Below, piece by piece: positions 1 to 64,000 of a stretch of 64,000 nt of DNA. How positions within the stretch are numbered: position 1 is the first letter of the stretch; each line of letters begins with the position of its first letter. A program made the position numbers and the translations under genes. Under the pieces are notes generated by a model. That model searched no databases and was not told the origin of the DNA. It saw only the letters and a program-made list of their open reading frames with translations. The stretch is taken from NCBI RefSeq assembly GCF_000739695.1, contig NZ_BBIO01000001.1, positions 248,001 to 312,000 of the forward strand, read 5' to 3'. This DNA comes from Tepidicaulis marinus (GTDB lineage: Bacteria; Pseudomonadota; Alphaproteobacteria; Parvibaculales; Parvibaculaceae).

Positions 1-2063
1 ATCGTGCCGAGCGGCAGAAGCGTGAAGAGCGCCATCATGGCAAGGCCCACATTGAAGCTCCAGAAGGAGACTTTCAGCAGCCCTTCGTTCCAGGCGAGCT
101 CGGGTTTAAGCCCGCGCAGGCAGAAGAGCACGAGGCCGATCCCCAGCATCCCGTAAACCCCGAAGAGCGCCGTATGCCCATGCAGCGGGGTAAGGTTCAG
201 CCCTTGCATGTAATAGAGCGAGAGCGGCGGGTTGATGAGGAAGCCGAAGAGGCCCGCCCCCACGAGGTTCCAGAAGGAAACCGCGAGGAAGAACATGATC
301 GGCCAGCGGTAGCGCTCCATCCAGGGCGTTGCCTTGCTCAGGCGGAACGTGTGATAGGCCTCGAAGCCGATATAGGCGAGCGGCACCACTTCAAGGGCGG
401 AGAAGCTCGCCCCGAGCGCCAGCACCACGGTGGGTGTGCCGGCGAAATAAAGATGGTGCAAGGTGCCGAGCACGCCGCCTGCCATGAAGATGATGGTGGC
501 GAAGAGCACGGCGACCGTCGCCGTCTGCAGTTTGAGAAGGCCGAGCCGCGTGAAAAGGAACGCGATCACGGCGGTGGCGAAGACCTCGAAGAACCCTTCC
601 ACCCACAGATGGACGAGCCACCAGCGCCAATATTCGACCATGGAGATATGCGTGTTCTCGCCCCAGGCGAGCGCCGCGCCGAAGAAAAGACCGATGGCGA
701 CGGTGGAAAGGAAGAGGAGGCCCGTGATCGAGCGGCCCGGCGCGCCCGGCCGCAGCGCCGGCCAAAGCGCCCGCCCGACAAGCACGAGCCAGAGCACCAG
801 CCCGATAAAGAGGAAGATCTGCCAGAAGCGGCCCATATCCGCATATTCCCAGCCCTGATGGCCGAACCAGAAATTGTTTTCAAGGCCGAGCGTCTGCATC
901 ACCGCGAACCATTGCCCGGCAAAGGAGCCGACCACGATGATGATGAGGCAGATCCAGAGGAAGTTGACGCCGAGCCGCTGATAGGGCGGCTCATAGCCGG
1001 AAATGGCAGGGGCGATGTAAAGCCCGGTGCCGAGCCAGGCGGTTGCGATCCAGAGCACCGCAAGCTGTGTGTGCCAGGTGCGGCTCAGCGAATAGGGCAG
1101 CACATTGGCAAGCTCGAAACCGTATTGCACCTGGCCTTCGACCTGATAATGCGCGGTGATGGCGCCGAGCAATATCTGCACGAGAAAGAGCGCAAGCAGC
1201 ACCCAGAAATATTTCGCCGTGGCGCTCATCGAAGGCGTGACCACCGTGCCGCGCATGGGATCGAAAGGCGGCAGGTCGTGCGGCTCTTCTTCGCGCCCAT
1301 GGGAGACGGCGTAATGCCAGCCCAGAAGCCCGATCCCGGCAAGCAGGAAGAGCACCGAGAAGGCGGACCAGACGAAGGAGCTGGCGGGCGGGCGGTTTTC
1401 GATCAAGGGCTCGCTCGGCCAGTTATTCGTATAGGTGATCGTGTCACCCGGCCGCTCCGTCCCGGCGGCCCAGGCGGTCCACCAGAAGAACGCGCCAAGC
1501 GCCTTGCGGTGCTCGGCATCCGGCACCGTGTCGTCTTTCATCGCATAGGCTTCGCGCAAGGGTTCGAAAGCGGGATCGTTGCCGAAGAGCTGCTCGTAAT
1601 GACCCGAGACTTTCTCGATGGCGCGGGCGCGTTCTTCGGCAAGCGTGATGGTGCCGGTGGCAGGGTCATAGGTATTGGTGCGGAAGAGCCCTTCGAGCCG
1701 GCCTTTCAGCGCTGCCTGGCGTTCGGGAGAGAGCGCGGCATAATTTTCCGCGCCTTCTTCCGCCGCCCAGGCATTGAGCACCGCCATGATTTCGCGGTGC
1801 AGCCAGTCGGCGCTCCAGTCGGGCGCCACATAGCCGCCATGCCCCCAGATCGAGCCGAGCTGCATGCCGCCCATGGATTGCCAGACCCGCCGGCCGAGCT
1901 CCATATCGGCGCGGGTGTAAATCGTTTCGCCAGCGGTGGAGACCACCTGCTCGGGCATGGGCGGGGCTTTTTGATAAATCTCGCGGCCCATCAGCAACAG
2001 CACGCTGAAACTGGCAACGAGCAGAATGGCGAGGGATATCCAGAGTTTTTTTGTATTGGTCAT
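1..2063 (-). CDS. norB: Quinol-dependent nitric oxide reductase, qNorB (3' end cut by window edge)
   Basis: Reduces two NO to N2O at a heme b3/FeB centre in the inner membrane, taking electrons from quinol. The reading frame starts at ATG 2063 (MTNTKKLWIS) and stays open for 687 codons to the window edge, so the C-terminus is missing. Visible marks are an N-terminal membrane anchor followed by a long periplasmic segment (QKAPPMPEQV..., RRVWQSMGGMQLGSIWG) typical of the quinol type. It then shows the heme-copper oxidase core with RTWHTQLAVLWI, the Glu-rich helix WVEGFFEVFATA and the metal-binding HHLYFAGTP. No norC lies beside it, which fits the single-subunit qNor. It follows nnrS in the same direction with a 380-base gap, so it probably has its own promoter. 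A long frame on the opposite strand is only a shadow of this gene. Confidence 0.95.
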   Translation of the reverse strand, partial: MTNTKKLWISLAILLVASFSVLLLMGREIYQKAPPMPEQVVSTAGETIYTRADMELGRRVWQSMGGMQLGSIWGHGGYVAPDWSADWLHREIMAVLNAWAAEEGAENYAALSPERQAALKGRLEGLFRTNTYDPATGTITLAEERARAIEKVSGHYEQLFGNDPAFEPLREAYAMKDDTVPDAEHRKALGAFFWWTAWAAGTERPGDTITYTNNWPSEPLIENRPPASSFVWSAFSVLFLLAGIGLLGWHYAVSHGREEEPHDLPPFDPMRGTVVTPSMSATAKYFWVLLALFLVQILLGAITAHYQVEGQVQYGFELANVLPYSLSRTWHTQLAVLWIATAWLGTGLYIAPAISGYEPPYQRLGVNFLWICLIIIVVGSFAGQWFAVMQTLGLENNFWFGHQGWEYADMGRFWQIFLFIGLVLWLVLVGRALWPALRPGAPGRSITGLLFLSTVAIGLFFGAALAWGENTHISMVEYWRWWLVHLWVEGFFEVFATAVIAFLFTRLGLLKLQTATVAVLFATIIFMAGGVLGTLHHLYFAGTPTVVLALGASFSALEVVPLAYIGFEAYHTFRLSKATPWMERYRWPIMFFLAVSFWNLVGAGLFGFLINPPLSLYYMQGLNLTPLHGHTALFGVYGMLGIGLVLFCLRGLKPELAWNEGLLKVSFWSFNVGLAMMALFTLLPLGT

Positions 2064-2443
2064 GGCAAGCGCTCTCTCGTTCCTCTGGCCTTGCGGCCGT
2101 TAGATGTCCGCCAAGCCCGTGCGGGCCGGGTGAGATGTGTTGCTGCCGGGTGGTGGTATCGGCGCGTTCTGTCCGACGGCACCAAGCGGTGCGGTACGCG
2201 GTACGCTTCTGAAATATGAGACGGGCGGGAAAGGCCGGACATCCCGGCAGGCAGCGTGCCCATGGACCGGGACGCAGTGGTGCCAGACGGGAGTGGCCGA
2301 CAAGTCTCCCGCCAAGAAAACTGGCACATTTACTTTGTAACCGTCCAGTGCAGGAAAGGAATTTCTGCCCTTCGCTTGCGTTTCCGCCGCGCGGCGGGGC
2401 GTCGGCGAGAAAGGCGCTTTTATCCGTGTGCGGTGCAAAATCA
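2064..2443. other. Intergenic region between nnrS and norB
   Basis: 380 bases with no supported gene, expected to carry the norB promoter. I see a tandem GCGGTAC repeat near 2189-2204 and a weak TTG-N8-CAG sequence at 2335-2348 that misses the last base of an Fnr/NNR box. No convincing NsrR-like ATGCAT palindrome or intrinsic terminator was seen. Confidence 0.5.
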
Positions 2444-3637
2444 TCAGGCGCCCTCTTTTCGCGTGCCGGCTAGAAGCGGGGCGAACAGAACGACAAAGCC
2501 ACCAAAGGCGCCGATCCAGAAAAGCGCGCTGAGATAGAGGAATTGCTGCGGCGCACCCGAAACGGACATGAAAAGGCGCGCAAGCGCTGCGGCAATGATG
2601 AAAATATAAACGAGGCTGAGGCCCATACTTGCCGTTAAGGGGCGGCCCGTATGGCCGAGCGCGGCGCGGCTCATCACTGCCAGCGTCATGACGCCCATGG
2701 CGCCGATGGTCCAGGCATGAAGCCCGTCGCCATAAACGAGAAAGGCGGGAAAGAAATGCGCGGCGGCAAGCGCGAAGAAGCCGAGCGGCACGAAGAGATA
2801 ACCTGCGTGGAGCACGATCACCAGCGGCTCGGCGAAGGTGCGCTCACCCGCCCAGCGGGCCAGCCGGAGAAGATGAAAGACCCCTGCGACAAGGCAAAGC
2901 CAGGCGGTCGCGGCATGAAAGGGCAGCGCGGCCCAGCTTAAAAGCGCAAGGCCCGCCGCCGCCATGGCGGCAATGTCGAACCGGTTGAAGGGCACGGGCA
3001 AGCGCCCTTCCCCCTGTTTCACGAGCCAGTTGCGCGTAAAGCTTGGAATGATGCGCCCGCCGATCAGCATGATGAGAAAGAGAATGGCGCCGGTGCCGAG
3101 CCGCGCGCCGTAACCGTAAGCCGCGCCGGGCTGCATGGCTTCCACATGATAAAGCACATTGCCGGCGCCGAGCAGGCAGAGCAGCACGAGGACTTTCAGG
3201 TTGCGCCAGTTCTTGCCCGCAATCACCTCCCGCCCGATCACGGCGGCAAGGACAAAAAGAAAGCTGACATCGGCAAGCGCGGCGATGGGTCCGCCCGTAA
3301 AGGCGGAAAAGAAAAGCGCGAGACGCCCGGCGAGCCAGAGCAGCACAAGCGCCAGAAGCGGCGCGCCGGTTATAGGCAGATGGCCCGTCCAGTTCGGCAC
3401 GGCGGTGAGCAGAAATCCGGCGATGACGGCGGGAATATAGCCATAAAGCATTTCATGGACATGCCAGTCGGCAGGCGCCAGATGACTGGGCAGCGTCAGG
3501 GCGCCCGATACCATGAGGGTCCAAAGGCAAAGCGCGATCACGGCCCAAAGCCCGGCGAAGAGAAAGAACGGCCGGAAGCCGAAACTGAGCAGCACCGGTC
3601 CCTGATAAGCGCGTATCCGCTTGGCTGACGAGGTCAT
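2444..3637 (-). CDS. nnrS: NnrS family heme/copper membrane protein
   Basis: A 397-residue polytopic membrane protein with about twelve hydrophobic helices. The opening LLSFGFRPFFLFAGLWAVIAL, the HVHEMLYGY motif (about residues 59-67) and the GGRIIPSFTRNWL motif are family signatures of NnrS. In known denitrifiers NnrS is a heme- and copper-containing protein that protects cells from NO stress, and the gene is induced by NO. Here it runs toward norB and diverges from a CopD-like gene. A near-consensus NsrR operator stands 54 bases upstream of its ATG, which fits NO-derepressed expression. Confidence 0.93.
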   Translation of the reverse strand: MTSSAKRIRAYQGPVLLSFGFRPFFLFAGLWAVIALCLWTLMVSGALTLPSHLAPADWHVHEMLYGYIPAVIAGFLLTAVPNWTGHLPITGAPLLALVLLWLAGRLALFFSAFTGGPIAALADVSFLFVLAAVIGREVIAGKNWRNLKVLVLLCLLGAGNVLYHVEAMQPGAAYGYGARLGTGAILFLIMLIGGRIIPSFTRNWLVKQGEGRLPVPFNRFDIAAMAAAGLALLSWAALPFHAATAWLCLVAGVFHLLRLARWAGERTFAEPLVIVLHAGYLFVPLGFFALAAAHFFPAFLVYGDGLHAWTIGAMGVMTLAVMSRAALGHTGRPLTASMGLSLVYIFIIAAALARLFMSVSGAPQQFLYLSALFWIGAFGGFVVLFAPLLAGTRKEGA

Positions 3638-3690
3638 GCGCGGCTCCTGAGAACAGGCGGAAAGGCAGGGCGAGGTCCCCGCCCGCGTAA

Positions 3691-3713
3691 TAGATGCATT
3701 TAGTATGCATATT
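3691..3713. promoter_or_regulatory. NsrR-type NO-responsive operator between nnrS and copD-like gene
   Basis: An 11-1-11 dyad of the form tAGATGCATTT-A-gtATGCATaTT. It matches the published E. coli NsrR consensus (AAGATGCATTT-A-AAATGCATCTT) at 19 of 23 positions. It lies 54 bases before the nnrS start and 81 bases before the most likely start of the divergent CopD-like gene, so one site could control both. The nsrR gene itself is not in the window, so the regulator is inferred. Confidence 0.75.
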
Positions 3714-3794
3714 ATAAACTTGCCTGCCAGTTACCAATTGCCGCAGGATATGCGGCGATCAATCTGCCTATGGATCAACGGAAAAGAGCGGCAA

Positions 3795-4268
3795 ATGTTC
3801 GAGCAATTGACCCTGGCCCGGGCGCTGCATGTGCTGGCCCTTGTGCATTGGCTGGGCGGCGTTTCCATGGTGACGCTCGTTATCCTGCCCGCCATCAAGC
3901 GCTTTGCGCGCCCTGAAGACCGGCTGCAGCTTTTCGAGGACGTGGAAGGGCGTTTTTCCGGCCAGGCGAAAATTTCCGTCACGCTTGCCGGGCTCAGCGG
4001 CTTTTACATGACTTGGCTTCTGGAGGCGTGGGAGCGGTTTCTCGATCCCGCCTTCTGGTGGATGCATGCCATGGTGCTGGTCTGGGCGGTGTTCACCTTC
4101 GTGCTCTTTATCGGCGAGCCGCTTTTCCTTCACGCCTGGTTTCACCGCAAGGCGGAAGCGGCGCCGGAGGCAACCTTTTGCCTCGTGCACCGGGCCCATG
4201 TCGTACTCTTGACGCTGAGCGCCATCACGATCGGCGCGGCGGTGCTCGGCGCGCATGGATTTCTCTAG
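3795..4268 (+). CDS. CopD-like four-helix membrane protein
   Basis: A 157-residue integral membrane protein. I chose ATG 3795 (MFEQLTLARALHVL) because earlier in-frame starts would begin inside the NsrR operator. Four hydrophobic helices are visible: ALHVLALVHWLGGVSMVTLV, the ISVTLAGLSGFYMTW segment, MHAMVLVWAVFTFVLFIG and VVLLTLSAITIGAAVL. The first helix, with HVLALVHWLGG, resembles the copper-resistance D (CopD/PF05425) pattern, and conserved His residues could bind a metal or heme. It is divergent from nnrS, shares the NsrR box with it and converges on the hemerythrin gene. The exact function is unknown. A role in NO or metal handling is inferred from context only. Confidence 0.8.
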   Translation: MFEQLTLARALHVLALVHWLGGVSMVTLVILPAIKRFARPEDRLQLFEDVEGRFSGQAKISVTLAGLSGFYMTWLLEAWERFLDPAFWWMHAMVLVWAVFTFVLFIGEPLFLHAWFHRKAEAAPEATFCLVHRAHVVLLTLSAITIGAAVLGAHGFL

Positions 4269-4273
4269 AAAGC

Positions 4274-4720
4274 CTAGCGGCCCATCGCATCCAGCATGTG
4301 CGATTTGTAACGCAAATCGTAATGGAGAAAATGATCGAGCAATTCTTCACGAATGCGCAGCGCGAGTATGCGCCGCTCCTCTCCTGCTTGCGGCGGTAAT
4401 TCCGTGAAAGCTTGAAAGAGCAGATCGCTTTCTTTTTCAAGGCGCCGGTGTTCGCGCGCATGGGCCTCGAGCCCGCCATATTTGCGCCGCGCCATCAGCG
4501 TTTCTTCATGCGCGTAATGGGTTTTGTGATGGGTAATGATTGCGGCAAGGCGCGCGCTCAGCGCCGCCTGTTCTTCTTCGCCCGCCGGCACCTGCTCCAG
4601 ACAGTCCATAAGCTGATTGAGTTCCTCGAAGAGTTCGCGGTGTTCGCTATCGAGTTCGCGAATCCCCATCTGGAAGCTATCGAGCCAGAGAAGTCTGGGA
4701 ACGGTGCGTGTCATGTCCAT
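4274..4720 (-). CDS. Bacteriohemerythrin
   Basis: A 148-residue cytosolic di-iron protein. The hemerythrin ligand pattern is complete: DSEHRELFEELN (first His), HKTHYAHEETLM (His, His and Glu), HAREHRRLE and LLDHFLHYD. Bacteriohemerythrins bind O2 and, in some denitrifiers, NO. ATG 4720 is preceded by AAGCGAG at a good distance. A longer frame from TTG 4753 would overlap the end of the acyl-CoA dehydrogenase gene. It lies 29 bases after that gene on the same strand and probably shares its transcript. Placement between NO-reduction genes suggests NO or O2 buffering, which is inference. Confidence 0.9.
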   Translation of the reverse strand: MDMTRTVPRLLWLDSFQMGIRELDSEHRELFEELNQLMDCLEQVPAGEEEQAALSARLAAIITHHKTHYAHEETLMARRKYGGLEAHAREHRRLEKESDLLFQAFTELPPQAGEERRILALRIREELLDHFLHYDLRYKSHMLDAMGR

Positions 4721-4749
4721 TGCATCTCGCTTTCGGTTCGGGGCCCGCC

Positions 4750-5955
4750 TCAAACGGCTTTGCCGAGCCCGAGGACGCTTGCTGCCAGAATGTTACGCTG
4801 TACTTCGTTCGTGCCCGAATAAATGCTTGCCGCGCGGGTGGCGAAATATTTTGCGCCGGCATGGGCAAGCGGCGGCGCGGGCGCCGTCTCTGTCAAAAGT
4901 TCCTCCGGCCCAAGCGCTTCAAGTCCGCCGGGCCCTGCAAGATCGAGATAAAGCGCGCTTAGCTTTTGATGGAGCTCGGTTGCGAGCAGCTTCATCATCG
5001 AGGAGTTGAGCGCGCCGGGCTGCTGCGTATTGGCCGCTTCCTCGGCCCGCTCCAGCGCTTCGAGCCTGATCTCGGCTTCCGCGAAGGCGCGCGCGAAATC
5101 TGCTTCCAGTTCTTCTTGTGCCGCAAGCTCCTTAGCAAGACGGAAGGTGCGGCGCAGAAGGCCCGTCGTCGTATTGCTCTTGCGGGCATATTGCATGAGC
5201 CGCTTGGCAACGAGCCAGCCGCCGTTTTCCTCGCCCACCCGCTCACTGACGGGCACGCGCACATCGGTGAAACGCACTTCGTTGAATTCCGCTTCCCCGG
5301 AGAGCGTTTGAATGGGCCGGATCTCGATGCCGGGGCTTTGCATGTCGATCAGCAGAAAGGTAATGCCTTCCTGCGGTTTTCCGCCGCTAGCGGTGCGCAC
5401 CAGCGCGAACATATGCGTGGCCAGATGCGCGCCCGTCGTCCAGATCTTCGTGCCGCTCAGAAGATAGGCATCGCCCTTGCGGACCGCTTTCATCGAAAGC
5501 GCGGCAAGGTCGGAGCCTGCGCCCGTCTCCGAGTAGCCTTGGCACCAAAGATGTGCGCCGCTCAGGATTGGCTCCAGATAGCGCGCGCGCTGCGCCTCGC
5601 TGCCCATTTCAATCAGAAGCGGGCCGACATTGCGCAGACCCCCTGCAAAAAGCACCGGCGCGTCGCGCGCGGCGCATTCACGCTCGAAGAGCATCCGCTG
5701 GCGCGCGTTCCAGCCGGTGCCGCCATGGGCTTTCGGCCAAGCAGGCGCGATCCAGCCTTTTTCGTAAAGACGTTTATGCCAAAGACGGCAGGCGTCGATG
5801 GCCGAATGGGTGCTGGTCGTCGCCCGGCCCGCGGCGCGCAAATCTTCCGTCAACGCCTCATCGAGAAAGGCGCGGACCTCGCGCAGAAATGCCGCCTCGC
5901 CGCTCTCTTTTTTGAGCGCGGCGGCGGCTGTCTTATGGGCGCCGTCAAAGGCCAT
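4750..5955 (-). CDS. Acyl-CoA dehydrogenase family protein
   Basis: A 401-residue FAD-dependent alpha,beta-dehydrogenase of acyl-CoA thioesters. The N-terminal helical domain ends near WIAPAWPKAHGGTGW. The FAD/substrate motif YSETGAGSDLAAL and the C-terminal YSGTNEVQRNILA are intact, and the length is normal. ATG 5955 (MAFDGAHK) follows a GGAA about ten bases upstream. ATG 5982 is also possible. Both lie after the nirK terminator, so the gene needs its own promoter. It is an odd guest in a denitrification cluster and seems co-transcribed with the hemerythrin. The substrate cannot be told from the sequence. Confidence 0.9.
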   Translation of the reverse strand: MAFDGAHKTAAAALKKESGEAAFLREVRAFLDEALTEDLRAAGRATTSTHSAIDACRLWHKRLYEKGWIAPAWPKAHGGTGWNARQRMLFERECAARDAPVLFAGGLRNVGPLLIEMGSEAQRARYLEPILSGAHLWCQGYSETGAGSDLAALSMKAVRKGDAYLLSGTKIWTTGAHLATHMFALVRTASGGKPQEGITFLLIDMQSPGIEIRPIQTLSGEAEFNEVRFTDVRVPVSERVGEENGGWLVAKRLMQYARKSNTTTGLLRRTFRLAKELAAQEELEADFARAFAEAEIRLEALERAEEAANTQQPGALNSSMMKLLATELHQKLSALYLDLAGPGGLEALGPEELLTETAPAPPLAHAGAKYFATRAASIYSGTNEVQRNILAASVLGLGKAV

Positions 5956-6030
5956 TCTGAAGGTTCCGTGTTGCAATCCCATAATCGTCAATTTAGGCAA
6001 GCTGCAAGTTCCCGCCATGACGTGAATCAA

Positions 6031-6060
6031 AAACCCCGGCAGTTCGGGCTGCCGGGGTTT
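6031..6060 (-). terminator. Intrinsic terminator after nirK
   Basis: A perfect 12-base inverted repeat, AAACCCCGGCAG / CTGCCGGGGTTT, with a six-base loop. It begins 7 bases after the nirK stop codon. The A/T ends of the stem give a short U run on the minus-strand transcript. Confidence 0.85.
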
Positions 6061-6066
6061 CTCGGA

Positions 6067-7113
6067 TTATTCAGCCATTGCCTGTTTTTGCGGCAGGCTT
6101 TCGCGGAAGATCTCGGGGTTTTCTTCCCCTTCCACCTTGATATGACCCGCCAGCCCCTTCTCGACCCGGCTGAGCGCATGGTCGACAATCACATAGGTGC
6201 CCGGCACCTCGAAGCTGAGATCCGTGATCGTCGCCCCGCCCGGCGCCACCGTGACGGTCTGGATATCTTCGGTATGGGCTTTCACCCCGCCCATGTCATA
6301 GACCTTGTCGAAGATCTCGCCGATCACATGAAAGCTGGAGGTTTTGTTCGGGCCGCTCACGCCGAAATAGATGCGCGCGGTCTCGCCGACTTTCGCCTGC
6401 AGCGGTTTGTCCTTGGTCAGGCCGCCCACCTTGCCGTTGAAAACGTAATGTGTGGGAAGCTCGTCGATCAGCCGGTCATAGCTTTCCGTCAGCTCGCCCT
6501 TCGTGCCGATGGGCTCGACCGTGTAAAGCTCGCCCTGCATGACATAGAACTCGCGGTCGACTTCCGGCAGTCCTTCTTCCGGCTCCACCAGGATCATCCC
6601 GTACATGCCGTTGGCGATATGCTGGGCGACGGTCGGTGTGGCGCAGTGATAGACATAAAGCCCCGGCTTCATCGCCTTGAAGGAGAAGGACTTCGTCTCG
6701 CCGGGCATGGCGAGCGTTGCCTCCGCCCCGCCGCCCGGGCCCGTCACGGCATGAAAGTCGACATTGTGCTGCAGCCAGCTTTCTTCATTGTTGGTCATCG
6801 TCACTTCGATCGTATCGCCCACCCGTGCGCGGATCATCGGACCGGGCACCTGGTTGTTGAAGGTCCAGTAGCGGTATGTGCTGCCATCGTTCAACTCCGC
6901 GACCCGTTCGATCGTCTCCAGCGTGACTTGAATGGTGGCGGGTTCGGTGCGGGTAATGGGCGCGGGCACTTCGGCCGGATCGCGCGTAATGCTCACCTCT
7001 TCGGCACTTGCAGCGCCCGCCCATCCGGCCATGCCCGTCAGGATCAGGGCGGCTCCGGCCGTGCCGAGCAATGTTTTGCCAAGCGGTGTTTTTCCAAGCA
7101 GCGGTTTCATCAT
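6067..7113 (-). CDS. nirK: Copper-containing nitrite reductase NirK (class II-like)
   Basis: Reduces nitrite to NO in the periplasm. It has 348 residues with a signal peptide ending near AASA-EEV (residue 37). The copper ligands are in place: His116, Asp119 and His121 in QHNVDFHAV, His156-Cys157 in YHCATPTVA, His165 and Met170 in HIANGMYG. Type 2 copper His residues follow in SSFHVIG and VDHALS. The motifs HAVTGPGGGA and HIANGMYG resemble class II NirK rather than the Alcaligenes-type class I. A Fnr/NNR box lies about 109 bases upstream and a strong terminator follows, so it looks monocistronic. Pseudoazurin, next door, is the likely electron donor. Confidence 0.96.
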   Translation of the reverse strand: MMKPLLGKTPLGKTLLGTAGAALILTGMAGWAGAASAEEVSITRDPAEVPAPITRTEPATIQVTLETIERVAELNDGSTYRYWTFNNQVPGPMIRARVGDTIEVTMTNNEESWLQHNVDFHAVTGPGGGAEATLAMPGETKSFSFKAMKPGLYVYHCATPTVAQHIANGMYGMILVEPEEGLPEVDREFYVMQGELYTVEPIGTKGELTESYDRLIDELPTHYVFNGKVGGLTKDKPLQAKVGETARIYFGVSGPNKTSSFHVIGEIFDKVYDMGGVKAHTEDIQTVTVAPGGATITDLSFEVPGTYVIVDHALSRVEKGLAGHIKVEGEENPEIFRESLPQKQAMAE

Positions 7114-7215
7114 TTCAACTCCTCATCTAGCTCGGTCATCCAGCTGGCGGCGGCTCGTCTACCTGGTCGTCGTCGCTGAGTGAGGCCACTATGAGGGAAG
7201 ATGGAAGAAACCTAT

Positions 7216-7229
7216 TTGCGCCCGGACAA
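7216..7229. promoter_or_regulatory. Fnr/NNR-type box upstream of nirK
   Basis: TTGCGCCCGGACAA, a TTG-N8-CAA dyad centred about 109 bases before the nirK ATG. It shares the TTGCG...GACAA layout with the box upstream of pseudoazurin. It is probably bound by the NnrR-like regulator encoded at 7961-8677, which is inference. A second, imperfect TTG-N8-CAG lies at 7262-7275. Confidence 0.7.
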
Positions 7230-7282
7230 AGAGGCAGTGCATTGAGGGGCGGTGCGTCATTTTGTCCGTAAGCAGATAAAGA

Positions 7283-7310
7283 AACGGCCCGCCGGGAGAA
7301 GCGGGCCGTT
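7283..7310 (-). terminator. Intrinsic terminator after pseudoazurin gene
   Basis: An inverted repeat AACGGCCCGC / GCGGGCCGTT with an 8-base loop, followed on the minus strand by TTTC and further T residues. It lies about 40 bases after the pseudoazurin stop codon and separates that gene from nirK. Confidence 0.85.
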
Positions 7311-7349
7311 AAACCTTCGTCAAGCTGGAGGAGAAGCTTGCCGAAGGCG

Positions 7350-7787
7350 CTAGTTTTTCAGTGCGGCGAAAAGTGCTTCGAACCGGCCGGTGGCCTTGCC
7401 GCGATGTTTCACCGCTTGGGCTTCATCGAGATTGGCGGAGGGATCGCCCACGACGACGAGCCCCACCATGCCCATGCCGTAATGGGGCATGCAGTCATAG
7501 CCGTAAACGCCTTCCTTCTCGAAGGTGACGGCGATCTCCTTGCCCATCGCGCCTTGGAAAGGCTCGGCGCCTTCCGGCAGCATGCCAGGGCGCGACTGCG
7601 CGTTATGGCCGGGATTGGTGGGCACGAAGCGCACCGTGTCGCCGGGCGCGATTTTCACCAGCGCCGGTTCGAAGACCATCATGCCGGCCTCGCCCCGGTT
7701 GAGCATTTTCACTTCCACCTCGGCGGCTTGTGCCGGCGCAGTGAGCGCCAAAATGGCCATGGCGGCGTGGAAAGCGGTTTTCATCAT
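7350..7787 (-). CDS. Pseudoazurin (type I blue copper protein)
   Basis: A small periplasmic electron carrier that donates electrons to NirK in several alphaproteobacteria. It has 145 residues, with a signal peptide ending near AQA-AEV (residues 19-24). The type I copper ligands are His61 (NPGHN), Cys99, His102 and Met107 (CMPHYGMGM). The 38-3-5 spacing equals that of characterised pseudoazurins. The start is a tandem ATG-ATG. It has its own terminator and a Fnr/NNR box 84-97 bases upstream. Amicyanin or plastocyanin are less likely because of the GMGM ending and the C-terminal helix tail. Confidence 0.94.
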   Translation of the reverse strand: MMKTAFHAAMAILALTAPAQAAEVEVKMLNRGEAGMMVFEPALVKIAPGDTVRFVPTNPGHNAQSRPGMLPEGAEPFQGAMGKEIAVTFEKEGVYGYDCMPHYGMGMVGLVVVGDPSANLDEAQAVKHRGKATGRFEALFAALKN

Positions 7788-7870
7788 CTAAATTCTCCTT
7801 TGCAAGGCAGGCAGCGGTTGAATGCGGCCCTGACTTGAGGCGAAGATAGAAAGCCTTGGCTTTTCCGTCT

Positions 7871-7884
7871 TTGCGGGCGGACAA
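7871..7884. promoter_or_regulatory. Fnr/NNR-type box between pseudoazurin and nnrR
   Basis: TTGCGGGCGGACAA, a TTG-N8-CAA dyad within a longer CTTTG-N8-CAAAG palindrome. It is centred 90 bases before the pseudoazurin start and 83 bases before the divergent regulator start, so it may serve both genes and allow autoregulation. Confidence 0.72.
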
Positions 7885-7960
7885 AGAACCGGCAGATTGC
7901 CGGGCGCCGCGAAAATCTGTGGAGCCCTTACGGGGGCCTTGACTGGGGAGAGGCGCGCTC

Positions 7961-8677
7961 ATGCCGTTGCAGGAAAAACAGCTCGATCCGGCGCTGCTCG
8001 ATGCGGTGGACGTGTTCGGCGGTCTCGACCCATCCGGTAAGGATGAGGCGCTCGCCGCCGCCCATTGGCGCAAGCTTGAAACCGGCGAGCGCGCCTTCGA
8101 GCAGGATCAGGAAGCGGACGCCTTCTATGTGCTCTCTGCCGGGCGGCTGAAGGTCACGCAAGTCACGCCCGAGGGGCAGGAAATCATCATCCGCTATATC
8201 GGCCCGAAGGAGATGTTCGGCTGTGTCGCCGTTTGCGGTGGACTGACTTATCCGGGCACCGCGACGGCTGTAACCGATTCCTGGGCGCTAGGCTGGACGC
8301 GCGCCACTATCGGCGCGCTCGCGCAGACTTATCCCGGCATTGCGCTCAACGCCATGCGCACCATGGGCGGGCGTTTGCAGGACACCCAGTCGCGCTTGCG
8401 CGAAATGCAGACCGAGCGTGTGGAGCGGCGCATCGCCCATGGCATTGCCCGGCTCGTGGCGCAGGCGGGCCGGCGCGTCGAAGGCGGCATTCTGATCGAC
8501 TTTCCCGTTTCCCGGCAGGATATTGCCGAGCTGACGGGCACGACGCTGCATACCGTCTCGCGCACGCTTTCCGCCTGGCAGGAGCGCGGCGTCGTGGAGC
8601 TGGGCCGCCAGAAACTGACCGTGCGCGACCCGCATGCGCTCGTCGTCATTGCCGAAGACCTGCCCCTTAAAGAGTGA
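7961..8677 (+). CDS. nnrR: Crp/Fnr family regulator, NnrR/DNR type
   Basis: A 238-residue regulator. A cyclic-nucleotide-like beta-barrel sits at about residues 15-125, then a dimer helix, then a winged helix at about 165-225 with SRQDIAELTGTTLHTVSRTL as recognition region. The TTLHTVSRTLSAW sequence is typical of NnrR-like regulators of denitrification in rhizobia. The N-terminus lacks the cysteine cluster of Fnr/FixK-type Fe-S sensors, which favours a DNR/NnrR mode of NO sensing. It diverges from pseudoazurin, and three TTG-N8-CAA boxes surround it. Group assignment is by motif and context. A FixK-like role cannot be excluded. Confidence 0.85.
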   Translation: MPLQEKQLDPALLDAVDVFGGLDPSGKDEALAAAHWRKLETGERAFEQDQEADAFYVLSAGRLKVTQVTPEGQEIIIRYIGPKEMFGCVAVCGGLTYPGTATAVTDSWALGWTRATIGALAQTYPGIALNAMRTMGGRLQDTQSRLREMQTERVERRIAHGIARLVAQAGRRVEGGILIDFPVSRQDIAELTGTTLHTVSRTLSAWQERGVVELGRQKLTVRDPHALVVIAEDLPLKE

Positions 8678-8690
8678 TTCCTTCTAAAAC

Positions 8691-8704
8691 TTGCGCGCGC
8701 GCAA
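8691..8704. promoter_or_regulatory. Fnr/NNR-type box upstream of DUF1858 gene
   Basis: TTGCGCGCGCGCAA, a fully palindromic TTG-N8-CAA centred 65 bases before the DUF1858 start. It lies just after the stop codon of the NnrR-like gene. The alternating GC core is unusual, so chance is more likely here than at the other two boxes. Confidence 0.6.
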
Positions 8705-8762
8705 AGACGCCCGCCCCTGCCCGCCTCATGATGCAATGGCAGCTGGGGGAAGGAGCGTGGTC

Positions 8763-8993
8763 ATGGATGGACATCTCAAGGAAACGGAGTTTCAAGACGC
8801 GGGCCTTACCGCGCAAAGCATCGTGGGCGAGGTGATGCGGCGGCATCCGGCCACCCTGCCCGTCTTTCTGCGCCGGCACATGCATTGTCCGGGCTGCCCC
8901 ATGGCGCCTTTCATGACGCTGGCCGAGGCGGCGGAAAATTACCGCACCGATCTGGGTGCCCTGCTCGCCGAGCTGAACGCCGCCTGCCGCTAG
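8763..8993 (+). CDS. DUF1858 domain-containing small protein
   Basis: A 76-residue protein consisting of one DUF1858 (ScdA-N-like) domain. It has the family pattern SIVGEVMRRHPATLPVFLRR followed by the cysteine motif HCPGCPM and the LAEAAENY helix. ATG 8763 follows GGAAGGAG at good spacing. DUF1858 proteins are linked by neighbourhood to nitrosative-stress and hybrid-cluster proteins, and related domains occur in Fe-S/di-iron repair proteins. Position directly after nnrR, behind a Fnr/NNR box, makes it a likely member of the denitrification regulon. The molecular role is unknown. Confidence 0.82.
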   Translation: MDGHLKETEFQDAGLTAQSIVGEVMRRHPATLPVFLRRHMHCPGCPMAPFMTLAEAAENYRTDLGALLAELNAACR

Positions 8994-9090
8994 CCTCTCT
9001 CCCAACTCCCGCCGCAATTTGCACTATGCTACGCTTGCCGGGGCCGTATGGCTCCGGAGCGGGGATGATTCACGGGCAATTTAGCGGAGT

Positions 9091-9744
9091 GTGAAGCAGG
9101 CAATGGCAAGAAGCGGGCGCGCATTTTCTTCTCCCTCATTTTTTCTTCAGGCAGTGCTTTTGGCGGTGCTCGGTTTTGGCCTTGCCGGCTGCACGGTGAC
9201 GGGCACGGTGATCGGCGCGGGCGCGGCGGCGGGCATCGGCGCCTCCCAGGAGCGCGGACTGGAAGCGGCGGCCGACGATCTTTCCATTCAGGTCGAGATC
9301 AACCGCCGTCTCCTGGCCGCCGATGACAAGCTCTTTTCCCGTGTCTCGACGCAGGTGAGCGAAGGGCGCGTGCTGCTCACCGGCGTCGTGGATAGGCCGG
9401 AAGAGCGGGTGGAGGCGGTGCGTATCGCCTGGAGCGTCAAGGCCGTGCGCGAGGTGATCAGCGAAATCCGTATCGCGGAAGGCGCGGGCCTTGTGCAGGC
9501 GGCCAAGGATGCGCTGATTTCTTCCAAGCTGCGCTCGCAGATCATGCGCGATACCGACATCGTGGCGATCAATTACTCCATCGAAACGGTGCGCGGCTGG
9601 GTCTATCTGATGGGCATCGCCCAGGATCAGCGCGAACTGACCCGCGTTATTAACCATGCCCGCGATATCTCGGGTGTGCGCAACATCATAAGCCATGTAC
9701 AATTGAAGGATGATCCGGACCGGCGCGCGGCGCTTGAGGAATAG
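9091..9744 (+). CDS. BON-domain lipoprotein (OsmY/DolP-like)
   Basis: Predicted outer-membrane lipoprotein of 217 residues. The lipobox LAGC (about residues 31-34) follows a hydrophobic signal. Then comes a glycine-rich stretch (GTVIGAGAAAGIGAS) and two BON domains at about residues 65-135 and 140-208, each with the hallmark glycine (GRVLLTGVV, RGWVYLMGIA). BON lipoproteins such as DolP support outer-membrane integrity. The start is GTG 9091 or ATG 9103. The ATG has GAAGCAGG close by and may be the real one. It stands alone after the denitrification genes. Confidence 0.85.
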   Translation: MKQAMARSGRAFSSPSFFLQAVLLAVLGFGLAGCTVTGTVIGAGAAAGIGASQERGLEAAADDLSIQVEINRRLLAADDKLFSRVSTQVSEGRVLLTGVVDRPEERVEAVRIAWSVKAVREVISEIRIAEGAGLVQAAKDALISSKLRSQIMRDTDIVAINYSIETVRGWVYLMGIAQDQRELTRVINHARDISGVRNIISHVQLKDDPDRRAALEE

Positions 9745-9851
9745 ATCAGGGTAAATGCCCGTCTGGCTCGGACGGAGGGTTAAGACGAGTCCAAGGTAGA
9801 ACGAGTAAAGCGGTGCGCCCGGGGCGCGGCCGCGCGCTAAGGGAGCAGGCC

Positions 9852-10688
9852 ATGCATCGGGGCGAACTCAGGCAGGCATTGCTGGATTGGGGGCAAGAGC
9901 CCCGCGCCGATCTGCTGGCCGATGCCGCTCTTTGGCTGGGTGCGCTCGACCGGCCGAATGCCGATCTTGCCGCCTGCGAGCGCCATTTGCGCGACATTGC
10001 CGCCGCCGCCAAGGCCCGCTTCACGGGCCAGAGCTTTTCCGCCCGCGAAGGGGTGGAGGCGCTCTCGGAAATTCTCGGGCGCGGCTTTCATTATGAAGGC
10101 GACCGCGAGCAGTATGACGCCCCGGAAAATGCCAATCTTGTGGATGTCATTACCCGCCGCAAGGGCCTGCCCGTGGCGCTCGGCATTCTTTATCTCCATG
10201 CGGGTCATGCCGCGGGTCTCGATATTACGGGGCTGAATTTCCCGGCACACTTTGTCCTGCGCCTCGAAGCGGCAGGGGAAATGGCGATCCTCGATCCTTT
10301 CAATAAAGGCGCGGAAATGAGCGCCCGCGAGCTGCGTCTCCTGCTTGAGCAGGCGATGGGCCCCGGCGCCCGGCTCGACCCGGACTATTATCAGCCGGTC
10401 ACCCCGCGCCTGGTTTTGTTACGGCTCCAGAACAATCTGCTGACCCGCGCCCTCCAGGCCGGGGACGAGGAAAAAGGCGCCGAATATCTCGCCCGCATGA
10501 GCTGGATCGCGCCCGAAGAAGCCGCCATCCGCTACGATCTCGGCAAGCTCCACACCCGCCTTGCCCGCTACGGCGATGCGCTGGAGGATTTCCGCCAGAC
10601 CGTCGATCTTGCCCGCGCCCAGGACAATTGGACGCTTGCCACCGAGGCCGCGCAAATTCTCGAGCGGCTGCGCAAGAAGCTCAACTAA
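9852..10688 (+). CDS. SirB1-type transglutaminase-like/TPR protein
   Basis: A 278-residue protein with a transglutaminase-like core (SirB1/PF13369) at about residues 55-180, including NLVDVITRRKGLPVALGILYLH and the pattern GLNFPAHFVLRL. TPR-like helices at about 195-270 follow (AIRYDLGKLHTRLARYGDAL). The family is widespread in proteobacteria and has no settled biochemical function. ATG 9852 is supported by AAGGGAG six bases upstream. An earlier GTG at 9813 would lack such a site. Confidence 0.85.
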   Translation: MHRGELRQALLDWGQEPRADLLADAALWLGALDRPNADLAACERHLRDIAAAAKARFTGQSFSAREGVEALSEILGRGFHYEGDREQYDAPENANLVDVITRRKGLPVALGILYLHAGHAAGLDITGLNFPAHFVLRLEAAGEMAILDPFNKGAEMSARELRLLLEQAMGPGARLDPDYYQPVTPRLVLLRLQNNLLTRALQAGDEEKGAEYLARMSWIAPEEAAIRYDLGKLHTRLARYGDALEDFRQTVDLARAQDNWTLATEAAQILERLRKKLN

Positions 10689-10836
10689 GCCGGTTCTTTG
10701 TGTCCGCCGGAATTTACCCCGCCGGAATTTGTGAGCGCCCAAGCGCCTTGCATCCGGGCCCGCCCGTCGCCATCTTGTGCGCCACTGCATTCCGGCAAAC
10801 CGCCCGCGCGGCTGAACGAAAAGAAGGCGACGGATC

Positions 10837-11775
10837 ATGGGCTTGAAGACAGCCATCCAGATGGACCCCATTGCGGGGATCGACATTAACGGCGATTCCA
10901 CCTTCGCCTTGGCTTTGGAAGCGCAGGCCCGCGGCCATCAGCTCTTCTATTACGAGCCCCACCAGCTCTCCATGCGCGACGGGCGGGTTTATGCCCGCAT
11001 GGCGGAGCTTTCCGTGAAACGGGAAAAGGGCGCGCATTTCACCCTTGGCGAATTTGCCCCGCGTGATCTCACCGACATGGACGTGGTGCTGATGCGCCAG
11101 GACCCGCCTTTCGATATGAATTACATTTCCGCGACCCATCTTCTGGAGCGCGTGCACCCCAAAACGCTGGTCGTCAACAACCCGCGCGAGGTGCGCAACG
11201 CGCCGGAAAAGCTCTTCGTGACGGAATTTCCGGGCGTCATGCCGCCCACCCTCATCACCCTCGATCAGGCCGAAATCCGCGCCTTCCGCGACGAGTTCAA
11301 GGATATCATCGTTAAGCCGCTTTACGGCAATGGCGGCGCGGGTGTCTTCCGCCTTTCCGAGGGCGATGAAAACCTCGCCTCGCTCTTGGAGCTTTTCGGC
11401 AATCTCTCCAACGAGCCGCTCATCGCCCAGCAATATCTGCCCGATGTGCGCAAGGGCGACAAACGCATCATTCTGGTGGACGGGGCGCCCGTCGGCGCCA
11501 TCAACCGCGTGCCGGCCAAGGGCGAATCCCGCTCCAACATGCATGTGGGCGGGCGGCCGGAAAAAGCGGTTCTGACGAAGCGCGAGCAGGAACTGTGCGA
11601 AATGATCGGCCCGGAATTGAAACGGCGCGGGCTGATCTTCGTTGGTATCGATGTGATCGGCGATTATCTGACGGAAATCAACGTAACGAGCCCGACCGGC
11701 ATTCAGGAGATCGACCGTTTCGACGGCTCCAACCTTGCCGGTCTCATCTGGGACGCGATCGAGGAAAAGCGCTGA
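10837..11775 (+). CDS. gshB: Glutathione synthase
   Basis: Joins gamma-glutamylcysteine and glycine using ATP. The 312-residue length is normal. The N-terminal domain starts with [20 protein letters not shown], and the ATP-grasp domain carries [32 protein letters not shown] and the metal/ATP end motif [14 protein letters not shown]. The start ATG follows AAGAAGG. It stands alone between the SirB1-like gene and a VOC protein. Glutathione supports NO and aldehyde detoxification, but no direct regulatory link is visible. Confidence 0.96.
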
Positions 11776-11860
11776 TCGTGCACCCTGCGGGCCCCCGCGC
11801 ACTCTTGCCGGGGCCGCATCTTGTGCCTATCTCTGCTTCACCATGAGAAAGGAGGAAGCC

Positions 11861-12265
11861 ATGCCGCCGCCTTTCAGACCCTTGCGTCTCGATCATGTCG
11901 TGCTGCGCGTGCGCGATATGGACAGGACACTGACTTTCTACCGCGATGTGATCGGCGCCGAGCTTGAGCGCGAAATCCCGGAAATCGGGATGAAGCAATT
12001 GCGCGCCGGCGCCTCGATCATCGACCTCGTTCCCGCCGAAGCGGGTGCGGAGGCCGTGCCGGAAAGCGCGCGCAACATGGACCATCTCTGCCTGCGCATT
12101 GAGCCTTGGAGCGAAAGTGTGCTGGCCGCGCATTTTTCCCATTTTGGCGTGCCGGTGGAAGGCGAAGGCATCCGCTACGGCGCCGAAGGCGATGGCCCCT
12201 CGATCTATGTCCGCGACCCGGAAGGCAATGTCGTCGAGCTGAAAGGCCCGCCGCTGGAAGGGTGA
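11861..12265 (+). CDS. VOC (glyoxalase/dioxygenase) superfamily protein
   Basis: A 134-residue protein with one vicinal-oxygen-chelate module pair. It starts RLDHVVLRVRDMDRTLTFYRD and ends with SIYVRDPEGNVVELKGPP, both classical VOC edges. The probable metal ligands are His in LDHVV, His in MDHLCLRI and the terminal Glu. ATG 11861 has the near-perfect GAAAGGAGG before it. Substrate is unknown. The family includes glyoxalase I-like and antibiotic-resistance-like members. Confidence 0.88.
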   Translation: MPPPFRPLRLDHVVLRVRDMDRTLTFYRDVIGAELEREIPEIGMKQLRAGASIIDLVPAEAGAEAVPESARNMDHLCLRIEPWSESVLAAHFSHFGVPVEGEGIRYGAEGDGPSIYVRDPEGNVVELKGPPLEG

Positions 12266-12421
12266 TGCTGGCCCCCGCCCCTCGCCCGATGCGTGTGCGC
12301 GGCCCGTGGCACACGTTCATGTTCCCAAAATGTTCTTGTCCAGCCTCGCCTGCTTCGCTAGCCTTGGCGAAATGGGGAATTTGCCAAGCGCGCGTCTTGT
12401 GCGCGCGGGAGCGGAGCAGCC

Positions 12422-14011
12422 ATGGTCGCGCATGTGGAAACGGTGGCCTTTTGGGGGCTGGAGGCAAGGCCCGTCGATGTGCAGGTGCAGATGGGCCCGG
12501 GCCTGCCCGCCTTCACGATAGTTGGCCTGCCGGACAAGGCGGTGGGGGAAAGCCGCGAGCGGGTACGCGCCGCCCTTGCCGCGCTCGGACTCGGCCTGCC
12601 GCCCAAACGCATCATCGTCAATCTCGCCCCGGCGGACCTGCCCAAGGAAGGCTCGCATTTTGATTTGCCCATCGCGCTCGGCCTTCTGGCGGCGATGGAT
12701 GTCATCGGTGCCGAGGACCTTTCCCGTTTCGTCGCGATCGGAGAGCTGGCGCTTGACGGCGCGCTGACCCCGGTGACGGGGGCGCTGCCCGCCGCCGTTG
12801 CCGCCAATGGAAGAGGCAAGGGCCTGATCTGCCCCCATGGCTGCGGCTCCGAAGCGGCCTGGGCTGGTTTCGGACCCGAAACGGCAGGCGTGCTGGTGCC
12901 CAAAAACCTCATTCAGCTCATCAATCACTTTAAGGGCAGCCAGTCGCTTTCCGAACCTTTGCCTTTGAAGGCGGAAGAACCGGCAGGCCCCCTTCCCGAC
13001 ATGAAAGACATCAAGGGCCAGGAAAGCGCCAAGCGGGCGCTGGAAGTGGCCGCGGCCGGCGGGCACAACATGCTCATGGTCGGCCCGCCCGGCTCCGGCA
13101 AATCCATGCTGGCCGCGCGCCTGCCCGGCATTCTGCCCCCGCTCGGCGCCCGCGAGATGCTGGACACCTCCATGATCGCCTCGATGGCGGGCCAGCTTGC
13201 AGAAGGGCGCCTGACGCGGCGGCGCCCTTACCGCGCGCCCCATCATTCCGCCTCCATGGCCGCCCTTATCGGCGGCGGCCACCGGGCAAAACCGGGCGAG
13301 GTCTCGCTTGCCCATGGCGGCGTCCTTTTTCTCGATGAGCTTCCCGAATTTTCCCGCCAGGTGCTCGATTCGCTCCGCCAGCCCATCGAGACGGGAGAGG
13401 CCGTGGTCGCCCGCGCCAATGCCCATATCACCTATCCCGCGAGGTTCCAGCTCATCGCCGCGATGAACCCCTGCCGCTGCGGCCATGCAGGCGATATGAG
13501 CCAGGCCTGCGCCCGGGTGCCGCGCTGTGTGGGCGAGTATCAGGCCAAACTTTCCGGCCCGCTGATGGACCGGATCGACATTCATGTGGATGTGCCTGCC
13601 GTCTCCGCCGCCGACCTGGCGCTGCCGCCGCCTGCCGAAAGCTCCGCCGATATTGCCGCGCGCATCGCCCTTGCCCGGCAAATCCAGGCAGAGCGTTATG
13701 GCGACGTGACTGGGGGTCACAAAAGCGGCGAGGGCGAGGCGCGCACGCTCCTTCAGGCAGGCACGTTCCTCAATGCCCAGGCCGAGGGCGAGCTTCTGGA
13801 AAAAGTGGCAAGCCCCGATGAACCCGGCCGGGCGCTTTTAAGCGAGGCGGCGGAGGCCATGAAGCTCACCGCCCGCGGCTATCACCGGGTGCTGCGCGTC
13901 GCCCGCACCCTTGCCGATCTGGAAGGCGCGCCTTCCGTCGGCCGCCTCCATATCGCCGAGGCGCTTTCCTACCGCCAGCTTGCCGCAGGGCGGCTCGGGG
14001 CGGCGGCGTAA
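12422..14011 (+). CDS. YifB/ComM-family Mg-chelatase-like AAA+ ATPase
   Basis: A 529-residue protein with an N-terminal ChlI-like domain (about 1-180, with GLPDKAVGESRERVRAAL), a central AAA+ domain with Walker A GPPGSGKS and Walker B GVLFLDELPEF, and a C-terminal helical domain (LTARGYHRVLRVARTLADL). A CRCGHAG cysteine motif is present. ComM in naturally competent bacteria is a helicase that helps branch migration during integration of incoming DNA. Whether this organism is competent is not shown. The ATG lies just downstream of GGGAGCGGAG. Confidence 0.93.
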   Translation: MVAHVETVAFWGLEARPVDVQVQMGPGLPAFTIVGLPDKAVGESRERVRAALAALGLGLPPKRIIVNLAPADLPKEGSHFDLPIALGLLAAMDVIGAEDLSRFVAIGELALDGALTPVTGALPAAVAANGRGKGLICPHGCGSEAAWAGFGPETAGVLVPKNLIQLINHFKGSQSLSEPLPLKAEEPAGPLPDMKDIKGQESAKRALEVAAAGGHNMLMVGPPGSGKSMLAARLPGILPPLGAREMLDTSMIASMAGQLAEGRLTRRRPYRAPHHSASMAALIGGGHRAKPGEVSLAHGGVLFLDELPEFSRQVLDSLRQPIETGEAVVARANAHITYPARFQLIAAMNPCRCGHAGDMSQACARVPRCVGEYQAKLSGPLMDRIDIHVDVPAVSAADLALPPPAESSADIAARIALARQIQAERYGDVTGGHKSGEGEARTLLQAGTFLNAQAEGELLEKVASPDEPGRALLSEAAEAMKLTARGYHRVLRVARTLADLEGAPSVGRLHIAEALSYRQLAAGRLGAAA

Positions 14012-14181
14012 GGCGACTGAAACCCGCACAATCCGGGGCATTTTAAGCCCTTTGTAACTTCTCCGGGCCAGGCTGGAAGTCTTTTCCGGGCCGGGCGCGT
14101 GCCGCCGCGGCGCAAAAGGCGTAAGGCAGACCCTCCCGGGCGTATCGCGGGGGGTTAGGGGTTCAAAGGGGAACGCAGTTC

Positions 14182-16266
14182 ATGATGGGCGCGGATATGC
14201 TGCTCGGCCTGATGGCCGGCACCGGCGTGATCGGGGCGGGGGCGGCCTCGGTTTTCGGCCTGCTTTATCTGCAGGAGCGCCGCAAGGCCTCCCGTCAGCG
14301 CGCCGCCTTCGAGGCGCGGGTTGAAACCCTGTCCGACCGCAATTGGGAACTGAAAGAAAGCGAAGAGCGCTACCGCACGCTGATCGATGCGCAGGGCGAT
14401 GTGATTTTCAGGAAAGACCTGCGCGGCTTTACCACCTACGCCAATGAAGTGTTCTGCCAGACTTTCGGCGTGCCGCGCGATGAGGTGATCGGCTCGGTCT
14501 TTATTCCTGAAGTGCCGGAGGGGGAAATCCCCGCTTATTTCGGCGACTTCGCGGGTCTCGCGCTGCCGCCTTACCGGGTGCGCTATGACCAGCATGTCGT
14601 CACCGCGCGGGGCCCGCGCTGGTTCGCCTGGGAAGAATTTGCCATCCGCGACGAAGACGGGCGGCTCGTCGAAATTCAGACCATGGGCCGCGACATCACG
14701 GACCGCAAACTCGTCGAGCAGCAGCTTGGCGAGGCGCTGGAAGAAGCCCAGCGCGCCAACAAGGCCAAGAGCCTTTTCCTTGCGACCATGAGCCATGAAA
14801 TCCGTACACCAATGAATGCGGTGCTCGGCATGACGCAGCTTCTGCTCGACACCGAGCTTGTGCCCGCGCAGCGCTCCTATGCCGAGGCGGTGCGCGATTC
14901 CGGCCGCTCACTGCTTGCCATCATCAACGACATTCTCGATTATTCGAAAATCGAGGCGGGCAAGATCCATCTCGACAACGAGCCTTTCAGCCCGCATGAA
15001 TTCATCGAAAGCGTGACGGAGCTTCTGGCCGCCCGTGCGTTTGAAAAAGACATCGACATTGCCTCCATCGTCGATCCGGATGTGCCGCGCGTTCTCAAGG
15101 GCGATGAAATCCGCCTGCGCCAGATCATCATGAACCTTGCCGGCAATGCGGTGAAGTTCACCGAAAAAGGCGGCGTGCTCATTCATGTGTCTCAGGCAGG
15201 CGACATGCCGGCGGCGGAGGGGCGCACGCGGCTCAAAGTCACGATCGAAGACACCGGCATCGGCATGAGCGAGGAGGATGCCGCGCGCATCTTCGATGAA
15301 TTCTCCCAGGCCGATTCAAGCCTTGCCCGCCGTTTTGAAGGCACGGGCCTCGGCCTTGCGATTTCCAAGCGCCTTGTCGAGGTGATGGGCGGCGAGATTT
15401 CGGTCGTCAGCGAAAAGGGCGTAGGCTCGACTTTCGCGTTTACGATCGAATGCGATGTGGAAGAAGCCGCGCAGCCTTCGGCCCGCGATCTTGATGGGCG
15501 GCGCGCGCTCATTGCCATTGCCGCGCCCATGACCGCGCGCGCCATGCATCATCTGCTGGAAAATATGGGGGCCCATGTCTCGCAAGGCTTTGCCGCCATA
15601 GAAGAAGGCCCGGCGGACATTGCCTTCATTTGCGAGCGCAATATGGAAGCGCGGCGCGATGAAATCGCACGGCTTTTGAAGGAAGCGGGCACCCGCACCC
15701 TCGTCATCGTCGCGCCCGGCGTCACGCCGCCTGATACGTTCGATGGATATCTTGTGCGTCCGGTGCGCCAGTCTTCTTTCAAGCGCCGTCTTCAGGCAGG
15801 CGTGGAAGAGGCGGTGGAACGGCAGGCCGTGCCCGTCTATAAAACCGTGCCGGAGGAGACCGGCAAGGGGCTCAGCGTGCTCGTGGCCGAAGACAACGAG
15901 CTGAATGCCATTCTCACCCGCACGCTTCTGGAGCGCCAAGGCCACAAAGTGAGGATGGTGGATAATGGCGCCGAAGTGGTCGAGGCGCTGAAGGGTGAGC
16001 CAGGCGGCTATTTCGATCTCGTGCTGATGGATTTGCATATGCCCGAGGTCGATGGCTTCGAAGCAACGAAACGCATTCGCGCGCTCGGGGCCGAATGGTC
16101 GCAAGTACCGGTCATCGCGCTCACCGCCAATGCCATGGTCGAAGACCGGCAGGCCTGTCTCGATGCGGGCATGGACGATTATCTCTCCAAACCCGTCATG
16201 CCGGAAGAATTGCAGGCCGCGCTTTCGCAATGGGCCGGGCGGCGGTCGGCTTATGCCGCTGCCTAA
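14182..16266 (+). CDS. Hybrid sensor histidine kinase (PAS, HisKA, HATPase, pseudo-receiver, receiver)
   Basis: A 694-residue signal-transduction protein. One N-terminal membrane helix (about residues 5-28) is followed by a PAS domain (about 60-175). HisKA has the phospho-acceptor His205 in [10 protein letters not shown], and HATPase has [17 protein letters not shown] and [12 protein letters not shown]. The first receiver-like segment (about 435-545) lacks the acidic pocket and Asp and looks degenerate. The C-terminal receiver (about 560-685) is intact, with VAEDNELN and Asp617 in [11 protein letters not shown]. No DNA-binding regulator is adjacent, so the output is unknown. It overlaps the convergent GNAT gene by four bases. 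Confidence 0.92.
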
Positions 16267-16739
16267 AGCGCCCGGTAAAGGCGGGGCAGCTCGCGGCCCG
16301 GAATGGAGGCTGACGGCGAGGCGGTAAAACCCGTAAACCCCATCCTCTCATAGAAGCCGCGGGCATGGGGGTCGGCATCGACCTCCAGGCGCGTGAGCCC
16401 GCGCGTTCTTGCCGCGCGGATGAGATCTTCCATCAGGGCCCGCCCGATGCCTTTGCCCATATGGGCGGGCAGAACGAACATATCTTCCACCTCCCCGCAG
16501 CCCGGCGCCTCGCCCGGCAGCAGCGAGTAAAACCCGGCGGGCGCGCCGCCGCGCTCGGCAATGACGATATGTTCGGCCTTGACCCGGCCCGCATCGAAGG
16601 TCAGCTCCGCCCGGCAGGCTTCCATGAAAGCTGCGTCATAGCCCCAATGGGCTTTGGCGGTAAAAGCGATGGCGGAGAGGGTTTTGCAATCCGCTTCCCC
16701 TGCCCGTCTCAGGCAAAGGTCCGCCGTTTTTTCCATCAT
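16263..16739 (-). CDS. GNAT family N-acetyltransferase
   Basis: A 158-residue acetyl-CoA-dependent transferase. The acetyl-CoA site is seen in VEDMFVLPAHMGKGIGRALMEDL (about residues 86-108) with the GKGIGRAL loop, and the C-terminal FYERMGFTGF motif is intact. The substrate cannot be inferred. It is convergent with the hybrid kinase, sharing four bases at the stop codons, and divergent from ampG. Confidence 0.88.
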   Translation of the reverse strand: MMEKTADLCLRRAGEADCKTLSAIAFTAKAHWGYDAAFMEACRAELTFDAGRVKAEHIVIAERGGAPAGFYSLLPGEAPGCGEVEDMFVLPAHMGKGIGRALMEDLIRAARTRGLTRLEVDADPHARGFYERMGFTGFTASPSASIPGRELPRLYRAL

Positions 16740-16797
16740 CTTTTCTCGCGGTTTTTACGCCGGACACGTATGGTAGCGCCGCTTTTGGGGGAAGAAC

Positions 16798-18186
16798 ATG
16801 CAAGAGCCGCAAAAACCTGCCTGGCCGGCCCGCTTCGCCGCCAACTGGCTGCGGGCCTGGAGCGTTTATACCGAGCCGCGTGTGCTCGTTATTCTGGTGC
16901 TCGGCTTTTCCGCCGGGGTGCCGCTGGCGCTCACCCATTCCACGCTCAATCTGTGGCTGCGCGAGGCAGGTGTCGATATCGGCACGATCGGCCTCTTCGC
17001 GCTGGTCGGCATTCCTTATGTGCTGAAATTCATCTGGGCGCCTGCCGTCGATGCGCTGCCCTTCCCGCTTTTGACGCGTCTGTTCGGGCGCCGGCGCGGC
17101 TGGCTGCTCGGCTGCCAGCTTCTGCTCGTTCTTGCCATTACGGCCATGGGGCTGGTGGATCCGGCAGCCGCCCCTCTCGTCATGGCCTTTGCCGCGCTCG
17201 CCGTCACCTTCGTTTCGGCGACGCAGGATATCGTCATCGACGCTTTCCGCATCGAAAGCCTCGATGAAACCCAATATGCGGCGGGCATGGCGAATTACGT
17301 TGCCGCCTACCGCATCGCGCTTCTGGCCTCGGGCGCGGGCACGGTGGAAATCGTCTCGGCCTTGCAAGGGGCCGGTGTCTCGCAGGACTGGGTCTGGAGC
17401 GCGGGCTACGGCGCCATGGCCCTTCTCATCGCCGCCTGCATGACCGCCGTGCTTTTGGCGCGCGAGCCGGAAGGCAATGCGGAAGTTCAGGCCCGCCAGG
17501 CGCATATGAGCCCGAAGGAGCGGTTTGAGGATGCGGTGATCCGCCCCTTCACCGAGTTCGCGCAAAAACCCGATTGGTTTTCGCTTCTCCTTTTCGTGCT
17601 GCTCTTCAAGCTCGGCGATGCCTTGGCCGGCACGCTGATGGGCCCCTTCGCGCTCGATATCGGTTTTGAAAAGGAAACCTATACGCGCATCGCCAATGGG
17701 GTGGGCTTTCCCATGGTCCTGGCCGGCGGCTTTCTCGGCGGGGCGATGATGAAGTTCCTGCCCATGACCCGCAGCCTTTGGATTGCGGGTATTTTGCAGC
17801 TTCTCTCCAATCTCGCCTTCGTGGTGCTGGCGCTCGCGGGCGACGATGTGCTGGTGCTGGCAGGCGCGGTGGCGGTGGAGCAGGTGACGGGCGGGCTCGG
17901 CACGGTTGTCTTCGTCGCCTTCCTCTCGCATCTCTGCCAGGCCCGCGATGTGACGGCAACGCAGTTCGCGCTGTTGACGGCTCTGGCGGCGACGGGACGC
18001 ACCGTCTTTTCCGCCGGCGCGGGCTATATGGTGGCGCTGAGCGGCTGGGCGGTCTTCTTCTCGCTGACCGCGCTTGCCGCCCTTCCCGGCCTTCTTTTTT
18101 TGGCCTGGCTGCAGCGGCGCGGGGCCATCGAATCGGCCTCCAAGGCCGCGGAGAGCGGGGATTTAAAAGTAGAATCAGGACCTTAA
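16798..18186 (+). CDS. ampG: AmpG-like muropeptide permease (MFS)
   Basis: A 462-residue major-facilitator protein with about twelve helices that probably imports anhydromuropeptides for cell-wall recycling. AmpG-like signatures are LVLGFSAGVPLALTHSTLNLWL at the start, KFIWAPAVDALPFP after helix 2, ATQDIVIDAFRIE in helix 5 and EQVTGGLGTVVFVAFLSHLC late in the sequence. The ATG follows GGGGGAAGAAC. No ampD or beta-lactamase gene is adjacent. Confidence 0.88.
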   Translation: MQEPQKPAWPARFAANWLRAWSVYTEPRVLVILVLGFSAGVPLALTHSTLNLWLREAGVDIGTIGLFALVGIPYVLKFIWAPAVDALPFPLLTRLFGRRRGWLLGCQLLLVLAITAMGLVDPAAAPLVMAFAALAVTFVSATQDIVIDAFRIESLDETQYAAGMANYVAAYRIALLASGAGTVEIVSALQGAGVSQDWVWSAGYGAMALLIAACMTAVLLAREPEGNAEVQARQAHMSPKERFEDAVIRPFTEFAQKPDWFSLLLFVLLFKLGDALAGTLMGPFALDIGFEKETYTRIANGVGFPMVLAGGFLGGAMMKFLPMTRSLWIAGILQLLSNLAFVVLALAGDDVLVLAGAVAVEQVTGGLGTVVFVAFLSHLCQARDVTATQFALLTALAATGRTVFSAGAGYMVALSGWAVFFSLTALAALPGLLFLAWLQRRGAIESASKAAESGDLKVESGP

Positions 18187-18271
18187 GTGTGACATCACAG
18201 GGTCATAATTCAGGTTCAAAAAGAGACAGGCTCCTTGCACGCTTAGCCTAGTTAATGAAAGGATAGTGCAA

Positions 18272-19213
18272 ATGACGGGCAGTCTCACTACGATCACCGC
18301 CGAAAGAACAGCCCCTGGAGTTGGTATGGGTTCGGGCATGGCACGGTCAAAAGAGGCGGTGTCTGCGCACGGCACGCCGGTGCAGCAGACGGACGCAAGC
18401 GTAAACGCCGCGACCTTCGGTCGGCGCGGGGCGCTGGAAGTGCGTCTGGCACAGACGCCTGAAGAAATCGATGCGGCCCAGGCCCTGCGCTATCACGTTT
18501 TCTACGAAGAAATGTCCGCGGTCCCGGACCCCACGGCGCTGGCGACCCGCCGCGACATGGACCGGTTCGATGAAATTTGCGACCACCTTCTGGTGATCGA
18601 CCACAAGCTGGCCGAAGGCTGGGAGGGCGAAGGCGTGCCCCCGCAAGCGGTGGTCGGCTGTTACCGCCTGCTGCGCCAGGACGTGGCCGATGCCCATGGC
18701 GGCTTTTATACGGCCGGGGAATATGACATCGAGCCGCTGCTTGCCCGCGCCCGTAAAGAAGGCCTGCGCTTTTTGGAGCTTGGCCGTTCCTGCGTGCTGC
18801 CTGCCTACCGCAACAAGCCGACGGTGGAACTGCTCTGGCACGGCATCGGGCACTATATCGCCATGCACGGGCTCGACGTGATGTTCGGCTGCGCGAGTTT
18901 CGAAACGACGGACCCGGACGAGCTCGCCCTGCCCCTCTCCTATCTCTATCACGAGTTCCTGACGCCGGATGAGTGGTATGTGCGCGCGCTCGATGATCAG
19001 TATGTGGAAATGAACCGCATGGCGCCGGATGAGATCGATCTGCGCTCGGCCTTGCGCGCCCTGCCGCCGATGATCAAAGGTTACATCCGCGCGGGCTGCT
19101 ATATCGGCGACGGCGCGGTGGTGGACAGCCAGTTCGGCACCACCGATGTGCTGATCCTCTTCCCGGTCTCACGCATCAACGACCGCTATTTCACGAAATT
19201 CGCCAACAAGTAA
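18272..19213 (+). CDS. olsB: L-ornithine N-alpha-acyltransferase OlsB-like
   Basis: Transfers a 3-hydroxyacyl chain to ornithine, the first step of ornithine-lipid synthesis. The protein has 313 residues. After a variable N-terminus, the GNAT-like acyltransferase region begins at LEVRLAQTPEEIDAAQALRY. It shows MDRFDEICDHLLVID, FLELGRSCVLPAYRNK and the LLWHGIGHY motif, all typical of OlsB/hemolysin-like acyltransferases. ATG 18272 follows AAAGGAT. A small dyad TGTGA-CA-TCACA at 18188-18199 lies in its upstream region. OlsA activity could come from the PlsC-like gene at 37270, which is inference. Confidence 0.88.
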   Translation: MTGSLTTITAERTAPGVGMGSGMARSKEAVSAHGTPVQQTDASVNAATFGRRGALEVRLAQTPEEIDAAQALRYHVFYEEMSAVPDPTALATRRDMDRFDEICDHLLVIDHKLAEGWEGEGVPPQAVVGCYRLLRQDVADAHGGFYTAGEYDIEPLLARARKEGLRFLELGRSCVLPAYRNKPTVELLWHGIGHYIAMHGLDVMFGCASFETTDPDELALPLSYLYHEFLTPDEWYVRALDDQYVEMNRMAPDEIDLRSALRALPPMIKGYIRAGCYIGDGAVVDSQFGTTDVLILFPVSRINDRYFTKFANK

Positions 19214-19242
19214 TCCGCGCCCCATCCCATAGCGCGCAAATG

Positions 19243-19270
19243 AAAAGGCGGCCTCATGAGGCCGCCTTTT
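19243..19270. terminator. Bidirectional terminator between olsB and DUF4399 gene
   Basis: AAAAGGCGGCCTCA / TGAGGCCGCCTTTT, a perfect 14-base inverted repeat with no extra loop bases and A/T tracts on both sides. It lies between convergent genes. Confidence 0.92.
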
Positions 19271-19292
19271 GCATTTCCAGCCGGTGCTGCCT

Positions 19293-19727
19293 TTACTCGA
19301 CTGTGATGGTGATCTGCTCGGACGCGATGGGCGGGTCATGCGGAATGTGGTTCATGTCGCCCAGCAGCAATTGCAGCGTGTGCGTGCCAGGTTCCAGCTC
19401 GATCGTCGTCTCCGTCTGGCCGCCGCCGAAATGCACATGGTTCTCGTCGGCGGGAATGGAATAATCCAGTGCCTCGCCTTCCAGCATCGGCGTATCGACC
19501 AGCAGATGGTGATGGCCGGTATGGTCCTTGTCGATCCCGGCAGGCGCAACGCCCATGCCTTTCAGCCCGAAGCGCACGGTAACGGGGCTTGAAACCGCCG
19601 CGCCGTCTTCCGGCGTAATGAAATAAACTTCCGCCCCTTCGGGCGCCGGCGTTTCACCGGCAAGCGCGCCGCTTGCAAGTGCCGGGGCAAGCGCCAGGAT
19701 GAGCGCGGGAATGAATGCAAACCGCAT
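19293..19727 (-). CDS. DUF4399 domain-containing secreted protein
   Basis: A 144-residue exported protein with a signal peptide ending near ASGALAGET. The DUF4399 domain follows, rich in His: IDKDHTGHHHLLVD, ENHVHFGGGQTET and LGDMNHIPHDPPIASE. The His clusters suggest metal binding, but the family has no established function. It is convergent with olsB and shares a terminator with it. Confidence 0.87.
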   Translation of the reverse strand: MRFAFIPALILALAPALASGALAGETPAPEGAEVYFITPEDGAAVSSPVTVRFGLKGMGVAPAGIDKDHTGHHHLLVDTPMLEGEALDYSIPADENHVHFGGGQTETTIELEPGTHTLQLLLGDMNHIPHDPPIASEQITITVE

Positions 19728-19827
19728 GGGGGCCTCCGCTTGTGATGTGTTGTCACGCGTGCGGATACTATGAAGGCGCTGCCGGGCTCTGGCAACGCCT
19801 TCACGGGGAATTCCTTGTCGAAGCGCC

Positions 19828-22110
19828 TTAGCGCACGAGGCGCGAGGTGCTGTCGAGGTCGTACGCGGCGAAAGCTGCCATATTGACGAGATCGGAAACC
19901 GTCGCGCCCAGATTGACGATCTGCACGGGCCGGGAAAGACCGGTCAGAAGCGGGCCGATCACTTCCGCCCCGCCCAGCGATTGCAGCATCTTCGTCGAGA
20001 TGGAAGCGGAATGAATGGCCGGCATGATCAGCACATTGGCCGGGCCCGAAAGGCGGCAGAAGGGATAAAGCGCCATCGCTTCCTTGCTGAGCGCCACGTC
20101 GGCGGCCATTTCCCCGTCATATTCGAAATCGGCGCCGCGCTTGTCGAGAATTTCCGTTGCCTCGCGCATCAGCGTCGAGCGCTCGCCCGAGGGATGGCCG
20201 AAGGTGGAATAGGCCAGCATCGCGACGCGCGGCTCCTGGCCGAGGCGGCGGTTGACTTCCGCCGCCTGCATCGCGATATCGGCCAGCTCCTCGGCGCTCG
20301 GCATGTCGTGCACATTGGTGTCCGCGACAAGCACGGTGCGCCCGCGCACGATAATCATGGAAATGCCCATGACGCGGGAGCCCGGCAAGGGGTCGATGAC
20401 GCGCAGTACTTCGGAAAGCGCCACGGCGTAATTGCGCGTCGCCCCCGTCACCATCGCATCGGCATCACCTTGCTCGACCATGCAGGCGCCGAAGACATTG
20501 CGGTCGTTATTGACCATGCGCAGGCAGTCGCGCTGCAGATAGCCGCGCCGCTGCAAGCGTTTGTAGAGAAAATCCGCGTATGCGTCGGCACGGTCGGAAA
20601 CGCGCGAATTGACGATTTCGAGCGCCGTGCTGGAATCGAGACCGATGGAGCGCATCGTCTCGCGGATGCGCTCTTCCCGGCCGATCAGCACCGGGTGGCC
20701 GAGTTCGAGATCGCGGAAGGTGAGCGCGGCGCGGATGACGCGTTCTTCTTCGCCTTCGGCAAAGACGACGCGCTTGGGGTCGCGTTTGACGTGTTCATAG
20801 ATCACCTGCAGCGAGCCTTGGGTGGGGTCGAGGCGGGCGGAGAGTTTGTTTTTATATCCTTCCATATCGACGATCGGCATGCGCGCAACGCCGGTATCCA
20901 TCGCCGCTTTCGCAACGGCGGAGGGAATCTCGCGGATAAGGCGCGGATCGAAGGGCACGGGGATGATGTAGCTTGCACCGAAGCGCGGGCGCTCGCCCTG
21001 ATAGGCGGCGGCCACTTCATCGGGCACGTCTTCGCGCGCAAGTTTCGCCAGCGCCTCGGCGGCGGCGATTTTCATCGCTTCGTTGATCGTCGTCGCGCGC
21101 ACATCGAGCGCGCCGCGGAAGATGTAAGGAAAGCCGAGAACGTTATTGACCTGGTTCGGGTAGTCCGAGCGGCCCGTCGCCATGATCGCATCGTCGCGCA
21201 CTTCGGCGACTTCCTCCGGCGTGATTTCCGGGTCCGGGTTCGCCATTGCAAAGATGATCGGCTTGTCGGCCATGGAGGCGACCATTTCAGGGGTCAGCGC
21301 GCCTTGCACGGAAAGGCCGAGAAAGACATCCGCGCCCTTCACCGCTTCTTCGAGCGTGCGCTTGTCGGTCGCCACCGCATGGGCCGACTTCCACTGATTC
21401 ATGCCTTCTTCACGGCCCTGATAGATGACGCCCTTCGTATCGCAAAGGATCGCCTGATCATGCGGCAGGCCCATCGCCTTGATCAGCTCGAGGCAGGCAA
21501 TCCCCGCCGAGCCTGCGCCGTTGACGACGACGGTAATGTCCTTGATGTCCTTGCCCGTCAGATAAAGCGCGTTGATGAGACCGGCGGCGGAAATGATCGC
21601 CGTGCCGTGCTGGTCGTCATGGAAGACGGGAATGTTCATGCATTCGCGCAGGCGCTCTTCGATGACGAAGCAGTCCGGCGCCTTGATGTCTTCCAGGTTG
21701 ATGCCGCCGAAAGACGGTCCCAGATAGCGCACCGAATTGATGAAAGCATCGACATCTTCCGTTTCGATCTCAAGATCGATGGAATCGACATCGGCAAAGC
21801 GCTTGAAGAGCACCGCCTTGCCTTCCATCACGGGCTTGGAGGCAAGCGCGCCCAGATTGCCGAGACCGAGAATGGCCGTGCCGTTGGAGATCACCGCGAC
21901 CATGTTGCCTTTGGAAGTGTAGTCGTAGGCGGTGTCCGGGTTCTCGGCGATGGCGCGCACCGGCGCGGCGACGCCGGGCGAATAGGCGAGCGAAAGGTCC
22001 CGCTGCGTGGCCATGGGCTTGGTGGGGGTGATTTCCAGCTTGCCGGGTTTGCCCCGGGCGTGAAAACGCAGCGCTTCTTCGTCGGTAAATGCTTTTTTGT
22101 TTCTCGTCAT
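19828..22110 (-). CDS. maeB: NADP-dependent malic enzyme with phosphotransacetylase-like C-terminus
   Basis: Decarboxylates malate to pyruvate with NADP. It has 760 residues: malic-enzyme and NAD-binding domains at about 1-430 ([40 protein letters not shown]) and a phosphotransacetylase-like domain at about 430-760 ([15 protein letters not shown]). In relatives the latter is regulatory rather than catalytic. ATG 22110 (MTRNKKAF) is chosen. An in-frame TTG at 22125 is less likely. In related genomes it often neighbours mutS. Here the NYN islet separates them. Confidence 0.95.
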
Positions 22111-22434
22111 GGCCAATCTGCGCAACTTTTGAAATGATCGGGCGCGGCGTTCTTAACGCATATTGCTCTGCCCCGCTACCCCCCGCCGCAATCTTTTTGC
22201 CTGAAACACCCCGTGCTTCTTGAGGAAAGACAATGCCTGAAAGGGTTAACGGCTGGGTTAAGGGGCGACATTGGGAAGAAGCTTTATGGTGAAATTTCGG
22301 GCTTTCTAAGTGTGCCTCTTGGGCTATACTCTGCCAATTAATTGAATAGCGCGTGTGCGCTAAAAGGCGACACCGAGTCGGCAAAGACTTTTGAAATCAA
22401 TGCGTTAAAGCTATGTATCGAGCGGAATCGGTTT

Positions 22435-22515
22435 ATGGAAAATGTCAAGAATAAATTTGACAAAGAAGACCGACTGATTATATTTACAACATACCCGCTA
22501 GCGGCGTGCCGTTAG
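22435..22515 (+). pseudogene. Possible N-terminal remnant of a TIGR04282/DUF2064-type glycosyltransferase
   Basis: A 26-codon frame, ATG to TAG. Its segment DRLIIFTTYPLA resembles the conserved N-terminus RLIIFTRYPxPG of the TIGR04282 (DUF2064) nucleotidyltransferase-like family, but it stops before the catalytic KTRL motif. Only about ten residues can be compared, so chance similarity is possible. If real, it is the stump of a gene removed when the islet formed. Confidence 0.3.
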
Positions 22516-22518
22516 CTC

Positions 22519-22553
22519 AAGGGCCGTTTGGGGCGAAAGTCTCGACGGCCTTT
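22519..22553 (+). terminator. Hairpin just before the NYN gene ribosome site
   Basis: AAGGGCCGT pairs with ACGGCCTTT (nine pairs, one G-U) around a 17-base loop, followed by TTGTCGTTT. It could terminate upstream transcription. Because it ends only eight bases before the GGGAGGGGGA ribosome site of the NYN gene, it could also affect that gene's translation. Confidence 0.5.
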
Positions 22554-22572
22554 GTCGTTTGGGAGGGGGAAC

Positions 22573-23199
22573 TTGCGAGTCTATGTCTATGTAGACGGCT
22601 TCAATTTGTATTATCGTGCTCTCAAAGGCACCCAATTCAAATGGCTAAACCTTCAAAAACTCTCTGAAGAACTATTACGTCCTCAAGATCAGCTTGAGGC
22701 GATTAGATATTTTACTGCTAGAGTGAGTTCCCGGGCAGGTGATCCCGATGCGCCGCGGCGTCAACAAATACTCTTCAGTGCACTGTCGACTCTCCCGTCC
22801 CTTCGTTTGCATTATGGAAAGTTTCTATCAAAGACAAAACGCAGGCCGGTCGTTGGTTCGAATCCGCGTCAGTTTGTTGAAATTCACGACACAGAAGAGA
22901 AGGGGTCTGATGTGAATTTGGCCGTCCACCTTGTGAATGATGGATGGCATGGGCGATATGATTTAGCGCTGCTCCTGTCCCAAGATACCGATTTGATTGA
23001 GCCGGTTCGAATTGTAACTAGCGAACTAGGGCTAAAAGTGGGTTTGGTTTGGTTAGATGGTAGGCAGCCTAATGCTGAATTGAAGAATGTAGCGTCATTC
23101 GTTCGACATGTTCGCAAATCCCATCTGGCGAGATCACAATTCCCGGACCCGCTTGTGGCATCTAATGGTAGGACAATTCGTAAGCCAAAGGGGTGGTGA
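22573..23199 (+). CDS. NYN domain protein (LabA/DUF88-like, PIN-fold putative RNase)
   Basis: A 208-residue single-domain protein. I chose TTG 22573 because GGGAGGGGGA lies immediately upstream and translation from it gives RVYVYVDGFNLYYRAL, the classical NYN start with the first active-site Asp. Further acidic motifs are EEKGSDVNLAVHL and LLSQDTDLIEPVR. The acidic cluster of PIN-like nucleases is therefore complete. The gene is clearly poorer in GC and uses AT-rich codons (TTA, AAA, TTT) unlike its neighbours, and it breaks the maeB-mutS order. This suggests horizontal acquisition. Such proteins may be RNases, and some are linked to phage defence, but no partner gene is visible. Confidence 0.88.
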   Translation: MRVYVYVDGFNLYYRALKGTQFKWLNLQKLSEELLRPQDQLEAIRYFTARVSSRAGDPDAPRRQQILFSALSTLPSLRLHYGKFLSKTKRRPVVGSNPRQFVEIHDTEEKGSDVNLAVHLVNDGWHGRYDLALLLSQDTDLIEPVRIVTSELGLKVGLVWLDGRQPNAELKNVASFVRHVRKSHLARSQFPDPLVASNGRTIRKPKGW

Positions 23200-23290
23200 A
23201 GATTATCAATCCAGTTTGATCGACAGTTTCTGATATCTCGGACCTTTACGAAGAATCTGCTAGATTGCGCCTCTTCCATAGAGGGTCAGC

Positions 23291-26017
23291 ATGGCGGTAG
23301 TCGAAAAGAGCGAGGGGTCCGGAGCGAGTGCGGTCGCGGAGGCTGTAAAGCCGGTCACGCCCATGATGGCGCAATATCTGGAGATCAAGAAGGATCACCC
23401 CACTGCCCTCCTTTTCTACCGCATGGGCGATTTCTACGAGCTCTTCTTTGAGGACGCGGTGAAAGCCGCCGAGGCGCTGGACATTACGCTTACGAAACGA
23501 GGTAAGCATTTGGGGGAAGATATCCCCATGTGCGGCGTGCCGGTCCATTCCGCCGATGCCTATCTCGAGCGCCTCATCCGCCTTTCCTTCAAAGTGGCGA
23601 TCTGCGAGCAGACCGAAGATCCGGCGGAGGCGAAAAAGCGCGGGGGCAAATCCGTCGTCCGCCGCGAGGTGGTGCGCCTCGTTACCCCCGGCACTTTGAC
23701 TGAGGATACGCTGCTCGATGCCCGCCGGCACAATTATCTGGCCGCGCTCTCCCGGCTCGGGGCGAGCGACACGCTCAGCCTTGCCTGGGCGGATATTTCG
23801 ACGGGCGATTTCCGCGTCACCAGCATCGCCCCCGGCGAGCTCGGCGCCGAGCTTGCCAGGCTCGAGGCGGGCGAGCTTCTCCTGCCCGACCCGCTTTTCA
23901 CCGATCCCGCGCTTGCCGAGACCTTGCGCCAGACGCGCGCGGCGCTGACCCCGCTCGATCCTTCCCTTTTCGACAGCACGCGGGCCGAGCGGCGGCTGAA
24001 AGAGCTGTTGGAGGTAAGCGCGCTAGACGGTTTCGGCCATTTCAGCCGGGGCGAGCTTTCCGCCGCCGGGGCGCTGATCGATTATCTGGAGCTGACCCAG
24101 GTCGGCAAGATGCCGCGCCTGAAAGCCCCGCGTCCGGCGCGCAGCGGCGCGTTTCTCGCCATGGATGCGGCAACACGCGCCAATCTGGAGCTGACCCGCA
24201 CGCTGTCGGGCGAGGCGCGCGGCAGCCTTCTTTCCGTGATCGACCGCACGGTGACGGGCGCGGGCGCAAGGCTTCTGGCCGAACGGCTGAAGGCGCCGCT
24301 CACCGATCCTGCCGCGATCATTGCCCGGCTCGATGCGGTGAGCTGGTTTCTGGAGGCGCGGGAGCTGAGATCGCGCCTGCGCGCCGAGCTTAAATCCGTA
24401 CCGGACATGGCAAGAGCCCTCTCGCGCGTGACTTCTGGTCGCGGCGGCCCGCGCGATCTTGCCGCCGCAAGGGACGGGCTTGCCGGGGCGCATAAGATTG
24501 CGGCGCTTTTGGCCTCCGCCTCGCAGACCTTGCCGGAGGAAATCGCCCGTGAGCGCGCGGCGCTGGAAGGGCGGGCCGCAGCCCTTCAGGACAGGCTGAC
24601 GGCCGCGCTTAGCCCCGATTTGCCGCTTCTCGCGCGTGATGGCGGCTTCATCGCCAAGGGCTTTTCCGCCCCGCTCGATGAATGCCGGATGCTGCGCGAT
24701 GAAAGCCGCCGGGTCATTGCGGGCCTGCAATCGAAATATGCCGAGGAGACCGGCATTAGCGCGCTCAAGATCAAACACAACAACGTGCTGGGCTATTATA
24801 TCGAGGTCTCGCCGCGCCACGCCGATCCGCTCATGACCGGCGTTCACAAGGATGCCTATATTCACCGCCAGACGCTGGCGAATGCCGTGCGCTTTACCAC
24901 GGTCGAGCTCTCCGACATTGCCTCGCGCATCACCGAGGCGGCGGGCCGCGCCATCGCCCTTGAGATGGAGCTTTTCGCCGAGCTTTCAGAAGCGGTGAAA
25001 GGGGAAGCGGCGGCAATTTCGCAGGCCGCCGAAGCGCTGGCCCGGCTCGATGTCGCAGCTGGTCTTGCCGATCTTGCCGAAGAGCGGCGTTACACACGGC
25101 CCAGGATCGATGACAGCCTTGCCTTTGACGTGACGGGCGGTCGCCATCCTGTGGTGGAAGCGGCGCTTGAAAAGGCAGGCGAGGGGCCCTTCGTGCCGAA
25201 TGACGCCGATCTTTCCGGCGATAAGGGCGAGGCGCGCCGGCTCTGGCTTCTCACCGGCCCCAACATGGCTGGTAAATCCACCTTCCTGCGCCAGAACGCG
25301 CTCATCGCCATTCTGGCGCAAATGGGCTCATACGTGCCTGCCGCCGCCGCTCATATCGGAGTGGTGGACCGGCTCTTTTCCCGCGTGGGCGCTGCGGACG
25401 ATCTCGCCCGCGGGCGCTCCACCTTCATGGTGGAAATGGTGGAAACGGCGGCCATCCTCAATCAGGCCGGACCCCGCTCTCTGGTCATTCTGGATGAAAT
25501 CGGCCGGGGCACGGCGACCTTTGACGGGCTCTCCATCGCCTGGGCGGCGGTCGAGCATCTGCATGAGGAAAACCGCTGCCGGGCGCTTTTCGCCACCCAT
25601 TATCATGAGCTGACCGCCCTTGCCGAAAAGCTGCCCTTCCTCGCCAATGCGACGATGAAAGTGAAGGAATGGCAGGGGGATGTCGTCTTCCTGCATGAAG
25701 TGGGGCCGGGGGCCGCCGACCGCTCTTACGGCATTCAGGTCGCCAAGCTCGCCGGCCTGCCGCCTGCCGTCATCGCAAGGGCGAACGATGTTCTGCATGT
25801 GCTGGAAAGCGGGGCGGAAACACGCGGCGCGGGCCGCATTGTGGATGATCTGCCGCTTTTCTCAGCCGCGCCGAGACCTGCGGATTCGCGCGGGGCGAAA
25901 AAAAGCGCGCTGGAAGAGGCCTTCGAAGCCGTCAATCCGGACGAACTCAGCCCGAAAGAGGCGCTCGATCTTCTTTATGAGCTAAAAGCCCGAAAACTCG
26001 CCGAAAAAGGCGAATAA
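23291..26017 (+). CDS. mutS: DNA mismatch repair protein MutS
   Basis: A 908-residue mismatch-recognition ATPase. The mismatch-binding motif [15 protein letters not shown] is near residues 43-57. Connector, core and clamp domains follow, and the ATPase has Walker A GPNMAGKS (about 656-663), [10 protein letters not shown] and [16 protein letters not shown]. The C-terminus has the usual helix-turn-helix for dimerisation ([19 protein letters not shown]). The ATG lies after AGAGGGTCAGC. It begins the conserved run mutS-glnD-murJ-trpS. Confidence 0.98.
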
Positions 26018-26543
26018 GACGCTTTTTAAGCCCAAAACCGTGTCAAAAGGGGATTTTTGCCGCACTTGTGGATAAGTCCGTGGACGGACTATGCGCAGGC
26101 CCGCCGCTTACGACTCGCTGAAAGCGCAAGCCAGCCCGTGACCGCGATTCACATACAGCGAAGAAAAGGCACGCGCTGGCGCAAATGCGCCTAGAGTGCC
26201 CAGGCTGCCTTTTTGCCCGGCCGGCGCGCCTGTTCAGGTTTTCCCGCCGCCGCTTCTGCCCGCATTTTGGGCGAGGGGGGTCCGGTTGCGCTCAACTTTT
26301 CACCATTATTACGAACCCGGAACGATGAGGAATGGCGTGAACCCGCGCATTTCTGCGCGCGCATGGGCCCGGCGCTGTTGGCGCGGGGCTTGCGAAGGCA
26401 AGAATGGCCGCTTCCCTCGAAAGGCTGCCTCTCTCTCCTCCCTCGCGCCAGCGGCCTCGCAAAGCCGCTGGCGTGCTATACATAAAGAAGAACCGCCCTT
26501 GAAGGCGGTCTGACAACGGACCATCCGACCACCCGGAGCTTTC
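26018..26543. other. Intergenic region between mutS and glnD with two hairpins
   Basis: A 526-base gap with no supported gene. Two perfect inverted repeats lie near glnD: CGCCAGCGGC / GCCGCTGGCG at 26446-26473 with an 8-base loop, and ACCGCC / GGCGGT at 26492-26509 with a 6-base loop. The second lies 35 bases before the glnD ATG and could structure its leader. TATACAT at 26477-26483 may be a -10 element. The rest shows nothing I can name. Confidence 0.5.
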
Positions 26544-29393
26544 ATGTCCCCCAAAGCCGCAAAAGCTGCAGCGAAACCCGCCGAAAAACCTGCCGCGCCC
26601 AATCCGGTTTCCGGACCCGTATCGGGGCCGGTATCGGGATCTGTTTCGGACCGCGCCGCGCTGACCGCCGAGCTTATCGGCTTTGCCGATCAGGGCAGCG
26701 ATGAAATGGCGGTGCGCCGGCAGATCGTGGACCGGCTCAGGGCGGAGCTGAAAGAGGGCCGGGCGCTCTGCCGGACGCGCCTGGAAGAGGGGGTCTTCAA
26801 AGGCCGGGCCTGCGCGAGCGCGCTGGCCGAGCTGATGGATAGCGTCATTATCTCGCTTTACGATTTTGCCACCGCCCGGGTCTTTCCCGTCGCCAATCCG
26901 TCCGAGGCCGAGCGTCTTGCCGTGGTTGCCGTGGGCGGTTATGGCCGGGGCACCATGGCGCCGGGCTCCGACGTCGATCTTCTGTTCCTGCTGCCTTACA
27001 AGCAGACCCCCTGGGGGGAGAGCCTCGTCGAATACATGCTCTATATCCTCTGGGACTTGGGGCTCAAAGTCGGCCATGCCACCCGCTCGGTCGATGAAAG
27101 CGTGCGCCTTTCGAAAGAAGACATGACGATCCGCACCTCCATTCTCGAGGCGCGCTTTCTGGTGGGCGAGCATAAGCTTTTCGAGGAACTGGAAGAGCGC
27201 TTCTTCAAAGATGTCGCCAAAGGCACGGCGGTGGAATTCGTCGAGGCGAAACTGGCCGAACAGGACGAGCGCCATGAACGCTCCGGGCGCTCGCGCTATC
27301 TCGTCGAGCCCAATGTGAAGGACGGCAAGGGCGGACAGCGCGACATCCACACCATGTTCTGGATCGCCAAATATATCTATCAGCTCAAAAGCCCGAACGA
27401 GCTCGCCAAGGTCGGCATTTTCACGCGCCAGGAATTCAATGCGCTGGTGCGCGCGGATGATTTTCTCTGGGCCGTGCGCTGCATGCTGCATTTCCTCACG
27501 GGCCGTGCGGAAGAGCGCATCACCTTCGACATTCAGCCCGAACTTTCCCGCGTCCTCGGCTATCAGGGGCATGGCGGCCTGAAAGGCGTCGAGCGCTTCA
27601 TGAAGCATTACTTTCTCGTCGCAAAGGATGTGGGCGATCTCACCCGCATTCTCTGCACGGTGCTCGAAGAGCAGGAGCAGAAGAAGAAGCCGGGCATCGG
27701 CCGCTTCATGCAGGCGCTGCGCCGCAAGAAGGACATTCAGGGCTTTACCGTCGACAGAGGCCGGCTTACCGTCACCTCGGATGATTTTTTTGAAAAAGAC
27801 CCGGTCAATCTCATCCGGCTTTTCCATGTCGCTCAGGAACACGGGCTGCTCATTCACCCCGATGCGCTGAAGCTCGTCACCCGGTCGCTGAAACTCGTGA
27901 AATCGGAGCTGCGCGCCAATGAAGAAGCGAACCGGCTCTTCCTCGAAATCCTTTCAAGCCGCAAGGACCCGGAACGCACCTTGCGCAAGATGAACGAGGT
28001 GGGCCTGCTCGGGAAATTCGTCACCGATTTCGGCCGTATCGTCGCGCTGATGCAGTTCAACATGTATCATCATTATACGGCGGACGAGCATCTGCTGCGC
28101 GCCATCGGCATTCTTGCCGAGATCGAGCGCGGGGAACTGGCGGATGAGCATCCGCTGGCCACCGAGCTTTTTCAAAAGATCAACAACCGCAATGTGCTTT
28201 ATGCGGCGATGTTCCTGCACGACATTGCCAAGGGCCGCCCGGAAGATCATTCCGAAGCCGGCGCCAAGATCGCCAAGAAGCTTTGCCCGCGCCTCGGCAT
28301 GGGTCCGGGGGAAACGGAAACCGTCGCCTGGCTCGTCGAGAACCATCTCGTCATGTCCGATGTTGCCCAGAAGCGCGATCTTTCCGACCCCAAGACCTTG
28401 AAGGATTTCGCCGAGCTGGTGCAAAGCCCCGAGCGCTTGAAGCTCTTGGAAATTTTGACCGAGGCCGATATCCGCGCCGTGGGGCCGGGTACCTGGAACG
28501 GCTGGAAGAGCCAGCTTCTGCGCCAGCTTTATTATGAAACCGACGCGGTGATGGGCGGCGAGCAGCAGATCAACCGCAAACAGCGCATCGACCAGTCCAA
28601 GGCGGAACTTGAAAAGGCGCTCGGCGATTGGCCGAAAACGCGCCGGGAAAAATATTTCGGCCGCCATGCCGATTCCTATTGGCTCTCTTTCGATACGGCC
28701 ACGCATCTGCGCCATGCGCAAATGATCCATGAGGCCGCCGATAACGGCCTGGCGGTTATCGCGCGGCCCGACCCGAAAAGCGATGCGACGGAGGTTACGC
28801 TTTACGCGCAGGACCATCCGGGTCTCTTCTCCCGCTTTGCCGGGGCCTGCGCTGCGGCAGGAACGGAAATTTTGGAAGCGAAAATTTTCACGACCCGCGA
28901 CGGCATGGCGCTCGACACGCTCTGGGTGCATGACGCGGAGATGGGCGCGATTTCAGAGCCGCGCCGCCTGAAAAGCCTGGAAGAGACGATCCGCAAGGTG
29001 CTCTCCGGCGACATTCTCGCGCCCGATGCGATCGAAAGCCGCTACAAGCGCCAAAAGCGGGTGGAAGCCTTCTCCATCAGCCCGCAAGTCTATATCGATA
29101 ATCAGGGATCGGACGAGTTTACCCTGATCGAGGTGAACGGTCTCGACAGGCCGGGGCTTTTGCATGCGCTCACCCGCACGATCTTCCATCTCGGCCTCAC
29201 CATCGGCTCGGCCCAGGTCGCAACCTTCGGCGAGCGCGCCGTCGACGTTTTCTATGTGAAGGATCTCGTCGGCCACAAGGTGACGAACACCAATAAGCTG
29301 AAAGCCGTCGAGCGCCATCTCATCGAGGCGTTGGAAGACCCGATGAAAAAAGCCCGCCCGCAAAAGCAGAAAGACAAGCAAAGCGCGGCTTAG
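26544..29393 (+). CDS. glnD: Bifunctional uridylyltransferase/uridylyl-removing enzyme GlnD
   Basis: Adds or removes UMP on PII proteins in response to glutamine. It has 949 residues. A variable N-terminus with a PVSG short repeat is followed by the nucleotidyltransferase domain (GGYGRGTMAPGSDVDLLFLL, about residues 130-152). Then come an HD domain (HHYTADEHLLRAIG, FLHDIAKGRPEDHSEAG, about 510-580) and two ACT domains (about 750-830 and 855-930). The length is normal for alphaproteobacteria. It lies between mutS and murJ in the conserved order. Confidence 0.97.
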   Translation: MSPKAAKAAAKPAEKPAAPNPVSGPVSGPVSGSVSDRAALTAELIGFADQGSDEMAVRRQIVDRLRAELKEGRALCRTRLEEGVFKGRACASALAELMDSVIISLYDFATARVFPVANPSEAERLAVVAVGGYGRGTMAPGSDVDLLFLLPYKQTPWGESLVEYMLYILWDLGLKVGHATRSVDESVRLSKEDMTIRTSILEARFLVGEHKLFEELEERFFKDVAKGTAVEFVEAKLAEQDERHERSGRSRYLVEPNVKDGKGGQRDIHTMFWIAKYIYQLKSPNELAKVGIFTRQEFNALVRADDFLWAVRCMLHFLTGRAEERITFDIQPELSRVLGYQGHGGLKGVERFMKHYFLVAKDVGDLTRILCTVLEEQEQKKKPGIGRFMQALRRKKDIQGFTVDRGRLTVTSDDFFEKDPVNLIRLFHVAQEHGLLIHPDALKLVTRSLKLVKSELRANEEANRLFLEILSSRKDPERTLRKMNEVGLLGKFVTDFGRIVALMQFNMYHHYTADEHLLRAIGILAEIERGELADEHPLATELFQKINNRNVLYAAMFLHDIAKGRPEDHSEAGAKIAKKLCPRLGMGPGETETVAWLVENHLVMSDVAQKRDLSDPKTLKDFAELVQSPERLKLLEILTEADIRAVGPGTWNGWKSQLLRQLYYETDAVMGGEQQINRKQRIDQSKAELEKALGDWPKTRREKYFGRHADSYWLSFDTATHLRHAQMIHEAADNGLAVIARPDPKSDATEVTLYAQDHPGLFSRFAGACAAAGTEILEAKIFTTRDGMALDTLWVHDAEMGAISEPRRLKSLEETIRKVLSGDILAPDAIESRYKRQKRVEAFSISPQVYIDNQGSDEFTLIEVNGLDRPGLLHALTRTIFHLGLTIGSAQVATFGERAVDVFYVKDLVGHKVTNTNKLKAVERHLIEALEDPMKKARPQKQKDKQSAA

Positions 29394-29430
29394 TGCTTTG
29401 CTGTCTTTCCTTCTCCCTTACATCGCCTTT

Positions 29431-29814
29431 TTACATAACTGGCCCGTAAAGCGGCGGCAGGCCGAAGGCCACATAGGCCTCGGTGCCCGCGCGCACGAAG
29501 GCGCTTACCAGCCAGTTGGAGGCAAAGACGCCGCCCGTCCAGAGCGCGGCGGTGAGAAGGGCAGGGCGCCTTGCGCGCTCTTCGCCCCAGTCGCGCTCTT
29601 CGCTCGTGTCGAAATAAAGCGCGGCGAGCCCGGCAACGAGGCTCACTTCCAAGGCGGTCAAAAGGCACAGCGCGCGGATGAAGACGGCGAGCTCGGCGGG
29701 CGCGGGCGCCTCGAAGCGCCGGGCAGTGTAAAGATAAAGCGCAAGACCCAGCCCCGTGGCGGCGGTCCGGTTATAGGCGGTCGGTCTTTGGGCAGGCGGC
29801 GGCGTAATCATCAT
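29431..29814 (-). CDS. Hypothetical three-helix membrane protein
   Basis: I do not recognise this 127-residue protein. It has a Pro-rich N-terminus and three hydrophobic segments: about residues 20-32, a long one at about 42-67 (FIRALCLLTALEVSLVAGL) and about 85-105 (LLTAALWTGGVFASNWLVSAF). The start is a tandem ATG-ATG preceded by AGAGG, which supports translation. It is convergent with glnD, separated by 37 bases. No function is proposed. Confidence 0.65.
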   Translation of the reverse strand: MMITPPPAQRPTAYNRTAATGLGLALYLYTARRFEAPAPAELAVFIRALCLLTALEVSLVAGLAALYFDTSEERDWGEERARRPALLTAALWTGGVFASNWLVSAFVRAGTEAYVAFGLPPLYGPVM

Positions 29815-29854
29815 AACCTCTGTCAGAGCTGCAGCTCCGGCAGAGGCATGAAAA

Positions 29855-29880
29855 AAGCCCCTACCGGATGGATGGGGCTT
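29855..29880 (-). terminator. Intrinsic terminator on the minus strand
   Basis: AAGCCCC / GGGGCTT with a 12-base loop, followed on the minus strand by six T residues. It implies a transcript coming from the right (about 29.9-30.2 kb). The only reading frame there is the short one ending at 29861, whose stop codon lies inside the hairpin. Confidence 0.7.
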
Positions 29881-29935
29881 GGCGGACGGATTTTCTCAGG
29901 CGTTTCAGCACGTCGAAACCTTCCTCCAGCCACAT
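29861..29935 (-). CDS. Possible small protein or RNA transcript before a terminator
   Basis: The minus-strand frame ends with TAG at 29861-29863. It has an ATG at 29935 giving 24 codons (MWLEEGFDVLKRL...). It stays open upstream to 30037, with a protein-like, His-rich stretch (HAHAHETHIFDHPRYRAM) but no ATG, GTG or TTG. It may be a small protein with an unusual start, a decayed gene, or non-coding. The terminator overlapping its end argues that something is transcribed here. No ribosome site is seen before the ATG. Confidence 0.28.
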   Translation of the reverse strand: MWLEEGFDVLKRLRKSVRQAPSIR

Positions 29936-30273
29936 CGCGCGGTACCGCGGGTGATCGAATATGTGGGTTTCATGTGCATGGGCGTGGGAATAGCCGGGCT
30001 TGCATAAGAGGTCAATGCGCAGGCCGAGACTTTTCGTTCACGATGGGTGCATGGTGCGTCTTTATGCGCCCGCTGTGCCTGCCTGGTCACAGGACAATCT
30101 GTTAGATGGGCTGCTAGATAAGGTAAGGGACAGGGGCCTGCCGGGTACAGTCATGCCGGCGCCGCAACTCTGGTATTCCGATTCTGGGATATCCCAATTC
30201 TGGCGCCAAATCCGAATCCGGCTATGCTGCGCGCAAAGCCATCAACGGCCCATCGAAGGGAAGAAGACCTGTC
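29936..30273. other. Region upstream of murJ
   Basis: About 340 bases without a firm gene. They contain the open upstream part of the short minus-strand frame (to 30037) and a perfect 12-base palindrome TGGGATATCCCA at 30185-30196, about 78 bases before the murJ start. The palindrome is a candidate operator with unknown protein. Confidence 0.4.
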
Positions 30274-31821
30274 ATGAACCTGGCCCGCGCGGCCGCCACG
30301 GTGGGCGGCATGACCATGATCTCCCGCGTATTGGGGTTCGTCCGGGACATCTTGATCGCAGGCTTCCTCGGCACCGGGCCGGTGGCGGATGCGTTTTTCG
30401 CCGCTTTCAAATTTCCCAATCTCTTCCGCCGCCTTTTTGCCGAAGGCGCGTTCAATTCCGCTTTCGTGCCGCTCTTCGCCAAAAGGCTGGAAGGGGAGGG
30501 GCCGGAAGCCGCCCGCCGTTTCGGGGAAGAAGCGCTGGCGGTGCTTTTGACCGCGCTGGTTCTCTTAACGGCGCTTGCCGAAATCGCCATGCCCTGGCTT
30601 ATGTATGTCATCGCGCCGGGCTTTGCCGCCGATCCCGATAAGTTCGACATGGCGGTGCTCTTCACCCGCATCGCTTTTCCATATTTGATGTTCATGTCGC
30701 TCGTGGCGCTCTTCTCGGCGGTCTTGAATTCATTGGGCCGCTTCATGGCGGCCGCCGCCGCGCCGATCCTCCTTAACATCGTGCTGGTCGGCGCCATTCT
30801 TATCGGCGCGCCTTATACGGATAATCCGGGCTATGTGCTCTCCTGGGGCGTGGCCATTGCGGGCATTGCCCAGTTCCTCATGCTGCTTTGGGCGGCAAAG
30901 CGCGCGGGCATGGCGCTGCATTTGCGCTGGCCCCGGCTGACCCCCGGTGTGCGCCATCTCATCCGCCTCGGCGTGCCCGGCGTCGTTTCAGGCGGCATCA
31001 CCCAGTTCAACCTGATGGTCGGCACCATCATCGCCTCGCTGCAGGCGGGCGCCATTTCCTGGCTTTATTATGCCGACCGCATTTACCAGCTCCCCCTTGG
31101 CGTGGTGGGCATCGCCATCGGCATCGTGCTTCTGCCCGACCTCTCGCGCCGCCTGCGCGCTGAAGACGGGCCGGGGGCGATGAATGTGCAAAACCGGGCG
31201 CTCGAATTTGCCATGCTGCTCACGCTGCCCGCCGCCGCCGCCCTTGCGGTGATTGCGCAGCCCATTATTCAGGTGCTTTTCGAGCGCGGCGCTTTCGAGG
31301 CGTCCGATACGCAAGCAACGGCGCTGGCGCTCGGGGCTTATGCTTTCGGCCTGCCCGCCTTCGTGCTCATCAAGGTGTTCTCCCCCGGCTTTTTCGCCCG
31401 CGAGGATACGGTAACGCCCATGCGTTATGCCGCGATCGGCATCGGCGTGAATATCGCAGGCTCGCTCGCGCTCTTTTATCTCATCGGCTTTGTCGGCATT
31501 GCGCTCGCCACCACGCTGTCGGCCTGGGTGAATGCGGGGCTTTTGGGGTGGCGCTTGCGCGCGCTCGGTCATTTCAAGGCCGATGCCCGGCTGAAAAAGC
31601 GCTTGCCGCTTTTGGGCCTTGCCTGCGCGCTTATGAGCGGCGCGCTTTATTTCGGGGCGGCGCTGGCCGCGCCTTATCTTGCCGGGTCCTTGCCGGTGAA
31701 AGTGCTGGCGCTCGGCGCGCTCGTTGCGGGCGGGGCTGGGCTCTTCGCCGCGTTCTGCCATCTCACCGGCGCCATGACCTGGGGCGAGTTCCGCCGGGGT
31801 TTTCAGCGCCGTGCCGCTTGA
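30274..31821 (+). CDS. murJ: Lipid II flippase MurJ
   Basis: Moves the peptidoglycan precursor lipid II across the inner membrane. It has 515 residues and about 14 helices. Signatures are MTMISRVLGFVRDILIAGFLG at the N-terminus, ADAFFAAFKFPNLFRRLFAEGAFNSAFVP (functional Arg and Asp residues) and YYADRIYQLPLGVVGIAIG in the middle. The start ATG is preceded by GGGAAGAAG. It follows glnD in the conserved alphaproteobacterial order and precedes trpS. Confidence 0.96.
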   Translation: MNLARAAATVGGMTMISRVLGFVRDILIAGFLGTGPVADAFFAAFKFPNLFRRLFAEGAFNSAFVPLFAKRLEGEGPEAARRFGEEALAVLLTALVLLTALAEIAMPWLMYVIAPGFAADPDKFDMAVLFTRIAFPYLMFMSLVALFSAVLNSLGRFMAAAAAPILLNIVLVGAILIGAPYTDNPGYVLSWGVAIAGIAQFLMLLWAAKRAGMALHLRWPRLTPGVRHLIRLGVPGVVSGGITQFNLMVGTIIASLQAGAISWLYYADRIYQLPLGVVGIAIGIVLLPDLSRRLRAEDGPGAMNVQNRALEFAMLLTLPAAAALAVIAQPIIQVLFERGAFEASDTQATALALGAYAFGLPAFVLIKVFSPGFFAREDTVTPMRYAAIGIGVNIAGSLALFYLIGFVGIALATTLSAWVNAGLLGWRLRALGHFKADARLKKRLPLLGLACALMSGALYFGAALAAPYLAGSLPVKVLALGALVAGGAGLFAAFCHLTGAMTWGEFRRGFQRRAA

Positions 31822-31828
31822 GGAAGGC

Positions 31829-31870
31829 CACACCTCTTGCCACACCTCTTGCCTCTGGCGGGCAAAGAGG
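31829..31870 (+). repeat. 12-base tandem duplication and hairpin before trpS
   Basis: CACACCTCTTGC occurs twice in tandem (31829-31852). The second copy forms a stem with GGGCAAAGAGG (31845-31870, nine pairs with one bulged A). It lies between murJ and trpS. It has no T run, so it is not a standard terminator. Confidence 0.5.
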
Positions 31871-31930
31871 CGATAACCCGCCCGAATTTCGATGACTTTC
31901 CGCGCGCCAGCGCCTATTGGAGCCAGCTTG

Positions 31931-32944
31931 ATGGAAGCGCCCGCCAACCGCGTCTTTTCCGGCGTTCAGCCGACCGGCAATCTGCACCTGGGGAACTATC
32001 TCGGGGCGATCCGCCATTTCGTGAACCTGCAGGACACCCATGAATGCGTTTACTGCGTCGTGGACATGCATGCGATCACGGTCTGGCAGGATCCGGCCGA
32101 GCTGGCCGCCAATACGCGCGAAGTCGCCGCTGCCTATATCGCTGCCGGTATCGACGCGGAAAAGCACATCATTTTCAACCAGTCCAAAGTGTCGGCGCAT
32201 GCCGAGCTGACCTGGATCCTGAACTGCGTGGCGCGGATCGGCTGGCTGAACCGCATGACCCAGTTCAAGGAAAAGGCGGGCAAGCACCGCGAGAACGCTT
32301 CTGTCGGCCTTTACACCTATCCGGTGCTGATGGCCGCCGACATTCTGGCCTACCGCGCAACCCATGTGCCGGTGGGCGATGACCAGAAACAGCATCTGGA
32401 ACTTGCCCGCGACATTGCGCAGAAATTCAACAACGACTTTCTGGGCGAGGGAGAAGTGTTCTTCCCGCAGCCCGAGCCCCTCATCATGGGCCCGGCGACG
32501 CGCGTCATGTCGCTGCGCGACGGTTCCAAGAAAATGTCGAAATCGGATGCCTCCGACATGGCCCGCATCACGCTGACCGATACGGCCGACGACATTGCCA
32601 AAAAGATCAAGAAAGCCAAGACCGATCCCGAACCCTTGCCGGAAAATGTCGAGGGGCTAAAAGAGCGCCCGGAAGCGGACAATCTCGTCGGCATCTATGC
32701 CGCGCTCGCCGGTATGGACAAGGCCGCCGTCATCGCCGAATTCGGCGGCAAGGGCTTTGGCACGTTCAAACCGGCGCTGGCCGAACTTGCGGCGGAGAAA
32801 CTTGCCCCGCTCACCGGTGAAATGGCGCGCCTCAAGGCCGATCCGGCCTATCTCGACAGCGTGCTGGAAAAAGGCGCCGAGCGGGCCCGCGCCATGACCG
32901 AGCCCGTCATGGCGGAAGTGCGCCGCATCGTCGGCTTTATCTGA
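31931..32944 (+). CDS. trpS: Tryptophanyl-tRNA synthetase
   Basis: Charges tRNA-Trp. It has 337 residues and is a class I synthetase: the HIGH-like motif is in [13 protein letters not shown] and the KMSKS motif in [12 protein letters not shown], with [16 protein letters not shown] between. ATG 31931 ([16 protein letters not shown]) is chosen because known TrpS proteins begin just before FSGVQPTG and GGAGCC lies upstream. An earlier ATG at 31892 would add an unsupported extension. Confidence 0.97.
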
Positions 32945-32968
32945 TAGGCTGAACGCTGCCTGCCATGC

Positions 32969-32998
32969 GGCCTTGACGGGCCTTAACGGGCCTTGACG
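32969..32998. repeat. Three tandem copies of a 10-base unit
   Basis: GGCCTTGACG, GGCCTTAACG, GGCCTTGACG in tandem between trpS and the DUF2333 gene. Each unit includes TTGAC- or TTAAC-like sequence that could mimic a -35 element. It may be a simple sequence repeat without function. Confidence 0.6.
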
Positions 32999-33065
32999 GA
33001 CCCGGGCATGGCCTTGCTTGACCTTCCCGCGGCCAATTCCCATCTTTGAGCATGGGAATGAAAGG

Positions 33066-34106
33066 ATGAGATTTATGGGTTTGCGCGAGCGCTTTTCCGA
33101 TTTTGGCGACAGAATGCGTCACAAATGGATGTATCGGCGCAGCTCTATGACGGGCCTGAAAACCCCCAAGCCCGATTGGCAGAAGATGAAGGCAAGCGGC
33201 TGGCTGCGCAAAAGCCTCGCAATCTTCGCCGGCCTTCTCGTCCTTTATTATATCGGCGGCGCCTTCATCATTCACGATATCGAAGATGATGTGGATTTCC
33301 GTCCGCCTGCGGAAGATGTGGCGGATGGCGGTTCCAAGGCGGTTTCCATGATGGCCGCGCTCATTCAGCGCGAGGTGAACGACAAGCGCTGGACCGCGAA
33401 CGATCCGTTCTTCATTCCAAGCGCGCTGCTCGACAATATGCCCAATTATCAGACGGGCGTGATGTCGGCGCTCGCCCGTTTCTCCTTCGAGCTGACGGAC
33501 CAGCTCGGCCGCTTGCGTGGCTCCAGCCAGGCTGATGCGGACCTTTCGAAGGTGAGCGGCCTTTTGCAATATCCCGCCGAAACCTGGATCTGGGACCCAG
33601 CGGTCTCGCTCTGGCCGCGGGCAAGCGCGGAAAGCCAATACCGCGACGCGCGCCGCGCGCTCCTCAGCTATAACCGCCGTCTGGCGGCGGGCGAGGCGGT
33701 GTTCGACCGGCGCTCAGACAATCTTCTCTCGACGCTGGACCGGATCGCCTCGGATATCGGCTCGTCGTCCTCCGCGCTCGATACGGCGGTGGACGATCCC
33801 GCGCTCTTCATCGATTTCGGCGCCGATGACACGTTCTATAATGTGAAAGGCCAGCTTTACGCCTATTACCTGATCCTCTCCGCGCTGCGCGAGGATTTCG
33901 CGCCGGTCATCGAAGAGCGCGGCCTCGACCAGCCTTGGGCGGAAATGCTGACCTCTTTCCGTAAAGCCGCTCTCCTTGACCCGTGGGTTGTGACGAACGG
34001 CGCGCCCGACGGCGTTATCGTGCCTAACCATCTGGCCGCGCAGGGTTTTTACCTTCTGCGCGCCCGCACGCAGCTTCGCGAGATCACCAACATTCTCTTG
34101 AAGTAA
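33066..34106 (+). CDS. DUF2333 family membrane-anchored protein
   Basis: A 346-residue protein with an N-terminal cytosolic tail, one membrane helix (about residues 53-72, SLAIFAGLLVLYYIGGAFI) and a long extracytoplasmic domain. The D-x-DFRPP segment after the helix, SKAVSMMAALIQREVN and the ETWIWDP motif are typical of DUF2333. The function is unknown. ATG 33066 follows GAAAGG. ATG 33075 is also usable. Confidence 0.87.
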   Translation: MRFMGLRERFSDFGDRMRHKWMYRRSSMTGLKTPKPDWQKMKASGWLRKSLAIFAGLLVLYYIGGAFIIHDIEDDVDFRPPAEDVADGGSKAVSMMAALIQREVNDKRWTANDPFFIPSALLDNMPNYQTGVMSALARFSFELTDQLGRLRGSSQADADLSKVSGLLQYPAETWIWDPAVSLWPRASAESQYRDARRALLSYNRRLAAGEAVFDRRSDNLLSTLDRIASDIGSSSSALDTAVDDPALFIDFGADDTFYNVKGQLYAYYLILSALREDFAPVIEERGLDQPWAEMLTSFRKAALLDPWVVTNGAPDGVIVPNHLAAQGFYLLRARTQLREITNILLK

Positions 34107-34157
34107 GCGGCGATCAAAATTCTTGCCGGATGGCACGGCCCAAGGCAGCATGATTTC

Positions 34158-34682
34158 ATGAATACAAAAGACATGCCCGGCGCCGCTCCGGAAGGAGAAG
34201 GCGCGCAAGAGAGCGCCAGCGCCATGCGTAAATTTCTCGTCGTCGTGGACGGCACGCCTGAAAGCGAGGTGGCGTTGCAATTTGCCGCCCGCAGAGCCTT
34301 GCATACGGGCGGGGTGGTGACGCTGCTCGCCATTCTCGAGCCCGGCGATTTTCAGCACTGGCTCGGCGTGGAAAGCATCATGCGCGAGGAAGCAAGGCAA
34401 GAGGCCGAGGCCGTGCTGCACCGCCTTGCCGCCCAGGTGAACGAGCAGACGGGCCGTTTTCCCGAATTGATCATCCGCGAGGGCAAGAAGGCCGAGCAGC
34501 TCAAGCAACTCATCAGCGAGGACCGCTCCATCGCCATTCTCGTGCTCGCCGCGGGCACGGGCAAGGAAGGCCCGGGCCCCCTCGTTTCGCTGGTCGCGGC
34601 AGCCTCGGAAAACGCCTTTCCGATCCCCGTCACCGTGGTGCCGGGCAATCTGACGCAAGAACAGCTCGAAGCGCTTGCTTGA
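34158..34682 (+). CDS. Universal stress protein family (UspA-like)
   Basis: A 174-residue cytosolic protein. It starts with a disordered acidic tail, then the Usp fold begins at MRKFLVVVDGTPESEVALQFAA and ends with VTVVPGNL. The nucleotide-binding pattern is only partly kept (AAGTGKEGPGPL in place of the usual G-2x-G-9x-G-S/T), so ATP binding is uncertain. It lies between DUF2333 and the Fe-S scaffold gene. Confidence 0.88.
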   Translation: MNTKDMPGAAPEGEGAQESASAMRKFLVVVDGTPESEVALQFAARRALHTGGVVTLLAILEPGDFQHWLGVESIMREEARQEAEAVLHRLAAQVNEQTGRFPELIIREGKKAEQLKQLISEDRSIAILVLAAGTGKEGPGPLVSLVAAASENAFPIPVTVVPGNLTQEQLEALA

Positions 34683-34772
34683 AACCCGCTCTCTTTTACG
34701 CCATCTAAGGGCAAGGCCCCCTGCGGTCCCGGAAACGGACTTAAGTCCTTAAGCTCAAAAAGGTTTTTAGCG

Positions 34773-35333
34773 ATGTTTATCCAGACCGAATCGACCCCCA
34801 ATCCCGCCACGCTGAAGTTTCTGCCGGGCCGGGACGTGCTGGGCGAGGGGCAGGCCGCCGATTTCCCGAATGCCGAAGCGGCGGGCCGCTCGCCGCTCGC
34901 AGCGCGCCTTTTCGAGATCGAGGGGGTGACGGGCGTCTTTTACGGCGCCGATTTCATCACCGTCACCAAACAGGATGCGGAATGGCAGCACATCAAGCCG
35001 GCCATTCTGGGCGCCATCATGGAGCATTTCACCTCCGGGGCGCCGCTTCTGGAAAGCGGGGCGGAAGAGCCCGCCGCGCCGCAGGCCAACTACACCGAGG
35101 AAGAAGCGGAGATCGTCGATCAGATCATCGAGCTTCTGGAAACGCGGGTGCGCCCGGTCGTCGCTCAAGATGGCGGCGATATTACCTTCCGCGGCTATGA
35201 GGACGGCATCGTGCTGCTCAACATGCAAGGGGCCTGCGCCGGCTGCCCAGCCTCGACCCAGACGCTGAAAAACGGCGTTGAAAACATGCTGCGCCATTAT
35301 GTGCCCGAAGTAACGGAAGTGCGCGCGGTCTGA
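34773..35333 (+). CDS. NifU/NfuA-type Fe-S cluster scaffold protein
   Basis: A 186-residue protein with an N-terminal Nfu_N domain (MFIQTESTPNPATLKFLPG, about 1-90) and a C-terminal NifU-like domain (about 105-180) carrying the cluster-binding CAGC motif in QGACAGCPAST. It carries and delivers [4Fe-4S] clusters to target proteins. A perfect palindrome GGACTTAAGTCC stands at 34737-34748, 25 bases before the ATG. It is the usual neighbour of tsaB in alphaproteobacteria. Confidence 0.94.
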   Translation: MFIQTESTPNPATLKFLPGRDVLGEGQAADFPNAEAAGRSPLAARLFEIEGVTGVFYGADFITVTKQDAEWQHIKPAILGAIMEHFTSGAPLLESGAEEPAAPQANYTEEEAEIVDQIIELLETRVRPVVAQDGGDITFRGYEDGIVLLNMQGACAGCPASTQTLKNGVENMLRHYVPEVTEVRAV

Positions 35334-35364
35334 GTTTCAGGCTGCTCCGCCCCATGGCACGCGC

Positions 35365-36057
35365 ATGAACATTCTCGGCCTCGATACGGCCCAGCCGGCC
35401 TGTTCCGCCGCTCTTCTGATGGAGGGCGGCGCTCTTTTCGCGCGCTTTGAGGAGATGACGAAAGGCCATGCCGAGGCCCTTGCCCCGATGGCGGGCGCGG
35501 TTCTGGAAGAGGCGGGGATCGCCCCTGCCGATCTGGACCTCATCGCCGTCACTATCGGCCCCGGCACTTTTACCGGCACGCGCGTCGCGCTTTCCTTCGC
35601 GCGCGGCCTCGGCGCGGCGCTGCGTCTGCCCGTCCTGGGACTCACCTCGCTTGAGGTTTTGGCGGAGCCGGCCCTAGCGCGCGAGGGCGAGCTTATTGCC
35701 GCCTCTTTCGATGCCAGGCGCGGGGAAATCTATCTGCAGCTTTTCGAGCCGGATCTAACCCCGGCCAGCGCCCCGGCCCTTGCCAAGCTGGAGGGGCTGA
35801 CATTGCCCGGCGACTTGTCCGCCCGTCCGCTTTGCCTTGTCGGCACGGGCTCGGCTTTGCTCGCCGAGGCACTGGAAGATATCCATGCGCTGCGCGCCTC
35901 CGGCGCGCCTTCCTTGCCGCAGGCCGCCGCCGCCGCGCGCCTTGCCAAGGCCCATGTGGCGCGCGCCGGGCTTCCCGCCCTCGGGGCCCCGCCCGAACCG
36001 CTTTATTTGCGCGAGGCGGATGCCAAGCTGCCCAAGGCGGGCGGGGCGCTCAGATGA
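35365..36057 (+). CDS. tsaB: tRNA threonylcarbamoyladenosine biosynthesis protein TsaB
   Basis: Non-catalytic partner of TsaD in making t6A37 on ANN-decoding tRNAs. It has 230 residues with the actin-like ASKHA fold: MNILGLDTAQPACSAAL, EMTKGHAEALAPM and ITIGPGTFTGTR-type motif (here VTIGPGTFTGTRVAL). Its stop overlaps the rimI start as ATGA, showing translational coupling. Confidence 0.94.
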   Translation: MNILGLDTAQPACSAALLMEGGALFARFEEMTKGHAEALAPMAGAVLEEAGIAPADLDLIAVTIGPGTFTGTRVALSFARGLGAALRLPVLGLTSLEVLAEPALAREGELIAASFDARRGEIYLQLFEPDLTPASAPALAKLEGLTLPGDLSARPLCLVGTGSALLAEALEDIHALRASGAPSLPQAAAAARLAKAHVARAGLPALGAPPEPLYLREADAKLPKAGGALR

Positions 36058-36515
36058 GCATGCGGGTGGAAGCAGCGGGCCCGGCGCTCATTCCCGTCAT
36101 GGCGGCCCTGCACAAGATGTGTTTCGCAAACCCCTGGGACCGCCGGGAACTCGCCGAATTACTGGCCATGCCAGGGGCCTTTGCGCTGATGGGCTTTGAC
36201 GGCGAGGCGCCCTGCGGTTTCATTCTGATGCGCACTGCGGCCGGTGAAGCGGAAATCCTCACCATCGCCGTTCTGCCGGACCGAAGGGGCTCAGGGCTCG
36301 GGCAGCTTCTGGTTGAGACAGCGCTTGTCCGCGCGCGCGGGCAAGGGGCGGAAGTTTGCTTTTTGGAAGTTGCCGAGGAGAACGCGCCCGCCCGCGCTCT
36401 ATATGTCAAAACAGGCTTTGAAGTGAGCGGGAAGCGGGAAGGCTATTACAGCGCCGCAGACGGGGCAGGCGATGCGCTGATCATGCGCCGCCCGCTGCTT
36501 GGAGGCGGGCTCTAA
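36054..36515 (+). CDS. rimI: Ribosomal-protein-alanine N-acetyltransferase RimI
   Basis: Acetylates the N-terminus of ribosomal protein S18 in E. coli. Here it is a 153-residue GNAT protein with acetyl-CoA motif ILTIAVLPDRRGSGLGQLLVE and C-terminal ALYVKTGFEVSGKREGYY, all RimI-like. The ATG overlaps the tsaB stop by four bases (ATGA), the usual operon arrangement. Confidence 0.92.
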   Translation: MSMRVEAAGPALIPVMAALHKMCFANPWDRRELAELLAMPGAFALMGFDGEAPCGFILMRTAAGEAEILTIAVLPDRRGSGLGQLLVETALVRARGQGAEVCFLEVAEENAPARALYVKTGFEVSGKREGYYSAADGAGDALIMRRPLLGGGL

Positions 36516-36729
36516 GGCGGCCGGAGCGGCAGGGAAAGCGGCAGGGAAAATGCACGCTCTTCAAGGGTTTTTCCCCAAAGGGCAGGCCGGGCCGGTTTGG
36601 GTGACATCTGCCTTTACAGGCGGTAAACTAATGGTCTAATTCCGCCGGGGTTCACCCGCCCGTGGTTTTGGCGGCAAGCGCCGCCGGGGCCGGGTTTGGA
36701 TTAACGATGCAACAGCGAACGGAACCTGC

Positions 36730-37185
36730 ATGACATCGACGGAGCGCATTGAACACACGACGGATGACAGCCACCGTCTGGAAAATCTGTGCATGGAAAA
36801 AGGCATGCGCATGACGGACCAGCGCCGGGTGATCGCGCGCGTGCTCTCCACCGCCGACGACCATCCGGACGTGGAAGAGGTATACCGGCGCGCCTCCAAG
36901 GTGGATGACCGTATTTCCATCGCCACGGTTTACCGCACCGTGCGGCTTTTCGAGGAAGCGGGCATTCTGGAGCGGCATGATTTCCGGGACGGGCGCTCGC
37001 GCTACGAGCAGGTGACCGAAGAGCACCACGACCATCTGATCAATTTGCAGACCGGCGAGGTGATCGAGTTCCACAATGAGGAAATCGAGAAGCTTCAAGA
37101 AATTGTCGCACGCGAGCTCGGCTTCAAACTGGTAGATCATAGGCTGGAGCTTTACGGGGTTCCGCTGAAAAAGCCGGAGAACTGA
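36730..37185 (+). CDS. fur: Fur-family metal-responsive regulator (Fur/Mur)
   Basis: A 151-residue metalloregulator. The winged helix is at about residues 15-85 (MRMTDQRRVIARVLS, ISIATVYRTVRLFEEAGIL). Metal ligands are in EQVTEEHHDHLIN and later His/Glu residues. The C-terminal cysteine pairs of a structural zinc site are absent. In Hyphomicrobiales the ortholog in this position between rimI and plsC often works as Mur, a manganese sensor. I keep the broad call. The ATG has no strong ribosome site, only ACGGAACC upstream. Confidence 0.9.
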   Translation: MTSTERIEHTTDDSHRLENLCMEKGMRMTDQRRVIARVLSTADDHPDVEEVYRRASKVDDRISIATVYRTVRLFEEAGILERHDFRDGRSRYEQVTEEHHDHLINLQTGEVIEFHNEEIEKLQEIVARELGFKLVDHRLELYGVPLKKPEN

Positions 37186-37269
37186 GCCGGCTGAAACGGC
37201 GTTCAGCGGCGCGCAAGGTGAATACTTGCCGGGCCGCATGATAAAAGGGCCTGGGGAGGGTCCGTTTCG

Positions 37270-38130
37270 ATGGGCACATTTCGCGCAGCGATCCTGCTGA
37301 CCGGATTTATCGGCTCTTCGCTTCTGGCCATGCCGTTTCAATGGCTGGCGCTGAAACTCGATCTGCCCGTCGCCAAGAAGATCCCGAACGCTTTTCACCG
37401 CTGGCTCTGCCGTCTGATCGGCATCAGGGTGCATGTGGAAGGTGAGCCTTTCCGGGACGGGGCCTGCCTTCTTGCCTCCAACCACGTCTCCTGGCTCGAT
37501 ATTCCGGTGCTGGGTTCCGTGCTGCCGCTCTCCTTCGTGGCCAAAAAGGAAGTCGGTGCCTGGCCGTTTTTCGGCACGCTCGCGCGGCTGCAGCGCACTG
37601 TCTTTGTCGACCGGGATGCGCGCGCCAAGGTGGGCGAGCAGCGCAATGAGATTTTCAAGCGCATTGCCGATGGCGATACGCTGGTGCTTTTCCCGGAAGG
37701 CACGTCCGGGGACGGCAATCAGGTTCTGCCTTTCAAAAGCGCGTTGATGAGTGTCGCGCAGCTGGCGGTGGGCAAGGGCGAGGAGGCGGCGCCGGTTCTG
37801 GTTCAGCCCCTTTCCATTGCCTATACCAAGCTGGCGGGCCAGCCCATGACCCGCAAATTCCGCCCGTTTTTCGCCTGGTATGGCGATATGGACCTTTTCC
37901 CCCATCTTTGGGAGGCATTCAGCCTCGGGCCGATCGATGTGGTGGTGGCCTTCCATGAGCCGGTGCATCTGGGCCAGGGCGGCAACCGCAAGCAGCTTGC
38001 CGCCTATTGCCAGGCCTGTTCGGGGGCAGGGGTGGTGAACGCCATTATGGGCCGCGAGGAAATTGCCGTGACGGGCCAAAAAGCTGCATTTTTCGGTGAT
38101 TCCGAGCCGGGGCGCCTGGCGGCGGAATAA
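37270..38130 (+). CDS. 1-acyl-sn-glycerol-3-phosphate acyltransferase family (PlsC/OlsA-like)
   Basis: A 286-residue inner-membrane acyltransferase. The catalytic NHVSWLD (HX4D) and the FPEGTSGDGNQVLPFKS motif of the PlsC family are present, after an N-terminal hydrophobic helix. It could make phosphatidic acid or act as OlsA, acylating lyso-ornithine lipid made by OlsB (gene at 18272). Sequence alone does not decide. It lies in the conserved run fur-plsC-miaB. Confidence 0.9.
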   Translation: MGTFRAAILLTGFIGSSLLAMPFQWLALKLDLPVAKKIPNAFHRWLCRLIGIRVHVEGEPFRDGACLLASNHVSWLDIPVLGSVLPLSFVAKKEVGAWPFFGTLARLQRTVFVDRDARAKVGEQRNEIFKRIADGDTLVLFPEGTSGDGNQVLPFKSALMSVAQLAVGKGEEAAPVLVQPLSIAYTKLAGQPMTRKFRPFFAWYGDMDLFPHLWEAFSLGPIDVVVAFHEPVHLGQGGNRKQLAAYCQACSGAGVVNAIMGREEIAVTGQKAAFFGDSEPGRLAAE

Positions 38131-38283
38131 GGCCGGCGGACCCGCCCTTAACCTTTCCCCTATCGTTTCTCATCCGGCGCCATGGTAATGTGGGCGCAAG
38201 GCGGTTATATGTGCCCGAAATGGCATTCCAGCGCCCCGGCCCCTGCCCGCGGCGCATCATGGCAACAGGAGTAACAGCCAACA

Positions 38284-39708
38284 GTGGCGGATCGTTCTGA
38301 CGCGGCGCACCAGGCAAATCATTTGCCGCAAGACCTGGCCCCTTCGGGGCGCAAAGTGTTCATCAAGACCTATGGCTGCCAGATGAACGTCTATGACAGC
38401 GAGCGCATGTCGGACGTTCTCACCCCTATGGGATTCAGCGAGACGCAAACGGCAGAAGACGCCGATCTCGTCATCCTGAACACCTGCCATATCCGCGAGA
38501 AGGCAGCCGAGAAAGTCTATTCCGAGCTTGGCCGGCTGCGCGTCCTGAAAGAAGAACGCGCCGCCAAGGGCCTTAAAACCATGATCGGGGTGGCCGGCTG
38601 CGTCGCGCAGGCCGAAGGCGAAGAGATCATCCGCCGCGCCCCTGTGGTCGATATGGTCTTCGGGCCGCAGGCCTATCACCGCCTGCCCGAATTCATGGCC
38701 GAGGCCCAGCGCGGCACGCGCGGCCAGGTGGAAACGGATTTCCCCGTCGAAGACAAGTTCGACGCGCTGCCCGCCGCCGAACGGAAAAAGACGCTGGCGC
38801 GCGGACGCGCCGCGTTCCTGACCGTGCAGGAAGGCTGCGATAAGTTCTGCACCTTTTGTGTGGTGCCATATACGCGCGGGGCCGAGTTCTCCCGCCCCGT
38901 TCAGCGCATCGAAGCGGAAGCGCGCCGTCTTGCCGAGGCGGGGGTGCGCGAGATCACGCTTCTCGGGCAAAACGTCAATGCGTTTCATGGGCAAGGGCCG
39001 GACGGCGCCGATTGGCCGCTCGGCAAACTGATCCGGCATCTGGCGAAGATCGACGGTATCGAGCGCATCCGCTATACGACAAGCCATCCGCGCGACATGG
39101 ACGCAGCGCTGATCGAGGCGCATGGCGAGGTGCCCGAGCTCATGCCCTATCTGCATTTGCCGGTGCAATCGGGCTCGGACCGGATTCTCGAAGCGATGAA
39201 CCGTCAGCATACGGCGGAAAGCTATTTGCGTCTGATCGAGCGCATCCGCGCCGCCCGGCCCGGCATCGCGCTCTCGTCGGATTTCATCGTCGGGTTCCCC
39301 GGCGAGACGGAAGCCGATTTCGAGGCGACGCTCGATCTCGTGCGCGAAGTGAACTATGCCCAGGCCTATTCCTTCAAATACTCGCCCCGCCCGGGCACGC
39401 CCGCGGCAGGCGAAGAAGAGCAATTGCCCGAGGAAGTCAAATCCGAGCGCCTGCAGCGCTTGCAGGCCCTTCTTAACGAACAGCAGCTTGTCTTCAACGC
39501 GTCATGCGAGGGCCGCATCATGAAGGTGCTGCTCGACCGGCGCGGGCGCAGGCAAGGCCAGCTTGTGGGCCGCAGCCCCTATCTGCAATCGGTGGTGGTG
39601 AGCGCGCCGGAAAGCGTTTTCGGCGCCATCGTGCCGGTCAAGGTGCTGCGCGGCGGAGCCAATAGTTTGGACGGTGAACTTGTTGAAACGGCAGCGGCAG
39701 CGGAATAA
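38284..39708 (+). CDS. miaB: tRNA-2-methylthio-N6-dimethylallyladenosine synthase MiaB
   Basis: A radical-SAM enzyme that methylthiolates i6A37 of tRNAs. It has 474 residues. The UPF0004 domain carries three cluster cysteines (TYGCQMN, NTCHIRE, VAGCVAQ), the radical SAM domain has [15 protein letters not shown], and a TRAM domain is at the C-terminus (about 405-465). Translation starts at GTG 38284, with ACAGGAG about 11 bases upstream. Confidence 0.97.
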
Positions 39709-39765
39709 ACGCGGGACATCCCGCCCATCCATGGCCGATTTCGTGCCTAATATCGTGAGGGTCTA

Positions 39766-40794
39766 TTGACGGCATCTCAGGCGACGACACAGAGCGGCTC
39801 CGGCAGTCTCATTCTCGATTTCGACGACAACCGCTATCTGACCGAATTGTTCGGCGAGCATGATTCGAACCTGGCGCGGATCGAAAGCGCCCTCGGCGTG
39901 GAAGCGACGGCGCGCGGCAACCAGCTCGTGATTTCCGGCAGTCCGGGCGCCCGCGATCAGGCGGAGATGATCGTGCGCGATCTTTATGCCCGCCTGAAAG
40001 AAGGGCTTGAGGTGACGGCGGGCGAGGTCGACGGCGCCATCCGCATGGCCAAGGCGCCAAAGGAAGATCAGGCGCGCGGATCGGGCTCCGACAAGGCGCT
40101 GCAGATCGTCACGCGCCGCCGGCTCATTGCGCCCCGCTCGCCCACGCAAGGCACCTATATCGATGCGCTCAAACGCCATGAGCTGGTCTTCGGTGTGGGG
40201 CCGGCCGGTACGGGGAAAACCTATCTCGCCGTCGCCATGGCCGTTTCCATGCTGATGCAGAAAAAAGTGGACAGGATCATTCTCTCCCGCCCGGCGGTGG
40301 AAGCGGGGGAGCGGCTCGGCTTCCTGCCCGGCGACTTGCGCGAGAAGATCGATCCTTATCTGCGCCCGCTTTACGATGCGCTTTACGACACGCTGCCCGG
40401 CGAGCAGGTGATGAAGGGTATCGAATCCGGCGAAATCGAAGTGGCCCCGCTTGCCTTCATGCGCGGGCGCACGCTGGCCAATTCCTTCGTCATTCTCGAT
40501 GAAGCGCAAAACTGCACGCCCGTGCAGATGAAAATGTTTCTAACCCGGCTCGGCGAGAACGGGCGCATGGCGATCACGGGCGATCCGAGCCAGGTGGATT
40601 TGCCGCTCGGCGCCAAATCGGGGTTGAATGAGGCGCTGCATATTCTCAAAGGGGTGGAAGGCGTTGCGACCGTCGAGTTCACCAATGAGGATGTGGTGCG
40701 CCATCCTCTGGTGACGCGCATCGTGCAGGCTTACGGCGCCCAGGAGCAGACGCTGCTCACGCGCTCCGGCGGCAAAGCGAAGGCAAAAGAGTGA
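39766..40794 (+). CDS. ybeZ: PhoH family ATPase (YbeZ)
   Basis: A 342-residue cytosolic ATPase. A KH-like N-terminal part is followed by the PhoH domain with Walker A FGVGPAGTGKTYLA, IILSRPAVEAGERLGFLPG, Walker B FVILDEAQNCTP and sensor ITGDPSQVDLP. In E. coli, YbeZ works with YbeY in rRNA maturation. The start is TTG 39766, with GTGAGGG upstream. The stop codon overlaps the ybeY ATG in TGATG. Confidence 0.95.
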   Translation: MTASQATTQSGSGSLILDFDDNRYLTELFGEHDSNLARIESALGVEATARGNQLVISGSPGARDQAEMIVRDLYARLKEGLEVTAGEVDGAIRMAKAPKEDQARGSGSDKALQIVTRRRLIAPRSPTQGTYIDALKRHELVFGVGPAGTGKTYLAVAMAVSMLMQKKVDRIILSRPAVEAGERLGFLPGDLREKIDPYLRPLYDALYDTLPGEQVMKGIESGEIEVAPLAFMRGRTLANSFVILDEAQNCTPVQMKMFLTRLGENGRMAITGDPSQVDLPLGAKSGLNEALHILKGVEGVATVEFTNEDVVRHPLVTRIVQAYGAQEQTLLTRSGGKAKAKE

Positions 40795-41384
40795 TGGAAG
40801 AAGGATCTGGAAGCAGTCGCCCGCCCGGCAGGCAAAGCCGGGCGCCCCTGCTTGAAACGGAAATCGGCCGCCAGGGCGGCGGCTGGCAGGCCGAAACGGA
40901 AGAGCTTCTCCTGCGCGCTTTTCAAACGGCATTTGCCGACGCGCTGACTTTTCCCGAAACCGATTGGCCGCAAGAGGCCATGACCGCCGAGCTTTCGGTG
41001 CTCCTTGCCGATGATAATTTCGTGCAAAGCCTCAACCGCAAATTCCGCGGCAAGGACAAGCCGACCAATGTGCTGTCCTTTCCCGCTCCGCCTTCCCCGT
41101 CTCCCGCCTTTGCCGGCCAGGAAGCCGGCCTCGTGCTCGGCGATATCGTTTTCGGTTTCGAGACGGTGATGCGCGAGGCTGCCGAGCAGAACAAAACCTT
41201 CGATGCGCATATGCAGCATTTAGCCGTTCACGGGCTGCTTCATTTGCTAGACTATGACCATCAGTCGGATGAAGAAGCCGGGACGATGGAAAATTACGAG
41301 AGGCAAATTCTGGCCAAGCTGGGCGTCGGCGATCCTTATGCCGGTGATATGCCCGGTCCAGTACGTGCAGGAGAGCGGGCATGA
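40794..41384 (+). CDS. ybeY: Endoribonuclease YbeY
   Basis: A zinc-dependent RNase for 16S rRNA 3' maturation and ribosome quality control. It has 196 residues. The metal-binding motif is HGLLHLLDYDH (three His), and the conserved NRKFRGKDKPTNVLSFP precedes it. ATG 40794 shares a base with the phoH stop. A GTG immediately before is possible. Its end overlaps the start of the corC-like gene by four bases, so ybeZ, ybeY and corC are translationally coupled. Confidence 0.95.
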   Translation: MEEGSGSSRPPGRQSRAPLLETEIGRQGGGWQAETEELLLRAFQTAFADALTFPETDWPQEAMTAELSVLLADDNFVQSLNRKFRGKDKPTNVLSFPAPPSPSPAFAGQEAGLVLGDIVFGFETVMREAAEQNKTFDAHMQHLAVHGLLHLLDYDHQSDEEAGTMENYERQILAKLGVGDPYAGDMPGPVRAGERA

Positions 41385-42421
41385 GCGATCTGACCCGCGA
41401 GCATCTGGCCGGTGTAAAACTTTCCGCGCAGGCTCCGCCCGCCCCGCGCCCGCGCGGGGTGTTCTCGAAACTTCTCACCCTCTTGCGCGGCGGCGAGGAA
41501 AAGAGCCTGCGTGAGCGGCTGCGTTATCTGGTGCGCATGCGCGATGACAGAGGCGAGCGGCTGACGCCCATCGAGCGGCACATGCTCATGAACACGCTTT
41601 CCTTCGGCGAGAAGCGCGTGCTTGATGTCATGGTGCCGCGCGCCGATATCGTGGCGATCGAGGAAAATGCCGGCCTCGATGAGATTTTGCGCATTTGCGG
41701 CGAGAGTGCTCATTCGCGCATGCCCGTCTTCCGCGAGACGCTGGACGATCCCATCGGCATGTTGCACATCAAGGATGTGCTGGCCTGGATGGCGAAGGAC
41801 GAAAGTGAGCGCGGCGCCTTCTCGCTTCTTTCCCTGCGCCGGGACGCGCTTTTCGTGCCGCCCTCCATGCGCGCGCTCGATCTGCTGCTAAAAATGCAAT
41901 CCACCCGCGTGCATCTTGCGCTCGTGATCGATGAATATGGCGGCACGGACGGGCTCGTCACCATCGAGGATCTGGTCGAGGAAATCGTCGGCGATATCGA
42001 GGACGAGCATGACGAGCCAGAAGAACCCGATTTCGTCTGGCGCGACGATGGCACGCTGATGGCCGATGCCCGCGCCTCGATCGAGGATCTGGAAGACATG
42101 ATCGGCATGAAGCTGGTGGATGAGGAGTTCGAGGACGATGCCGACACGCTGGCCGGGCTCCTCTTCACGCTGGTGGGCCGCGTGCCCCAGCGCGGCGAGC
42201 TCATCTCCCATCCGCTCGGGCTCGAATTCGAGGTGCGCGATGCCGATCCGCGCCGCATCAAGCGGCTGCGTATTCACTTGCCTGCGCGAAATCCGAATGA
42301 GGACGACCCTGCCTCTGCCTCTGCCTCTGCCTCCGCCTCTGCCCCCGCTCCGGCGGATGCCGGGCCGGAGCAGGGCGCGGGCGGCGCGCCCGCCAGCGGC
42401 CCGGATAACGGAAAAACATAA
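41381..42421 (+). CDS. CBS-domain hemolysin/CorC-like protein
   Basis: A 346-residue protein with two CBS domains (about residues 75-200, VMVPRADIVAIEENAGLDEIL) and a CorC_HlyC domain (about 215-300, ADTLAGLLFTLVGRVPQRGE). In E. coli, YbeX/CorC is linked to Mg/Co efflux and ribosome metabolism. The LVIDEYGGTDGLVTIEDLVE stretch is diagnostic. The C-terminal tail is an Ala/Ser/Pro run encoded by a hexanucleotide repeat. It lies between ybeY and lnt as in most proteobacteria. Confidence 0.94.
   Translation: MSDLTREHLAGVKLSAQAPPAPRPRGVFSKLLTLLRGGEEKSLRERLRYLVRMRDDRGERLTPIERHMLMNTLSFGEKRVLDVMVPRADIVAIEENAGLDEILRICGESAHSRMPVFRETLDDPIGMLHIKDVLAWMAKDESERGAFSLLSLRRDALFVPPSMRALDLLLKMQSTRVHLALVIDEYGGTDGLVTIEDLVEEIVGDIEDEHDEPEEPDFVWRDDGTLMADARASIEDLEDMIGMKLVDEEFEDDADTLAGLLFTLVGRVPQRGELISHPLGLEFEVRDADPRRIKRLRIHLPARNPNEDDPASASASASASAPAPADAGPEQGAGGAPASGPDNGKT
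42311..42346 (+). repeat. Hexanucleotide repeat in the 3' end of the corC-like gene
   Basis: Six tandem GCCTCT-type units (GCCTCT x3, GCCTCC, GCCTCT, GCCCCC) encode an alternating Ala-Ser run. Length changes by whole units would alter only the tail and not the frame. Confidence 0.85.
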
Positions 42422-44122
42422 ATGAACCGGGGGCACTGGGCGGAAAGCGGAGCGCGCGGGCTCGAGACCTATGCGGCCTGGCTTGCGGGCCGCCGGCTCG
42501 CGGTGCGTATGGGGCTGGCGCTTCTGGCCGGGGCGCTGAGCGCGCTTGCCTTCGAACCTTTTTCGTTTCCGCCGGTTTTCTTTCTCACACTGCCGAGCCT
42601 CGTCTGGATGCTGGACGGGGTGGCGCCGGCGGGCCGCTGGGCGGCGCGGGTGGAGGGAGTATCGGGCGGGGACGGGGAAAAGGCCCGCTTCTGGCGGCCT
42701 TTTCTGAGCGCATTTGCCATTGGCTGGGCCTTTGGCACGGGCACGTTTGTGCTCGGGCTTTATTGGGTGGCCGAGGCATTTTATGTCGAGGCGGATATCT
42801 TCGGCTGGATGGCGCCCTTCGCGGTGTTCTTTCTGGCCGTCGGGCTGGGGCTTTTCACGGGGCTTTCCTGTGCCGCCGCCCGCCTCTTCTGGGTCGGTGG
42901 TTATGGCCGCCTTGCGGTGCTGGCCGTCTGCTGGACGGCGGGCGAGTGGCTGCGCGGGCATGTGCTGACCGGCTTTCCCTGGAACACGATGGCGCAAGGG
43001 GCGGTGGCGAGCGAGGCGATGATGCAGTCCGCCGCGCTGCTTGGCCCCTACGGCCTGGGCTTCGTGCTGTTTCTGGCCGCAAGCGGACTTGCCGCCTATG
43101 ACCCGCGCCTTGCCTATGACCCGCGTCTTGCTTATGAGCGCAGCGCGCTCTCTCGCGCGCTCTGGCAGGCGCCCATGGCCGCGCTTTTGGTGCTGGCGCT
43201 TTTATGGATCGGCGGGGCCTTGCGCCTTGCAACGGCGGGCGATGAGACGGTGGCCGGTGTACGCCTGCGCGTGGTGCAGCCCAATATTGCCCAGGACCAG
43301 AAATGGTTGAAGGAAAACCGCACCTCCATTGTCGGCCAATATATGCGTTTGAGCGCGGCGGCGCCTGCCGATTTCACGCATCTCATCTGGCCGGAATCGG
43401 CACTGCCCTTTTTGCTCGAGCGCGAGCCGATCCTGCGCCGGGCGTTTGCCCGCCTTCTGGAGCCCGGCCAAAGTCTCATTCTAGGGGCGGTGCGTTCGGA
43501 ACCGGCCGGCGAGCCCGGCCAGCGCGATCGCTATTTCAATGCGGTTCATGTGATCGGCGAGGACGGGGATATTCTGGCGACCTATGACAAGGCGCATCTC
43601 GTCCCCTTCGGGGAATATCTGCCGATGCAAGGGCTCTTGGAGGCGATCGGCCTTCAGCAGTTGACGCGCCTGCGCGGCGGATATGAAAGCGGCCCGGGGC
43701 CCATGACGCTTGCCGTGCCGGATGCACCCGCCGTCAGCCCGCTTGTCTGTTATGAGATTATTTTCCCCGGTGCGGTCACGGCGCGCGGCGCCCGTCCCGG
43801 CTGGATCGTCAATGTCACGAACGATGCTTGGTTCGGCACGTCGGGCGGGCCTTATCAGCATTTGGCGCAGGCGCGCCTGCGGGCGGTGGAAGAAGGACTG
43901 GCGGTCGTGCGCGCGGCCAATACGGGTATTTCCGCCGTGATCGACCCATACGGCCGGCTGCTCGGCACCATCGATATCGAAAAAGAAGGGGTGCTCGACC
44001 GCCCGCTCCCCAAGGCACTGGCCCCGCCGCCTTATGCGCGGTTCGGCGATTGGATGCTGGTCCTCATGCTCTTTGCCGCGCTCAGTCTGGTGCTGGGCCG
44101 GGAGGCGCGGTCGCGCGGATAA
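42422..44122 (+). CDS. lnt: Apolipoprotein N-acyltransferase Lnt
   Basis: Adds the third acyl chain to lipoproteins in the inner membrane. It has 566 residues: about six to eight helices (residues 1-265), then a nitrilase-like domain with catalytic Glu in HLIWPESALPF, Lys in ATYDKAHLVPFGEYLP and Cys in SPLVCYEIIFPG, followed by NVTNDAWFGTS. A small internal duplication, YDPRLAYDPRLAY, lies near residues 225-237. It starts right after the corC stop codon. Confidence 0.96.
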   Translation: MNRGHWAESGARGLETYAAWLAGRRLAVRMGLALLAGALSALAFEPFSFPPVFFLTLPSLVWMLDGVAPAGRWAARVEGVSGGDGEKARFWRPFLSAFAIGWAFGTGTFVLGLYWVAEAFYVEADIFGWMAPFAVFFLAVGLGLFTGLSCAAARLFWVGGYGRLAVLAVCWTAGEWLRGHVLTGFPWNTMAQGAVASEAMMQSAALLGPYGLGFVLFLAASGLAAYDPRLAYDPRLAYERSALSRALWQAPMAALLVLALLWIGGALRLATAGDETVAGVRLRVVQPNIAQDQKWLKENRTSIVGQYMRLSAAAPADFTHLIWPESALPFLLEREPILRRAFARLLEPGQSLILGAVRSEPAGEPGQRDRYFNAVHVIGEDGDILATYDKAHLVPFGEYLPMQGLLEAIGLQQLTRLRGGYESGPGPMTLAVPDAPAVSPLVCYEIIFPGAVTARGARPGWIVNVTNDAWFGTSGGPYQHLAQARLRAVEEGLAVVRAANTGISAVIDPYGRLLGTIDIEKEGVLDRPLPKALAPPPYARFGDWMLVLMLFAALSLVLGREARSRG

Positions 44123-44378
44123 TCCGGGGTTTGCGGGTGCTCTGCCGGACGCGCTCCCCTGAAAGCCAATAACACGAAGTTTACCGCCCCGCGCCGATTG
44201 CACCCGTCTGCGCCGGGATGGTTGTGTTTTACTGACAACTAAAGAAACTCGTGATTCTGCCATGCAACCGGGGTAATAGTTGCCAATCGCGTGGGGCGCG
44301 GAGTTGCTAAACCTTAGGTTGTGCTGCCAAGATAGTGCGAAGGCGGCGGGCGGATCCGGTAACGTAAAGGGGCAGGCG

Positions 44379-44804
44379 GTGGTAAGAAAATCTCCAAATC
44401 CGATCGACATTCATGTGGGCGGCAGAGTGCGGATGCGCCGTATGCTGATCGGCATGAGCCAGGAAAAACTGGGGGAGCAACTGGGCCTTACCTTCCAGCA
44501 GGTTCAGAAATACGAAAAAGGCGCAAACCGGATCGGCGCCAGCCGGCTGTTCGAAATTTCCCGAATTCTTGGGGTGCCGGTGGATTTCTTTTTCGAAGGC
44601 TTGGACGCGGCGGCGCAGAACGGCGGCTCGAACGGCTTTTCGGATACGAAAGAAGCCGGTTTCGATCTCGATGTGCTGACCACCTCCGAAGGCATCCAGC
44701 TCAATTCGGCTTTCTTTTCCATCCGCGAGCCTGCCGTGCGCAAACGGGTTCTCGATCTCGTCAAAACCCTCGGCAAAAGCGAAGAGCTGGGCGAAAGCCT
44801 CTAA
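44379..44804 (+). CDS. Helix-turn-helix (XRE/Cro-CI) regulator, PraR-like
   Basis: A 141-residue regulator. The HTH is at about residues 12-65: VRMRRMLIGMSQEKLGEQLG, then LTFQQVQKYEKGANRIGASRL and LGVPVDFFFEG. This matches the PraR-type family found upstream of metK in many Hyphomicrobiales. I chose GTG 44379 because AAAGGGGCAG stands just before it. The C-terminal half (about 85-141) is helical and probably oligomerises. The 256 bases upstream (44123-44378) hold its promoter and no other gene. Confidence 0.88.
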   Translation: MVRKSPNPIDIHVGGRVRMRRMLIGMSQEKLGEQLGLTFQQVQKYEKGANRIGASRLFEISRILGVPVDFFFEGLDAAAQNGGSNGFSDTKEAGFDLDVLTTSEGIQLNSAFFSIREPAVRKRVLDLVKTLGKSEELGESL

Positions 44805-44807
44805 GCG

Positions 44808-44914
44808 GTGGCAGCCTCTTCGGCGCGGGTATGGGCGCGATTGGCGGCCTTTCGGTCTTGACCGCCTCCTCATTGCTTGCCACAACACGCAGGCACCGGC
44901 GCAGGTTGCGCCGG
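44808..44914 (+). ncRNA. Structured leader with terminator-like hairpin before metK
   Basis: Between the HTH gene and metK, GTGGCA (44808-44813) can pair with TGCCAC (44878-44883) around an inner stem GGCGG/CCGCC (44843-44866). A perfect hairpin CCGGCGCA-GGT-TGCGCCGG (44896-44914) then precedes TTTTCTGTT. It may simply end the HTH transcript, or it may be an attenuator of metK. It does not match the sequence of the SAM riboswitch classes I know. Confidence 0.45.
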
Positions 44915-44922
44915 TTTTCTGT
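44896..44922 (+). terminator. Intrinsic terminator or attenuator between HTH gene and metK
   Basis: An eight-base perfect stem with a GGT loop followed by TTTTCTGTT. It begins 91 bases after the HTH gene stop and ends about 42 bases before the metK start. Confidence 0.8.
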
Positions 44923-44964
44923 TGAGCCCGCCCTAGGGCCCGGCAGCCAACGAGGGAGAGGCAC

Positions 44965-46134
44965 TTGGCGCGCGCGAGTTATCTTTTTACCAGTGAATCC
45001 GTTTCCGAAGGGCATCCCGACAAGGTATGCGACCGGATTTCCGATGCCGTGGTCGATCTTTATCTGAAAGCCGATCCTTATTCGCGCGTGGCCTGCGAAA
45101 CGCTGACGACGACGAACCGCATTATATTGGCCGGTGAAGTGCGCGGCCCGGATAGCGTGACGCATGCGCAGATCGAAGAAGTGGCGCGCCGCGCCGTCAA
45201 GGAAATCGGCTATGAGCAAGAGGGCTTCCACTGGAAGACCGCCGATGTCTCGATCTATCTTCATGCCCAGTCCGCTCATATCGCCATGGGCGTCGATGCC
45301 GATGGCAATAAGGATGAAGGCGCGGGCGACCAGGGCATCATGTTCGGCTATGCCTGCACCGAAACGCCGACGCTGATGCCGGCCCCGATCTATTATTCCC
45401 ACCGCATCCTGAAGCGCATGGCCGAGGACCGCCATTCGGGTAAGCGCCCGGAATTCGGCCCCGATGCCAAGAGCCAGGTGACGCTGCGCTATGAAAACGG
45501 CAAGCCGGTGGGCGTCACTTCTGCGGTTGTCTCCACGCAGCATGCCGAAGGGCTGACGCAGGAAGAAGTGCGCGAGCTTGTGCGTCCTTACATCACCGAG
45601 GTGCTGCCCGAGGGCTGGGCCTGCCCGGAAGAAGAGCTGTACGTCAACCCGACGGGCCTCTTCGTCATTGGCGGGCCGGACGGTGATGCGGGCCTGACGG
45701 GCCGCAAGATCATCGTCGATACTTATGGCGGCGCCGCGCCCCATGGCGGCGGCGCGTTTTCGGGCAAGGACCCGACGAAGGTCGACCGCTCGGCAGCTTA
45801 TGCGGCGCGCTATCTTGCCAAGAACGTCGTGGCCGCCGGCCTTGCCGAAAAATGCACGATCCAGCTTTCCTATGCGATCGGTGTGTCGAAGCCGCTCTCG
45901 CTTTATGTCGACACGCATGGCACGGGCAAGGTGGAAGAAAGCGCGCTCGAAACCGCGCTCGGCAAATCCATGGACCTGTCGCCGCGCGGTATCCGCGAGC
46001 ATCTGCAGCTCTCGCGCCCGATTTATGAGCGCACCGCCGCTTATGGCCATTTCGGCCGCGAGCCCGATGCCGATGGCGGTTTCTCCTGGGAAAAGACGGA
46101 TCTTGCCGAGGCGATCAAGAAGGAACTGCCGTAA
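44965..46134 (+). CDS. metK: S-adenosylmethionine synthetase
   Basis: Makes SAM from methionine and ATP. It has 389 residues with [19 protein letters not shown] at the start, [12 protein letters not shown] in the middle and the phosphate-loop-like [21 protein letters not shown]. Translation starts at TTG 44965, supported by GAGGGAGAG five bases upstream. It follows a structured leader and precedes a palindromic repeat and trmB. Confidence 0.97.
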
Positions 46135-46194
46135 GCGCGGCACTTCTTTCCGAAGGAAGCGGCAGGCGCACCGGTCTGCCGGTTTTCCACAGTT

Positions 46195-46282
46195 GTCATC
46201 CCGGCCCCCGTGCCGGGATCCATCGCGCTTGGCGTATGTCGGGCAGCTGCATGGACCCCGGGACAAGCCCGGGGGACCCCGC
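46195..46282. repeat. Intergenic palindromic repeat between metK and trmB
   Basis: Starts with GTCATCCCGGCCCCCGTG and CCGGGATCCAT and ends with ATGGACCCCGGGAC and AAGCCCGGGG. The two halves are inverted relative to each other and each is itself a small dyad. Repeats of this GTCATCCCGG...CCGGGATCCA type are common in alphaproteobacterial intergenic DNA. Only this one copy was found here. Confidence 0.65.
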
Positions 46283-46344
46283 ATGAATTTGACGAGAAGG
46301 CGCGCTCTTCTTTCTTGCAGGAGAGCCATAAGCTGAACAGAGCA

Positions 46345-47061
46345 ATGACCGCTCAAACCCAAAAACCGCAGCCCCAAAACACGCTGCCCCAAAAGACGTT
46401 ACATGGCCGCCGCCGCGGCAAGACATTGCGCGCGCATCATCAGCGCCTCGTCGATGAGCTTTTGCCGCGCCTCAAAGTGGATGTCTCAAAACCCATCGAG
46501 CCTGCCGCGCTTTTCCCTTTCACGCCGCAGGCGCTTTGGCTGGAAATCGGTTTCGGCGGCGGTGAGCATCTGGCGCACCGGGCGGCGGAAAATCCGGAGA
46601 CCGGCTTCATCGGATGCGAGCCTTTCGTCAACGGTGTCGCCAAACTTCTGGCGGAGGTGGAAGCGCGCGGCCTTGAGAATGTGCGCCTTCATGATGACGA
46701 TGCGCGCGATGTGCTGGACGCGCTGCCCGAGGCAAGCGTCGAGCGGATCTATCTCCTCTATCCCGACCCCTGGCCGAAGAAGAAGCACAAGAAACGCCGT
46801 TTCGTCAGCGACGACAATCTCGCGCGCTTCGCCCGTGTGCTCAAAGACGGCGGGCTCTTTCATTTCGCCAGCGACATTCCCGATTATGTGCGCTGGACGC
46901 TCACCCATAAGGTGCGCCATGCGGAATTCGAATGGCTGGCGGAACGCCCGGCAGACTGGCGCCGGCCCTTCGAGGGATGGCCCGGCACGCGCTATGAGGA
47001 AAAGGCGCTGAAAGCGGGCCGCGTGCCCTCTTACCTCACCTTCCGCCGGCGCCCGCGCTAG
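46345..47061 (+). CDS. trmB: tRNA (guanine-N7-)-methyltransferase TrmB
   Basis: Methylates G46 in the variable loop of tRNAs. It has 238 residues with a Gln/Lys-rich N-terminal tail, the SAM motif [15 protein letters not shown] and the family signature [18 protein letters not shown]. The end [12 protein letters not shown] is also typical. ATG 46345 is chosen because upstream in-frame codons run through the palindromic repeat. It overlaps the convergent HxlR gene by four bases. Confidence 0.95.
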
Positions 47062-47507
47062 CTTTTCTCTTTCAAGCGGATTTCAAGATCTTCAAGCGCG
47101 ACGGGCGTGCCGTCCGCGCCGAGGGGCACCATGCGTGCCAGCGGGCGGCCCGACTTGCGCTCGATGACGTCCATCGGCGCGCAGCCTTCCCCATAGACCC
47201 ATTTATCGCCCCATTGGCGCAAGGCGGTGAGCACGGGAAAAAGATCGCGGCCCTTTTCCGTCAGCTCATAGGCGTAATGGGTGCCGGTCTGGCCGATATC
47301 GACTTTCTGCATGATGCCGTTCTCCACCAGCTGGGAGAGGCGGTTTGCCAGAATGTTCTTGGCGATGCCGAGCCGGGTTTCGAATTCGGCAAAGCGCCTG
47401 GCCCCGAAAAACGCGTCCCGGATGATGAGCAGCGTCCACCAGTCGCCCACCAGATTGAGGGTCTGGGCGATGGAGCAGGGCATGTCATCGAAACGTTTGC
47501 GGGCCAT
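47058..47507 (-). CDS. HxlR-family transcriptional regulator
   Basis: A 149-residue winged-helix protein. The HxlR domain (about residues 11-100) shows [21 protein letters not shown], with the conserved Cys, then [19 protein letters not shown] and [13 protein letters not shown]. The Cys in MPCSIA often senses electrophiles or oxidants in this family. It diverges from an isomerase/SDR pair, with an inverted repeat in between. ATG 47507 is chosen over a longer form that would run into the operator region. Confidence 0.9.
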
Positions 47508-47529
47508 GGGGTGAGTATAGGTGGATTTT

Positions 47530-47574
47530 GGTTGCAAAACAAAACTCGAATCTTTATTGGTTTCATAACGCAAC
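47530..47574. promoter_or_regulatory. Inverted repeat, candidate HxlR operator
   Basis: GGTTGCAAAACAAAAC (47530-47545) and GTTTCATAACGCAAC (47560-47574) are imperfect inverted copies with GTTGC/GCAAC ends. They lie between the divergent HxlR gene and the isomerase gene, where HxlR regulators usually bind. Confidence 0.6.
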
Positions 47575-47590
47575 TAAAGGAGGACGAGTC

Positions 47591-48193
47591 ATGGCCGCAG
47601 ACCTGGCATTCTATTTCGATTTCATGAGCCCCTATTCCTATCTCGCCCAGTCGCAAATCCGCCCGCTGGCCGAGCGCACGGGCGCGGTGCTGCGCTATGA
47701 GCCGGTCCCTGTGCGCAGACTGATGGAGCGGGTGGGCAATAGGCCGACCACGATGGAATGTCAGAACAAGCTTGCCTATGCGATGCAGGATATGGGGCGC
47801 TGGGCGGCGCATTACGCCATCCCTTTCGCCCCCGGCGCAAAACTGCGTCAGACCGATGCCGGGCTCCTTTTGCGCGGGGCGCTTGCCGCGCGCGATAAAG
47901 ACCTCATCGCGCCCTATACCCATCTCATTTTCGAGGCGCTTTGGGGCGAGGGCAAAGACCTCTCGGAACCCGGCCTGATCGCTGCCGTTCTCGATGAGGC
48001 GGGCCTGCTGGGCGCCCAGTTGATGGAAGAGGCAAGCGATGCGGCCCGGGCGGATGAGCTGGAAAAAGCCGCCGATCTTGCCGCCGAAAAGGGCCTTTTC
48101 GGCACGCCGAGCTTTCTTCTGGGCGGGACGCTTTATTTCGGCAATGACCGGCTGGGTTTTCTGGAAGAGGCTTTGAAGCGCCAGGCAGCTTGA
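47591..48193 (+). CDS. DsbA-family 2-hydroxychromene-2-carboxylate isomerase-like protein
   Basis: A 200-residue thioredoxin-fold protein of the HCCA isomerase/kappa-GST type. It has FYFDFMSPYSYLAQSQI at the start, with Ser in place of the CXXC of DsbA, and GLFGTPSFLLGGTLYFGNDRL at the end. Such enzymes use glutathione to isomerise aromatic breakdown products, and the substrate here is unknown. ATG 47591 follows AAAGGAGG. It forms a two-gene unit with the downstream SDR. Confidence 0.88.
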   Translation: MAADLAFYFDFMSPYSYLAQSQIRPLAERTGAVLRYEPVPVRRLMERVGNRPTTMECQNKLAYAMQDMGRWAAHYAIPFAPGAKLRQTDAGLLLRGALAARDKDLIAPYTHLIFEALWGEGKDLSEPGLIAAVLDEAGLLGAQLMEEASDAARADELEKAADLAAEKGLFGTPSFLLGGTLYFGNDRLGFLEEALKRQAA

Positions 48194-48206
48194 GGGAGCA
48201 AAAGTG

Positions 48207-48911
48207 ATGAGCGATAAGAAAACCTGTCTCATTGCAGGGGTCGGGCCCGGCACCGGCCTTGCGCTTGCCCGCCGCTTTGCAGAGGGCGGCTATGGCGTGG
48301 CGATGCTCGCCCGCAGCGCGGAGCGGCTGGCGGGCTATGAAAAAGATGTGCCGGGGGCCAGGGCCTATACCTGCGATGTCGCCAATGCCGAAGACCTTGC
48401 CGTTTCCTATGGCCGGGTTTGCGAGGAAATGGGTACGCCCGAGATCGTCATTCACAATGCGCCGGGCGGCGCCTTCGGCTCTTTTCTCGATGTCGAGCCG
48501 GAGATCCTGGAGCGCAACTTCCGCACCAATACGATGGGGCTCTATCATCTTGCCCGGCTGGCGGCGCCGGCCATGATGGAGCGGGGCAGCGGCGTCATCC
48601 TGTGTACCGGCAATACCTCGGCCCATCGCGGTGTGCCGAATTTTGCCGGCTTCGCCCCCACCAAGGCGGCGCAGCGCATTCTGGCCGAATCCATTGCCCG
48701 GACCCTTTCCCCGAAAGGCGTGCATGTCGCCTATATCACCATCGATGCGGTGATCGCGGTGCCCTGGGCGCTGGAGATGTTCAAGGACAAGCCCCGGGAG
48801 TTCTTCATCGAGCCCGATGACATTGCCGCGGAATGTTTTCACACCGCCCACCAGCCCCGGTCGGCCTGGTCTTTCAATGTGGAAATTCGGCCTTTCGGGG
48901 AAAGCTGGTAG
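48207..48911 (+). CDS. Short-chain dehydrogenase/reductase-like protein lacking the catalytic Tyr
   Basis: A 234-residue Rossmann-fold protein. The nucleotide motif AGVGPGTGLALAR replaces the usual TGxxxGxG. HNAPGG stands for the NNAG element, and Ser138 and Lys153 are present. The catalytic YxxxK is FAPTK, with Phe149 in place of Tyr. Classical SDR chemistry is therefore doubtful. Related SDR-like proteins with this change exist. It is 13 bases after the isomerase gene and probably works in the same pathway. Confidence 0.85.
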   Translation: MSDKKTCLIAGVGPGTGLALARRFAEGGYGVAMLARSAERLAGYEKDVPGARAYTCDVANAEDLAVSYGRVCEEMGTPEIVIHNAPGGAFGSFLDVEPEILERNFRTNTMGLYHLARLAAPAMMERGSGVILCTGNTSAHRGVPNFAGFAPTKAAQRILAESIARTLSPKGVHVAYITIDAVIAVPWALEMFKDKPREFFIEPDDIAAECFHTAHQPRSAWSFNVEIRPFGESW

Positions 48912-49146
48912 GCGGGCTTCCCCGGGCTTTGGCCGAACCTTTCAGGGTCTCGGCCAAAGCCTCGTTGGGGCGGAATGGCCATAAAGCGCTTGCCGATCAG
49001 CCATTTATGGCTATATTGGAGAGAGCGCTTGCTTCTCATATAGCTGGTCTGGCGCTTGGTTAGACCGGATGAAAGAGAGTGGGATGCCCTGACGGTTCCG
49101 TTTCGGAAAAGTTGGGCCCCGCTTTTTTTGTTATCTGGAGCCCTGT
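48912..49146. other. Intergenic region upstream of rimP
   Basis: 235 bases, probably holding the promoter of the rimP-nusA-infB operon. No clear gene, terminator or operator was seen. Confidence 0.4.
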
Positions 49147-49788
49147 TTGGCGCGTGACGCTGTGCCGATGGGTACCGGCGGACAAGCGAAAGAGAAGCGG
49201 ATCGGAATTGTCGGGACGAATGGTTTGAGTGAGATGAACGGGGCCGAAACGCCGGTTCAATCGCATATGATCGCGACAGGTGCCTTGGAGCGCCGGATCG
49301 CCGGTCTCATTGCCCCGCTGGCGGCCGATATGGGATATGAGCTCGTGCGCGTGCATTTGTCGGGCGCCAATGGGCGCACGCTGCAGATCATGGCCGAGCG
49401 GCCCGACGGCACGATGAAAGTGGAAGATTGCGAAGAGCTTTCCCACGCCGTCTCGGCGCTGATCGATGTGGAGGACCCGCTTGACGGGACCTTCCATCTG
49501 GAAGTTTCCTCGCCCGGTATCGGGCGGCCTTTGACCCGGCCCAAGGATTTTGAAACCTGGGCGGGCTTTGAGGCGAAAATCGAATTGTCCGAGCCGCTTG
49601 CCGAGCGCAAGCGGTTCCGGGGTCTCCTGCAGGGCTTCGAAGAAGGTGAAGTGCTGCTGGAAATGGATGTGGAAGGCTATGACGAGCCGCAGGTGATCGG
49701 CCTGCCGTTTGCGCAAATGCGTGAAGCCAAGCTCGTCATGACCGATGCATTGATCGAAGAGAGTCTGAAACGACGGCCGCACGGATGA
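49147..49788 (+). CDS. rimP: Ribosome maturation factor RimP
   Basis: Assists 30S subunit maturation. It has up to 213 residues. The conserved core begins at ERRIAGLIAPLAADMGYELV, with MAERPDGTMKVEDCEELS and LEVSSPGIGRPLTRPKDF. TTG 49147 follows TCTGGAG and is taken as the start. ATG 49234 would give a shorter N-terminus closer to typical length. It opens the operon rimP-nusA-ylxR-infB. Confidence 0.93.
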   Translation: MARDAVPMGTGGQAKEKRIGIVGTNGLSEMNGAETPVQSHMIATGALERRIAGLIAPLAADMGYELVRVHLSGANGRTLQIMAERPDGTMKVEDCEELSHAVSALIDVEDPLDGTFHLEVSSPGIGRPLTRPKDFETWAGFEAKIELSEPLAERKRFRGLLQGFEEGEVLLEMDVEGYDEPQVIGLPFAQMREAKLVMTDALIEESLKRRPHG

Positions 49789-49810
49789 GCGGCGAAGGCG
49801 GAGAGAGCAG

Positions 49811-51454
49811 ATGGCACAGGCGGTAAGCGCAAACAGGCTGGAGCTTTTGCAAATTGCCGATGCAGTGGCGCGCGAAAAGTCGATCGAGCGGGAAATCGTG
49901 CTCGAGGCAATGGCTGAGGCCATTCAGAAGGCGGCCCGCTCGCGCTACGGTTCGGAAAACGAAATCCGCGCGCGGATCGATCCGAAGACCGGCGAGATCA
50001 AGCTCGTCCGGCTGCTTGAAGTCGTCGAGCAGGTGGAAAGCGATGCAACGGAAGTCGATCTGAAAGACGCGCAGCGGCGCAACCCCGCCGCTCAAGTCGG
50101 CGATCTCATCGAGGATGAATTGCCCCCCGTCGATTTCGGCCGTATCGCCGCGCAGACCGCCAAGCAGGTGATCGTTCAGAAAGTGCGCGATGCCGAACGC
50201 GAGCGCCAATATGAAGAATATAAAGACCGCGTGGGCGAAGTGGTCCATGGCCAGGTCAAGCGTGTGGAATACGGCAATGTGATCGTCGATCTCGGCCGGG
50301 GCGAGGCGATCGTGCGGCGCGATGAAATGCTGCCGCGCGAAACCTTCCGTACCGGCGACCGTATCCGCGCCTATATCTACGATGTGCGCCGCGAGCAGCG
50401 CGGCCCGCAGATTTTCCTGTCCCGCTCCCACCCCCAGTTCATGGCGAAGCTCTTCGGACAGGAAGTGCCGGAAATTTACGACGGCATCATCGAAGTGCGC
50501 GCGGTGGCCCGCGATCCGGGTTCACGCGCCAAGATCGCCGTTCTCTCGAACGACAATTCCATCGACCCCGTGGGCGCCTGCGTCGGCATGCGCGGCAGCC
50601 GCGTTCAGGCGGTGGTGAACGAATTGCAGGGCGAGAAGATCGACATCATTCAATGGTCGCCCGATCATGCGACCTTCATCGTCAACGCGCTCGCCCCTGC
50701 CGAAGTCGTCAAGGTCGTGCTCGATGAAGACGCCCAGCGTATTGAAGTCGTGGTGCCCGATGACCAATTGTCTTTGGCGATCGGCCGGCGTGGGCAGAAC
50801 GTGCGTCTTGCCTCGCAGCTGACGGGCTGGGATATCGATATTCTCACCGAAGCCGAGGAATCGGAGCGCCGCCAGGCCGAATTCGCGCAGCGCTCGGCGA
50901 CCTTCATGGACGCGCTGGATGTGGACGAGGTGATCGCCCAGCTTCTCGCCTCCGAAGGCTTTGCGAGCGTGGAAGAAGTGGCCTATGTGCCGCTTGAGGA
51001 AATTGCCGATATCGAAGGCTTCGATGAAGAAACCGCGCAGGAAATTCAAAACCGCGCGCTCGATGCCATCGACAAGCAGAACGAGGAATATGACAACCGG
51101 CGCAAAGAGCTGGGTGTCGAGGACAATCTGGCCGAAGTGCCCGGCGTGACGCCCGCCATGATGGTGACGTTCGGCGAGAACGACATCAAGTCGATTGAGG
51201 ACCTGGCAGGCTGCGCCACGGACGATCTGACCGGCTGGTTCGAGAATGTCGGCGGCGAGCGCAAGCGCATGGAAGGCATTCTCGATGGTCATGATGTGAC
51301 CAGCGAGGAAGCGGAAAACATGATCATGGAAGCGCGCGTGCGCGCGGGCTGGATCACGCAGGAAGAGCTGGACGCGATGCGCGCCGGCCCCGCCGAAGAC
51401 GAGGCGGAAGAAGGTGAAGAAGGCAGTGAAGAGGAGGCGGAGGCGGGCGCCTGA
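49811..51454 (+). CDS. nusA: Transcription termination/antitermination factor NusA
   Basis: A 547-residue RNA polymerase-binding factor. It has the N-terminal domain (about 1-130), an S1 domain (about 135-200), two KH domains (about 205-345, with [18 protein letters not shown] and [16 protein letters not shown]), helix-hairpin-helix-like acidic repeats (about 365-500) and a very acidic tail. ATG 49811 follows GGAGAGAGCAG. It takes part in pausing, termination and rRNA antitermination. Confidence 0.97.
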
Positions 51455-51497
51455 GGCCTCGCCTTGAGCCCTTTCTTTAGCCCTTTTGGGATTGTTC

Positions 51498-52112
51498 ATG
51501 GCCGCAGCCGGAAAAGAGCGCAAATGCATCCTTTCCGGCGAGGTGATGCCGGCGGAGCGGCTTGTCCGTTTCGTCGTCGGGCCGGAAGGCCAGCTTGTGC
51601 CGGACTTGGCCGAAAAGCTGCCCGGCCGCGGCATCTGGCTGGAAGCCCGGCGCGAGGCGCTTGAAAAAGCGCTGAAAAAGGGACTTTTCTCCCGCGCCGC
51701 CCGCCAAAAGGTGGAGGCGCCGGAGGATCTTGGCGCGCAAGTGGGCGCGCTTTTGGCCCGCCGGGCGCTCGACAGTCTCAGCCTTGCCCGGCGCGCGGGC
51801 GCGCTGGTGGCGGGGCAGGAGCGGGTTTTCGAGCTGATCGTCAAGGGCAAGGCCCTGGCGGTGATCGAGGCGCGCGATGCAGGCGCGGACGGTAAAAAGC
51901 GTCTCAGAGCCCGGCTCAAGGCGTTGGATCAGCAGGACTTACCTGTTGTTAGAGGCCCGGATGCCGAACAATTCGGTTTGGCATTGGGGCGCACAAATGT
52001 GGTACATGCTGCGCTGACAGATCAGCGCATGAAAAGTAAGGTTCTGGCGGACCTCGCCAGATGGACGACGTGGGAGCCGATTTCGGGCTCCGGAGGTAAA
52101 GGAAGCGAATGA
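51498..52112 (+). CDS. YlxR (DUF448) RNA-binding protein with L7Ae-like domain
   Basis: A 204-residue protein. The N-terminal DUF448/YlxR domain (about residues 1-80) has [19 protein letters not shown] and [16 protein letters not shown], and a ribosomal L7Ae/L30e-like domain follows (about 90-190). This fusion is usual in alphaproteobacteria between nusA and infB. ATG 51498 is likely. The stop codon overlaps the infB start (ATGA), so the two are translationally coupled. Confidence 0.93.
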
Positions 52113-54703
52113 GCGACTCGACGGAAACCGGCGACCGCAAGAAGGCATCAGGCGGCAAGACTTTGAGCCTGAAGCGCACAGTGGAGACTGGCCAAGTGCG
52201 CCAGAGCTTCTCCCGTGGGCGCACCAAGTCCGTGGTGGTTGAAAAGAAACGCAAACGCACGATCCGCTCCGGCGATGGTGAGGGTCCGGCCGTCGAGGAG
52301 GCGCCGAAACAGGCCGCCCCGGCGCCCGAGGCGAAAAAACCCGCGCCTGCGGCGGCCAAACCCGTAGCGAAGAAAGCGGAATCCAAAACCGCCGACCGCG
52401 GCGGCATGGTGCTGCGCACGCTGACGGACGAAGAAAAACAGGCCCGCGCCGCAGCTCTTGAAGAAGCCAAGGAGCGCGAGGAAGAAGAACGCCGCAGAGC
52501 CCAGGACGATGCCAAGCGCTGGGCGGACGAAGATGCGGCGCTTGCCCGTGAACGCGAGGAAGCGGCCCGGCGTGAGGCCGAAGAGGCCGAGCTGCGCGCT
52601 GCCGAGGAAGCCAAGCGGCTGAAAGCGGAAGAAGAAGCCAAGCGCCGCGCGGCTGAAAAAGAAAAGATGGAGCGCGCCAAAGCGCCCGAATCCGCCGACG
52701 ACATGCCGGAACCTGGGCGTGAGGCGAAGGGACCCGTGCGCAAGCGCGAGGAGCCGGCTGCCGATGCGGTCAAGCCCACGCCTGCGCGCAAGGGCGAGGC
52801 CCGCCGCCGCGAGGGCAAACTGACCATTACCCGCGCGCTGACCGACGATGAGGGCGGCCGCCAGCGTTCGCTTGCCTCCATGCGCCGGCGCATGGAGCGC
52901 GAGAAGAAACGCGCCCGGGGCACTTCCCAGGAGCCGCGCCAGAAGGTTGCCCGCGACGTCGTCATTCCCGAAGCCATTACGGTGCAGGAACTGGCGAACC
53001 GCATGGCCGAACGCGCCGTCGATGTCATCAAGCTTTTGATGAAACAGGGCGTGATGGTGCAAATCAACGACACGCTCGACACCGATACCGCGCAGCTTGT
53101 GGCCGAAGAGCTTGGCCATAATGTGAAGCGCGTATCGGAGGCGGATGTGGAAGAAGGCCTCGTCACCGAGGACGATCCGGACGATCTGAAAGTGGCGCGC
53201 GCGCCCGTCGTCACGGTCATGGGCCATGTCGACCACGGCAAGACCTCGCTGCTCGACGCGCTGCGCAAGACCGATGTGGTGGCCGGCGAAGCCGGCGGCA
53301 TCACGCAGCATATCGGCGCCTATCAGGTAACGATGCCGGCAGGCGATAAGATCACTTTCCTCGATACGCCCGGCCACGCCGCCTTTACGGCGATGCGCGC
53401 GCGCGGCGCCAAGGCAACGGACCTTGTCATTCTCGTGGTGGCCGGTGATGACGGCGTCATGCCGCAAACCATCGAAGCCATTCACCACGCCAAGGCCGCC
53501 GAAGTGCCGATGATCGTGGCGATCAACAAGATGGATAAGCCCGACGTCGATGCGGGCCGCGTGAAGAACGAATTGCTGCAGCACGAAGTCATTCTGGAAG
53601 ATTTCGGCGGCGACGTGCTGGCGGTGGAAGTTTCCGCCAAGACCGGCATGGGTCTCGACAAGCTGGAAGAGAACATTCTTCTGCAGGCGGAGCTTTTGGA
53701 GTTGAAAGCCAACCCGGACCGCGAGGCGGAGGGTGTGGTGATCGAAGCCAAGCTCGACAAGGGCCGCGGCCCGGTCGCAACCGCGCTCGTGCAGCGCGGC
53801 ACGCTGAAAGTCGGCGACATTATCGTGGCGGGCGCCGAATGGGGCCGTGTACGTGCGCTGCTCAACGACCGCGGCAAGAATGTCGAAGATGCCGGCCCCT
53901 CCGTGCCCGTCGAAGTGCTGGGTCTCAACGGAACGCCCGATGCCGGCGACACGTTCGTCGTGGTCGAGAACGAAGCGCGCGCCCGTGAAGTTACCGAATA
54001 CCGCCAGGGCCTTCAGCGTAAAGCCCGTGTCGGCCTGGTGCGCACGACGCTCGATCAGATGATGTCTCAGCTCAAAGAGGGCGAGCGCCACGAAGTGCCG
54101 ATCGTCATCAAGGGCGACGTGCAAGGCTCGGTCGAGGCGATCGTACAGGCGCTCGACAAGCTGGGCACCGACGAGGTCAAGGCCCGCGTCCTTCACGCCG
54201 GCGTTGGCGGCATTACCGAAAGCGACGTGACGCTGGCGCAGGCCTCCGGCGCGCCGATCATCGGCTTCAATGTCCGCGCCAACGTTCAGGCGCGCGATGC
54301 GGCCCGTGCTGCCGGGATCGAGATCCGCTATTACTCGGTGATCTACGATCTGGTGGACGATGTGAAGGCGGCCATGTCCGGCATGCTCTCGCCGGAAATG
54401 CGCGAGACCTTTATCGGCAATGCGCAGATTCTGGAAGTTTTCAATATTTCCAAGGTCGGCAAGGTGGCCGGTTGCCGTGTCACCGAAGGCGCGGTGCGCC
54501 GCGGCTCGAAAGTCCGCCTCATCCGCGACGATGTGGTGGTTCACGAAGGTACGCTTTCCACGCTCAAGCGCTTCAAGGACGAGGTCAAGGAAGTGCATGG
54601 CGGCCAGGAATGCGGCATGGCCTTCGAGAACTATCAGGACATGCGTCCGGGTGATGTGATCGAGTGCTTCGACGTGGAAGAGATTGCCCGCAGTTTGGAC
54701 TAG
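52109..54703 (+). CDS. infB: Translation initiation factor IF-2
   Basis: GTPase that places initiator tRNA on the 30S subunit. It has 864 residues. A long charged N-terminal region (about 1-290, Ala/Glu/Lys-rich coiled-coil) is followed by IF2_N. The G domain has GHVDHGKTS (about 372-380), DTPGHAAFT and NKMDKP, and domains II-IV follow, ending [15 protein letters not shown]. The ATG overlaps the ylxR stop, with GGAGGTAAAGGAAG upstream. Confidence 0.98.
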
Positions 54704-54788
54704 GACCGGCGTTTGCGGTCTTGATGAGATGCGATCCGCCCCGGCCGATACCGGGGCGGCGGCTCTTCTTTGAAGGCCGCCGGAAGAA

Positions 54789-55265
54789 GTGGATACGAAA
54801 ATGAAACGGCGAACATCTGCCAAGACAAGAGGCCCCGAGGCCGGCCGCCCCCCCTCCCAGCGTCAGCTGCGGGTGGGCGAGCTGATCCGCCATGCGCTTT
54901 CCGATGTGCTGGCGCGGGGCAATGTGCAAGACCCGGTGCTGGAAACCGCCATCATCTCGGTCTCCGAGGTGAAGATGAGCCCGGATTTGCGCAATGCGAC
55001 GGCCTATGTGGTGCCGCTCGGGCGCCAGGACCCGGCCCCCGTTCTGGATGCCCTGAAGCGGGCGCGCAAGTTCCTGCGCGGCGAGCTGGCCCGGGAGATC
55101 AATCTGCGTTACATGCCGGAACTTCGTTTCGCCTCCGATACATCTTTCGATTATGCGGAAAATGTCGAAGGCCTGTTGCGCTCGCCGAAAGTCGCCCGCG
55201 ACCTGCAGGAAGACGATTGGGAGGGCGGGGAAGAAACCGACACGCCCCGCGATGAGGAAGAATAG
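54789..55265 (+). CDS. rbfA: Ribosome-binding factor A
   Basis: Late 30S assembly factor binding helix 1 of 16S rRNA. It has up to 158 residues, with the KH-like core [39 protein letters not shown] and [21 protein letters not shown]. The acidic C-terminal tail is typical. The start is GTG 54789 with GGAAGAA close upstream, or ATG 54801. It ends right before truB. Confidence 0.95.
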
Positions 55266-56192
55266 ATGGCGCGCCGCCGCAAGGGCCGGCCCGTCAGCGG
55301 CTGGGTGATCATCGACAAGCCTGCCGGGCCCACCTCCACCCATGTGGTCAATATCGTGCGCCGGGCCTTCGATGCCCAGAAAGCGGGCCATGCCGGCACG
55401 CTCGACCCTTTGGCGACGGGCATTTTGCCGGTGGCGCTGGGCGAGGCGACGAAAACCATTCCCTTCGTCATGGATGCGCGCAAAACCTACCGCTTCACCG
55501 TGAAATGGGGCGAGGCAACGGCGACGGACGATGCGGAGGGCGAGGTCACCGCCCGCGCCGATCTGCGCCCCGCCCGCGCGGATATAGAGGCCGTTCTTTC
55601 CCGCTTTACCGGGGAAATCGAGCAAGTGCCGCCGCAATTCTCCGCCATTAAGGTGGAGGGCGAGCGGGCCTATGACCTCGCCCGGGCCGGGGTCGAGGTG
55701 GAGCTGAAGGCCCGCAAGGTGACGATTTATAAGATCGGGCTGACGGGGATGCCGGACGAGGCCCATGCCGAGTTCGAGATCTTGTGCTCCAAAGGCACTT
55801 ATGTGCGCTCTCTTGCCCGGGATATGGCGCAGGCTCTTGGCACCTGCGGCCATGTGGTTGCCCTGCGCCGGACCGCCACGGGACCCTTCGCGGAGGGCGC
55901 GTCGATTCCTCTGGAAAAACTGAGAGACTTGAGCCATAGTGCGCCCGCTTCCGGCCCTTTGGAGGCGTTTTTACTGCCGATCGAGACCGCGCTGGACGAC
56001 ATCCCGGCCCTGGCCTTGGACGGCAGCGATACGGCGAAATTGAAAAGAGGGCAGGCAGTGTTGCTGCGCGGGCGTGACGCCCCGGTATTCGACGGCCCGG
56101 TTTTGACCTTGCACAAGGGAGAGCCGGTGGCGCTGACCGAATATGACCGGGGAAGTTTGAGGCCCGTGCGTGTTTTCAACCTTTCTCATTAG
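55266..56192 (+). CDS. truB: tRNA pseudouridine-55 synthase TruB
   Basis: Converts U55 of the tRNA T-loop to pseudouridine. It has 308 residues, with catalytic Asp in [17 protein letters not shown], preceded by [17 protein letters not shown], and [18 protein letters not shown] in the core. The ATG immediately follows the rbfA stop codon. rpsO follows after eight bases. Confidence 0.97.
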
Positions 56193-56200
56193 GAGTGACG

Positions 56201-56470
56201 ATGTCGATTACGGCCGAGCGCAAACAAGAGCTCATCAAAGAATTTGCCGCAAGCGCGAGCGACACGGGTTCGCCGGAAGTGCAGGTAGCCATCCTGACCG
56301 AGCGGATCGCCAATCTCACCGGGCATTTCAAAACCCACGCGAAGGACAACCATTCGCGCCGCGGTTTGCTCAAGCTTGTGAGCCAGCGCCGCCGCCTTCT
56401 CGATTATGTGAAGGCCAAGGATCAGGCGCGGTACCAGGCGCTCATCCAGCGGCTCGGTATCCGGAGATAA
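56201..56470 (+). CDS. rpsO: 30S ribosomal protein S15
   Basis: An 89-residue primary rRNA-binding protein of the small subunit. The conserved segments are [32 protein letters not shown] and [15 protein letters not shown] 56201 follows AGGAG. A GTG six bases earlier is less likely. It precedes pnp, as in most proteobacteria, with a long structured gap. Confidence 0.97.
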
Positions 56471-56825
56471 GGGCTTTTGTTCATGGAACATGGCAAGCGC
56501 ACGTGCCTTCATCCGTAAGGCGCGTGCGTTGTGCTTTGGACCGGGAGCAAAGTCCCGCGTCAAGATTGGACGCCAAGAACAGCGTCGAGAAACTGTCTTG
56601 AGGCAAACGGGCGAAAGCCCGCTACGAAGAGAGACGATGTGTCCGATAAAGGTAAGCGGACAGGGAGCGGACCGGTTTTTTTCACGTCTCGAAAAAGCCG
56701 GTTCCCGGAGTAAGCCCCCGATCCCCCTTACCCGTCCGGCCGCGAGGAAACGCGGCACAATGATGTGCTGGCTGCATGGAGTTGGATAAACGCATGGAAG
56801 CAGCGGCACAGATTAGGAAACGATA
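56471..56825 (+). ncRNA. Structured rpsO-pnp intergenic leader
   Basis: A 355-base gap with five hairpins. They are GCACG-T-GCCTT/AAGGC-G-CGTGC at 56499-56527, CGGGA/TCCCG at 56542-56557, CGGGC-GAAA-GCCCG at 56608-56621, TGTCCG/CGGACA at 56640-56662 and a long ACCGG(T)7C/GAAAAAGCCGGT stem at 56671-56702. In E. coli the pnp leader is cut by RNase III and autoregulated by PNPase. A similar role is plausible here, but the sequence is not recognisably homologous. No reading frame in it has a convincing ribosome site. Confidence 0.5.
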
Positions 56826-59003
56826 ATGTTCGATATTGCACGTGAAGAAATTGAATGGGGCGGACGGCCTCTGATCATCGAAACCGGTAAAGTGGCCCGT
56901 CAGGCGGACGGTGCGGTGCTGGTGTCATACGGCGAAACCACGGTCCTGGCGACGGCGGTTGCCGAGCGCGCCCCCAAGCCGGGGCTGGACTTCTTCCCCC
57001 TGACCGTGAACTACCAGGAAAAAACCTACGCAGCCGGTAAAATCCCCGGCGGCTTCTTCAAGCGCGAAGGTCGGCCGAGCGAAAAAGAAACGCTCGTCTC
57101 GCGGCTGATCGACCGGCCGATCCGCCCGCTCTTTCACCCGGCTTTCAAAAACGAAACCCAGGTCATCGCCACCGTCGTCTCGCACGACATGGAAAACGAT
57201 CCCGATATCGTTGCCATGATCGCAACCTCGGCGGCGCTGACCTTGTCGGGCATCCCTTTCATGGGGCCCATCGGCGCGGCGCGTGTCGGTTATATCAACG
57301 GCGAATATGCGCTCAACCCGATGATCGACGAGATGGTGGAAAGCCAGCTCGATCTCGTCGTCGCCGGGACGGGCGATGCGGTGATGATGGTTGAATCGGA
57401 AGCCAAGGAGCTTTCCGAGGACGTCATGCTCGGCGCCGTGATGTTCGGCCACGAGCAGTTCCAGCCGGTGATCGATATGATCATCCGTCTGGCGGAAAAA
57501 GCGGCCAAAGAACCGCGCCCGATCGAAGAGATCGACAATTCCGATCTCGAAGCCAAGGTGAAAGCCATTGCCGAGGCGGATCTGCGCGCGGCATACGCCA
57601 TCGCCGACAAGGGCGAACGCCAGAACAAAGTCGCCGAGGCCAAGGACAAGGTGGTTGCCGAACTGGTGGGCGAAGATGACGGCCCGGAAGTCGCCACGAA
57701 AGTCTCCGGCGCCTTCAAGAAGCTGGAAAAGAACATCGTGCGCGGCTCGATCATCGAGACCGGCAAGCGTATCGATGGCCGTGATCTGGAAACGGTGCGT
57801 CCCATCGTCTCCGAAACGCATATCCTGCCGCGCAGCCACGGCTCGGCGCTTTTCACCCGCGGTGAAACCCAGGCCCTCGTTGTGACGACGCTGGGCACGG
57901 GCGAGGACGAGCAGTTCATCGACGCGCTGGAAGGCACCTATAAGGAAAACTTCCTGCTGCATTACAACTTCCCGCCTTATTCCGTGGGCGAGACGGGCCG
58001 CGTTGGCTTTACGGGCCGGCGCGAAGTGGGCCACGGCAAGCTTGCCTGGCGGGCGCTGCGCGCGGTGCTTCCCGAGCGTGATGCCTTCCCCTACACGATC
58101 CGCATCGTTTCGGAGATCACCGAGTCGAACGGTTCCTCTTCCATGGCAACGGTCTGCGGGGCCTCGCTTTCCATGATGGATGCGGGCGTGCCGCTGAAGC
58201 GCCCGGTTGCGGGCATCGCTATGGGCCTCATCAAGGAAGAAAACGGCGTCGCCGTTCTCTCCGACATTCTGGGCGATGAGGACCATTTGGGCGACATGGA
58301 CTTCAAAGTGGCAGGTACTTCCGAAGGGGTGACCTCGCTGCAGATGGACATCAAGATCACCGGCATCACCAAGGAGATCATGGATACCGCGCTGAGCCAG
58401 GCGAAGGGCGGGCGTCTTCATATTCTCAATGAAATGTCGAAAGCGCTCACCGAAGCGCGGCCCGAGCTCGGCGCCCATGCGCCGCGCATCGAAGTGATCA
58501 AGATCCCGCAGGATAAGATCCGCGAAGTGATCGGCACGGGCGGCAAGGTCGTGCGGGAGATCGTCGAAAAGACCGGCGCGAAGGTCGATATCGGTGATGA
58601 CGGCACGATCAAGGTTGCCTCCTCGAGCCAGGAAGCCATCGAAGCGGCGCTGGCTTGGATCAAGGGCATCACGGCGGAGCCGGAAGTCGGCATGATCTAC
58701 AAGGGCAAGGTCGTGAAGGTCGTCGATTTCGGCGCTTTCGTGAACTTCTTCGGTCCCCGCGACGGTCTGGTGCATATTTCCCAGCTCAAGCAGGAAAAAG
58801 TCGGCGCTGTCTCCGATGTTCTGAAGGAAGGCGACGAGGTCTTCGTGAAGCTGATGGGCTTCGATGACCGCGGTAAAGTGCGCCTTTCCATGAAGGTCGT
58901 GGACCAGGAAACGGGCAAGCTGATCGAAGGCATGGAAGATGCCAGCGATGACGGCGGCGAGCGGCGCGGCCGCGGCCGGCGCAATAAGGCCGATGCCGAT
59001 TAA
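56826..59003 (+). CDS. pnp: Polyribonucleotide nucleotidyltransferase (PNPase)
   Basis: Phosphorolytic 3'-5' exoribonuclease of the degradosome. It has 725 residues: two RNase PH domains (about 10-230 and 320-540, with [30 protein letters not shown] and [17 protein letters not shown]), a KH domain (about 555-610, [15 protein letters not shown]) and an S1 domain (about 620-690, [17 protein letters not shown]). The structured leader lies upstream and a strong terminator downstream. Confidence 0.98.
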
Positions 59004-59077
59004 AAGCTTTGCTTAAGCACAAGCGTGAAAGCGGGCGCAATTCTCTTGCAATGAGCCCGCCAAACACGGCAAAAAAA

Positions 59078-59110
59078 GGGGCGGTCTTCGGACCGCCCCG
59101 TTTATTTTCG
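59078..59110 (+). terminator. Intrinsic terminator after pnp
   Basis: GGGGCGGTC-TTCG-GACCGCCCC, a nine-base perfect stem with a stable TTCG tetraloop, followed by GTTTATTTTC. It ends the rimP-pnp run. Confidence 0.93.
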
Positions 59111-59126
59111 AAAGGGCGAGAGGTCG

Positions 59127-59804
59127 ATGCGGTTGAAGGCAAAAACCTTGGGAGCCGGCGCAGGCATGTTGGCGGCGCTGATATGGGCAATGGCCTCGGG
59201 GCCGGCGCACGCGCAGGAAGAGGCGGCTCAGCGCTCCATCCCGGATGAATACCGCTGGGAAAACGTCATCACCGATTTCGACAAGGACCGTCTGGAGCGC
59301 CTGGAAGAAGCCCTGGCGCTCGGCAATGAAGAGGCGGCGGGCGCGCCAAGCGTATCTTATGACGACCGCCTGGCGCTGAAATCCGTGATGGAGGCCGAGG
59401 CGGTGCCCGTCGATGACAGCCATCTTCTGGGCTGGCGCGGCTGCCGCATGATCAAGGTCGGTGGGCGCTTTGCAGGTCTTGCCGTTTATCCCTTTTTCGA
59501 TTGCCGCATCACCGTCGTGGACGGTTTTCTGTTCTTCGAAAAACGTTCGGGTTCGCAGCGCATGAGCGGGCGGCTATATCAGAACGATGCGCTCTCGCGC
59601 ATTCTGCTGGCGGCGCCTACCTACAATGACGCCCCGCAGCGCCCTTATATGAGCGAGGCGGATGAAAGCACAAACCCGCAAATTCAAAATGCCGTCGGTG
59701 TGCTCAATCAGCTTGAAGACGGGCGGCTGCGCATTCTCTTTCCCTGGCCCGCGCTTGAGGCAAGCTACACGGTGCTGGAACTGCGCTCCCTCGACAATCT
59801 TTAA
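59127..59804 (+). CDS. DUF4893 domain-containing secreted protein
   Basis: A 225-residue exported protein with a signal peptide ending near GPAHA-QEE (about residue 29). The body starts at YRWENVITDFDKDRLERLEEAL, the DUF4893 pattern, and includes HLLGWRGCRMIKVGG and DCRITVVDGFLFF. Two cysteines (in WRGCRMI and FFDCRIT) may form a disulfide. The function is unknown. The start follows GGGCGAGAGG. Convergent with fabI. Confidence 0.78.
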   Translation: MRLKAKTLGAGAGMLAALIWAMASGPAHAQEEAAQRSIPDEYRWENVITDFDKDRLERLEEALALGNEEAAGAPSVSYDDRLALKSVMEAEAVPVDDSHLLGWRGCRMIKVGGRFAGLAVYPFFDCRITVVDGFLFFEKRSGSQRMSGRLYQNDALSRILLAAPTYNDAPQRPYMSEADESTNPQIQNAVGVLNQLEDGRLRILFPWPALEASYTVLELRSLDNL

Positions 59805-59840
59805 AGCGCTTCTTTAAGAGCACTTCTTTCTGGGCAACAA

Positions 59841-59866
59841 AAAAGCCCCGTCACGGCGCGGCTTTT
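59841..59866. terminator. Bidirectional terminator between DUF4893 gene and fabI
   Basis: AAAAGCC ... GGCTTTT around a GC-rich loop, with A and T tracts on both sides, between convergent genes. Confidence 0.8.
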
Positions 59867-59888
59867 TGCATGAGCGGTTTCCGCGAAC

Positions 59889-60764
59889 CTATTCGGCGGC
59901 GTTCTTGTCGCCGTTTGCTGGGCCGGGCGCGACCAGCTCTTCCAGATCGCTCGCCTTCGGCATGCCGATAATGTTGTAACCGGCATCGACGTGATGCACT
60001 TCGCCCGTCACGCGGGTGGAAAGGTCGGAGAGCAGGTAAAGCGCGGCGCCGCCTACATGCTCAAGCTCGATCGTTTCCTTGATCGGCGCATGGGTCTTGT
60101 TCCATTTGAACACCAGCCGGGCGGAACCGACGGCGGAGCCTGCCAGTGTGCGCATGGGGCCTGCGGAAATCGCATTGACGCGGATGCCGTCCCGGCCGAG
60201 ATCGGCGGCGAGATAACGCACGCTTGCCTCCAGCGCCGCCTTTGCAACGCCCATGACATTGTAATTCGGCATGACGCGTTCGGCGCCCGCGTAAGTCAGC
60301 GTGATCAACGAGCCGCCTTCGCTCATCAAGTCGTGCGCGCGGCGCGCCACATCGGTGAAGGAATAGCAGGAGATTTCCATCGTCTGGCGGAAATTGTCGC
60401 GGGAGGTGTCGACATAGCGGCCCTTAAGCTCGCTCTTGTCGGAATAAGCGATGGCATGAACGATGAAGTCGAGCTTGCCCCATTCCTCTTTCAGCGTCTT
60501 GAACGCGGCATCGAGGCTCGCCTCATCCATCACATCGCAAGGCAGCAGCAGTTTTGCGCCGAGCGAATCGGCCAGCGGTTTGACGCGCCGCCCGAATTGA
60601 TCGCCCTGATAGGTAAAGGCCAGCTCCGCGCCATGCGCGGCGGCGGCTTTGGCGATCCCCCAGGCGATGGAATGGTCGTTGGCGACCCCCATAATCAGGC
60701 CGCGCTTACCTGCCAATAGCGCGCCTTGCTCGAAAGCGCTTCCACGCGTAACTGCCCCGTCCAT
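59889..60764 (-). CDS. fabI: Enoyl-[acyl-carrier-protein] reductase FabI
   Basis: Last reduction step of each fatty-acid elongation cycle, NADH-dependent. It has 291 residues with the atypical SDR nucleotide site GLIMGVANDHSIAWGIAKA, IVHAIAYSDKSELKG and the catalytic Y-x6-K in PNYNVMGVAKAALE. SAGPMRTLAGSAVG is also diagnostic. It is the third gene of fabA-fabB-fabI, 106 bases after fabB. FabI is the triclosan-sensitive type of enoyl reductase. Confidence 0.96.
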   Translation of the reverse strand: MDGAVTRGSAFEQGALLAGKRGLIMGVANDHSIAWGIAKAAAAHGAELAFTYQGDQFGRRVKPLADSLGAKLLLPCDVMDEASLDAAFKTLKEEWGKLDFIVHAIAYSDKSELKGRYVDTSRDNFRQTMEISCYSFTDVARRAHDLMSEGGSLITLTYAGAERVMPNYNVMGVAKAALEASVRYLAADLGRDGIRVNAISAGPMRTLAGSAVGSARLVFKWNKTHAPIKETIELEHVGGAALYLLSDLSTRVTGEVHHVDAGYNIIGMPKASDLEELVAPGPANGDKNAAE

Positions 60765-60870
60765 GTCGTTTCGCTCTCGCTATTCCGTCCCAGAACGGGA
60801 CATCTCCCAGTTTCCCCTATTCCGGTATGCAAGCATTGCCCCAACCACCGGGGGCGCATACCGGTCTTAC

Positions 60871-62088
60871 TCAGGCATCCAGCTTTTTCATCACCAGGCA
60901 GCCATTCGTGCCGCCAAAGCCGAAGCTGTTGGACATCACGCAATTGATCTTGGCGTTATCCTGGCGCTCGCGCACGATATTGGCGGAGGCCACGGCCGGG
61001 TCGAGTTCTTCGATATTGGCGGATTCGCAGATGAAGCCGTTTTCCATCATCAGCAGCGAATAGATCGCCTCATGCACCCCGGCGGCGCCCTGCGCATGGC
61101 CGGAGAGCGATTTCGTCGCGCTGATCGGCGGCATCTTGTCGCCGAACACGGTCTTGATCGCTTCGATCTCGGGAATGTCGCCGACCGGCGTCGAGGTCGC
61201 ATGCGGGTTGATATAGTCGATCGGATCTTTCACCGTTTCGAGCGCCAGCTTCATGGCGCGCACAGCGCCTTCGCCGGATGGCGCCACCATGTCCGCACCG
61301 TCCGAGGTCGCGCCATAGCCGACGATCTCGGCATAGATTTTCGCGCCGCGTGCCTTGGCATGTTCCAGTTCTTCGAGGACCAAAACGCCGCCGCCGCCGG
61401 AAATCACGAAGCCGTCGCGGCTCACGTCATAGGCGCGCGAGGCCTTGGCGGGCGTGTCGTTATATTTCGAGGACATGGCGCCCATTGCATCGAAGAGGCA
61501 GGAAAGCGTCCAGTCGAGCTCTTCGCCGCCGCCGGCAAACATCATGTCCTGCTTGCCCCACTGGATTTGCTCGGCCGCATTGCCGATGCAGTGGGTGGAG
61601 GTGGTGCAGGCGGAGGAGATCGAATAGCTCGGGCCCTTGATTTTAAAGAGCGTGGAAAGGTTGGCCGAGACCGTGCTCGACATCGCTTTCGGTACCGAGG
61701 TCGGGCCGATCTTGCGCGGGCCTTTTTCGCGGGTGATGTCGGCGGCGGCAACGATGGCTTTCGTCGAGGCCCCGCCCGAGCCCAGCACCATGCCGGTGCG
61801 CTCGTTGGAAATTTCATGGGCCTCAAGGCCGGCATCGCGGATCGCCTGTTCCATGGCGATATAGGTATAGGCCGCGCCGTCGCCCATGAAGCGGCGGGTC
61901 TTGCGGTCCAGCACTTCTTCCAGGTCCAGCTTCAAGGAGCCGTGCACCTGGCTGCGGAACCCGTATTTCGTATAATCTTCCGCATGAACAATGCCGGAGC
62001 GCGCATCGCGCAAGCTGGCCAGCACTTCTTGCGTGTTATTGCCGAGGGAGGAAACGACACCCATCCCGGTAATGACGACACGCCTCAT
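60871..62088 (-). CDS. fabB: 3-oxoacyl-ACP synthase I FabB
   Basis: Condensing enzyme needed for unsaturated fatty-acid elongation together with FabA. It has 405 residues, with catalytic Cys in [15 protein letters not shown] and the two His in [12 protein letters not shown] and [14 protein letters not shown]. The N-terminal [17 protein letters not shown] and C-terminal [13 protein letters not shown] are typical. Pairing with fabA marks it as FabB rather than FabF. Confidence 0.96.
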
Positions 62089-62246
62089 GATTACTCTCCC
62101 TTGCTCAACCGGCTTTTGCCTGGCCGGAAGTCCCGTGTGCCGCCCTCAAAGGCGGCCGGACGGGGGCGAAATGTACCTTGATTTGCCGTGCCTTGCGAGC
62201 CAAAGCGAAGCCGGAACGGACATGCGGGCATAAGAGCCATGGCAGA

Positions 62247-62768
62247 TCAGGCTGGCGCTTCTTCGCCGCCTGCAACGACGACACGCAAATCCTCTGCCTT
62301 ATAGATAGGCTCGCCATCGGCTTTCAAAACACCGTCCGCCTGCAGCAGCACCAATTTGCGGTTGATCACCCGCTTCAGGTCGATCACATATTCGAGCACT
62401 TTGGTCTTCGGCGTGACCATGCCGGAGAATTTCACCGAGCCGACGCCGATCGCCCGGCCCTTGCCCTTGGCGCCCATCCAGCCGAGAAAGAAGCCCACCA
62501 GCTGCCACATGCCGTCAAGGCCAAGACAGCCCGGCATGATCGGATCGCCCTCGAAATGGCAGGGGAAGAACCAGCGGTCTTCGCGAATGTCATACTGAGC
62601 GACGATCTGGCCTTTGCCATATTCCCCGCCTTCGGCGGAAATATTGACGATCCGGTCGATCATCAGCATGGGCGGCAGGGGCAATTGCGCGTTTCCCGGT
62701 CCGAAAAGCTTGCCATGCGCGCAGTCCAACAAATCTTCGTATGAGTAGCTCGATTTCTGTTCCGCCAT
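62247..62768 (-). CDS. fabA: 3-hydroxydecanoyl-ACP dehydratase/isomerase FabA
   Basis: Introduces the cis double bond in anaerobic-type unsaturated fatty-acid synthesis. It has 173 residues. The catalytic His is in [20 protein letters not shown], and [14 protein letters not shown] precedes it. First gene of the fabA-fabB-fabI run and divergent from irr, an arrangement common in Hyphomicrobiales. Confidence 0.97.
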
Positions 62769-62942
62769 CCTGTGCCCAATCCCTGGCCAGCGAGCCTTGC
62801 AAGGGCCCTCGCGGGGGCCAGGCTCATGTTTAATTATTCTGTCGCGCTTCCTAACACACCCGGGGGGCCGCGCAAACCCTCACGACAAGCCGCCCGGCGC
62901 CCGTAGAGAGCAGGGAGCGCGGGGGGCCTATTGGGCGGGACC

Positions 62943-62972
62943 TTGACATGGGCGCGGATTTACCCACATTGT
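62943..62972 (+). promoter_or_regulatory. Likely irr promoter
   Basis: TTGACA at 62943-62948 and a weak -10 CATTGT at 62967-62972 with an 18-base spacer. The downstream palindrome at 62981-62995 would sit at the transcription start, a repressing position. Confidence 0.45.
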
Positions 62973-62980
62973 GTGTCAGA

Positions 62981-62995
62981 TTGTAATGATTACAA
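62981..62995. promoter_or_regulatory. Perfect 7-1-7 Fur-family box upstream of irr
   Basis: TTGTAAT-G-ATTACAA, a perfect 7-1-7 inverted repeat with the TAATnATTA core seen in Fur, Zur and PerR boxes. It differs from the published Zur-type TCGTAAT-n-ATTACGA only at the second base of each arm. It lies about 102 bases before the irr start and 213 before fabA. Which Fur-family protein binds cannot be told. Confidence 0.65.
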
Positions 62996-63096
62996 ACTGC
63001 GCCCGCCGCAGGGGCCTGATGCGCCTCCAAAGGGTGCGGGAATATTTGCAAGGTGCAATGGCCCTGGATTTGGGGCCTGAGTTACGGACCAGAAGT

Positions 63097-63522
63097 ATGG
63101 ACATGGAAAAAGAGCGCCCCTTCAGCCAGACCCTTAACCGGCTCCGCGACGCCGGGCTGCGGCCGACGCGCCAGCGCCTGGCGCTCGGCCGGCTGCTCTT
63201 TGACGGCGGCGAACGCCATGTCACGGCCGAGGTCCTTCACGAAGAAGCGACGGGTCAGGGGATTTCCGTCTCTCTGGCAACCGTCTACAACACGCTGCAT
63301 CAATTCACCGATGCCGGCCTTCTGCGGCAGGTTGTCGTGGATGCCTCGCGTACCTATTTCGACACGAACACCGACGATCACCATCACTTCTTCAAGGAAG
63401 ACGATGGCTCGCTGATGGATATTCCCGGCGATCATATCGAGGTGGCGGGCCTGCCTAAGGCCCCGGATGGCAGTGAAGTTGCCCGTGTCGATGTCATTGT
63501 GCGGCTGAAATCAGCTTCCTAA
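63097..63522 (+). CDS. irr: Iron response regulator Irr (Fur family)
   Basis: A 141-residue Fur-family regulator. AGLRPTRQRLALGRLLFDGG and VSLATVYNTLHQFTDAGLLR give the winged helix. TYFDTNTDDHHHFFKEDDGS carries the His cluster, and LMDIPGDHIEVAGLP is an Irr signature. In alphaproteobacteria Irr senses heme status and controls iron genes when iron is low. Starts at 63019 or 63058 (with AAGG upstream) are possible. 63097 gives the usual length. Divergence from fabA and the neighbouring rubrerythrin agree with the assignment. Confidence 0.92.
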   Translation: MDMEKERPFSQTLNRLRDAGLRPTRQRLALGRLLFDGGERHVTAEVLHEEATGQGISVSLATVYNTLHQFTDAGLLRQVVVDASRTYFDTNTDDHHHFFKEDDGSLMDIPGDHIEVAGLPKAPDGSEVARVDVIVRLKSAS

Positions 63523-63560
63523 GCCTCCTGCTTGTTACGTGTGCAAATCGTTCTCAAATT

Positions 63561-63577
63561 TTTAGAATTACTCTAAA
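63561..63577. promoter_or_regulatory. Irr box (ICE motif) upstream of rubrerythrin
   Basis: TTTAGAA-TTA-CTCTAAA matches the iron control element TTTAGAA-N3-TTCTAAA at 13 of 14 fixed positions. It ends three bases before the likely -35 of the rubrerythrin promoter, in a position suited to Irr control. Confidence 0.72.
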
Positions 63578-63580
63578 GAG

Positions 63581-63609
63581 TTGACGAACTCCTTCCATGC
63601 GCTTAATCT
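63581..63609 (+). promoter_or_regulatory. Likely rubrerythrin promoter
   Basis: TTGACG at 63581-63586 and TAATCT at 63604-63609 with a 17-base spacer, in an AT-rich pocket directly after the Irr box. The -10 is weak, so the exact element is uncertain. Confidence 0.45.
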
Positions 63610-63741
63610 TTGATTCTAAGGGTTGGGGGCAAAATAACAAGCGCTCCCCGCCCTCACATGGTTGAAGCAACCAGGCCCCGCACCATCCGGCCCATGCGTG
63701 CGCGCATGCCCCCGGGGGGTCTAACAGGTGAGGAGGACGAC

Positions 63742-64000
63742 ATGTCGCTTGCAAGCAGCAAGACTCTCGAAAATTTGAAAGAAGCCTTTGCCGGTGAAAG
63801 CCAGGCGAACCGCCGCTATCTCTATTTCGCTCAGAAAGCGGATGTGGAAGGCTATAACGACGTTGCCGCCGTTTTCCGCTCCACAGCGGAAGGCGAGACG
63901 GGCCACGCGCATGGCCATCTGGAATTCCTGGAAGAAGTGGGCGATCCGGCAACGGGCGAGCCCATCGGCGATACCTCGAAAAACCTGAAAGCGGCAATTG
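63742..64000 (+). CDS. Rubrerythrin family di-iron protein (3' end cut by window edge)
   Basis: The first 86 codons of a rubrerythrin-type protein, probably involved in peroxide reduction. ATG 63742 is preceded by GAGGAGG. The helix pair LKEAFAGESQANRRYLYFAQKA and FRSTAEGETGHAHGHLEFLE carries the Glu and ExxH ligands of the di-iron site. The window ends before the second half of the domain and any C-terminal rubredoxin part. It follows irr and has an Irr box in front. Confidence 0.9.
   Translation, partial: MSLASSKTLENLKEAFAGESQANRRYLYFAQKADVEGYNDVAAVFRSTAEGETGHAHGHLEFLEEVGDPATGEPIGDTSKNLKAAI

Follow-up and report, generated by a model that had tools for sequence, protein, structure and literature searches.

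A predicted two-hairpin RNA accompanies a horizontally acquired NYN-domain gene in Tepidicaulis marinus

The nyn gene and its insertion between maeB and mutS

The window, a 64,000-nucleotide stretch of the Tepidicaulis marinus genome (contig NZ_BBIO01000001.1, positions 248,001 to 312,000), carries between maeB and mutS a gene, here called nyn, that is preceded in order by a promoter, a two-hairpin RNA, a terminator and a ribosome binding site (Table 1); GGAGG, read from the sequence, lies 6 nt 5' of its TTG start. Relative to 52 mechanically chosen ORFs of at least 120 aa, taken within the window only and including nyn's own longer frame, nyn is poor in GC (0.472 against a mean of 0.618; z -4.6) and in GC3 (0.421 against 0.703; z -3.6), the latter being the lowest of the 52. 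The GC content of 22207–22572, immediately upstream, is 0.478. The part of this segment left of the RNA promoter (22207–22456) is also GC-poor, arrived with the insertion and has no plasmid match.

Table 1. Features at the maeB-mutS junction, in window coordinates
Feature	Positions	Strand	Remarks
maeB	19828–22125	-	left flank of nyn; ORF list and protein match
Inserted GC-poor segment	22207–23252	.	no counterpart in sister species G001; left edge approximate, within about 22207–22290
RNA promoter (predicted)	22457–22484	+	TTGACA, 16-nt spacer, TATATT; 1 mismatch to consensus; ends 6 nt 5' of RNA model start
Two-hairpin partner RNA	22491–22561	+	about 70 nt; covariance model R1, 46 bits, E 1e-12 (window sequence among the 52 model sequences)
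Hairpin 1 of partner RNA	22497–22516	+	
Hairpin 2 of partner RNA	22518–22554	+	intrinsic terminator, then U-rich tail
Ribosome binding site	22561–22569	+	adjoins terminator directly; read from sequence
nyn	22573–23199	+	TTG start, 208 aa; NYN-domain putative endoribonuclease, HEC-09/phrog_7929 family
mutS	23291–26017	+	right flank of nyn; ORF list and protein match

In the nearest relative (G001, 95% identity over a MutS fragment), the corresponding site is empty. Compared by blastn with positions 21301–23600, its locus (L007) is 97% identical until about 22206 and 83% identical again from about 23253; between these two aligned stretches it has about 103 bp where the window has about 1046. A global alignment of the junction produced scattered spurious blocks, and the left edge of the insertion is therefore only approximate. 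From 40 family genomes searched, 30 mutS loci with flanks of about 1.5 kb were fetched; maeB adjoins mutS in 21 of the 29 other than the window's own, and none of the 29 has a nyn match in the fetched flanks. The NYN protein was found in three of 61 genomes searched, namely the window's own (G000), G034, on another contig, and, weakly, G021. The initial annotation, made from the letters of the window, had described an NYN-domain ORF with a TTG start and a good ribosome site, GC-poor with AT-rich codons, that splits a usual gene order and was acquired horizontally; it proposed comparing the junction among relatives, and held that an old core gene would be found at the same place in all of them. 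The ORF, its Pfam match (see below), the ribosome site, the composition and the split order all bear this description out, and the relatives lack nyn at the maeB-mutS site. The empty sister site, the absence from the 29 family loci and the low GC3 support the view that the nyn module is a horizontally acquired insertion. Among the best 80 of 551 relatives, the closest protein matches come from uncultured Tepidamorphus (71% and 69% identity); a homologue with 64% identity (L005) occupies one extremity of an IMG/VR contig, next to an ORF judged by eye to be integrase-like. As regards a donor, no plasmid DNA matched 22207–23260.

The protein matches Pfam NYN (PF01936) at 35.1 bits, above the gathering cut-off of 24.2, and up to an E-value of 1 this was the sole Pfam family, with no ToxN/CptN/TenpN and no Abi_2/AbiD/F match; no NCBIfam model matches it. 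The PADLOC profile HEC-09 (PDLC04163; E 1.7e-47, residues 2–208 of 208) and phrog_7929 (E 2e-55, residues 2–208) cover it almost end to end. An AlphaFold2 model (pLDDT 96.1, pTM 0.90) was used for structure comparison, in which the only neighbours that stand out are VPA0982, of unknown function, and the NYN domain of MARF1 (VIA Z 16.8, 16.5 and 16.1 to 2qip, which is VPA0982, 5yaa and 6fdl; 8.1 for the next row). The other folds in the VIA list, none of them above Z 8.1, were regarded as background. A sequence search of the PDB also returned 2qip (E 6.8e-4); nine sugar isomerases at E 0.12–0.17 in the same search were ignored. Residues D8, N11, E109, K110, D113, D138 and D140 do not vary among 53 proteins whose identity to the window's goes down to 29% (alignment A3, from which L065, having an in-frame stop, was left out). 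The predicted fold and these invariant residues, most of them acidic and presumably catalytic, suggest that the protein is probably a metal-dependent RNase, in keeping with its initial description as an NYN/PIN-like putative RNase. According to PMC11346440, a CRISPR-associated NYN protein of Bacteroides fragilis cuts single-stranded RNA with Mn2+; the role proposed for it there is crRNA trimming, not killing.

A link to defence or toxin systems, also suggested initially, fares less evenly. The name HEC presumably stands for embedding in an Hma locus; the term is absent from the main texts of the two PADLOC papers. The match to this candidate-defence model favours the link, but the one paper found to name HEC-09 reports that in Pseudomonas it goes with susceptibility to phages and not with resistance, as a correlation (PMC12447246).

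A structured RNA coupled to nyn

Over 74 nt, the RNA upstream of nyn in the window folds with an MFE of -36.7 kcal/mol (z -3.66), a value reached by one of 200 shuffled sequences. Inspection by eye of the leaders of 40 homologues revealed the same layout of promoter, hairpins and terminator in nearly all; the IMG/VR homologue L005 has these elements arranged as in the window. When a hairpin pair followed by a T-run was sought within 60 nt upstream of nyn, it was detected in 96 of 121 loci, compared with six of 605 shuffled and nine of 605 distant windows (neither these 121 loci nor the 92 scored for promoters below include L127, which has too short a leader). Alignment A2 comprises 52 of the 101 leaders that passed the hairpin scan, the window, L043 and L100 among them; they were hand-picked, not drawn at random, and aligned without reference to structure. 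All 18 of its base pairs display two-sided compensatory changes, those of hairpin 1 included, and its covariation score is 0.720, against 0.272 after shuffling (0/500) and at most 0.222 after sliding. The share of cells that pair, 94.8% compared with 72.2% when shuffled, is raised by the hand-picking of members after the hairpin scan; such picking does not explain the variety of pair types. The covariation and the shuffled and distant-window controls rule out chance hairpins, and on this comparative evidence the predicted two-hairpin structure may be taken as established.

No Rfam family was matched at the RNA in window positions 22100–23400 (E up to 10) or in eight homologous loci (E up to 1). 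The matches above the gathering score in those eight loci (RNAI, c4-2 and ffh) all lie away from the RNA, and the abiF RNA motif (RF03085) is not among the matches in either set. A known Rfam RNA was therefore rejected as the partner for the window and these eight loci.

To survey the coupling, 123 loci were fetched and one (L121, a duplicate of L005) was dropped; since the remaining 122 are the best 80 of 551 relatives from one collection and 42 of 43 from another, they represent the closer homologues. At a cut-off of 18 bits, an R1 RNA adjoins nyn in 106 of these loci, in three orientations: upstream and co-directional in 93, upstream and divergent in six (L070, L072, L074, L076, L098, L123), and downstream and convergent in seven (L090, L092, L106, L115, L141, L142, L144). 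Thirteen of the 122 loci are redundant at 90% protein identity, and at that level the RNA adjoins nyn in 94 of 109 clusters (87 co-directional, three divergent, four convergent); several divergent or convergent loci are near-identical, so that the 13 amount to seven clusters. Convergent RNAs also occur in a mycobacterial prophage with an annotated integrase (L040) and on a plasmid (L207). Among the 16 loci that lack an R1 match, 13 have a hairpin pair and T-run just upstream of nyn (one of 80 shuffled and two of 80 distant windows do), and three (L093, L160, L161) have neither. In one further case (L197) the R1 match, at 27.3 bits, is separated from nyn by about 850 nt and an intervening CDS.

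Promoter-like sites, allowing up to four mismatches in 12, precede the RNA in 79 of 92 co-directional, six of six divergent and five of seven convergent loci, against shuffled rates of 0.19, 0.09 and 0.04, respectively. In the divergent and convergent loci the RNA cannot serve nyn as a leader, because it points away from the gene or lies beyond its stop codon on the opposite strand; judged by these placements, the RNA is a separate partner with its own putative gene and not merely a leader. In the co-directional loci the RNA model ends a median of 13 nt 5' of nyn, which there probably relies on read-through.

Going by record titles, R1 RNAs beside nyn are spread over about a dozen phyla, many of them represented by metagenome bins; they include Pseudomonadota, Acidobacteriota, Chloroflexota, Planctomycetota, Nitrospirota, Armatimonadota, Verrucomicrobiota, Actinomycetota and Bacteroidota, and the pair is also present on a Leptospira plasmid. 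Some loci have more than one unit: on the Salmonella plasmid pUA1144 (L037), four hairpins at a spacing of 29–33 nt precede the terminator (z -6.4), and two R1 copies are present in each of L110, L128, L227, L237 and L238. Modules of the L037 type were detected on plasmids of ten of 5426 complete E. coli genomes, with at least 80% of the query covered in nine. Taken together, these sequence comparisons give good support to a two-part module of predicted RNA and nyn.

Reciprocal searches, nyn remnants and other NYN clades

In 385 genomes of the window's class, the association was examined starting from the RNA and, separately, from the protein. The search by RNA yielded 18 loci (E up to 4.4e-9), three of which (the window, a Ferrovibrio contig and a Brevundimonas contig) are also in the model alignment A2. 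NYN sequence, recognized with an HMM of 117 proteins (L121, L051, L161, L163 and proteins outside 150–300 aa were left out), lies beside the RNA in 16 of the 18, in two frames in L175 and cut by the contig end in L177. The other two loci hold nyn remnants only: L165 retains the RNA together with a C-terminal piece of nyn, at 96% and 94% identity to an intact module of the same genus, and in L167 there are 36 N-terminal residues (69% identity, E 4e-13). RNA matches with E up to 0.001, mostly weak, occur in 62 of the 385 genomes; twelve weaker loci that were fetched (L182–L193, up to 33.9 bits) lack NYN sequence and behave as chance matches would.

The search by protein found HEC-09 matches (E up to 1e-10) in 23 of the 385 genomes. 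Thirty loci were fetched and 26 scanned, L240–L243 being set aside as other halves of the same genes. The RNA is present in 19 of the 26, weakly in L223 (17.4 bits) and L237 (19.5 bits). Of the seven loci that lack it, L239 is at a contig end and the others belong to another NYN clade: L215, L217, L220, L229 and L231 read EKQ, EKK or EKC where others have EEKG, and L228, which is broken, has the N-terminus common to that clade. The motif rule has exceptions, as L237 reads EKQ yet has a weak RNA, and a motif search in L225, L227 and L238 found no motif though the RNA is present. Since six of the seven RNA-less loci are of the other clade, the RNA chiefly accompanies the EEKGSDVNLA clade, not all HEC-09 matches alike.

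Five strong R1 matches (at least 45 bits) lack an intact nyn of their own (L165, L167, L063:3252, L117:1628 and L084:2163), and nyn remnants adjoin the first three. L063:3252 is a second copy, followed by a C-terminal nyn end; over 86 nt this end is 80% identical to the intact nyn that L063 also carries. For L117:1628 and L084:2163, likewise second copies, the DNA match to the intact module was confined to the RNA, and no nyn remnant was disclosed. The orphan RNA of L084 (2163–2222, 63.9 bits) is near an integrase-like ORF, and a complete module is located about 1.8 kb away.

Among twenty further plasmid and phage homologues, the R1 RNA is clear beside nyn in three (L195, L207, L208); L202 (18.0 bits) and L205 (19.3 bits) have weak matches near nyn. 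Ten others have a different upstream RNA, consisting of one larger hairpin and a terminator (alignment A4), whose fold is tentative: two-sided changes are seen at eight of 18 pairs in the ten sequences, without a control run. These loci include pK245 of Klebsiella, Xanthomonas and other plasmids, and L206, where the RNA is at 1403–1482. That a second RNA occurs with a different set of nyn genes suggests a correspondence between RNA type and NYN clade. Distant NYN homologues in IMG/VR (L148, L150, L152, L156–L159, L162) have a compact upstream hairpin pair that R1 does not recognize and that is possibly a third RNA type. On a Cupriavidus plasmid (L194, 1750–2691), NYN is fused to an Xre/MbcA/ParS C-terminal toxin-binding domain (PF09722, E 2e-8), and the fusion gene has the second RNA class upstream; on a Thermus plasmid (L196, about 2850–3000), a divergent hairpin pair was seen by eye upstream of nyn.

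Possible function and relation to known systems

The conserved upstream RNA points to an RNA-controlled nuclease and not to a lone foreign gene. We consider it reasonably likely that the locus is a type III-like RNA-nuclease module, of the toxin-antitoxin or defence kind, in which an NYN protein replaces ToxN or a HEPN protein and the RNA inhibits the nuclease. In the scheme that we infer, transcription would start at the promoter-like site and mostly stop at hairpin 2, so that free RNA of about 70 nt is made in excess, and occasional read-through would supply nyn mRNA, translated from the site just 3' of the terminator. The RNA would bind the NYN nuclease and keep it inactive; a drop in RNA supply, as on loss of the module or shut-off of host transcription by a phage, would free the toxic nuclease to cut cellular or invader RNA, with addiction, abortive defence or both as the outcome. 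The plasmid and prophage homes of the module make a role in phage defence or addiction plausible. Several observations count against the type III-like reading: the link of HEC-09 to phage susceptibility (PMC12447246), the crRNA trimming proposed for the B. fragilis NYN protein (PMC11346440), the single RNA unit in the window, and the exceptional loci L093/L160/L161, L084:2163, L117:1628 and L197.

The RNA could instead be a required cofactor, guide or sensor of an NYN ribonucleoprotein effector that is active or becomes activated on infection. The strong coupling and the trans arrangement would suit any ribonucleoprotein, and the PADLOC candidate-defence model, the integrase in prophage L040 and the integrase-like ORF by L005 agree with such an effector; nevertheless, retention of the RNA where nyn is broken fits an antitoxin better, and no guide-like variable stretch is apparent by eye in A2, so that we regard this alternative as unlikely, if worth keeping in mind. 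That the RNA is a cis-acting leader only, a transcription attenuator limiting nyn, might be read from the terminator that separates promoter and start codon in 93 of 122 loci, a median of 13 nt before nyn. Yet hairpin 1, unneeded for termination, has compensatory changes, and in 13 loci (seven clusters) the RNA is divergent or convergent, with its own promoter-like site in 11; the divergent and convergent copies rule out attenuation in cis as the whole explanation, and we hold a purely cis-acting role to be quite improbable.

The polarity might also be reversed, with a toxic RNA and an NYN nuclease that removes it, given that NYN proteins studied elsewhere are RNases (PMC11346440) and that tandem RNAs occur. 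Loci that keep the RNA where nyn is broken (L165, L167 and the second copy in L063, which also has an intact nyn) are hard to reconcile with a toxic RNA and fit an RNA antitoxin, and reversal thus appears very improbable. Least credible of all is the picture given initially, of a lone foreign NYN gene beside hairpins that are due to chance or ordinary regulation. Six NYN loci of another clade do lack the R1 RNA, but the window's R1 match (E 1e-12, the window being among the 52 model sequences), the covariation across many phyla, and the excess of upstream hairpin pairs over shuffled and distant windows (96/121 vs 6/605 and 9/605) speak against it. The foreign gene of that picture stands; the unit is larger, taking in the promoter and the conserved structured RNA at 22457–22561.

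Beyond the type III-like reading of the window, there is in our judgement an even chance that these modules constitute an undescribed, phylum-spanning class of RNA-controlled NYN proteins, with a mobile RNA position and RNA types particular to NYN clades, serving as plasmid addiction and phage defence toxins and independent of ToxN and AbiF. In the open-licence PubMed Central literature we found no description of NYN paired with an RNA antitoxin, which may exist elsewhere; in PMC10441182 and PMC10910872, mentions of NYN are confined to tables or legends. Of 72,556 plasmid records, 443 carry NYN genes of this clade or its neighbours, as do many chromosomes and phage contigs, and the annotation of homologues, where shown, is mostly just "NYN domain-containing protein". 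The protein-RNA pairing gives such genes a testable function, adds an RNA family that has no Rfam match, and would place another nuclease fold under RNA control beside ToxN and AbiF. The 4.6-kb E. coli plasmid version (L037 type) makes the module directly testable in E. coli.

Among systems already described, MARF1 and the CRISPR-associated NYN proteins share the NYN fold with the window protein; for the latter a trimming role is proposed, and the passages of PMC11346440 consulted describe no partner RNA gene. PADLOC HEC-09 and phrog_7929 resemble the window protein over residues 2–208, but are one-protein profiles, and HEC-09 also matches an NYN clade without R1 RNA. With ToxIN, CptIN and TenpIN the module has in common a small upstream RNA and a terminator between RNA and endoribonuclease gene, homes on plasmids and chromosomes and, in some members (L037), tandem RNA units (PMC5086642). 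It differs in having an NYN protein, not a ToxN-like one, and mostly one two-hairpin RNA in place of repeats; the solved type III antitoxins are pseudoknotted (PMC5086642), whereas the folding of the NYN partner RNA was computed as nested structures only. The window thus has the upstream RNA and intrinsic terminator of type III systems but neither a ToxN/CptN/TenpN toxin nor tandem repeats, and because of the toxin family and the missing repeats, with the RNA folded as nested only, we do not file the NYN module as type III.

The AbiF protein is a HEPN protein, and AbiF-RCd22 provides another close parallel. In that system, which is prophage-borne, a promoter, a noncoding RNA, an intrinsic terminator and a single toxin gene are combined as in the NYN module, and the RNA neutralizes the toxin both in cis and in trans (PMC12373285); for the NYN module, action in trans is suggested by RNA placement. 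The differences are the NYN (PIN-like) fold, with no Abi_2/AbiD/F protein and no Rfam match, and the divergent and convergent placements that the RNA takes in NYN loci.
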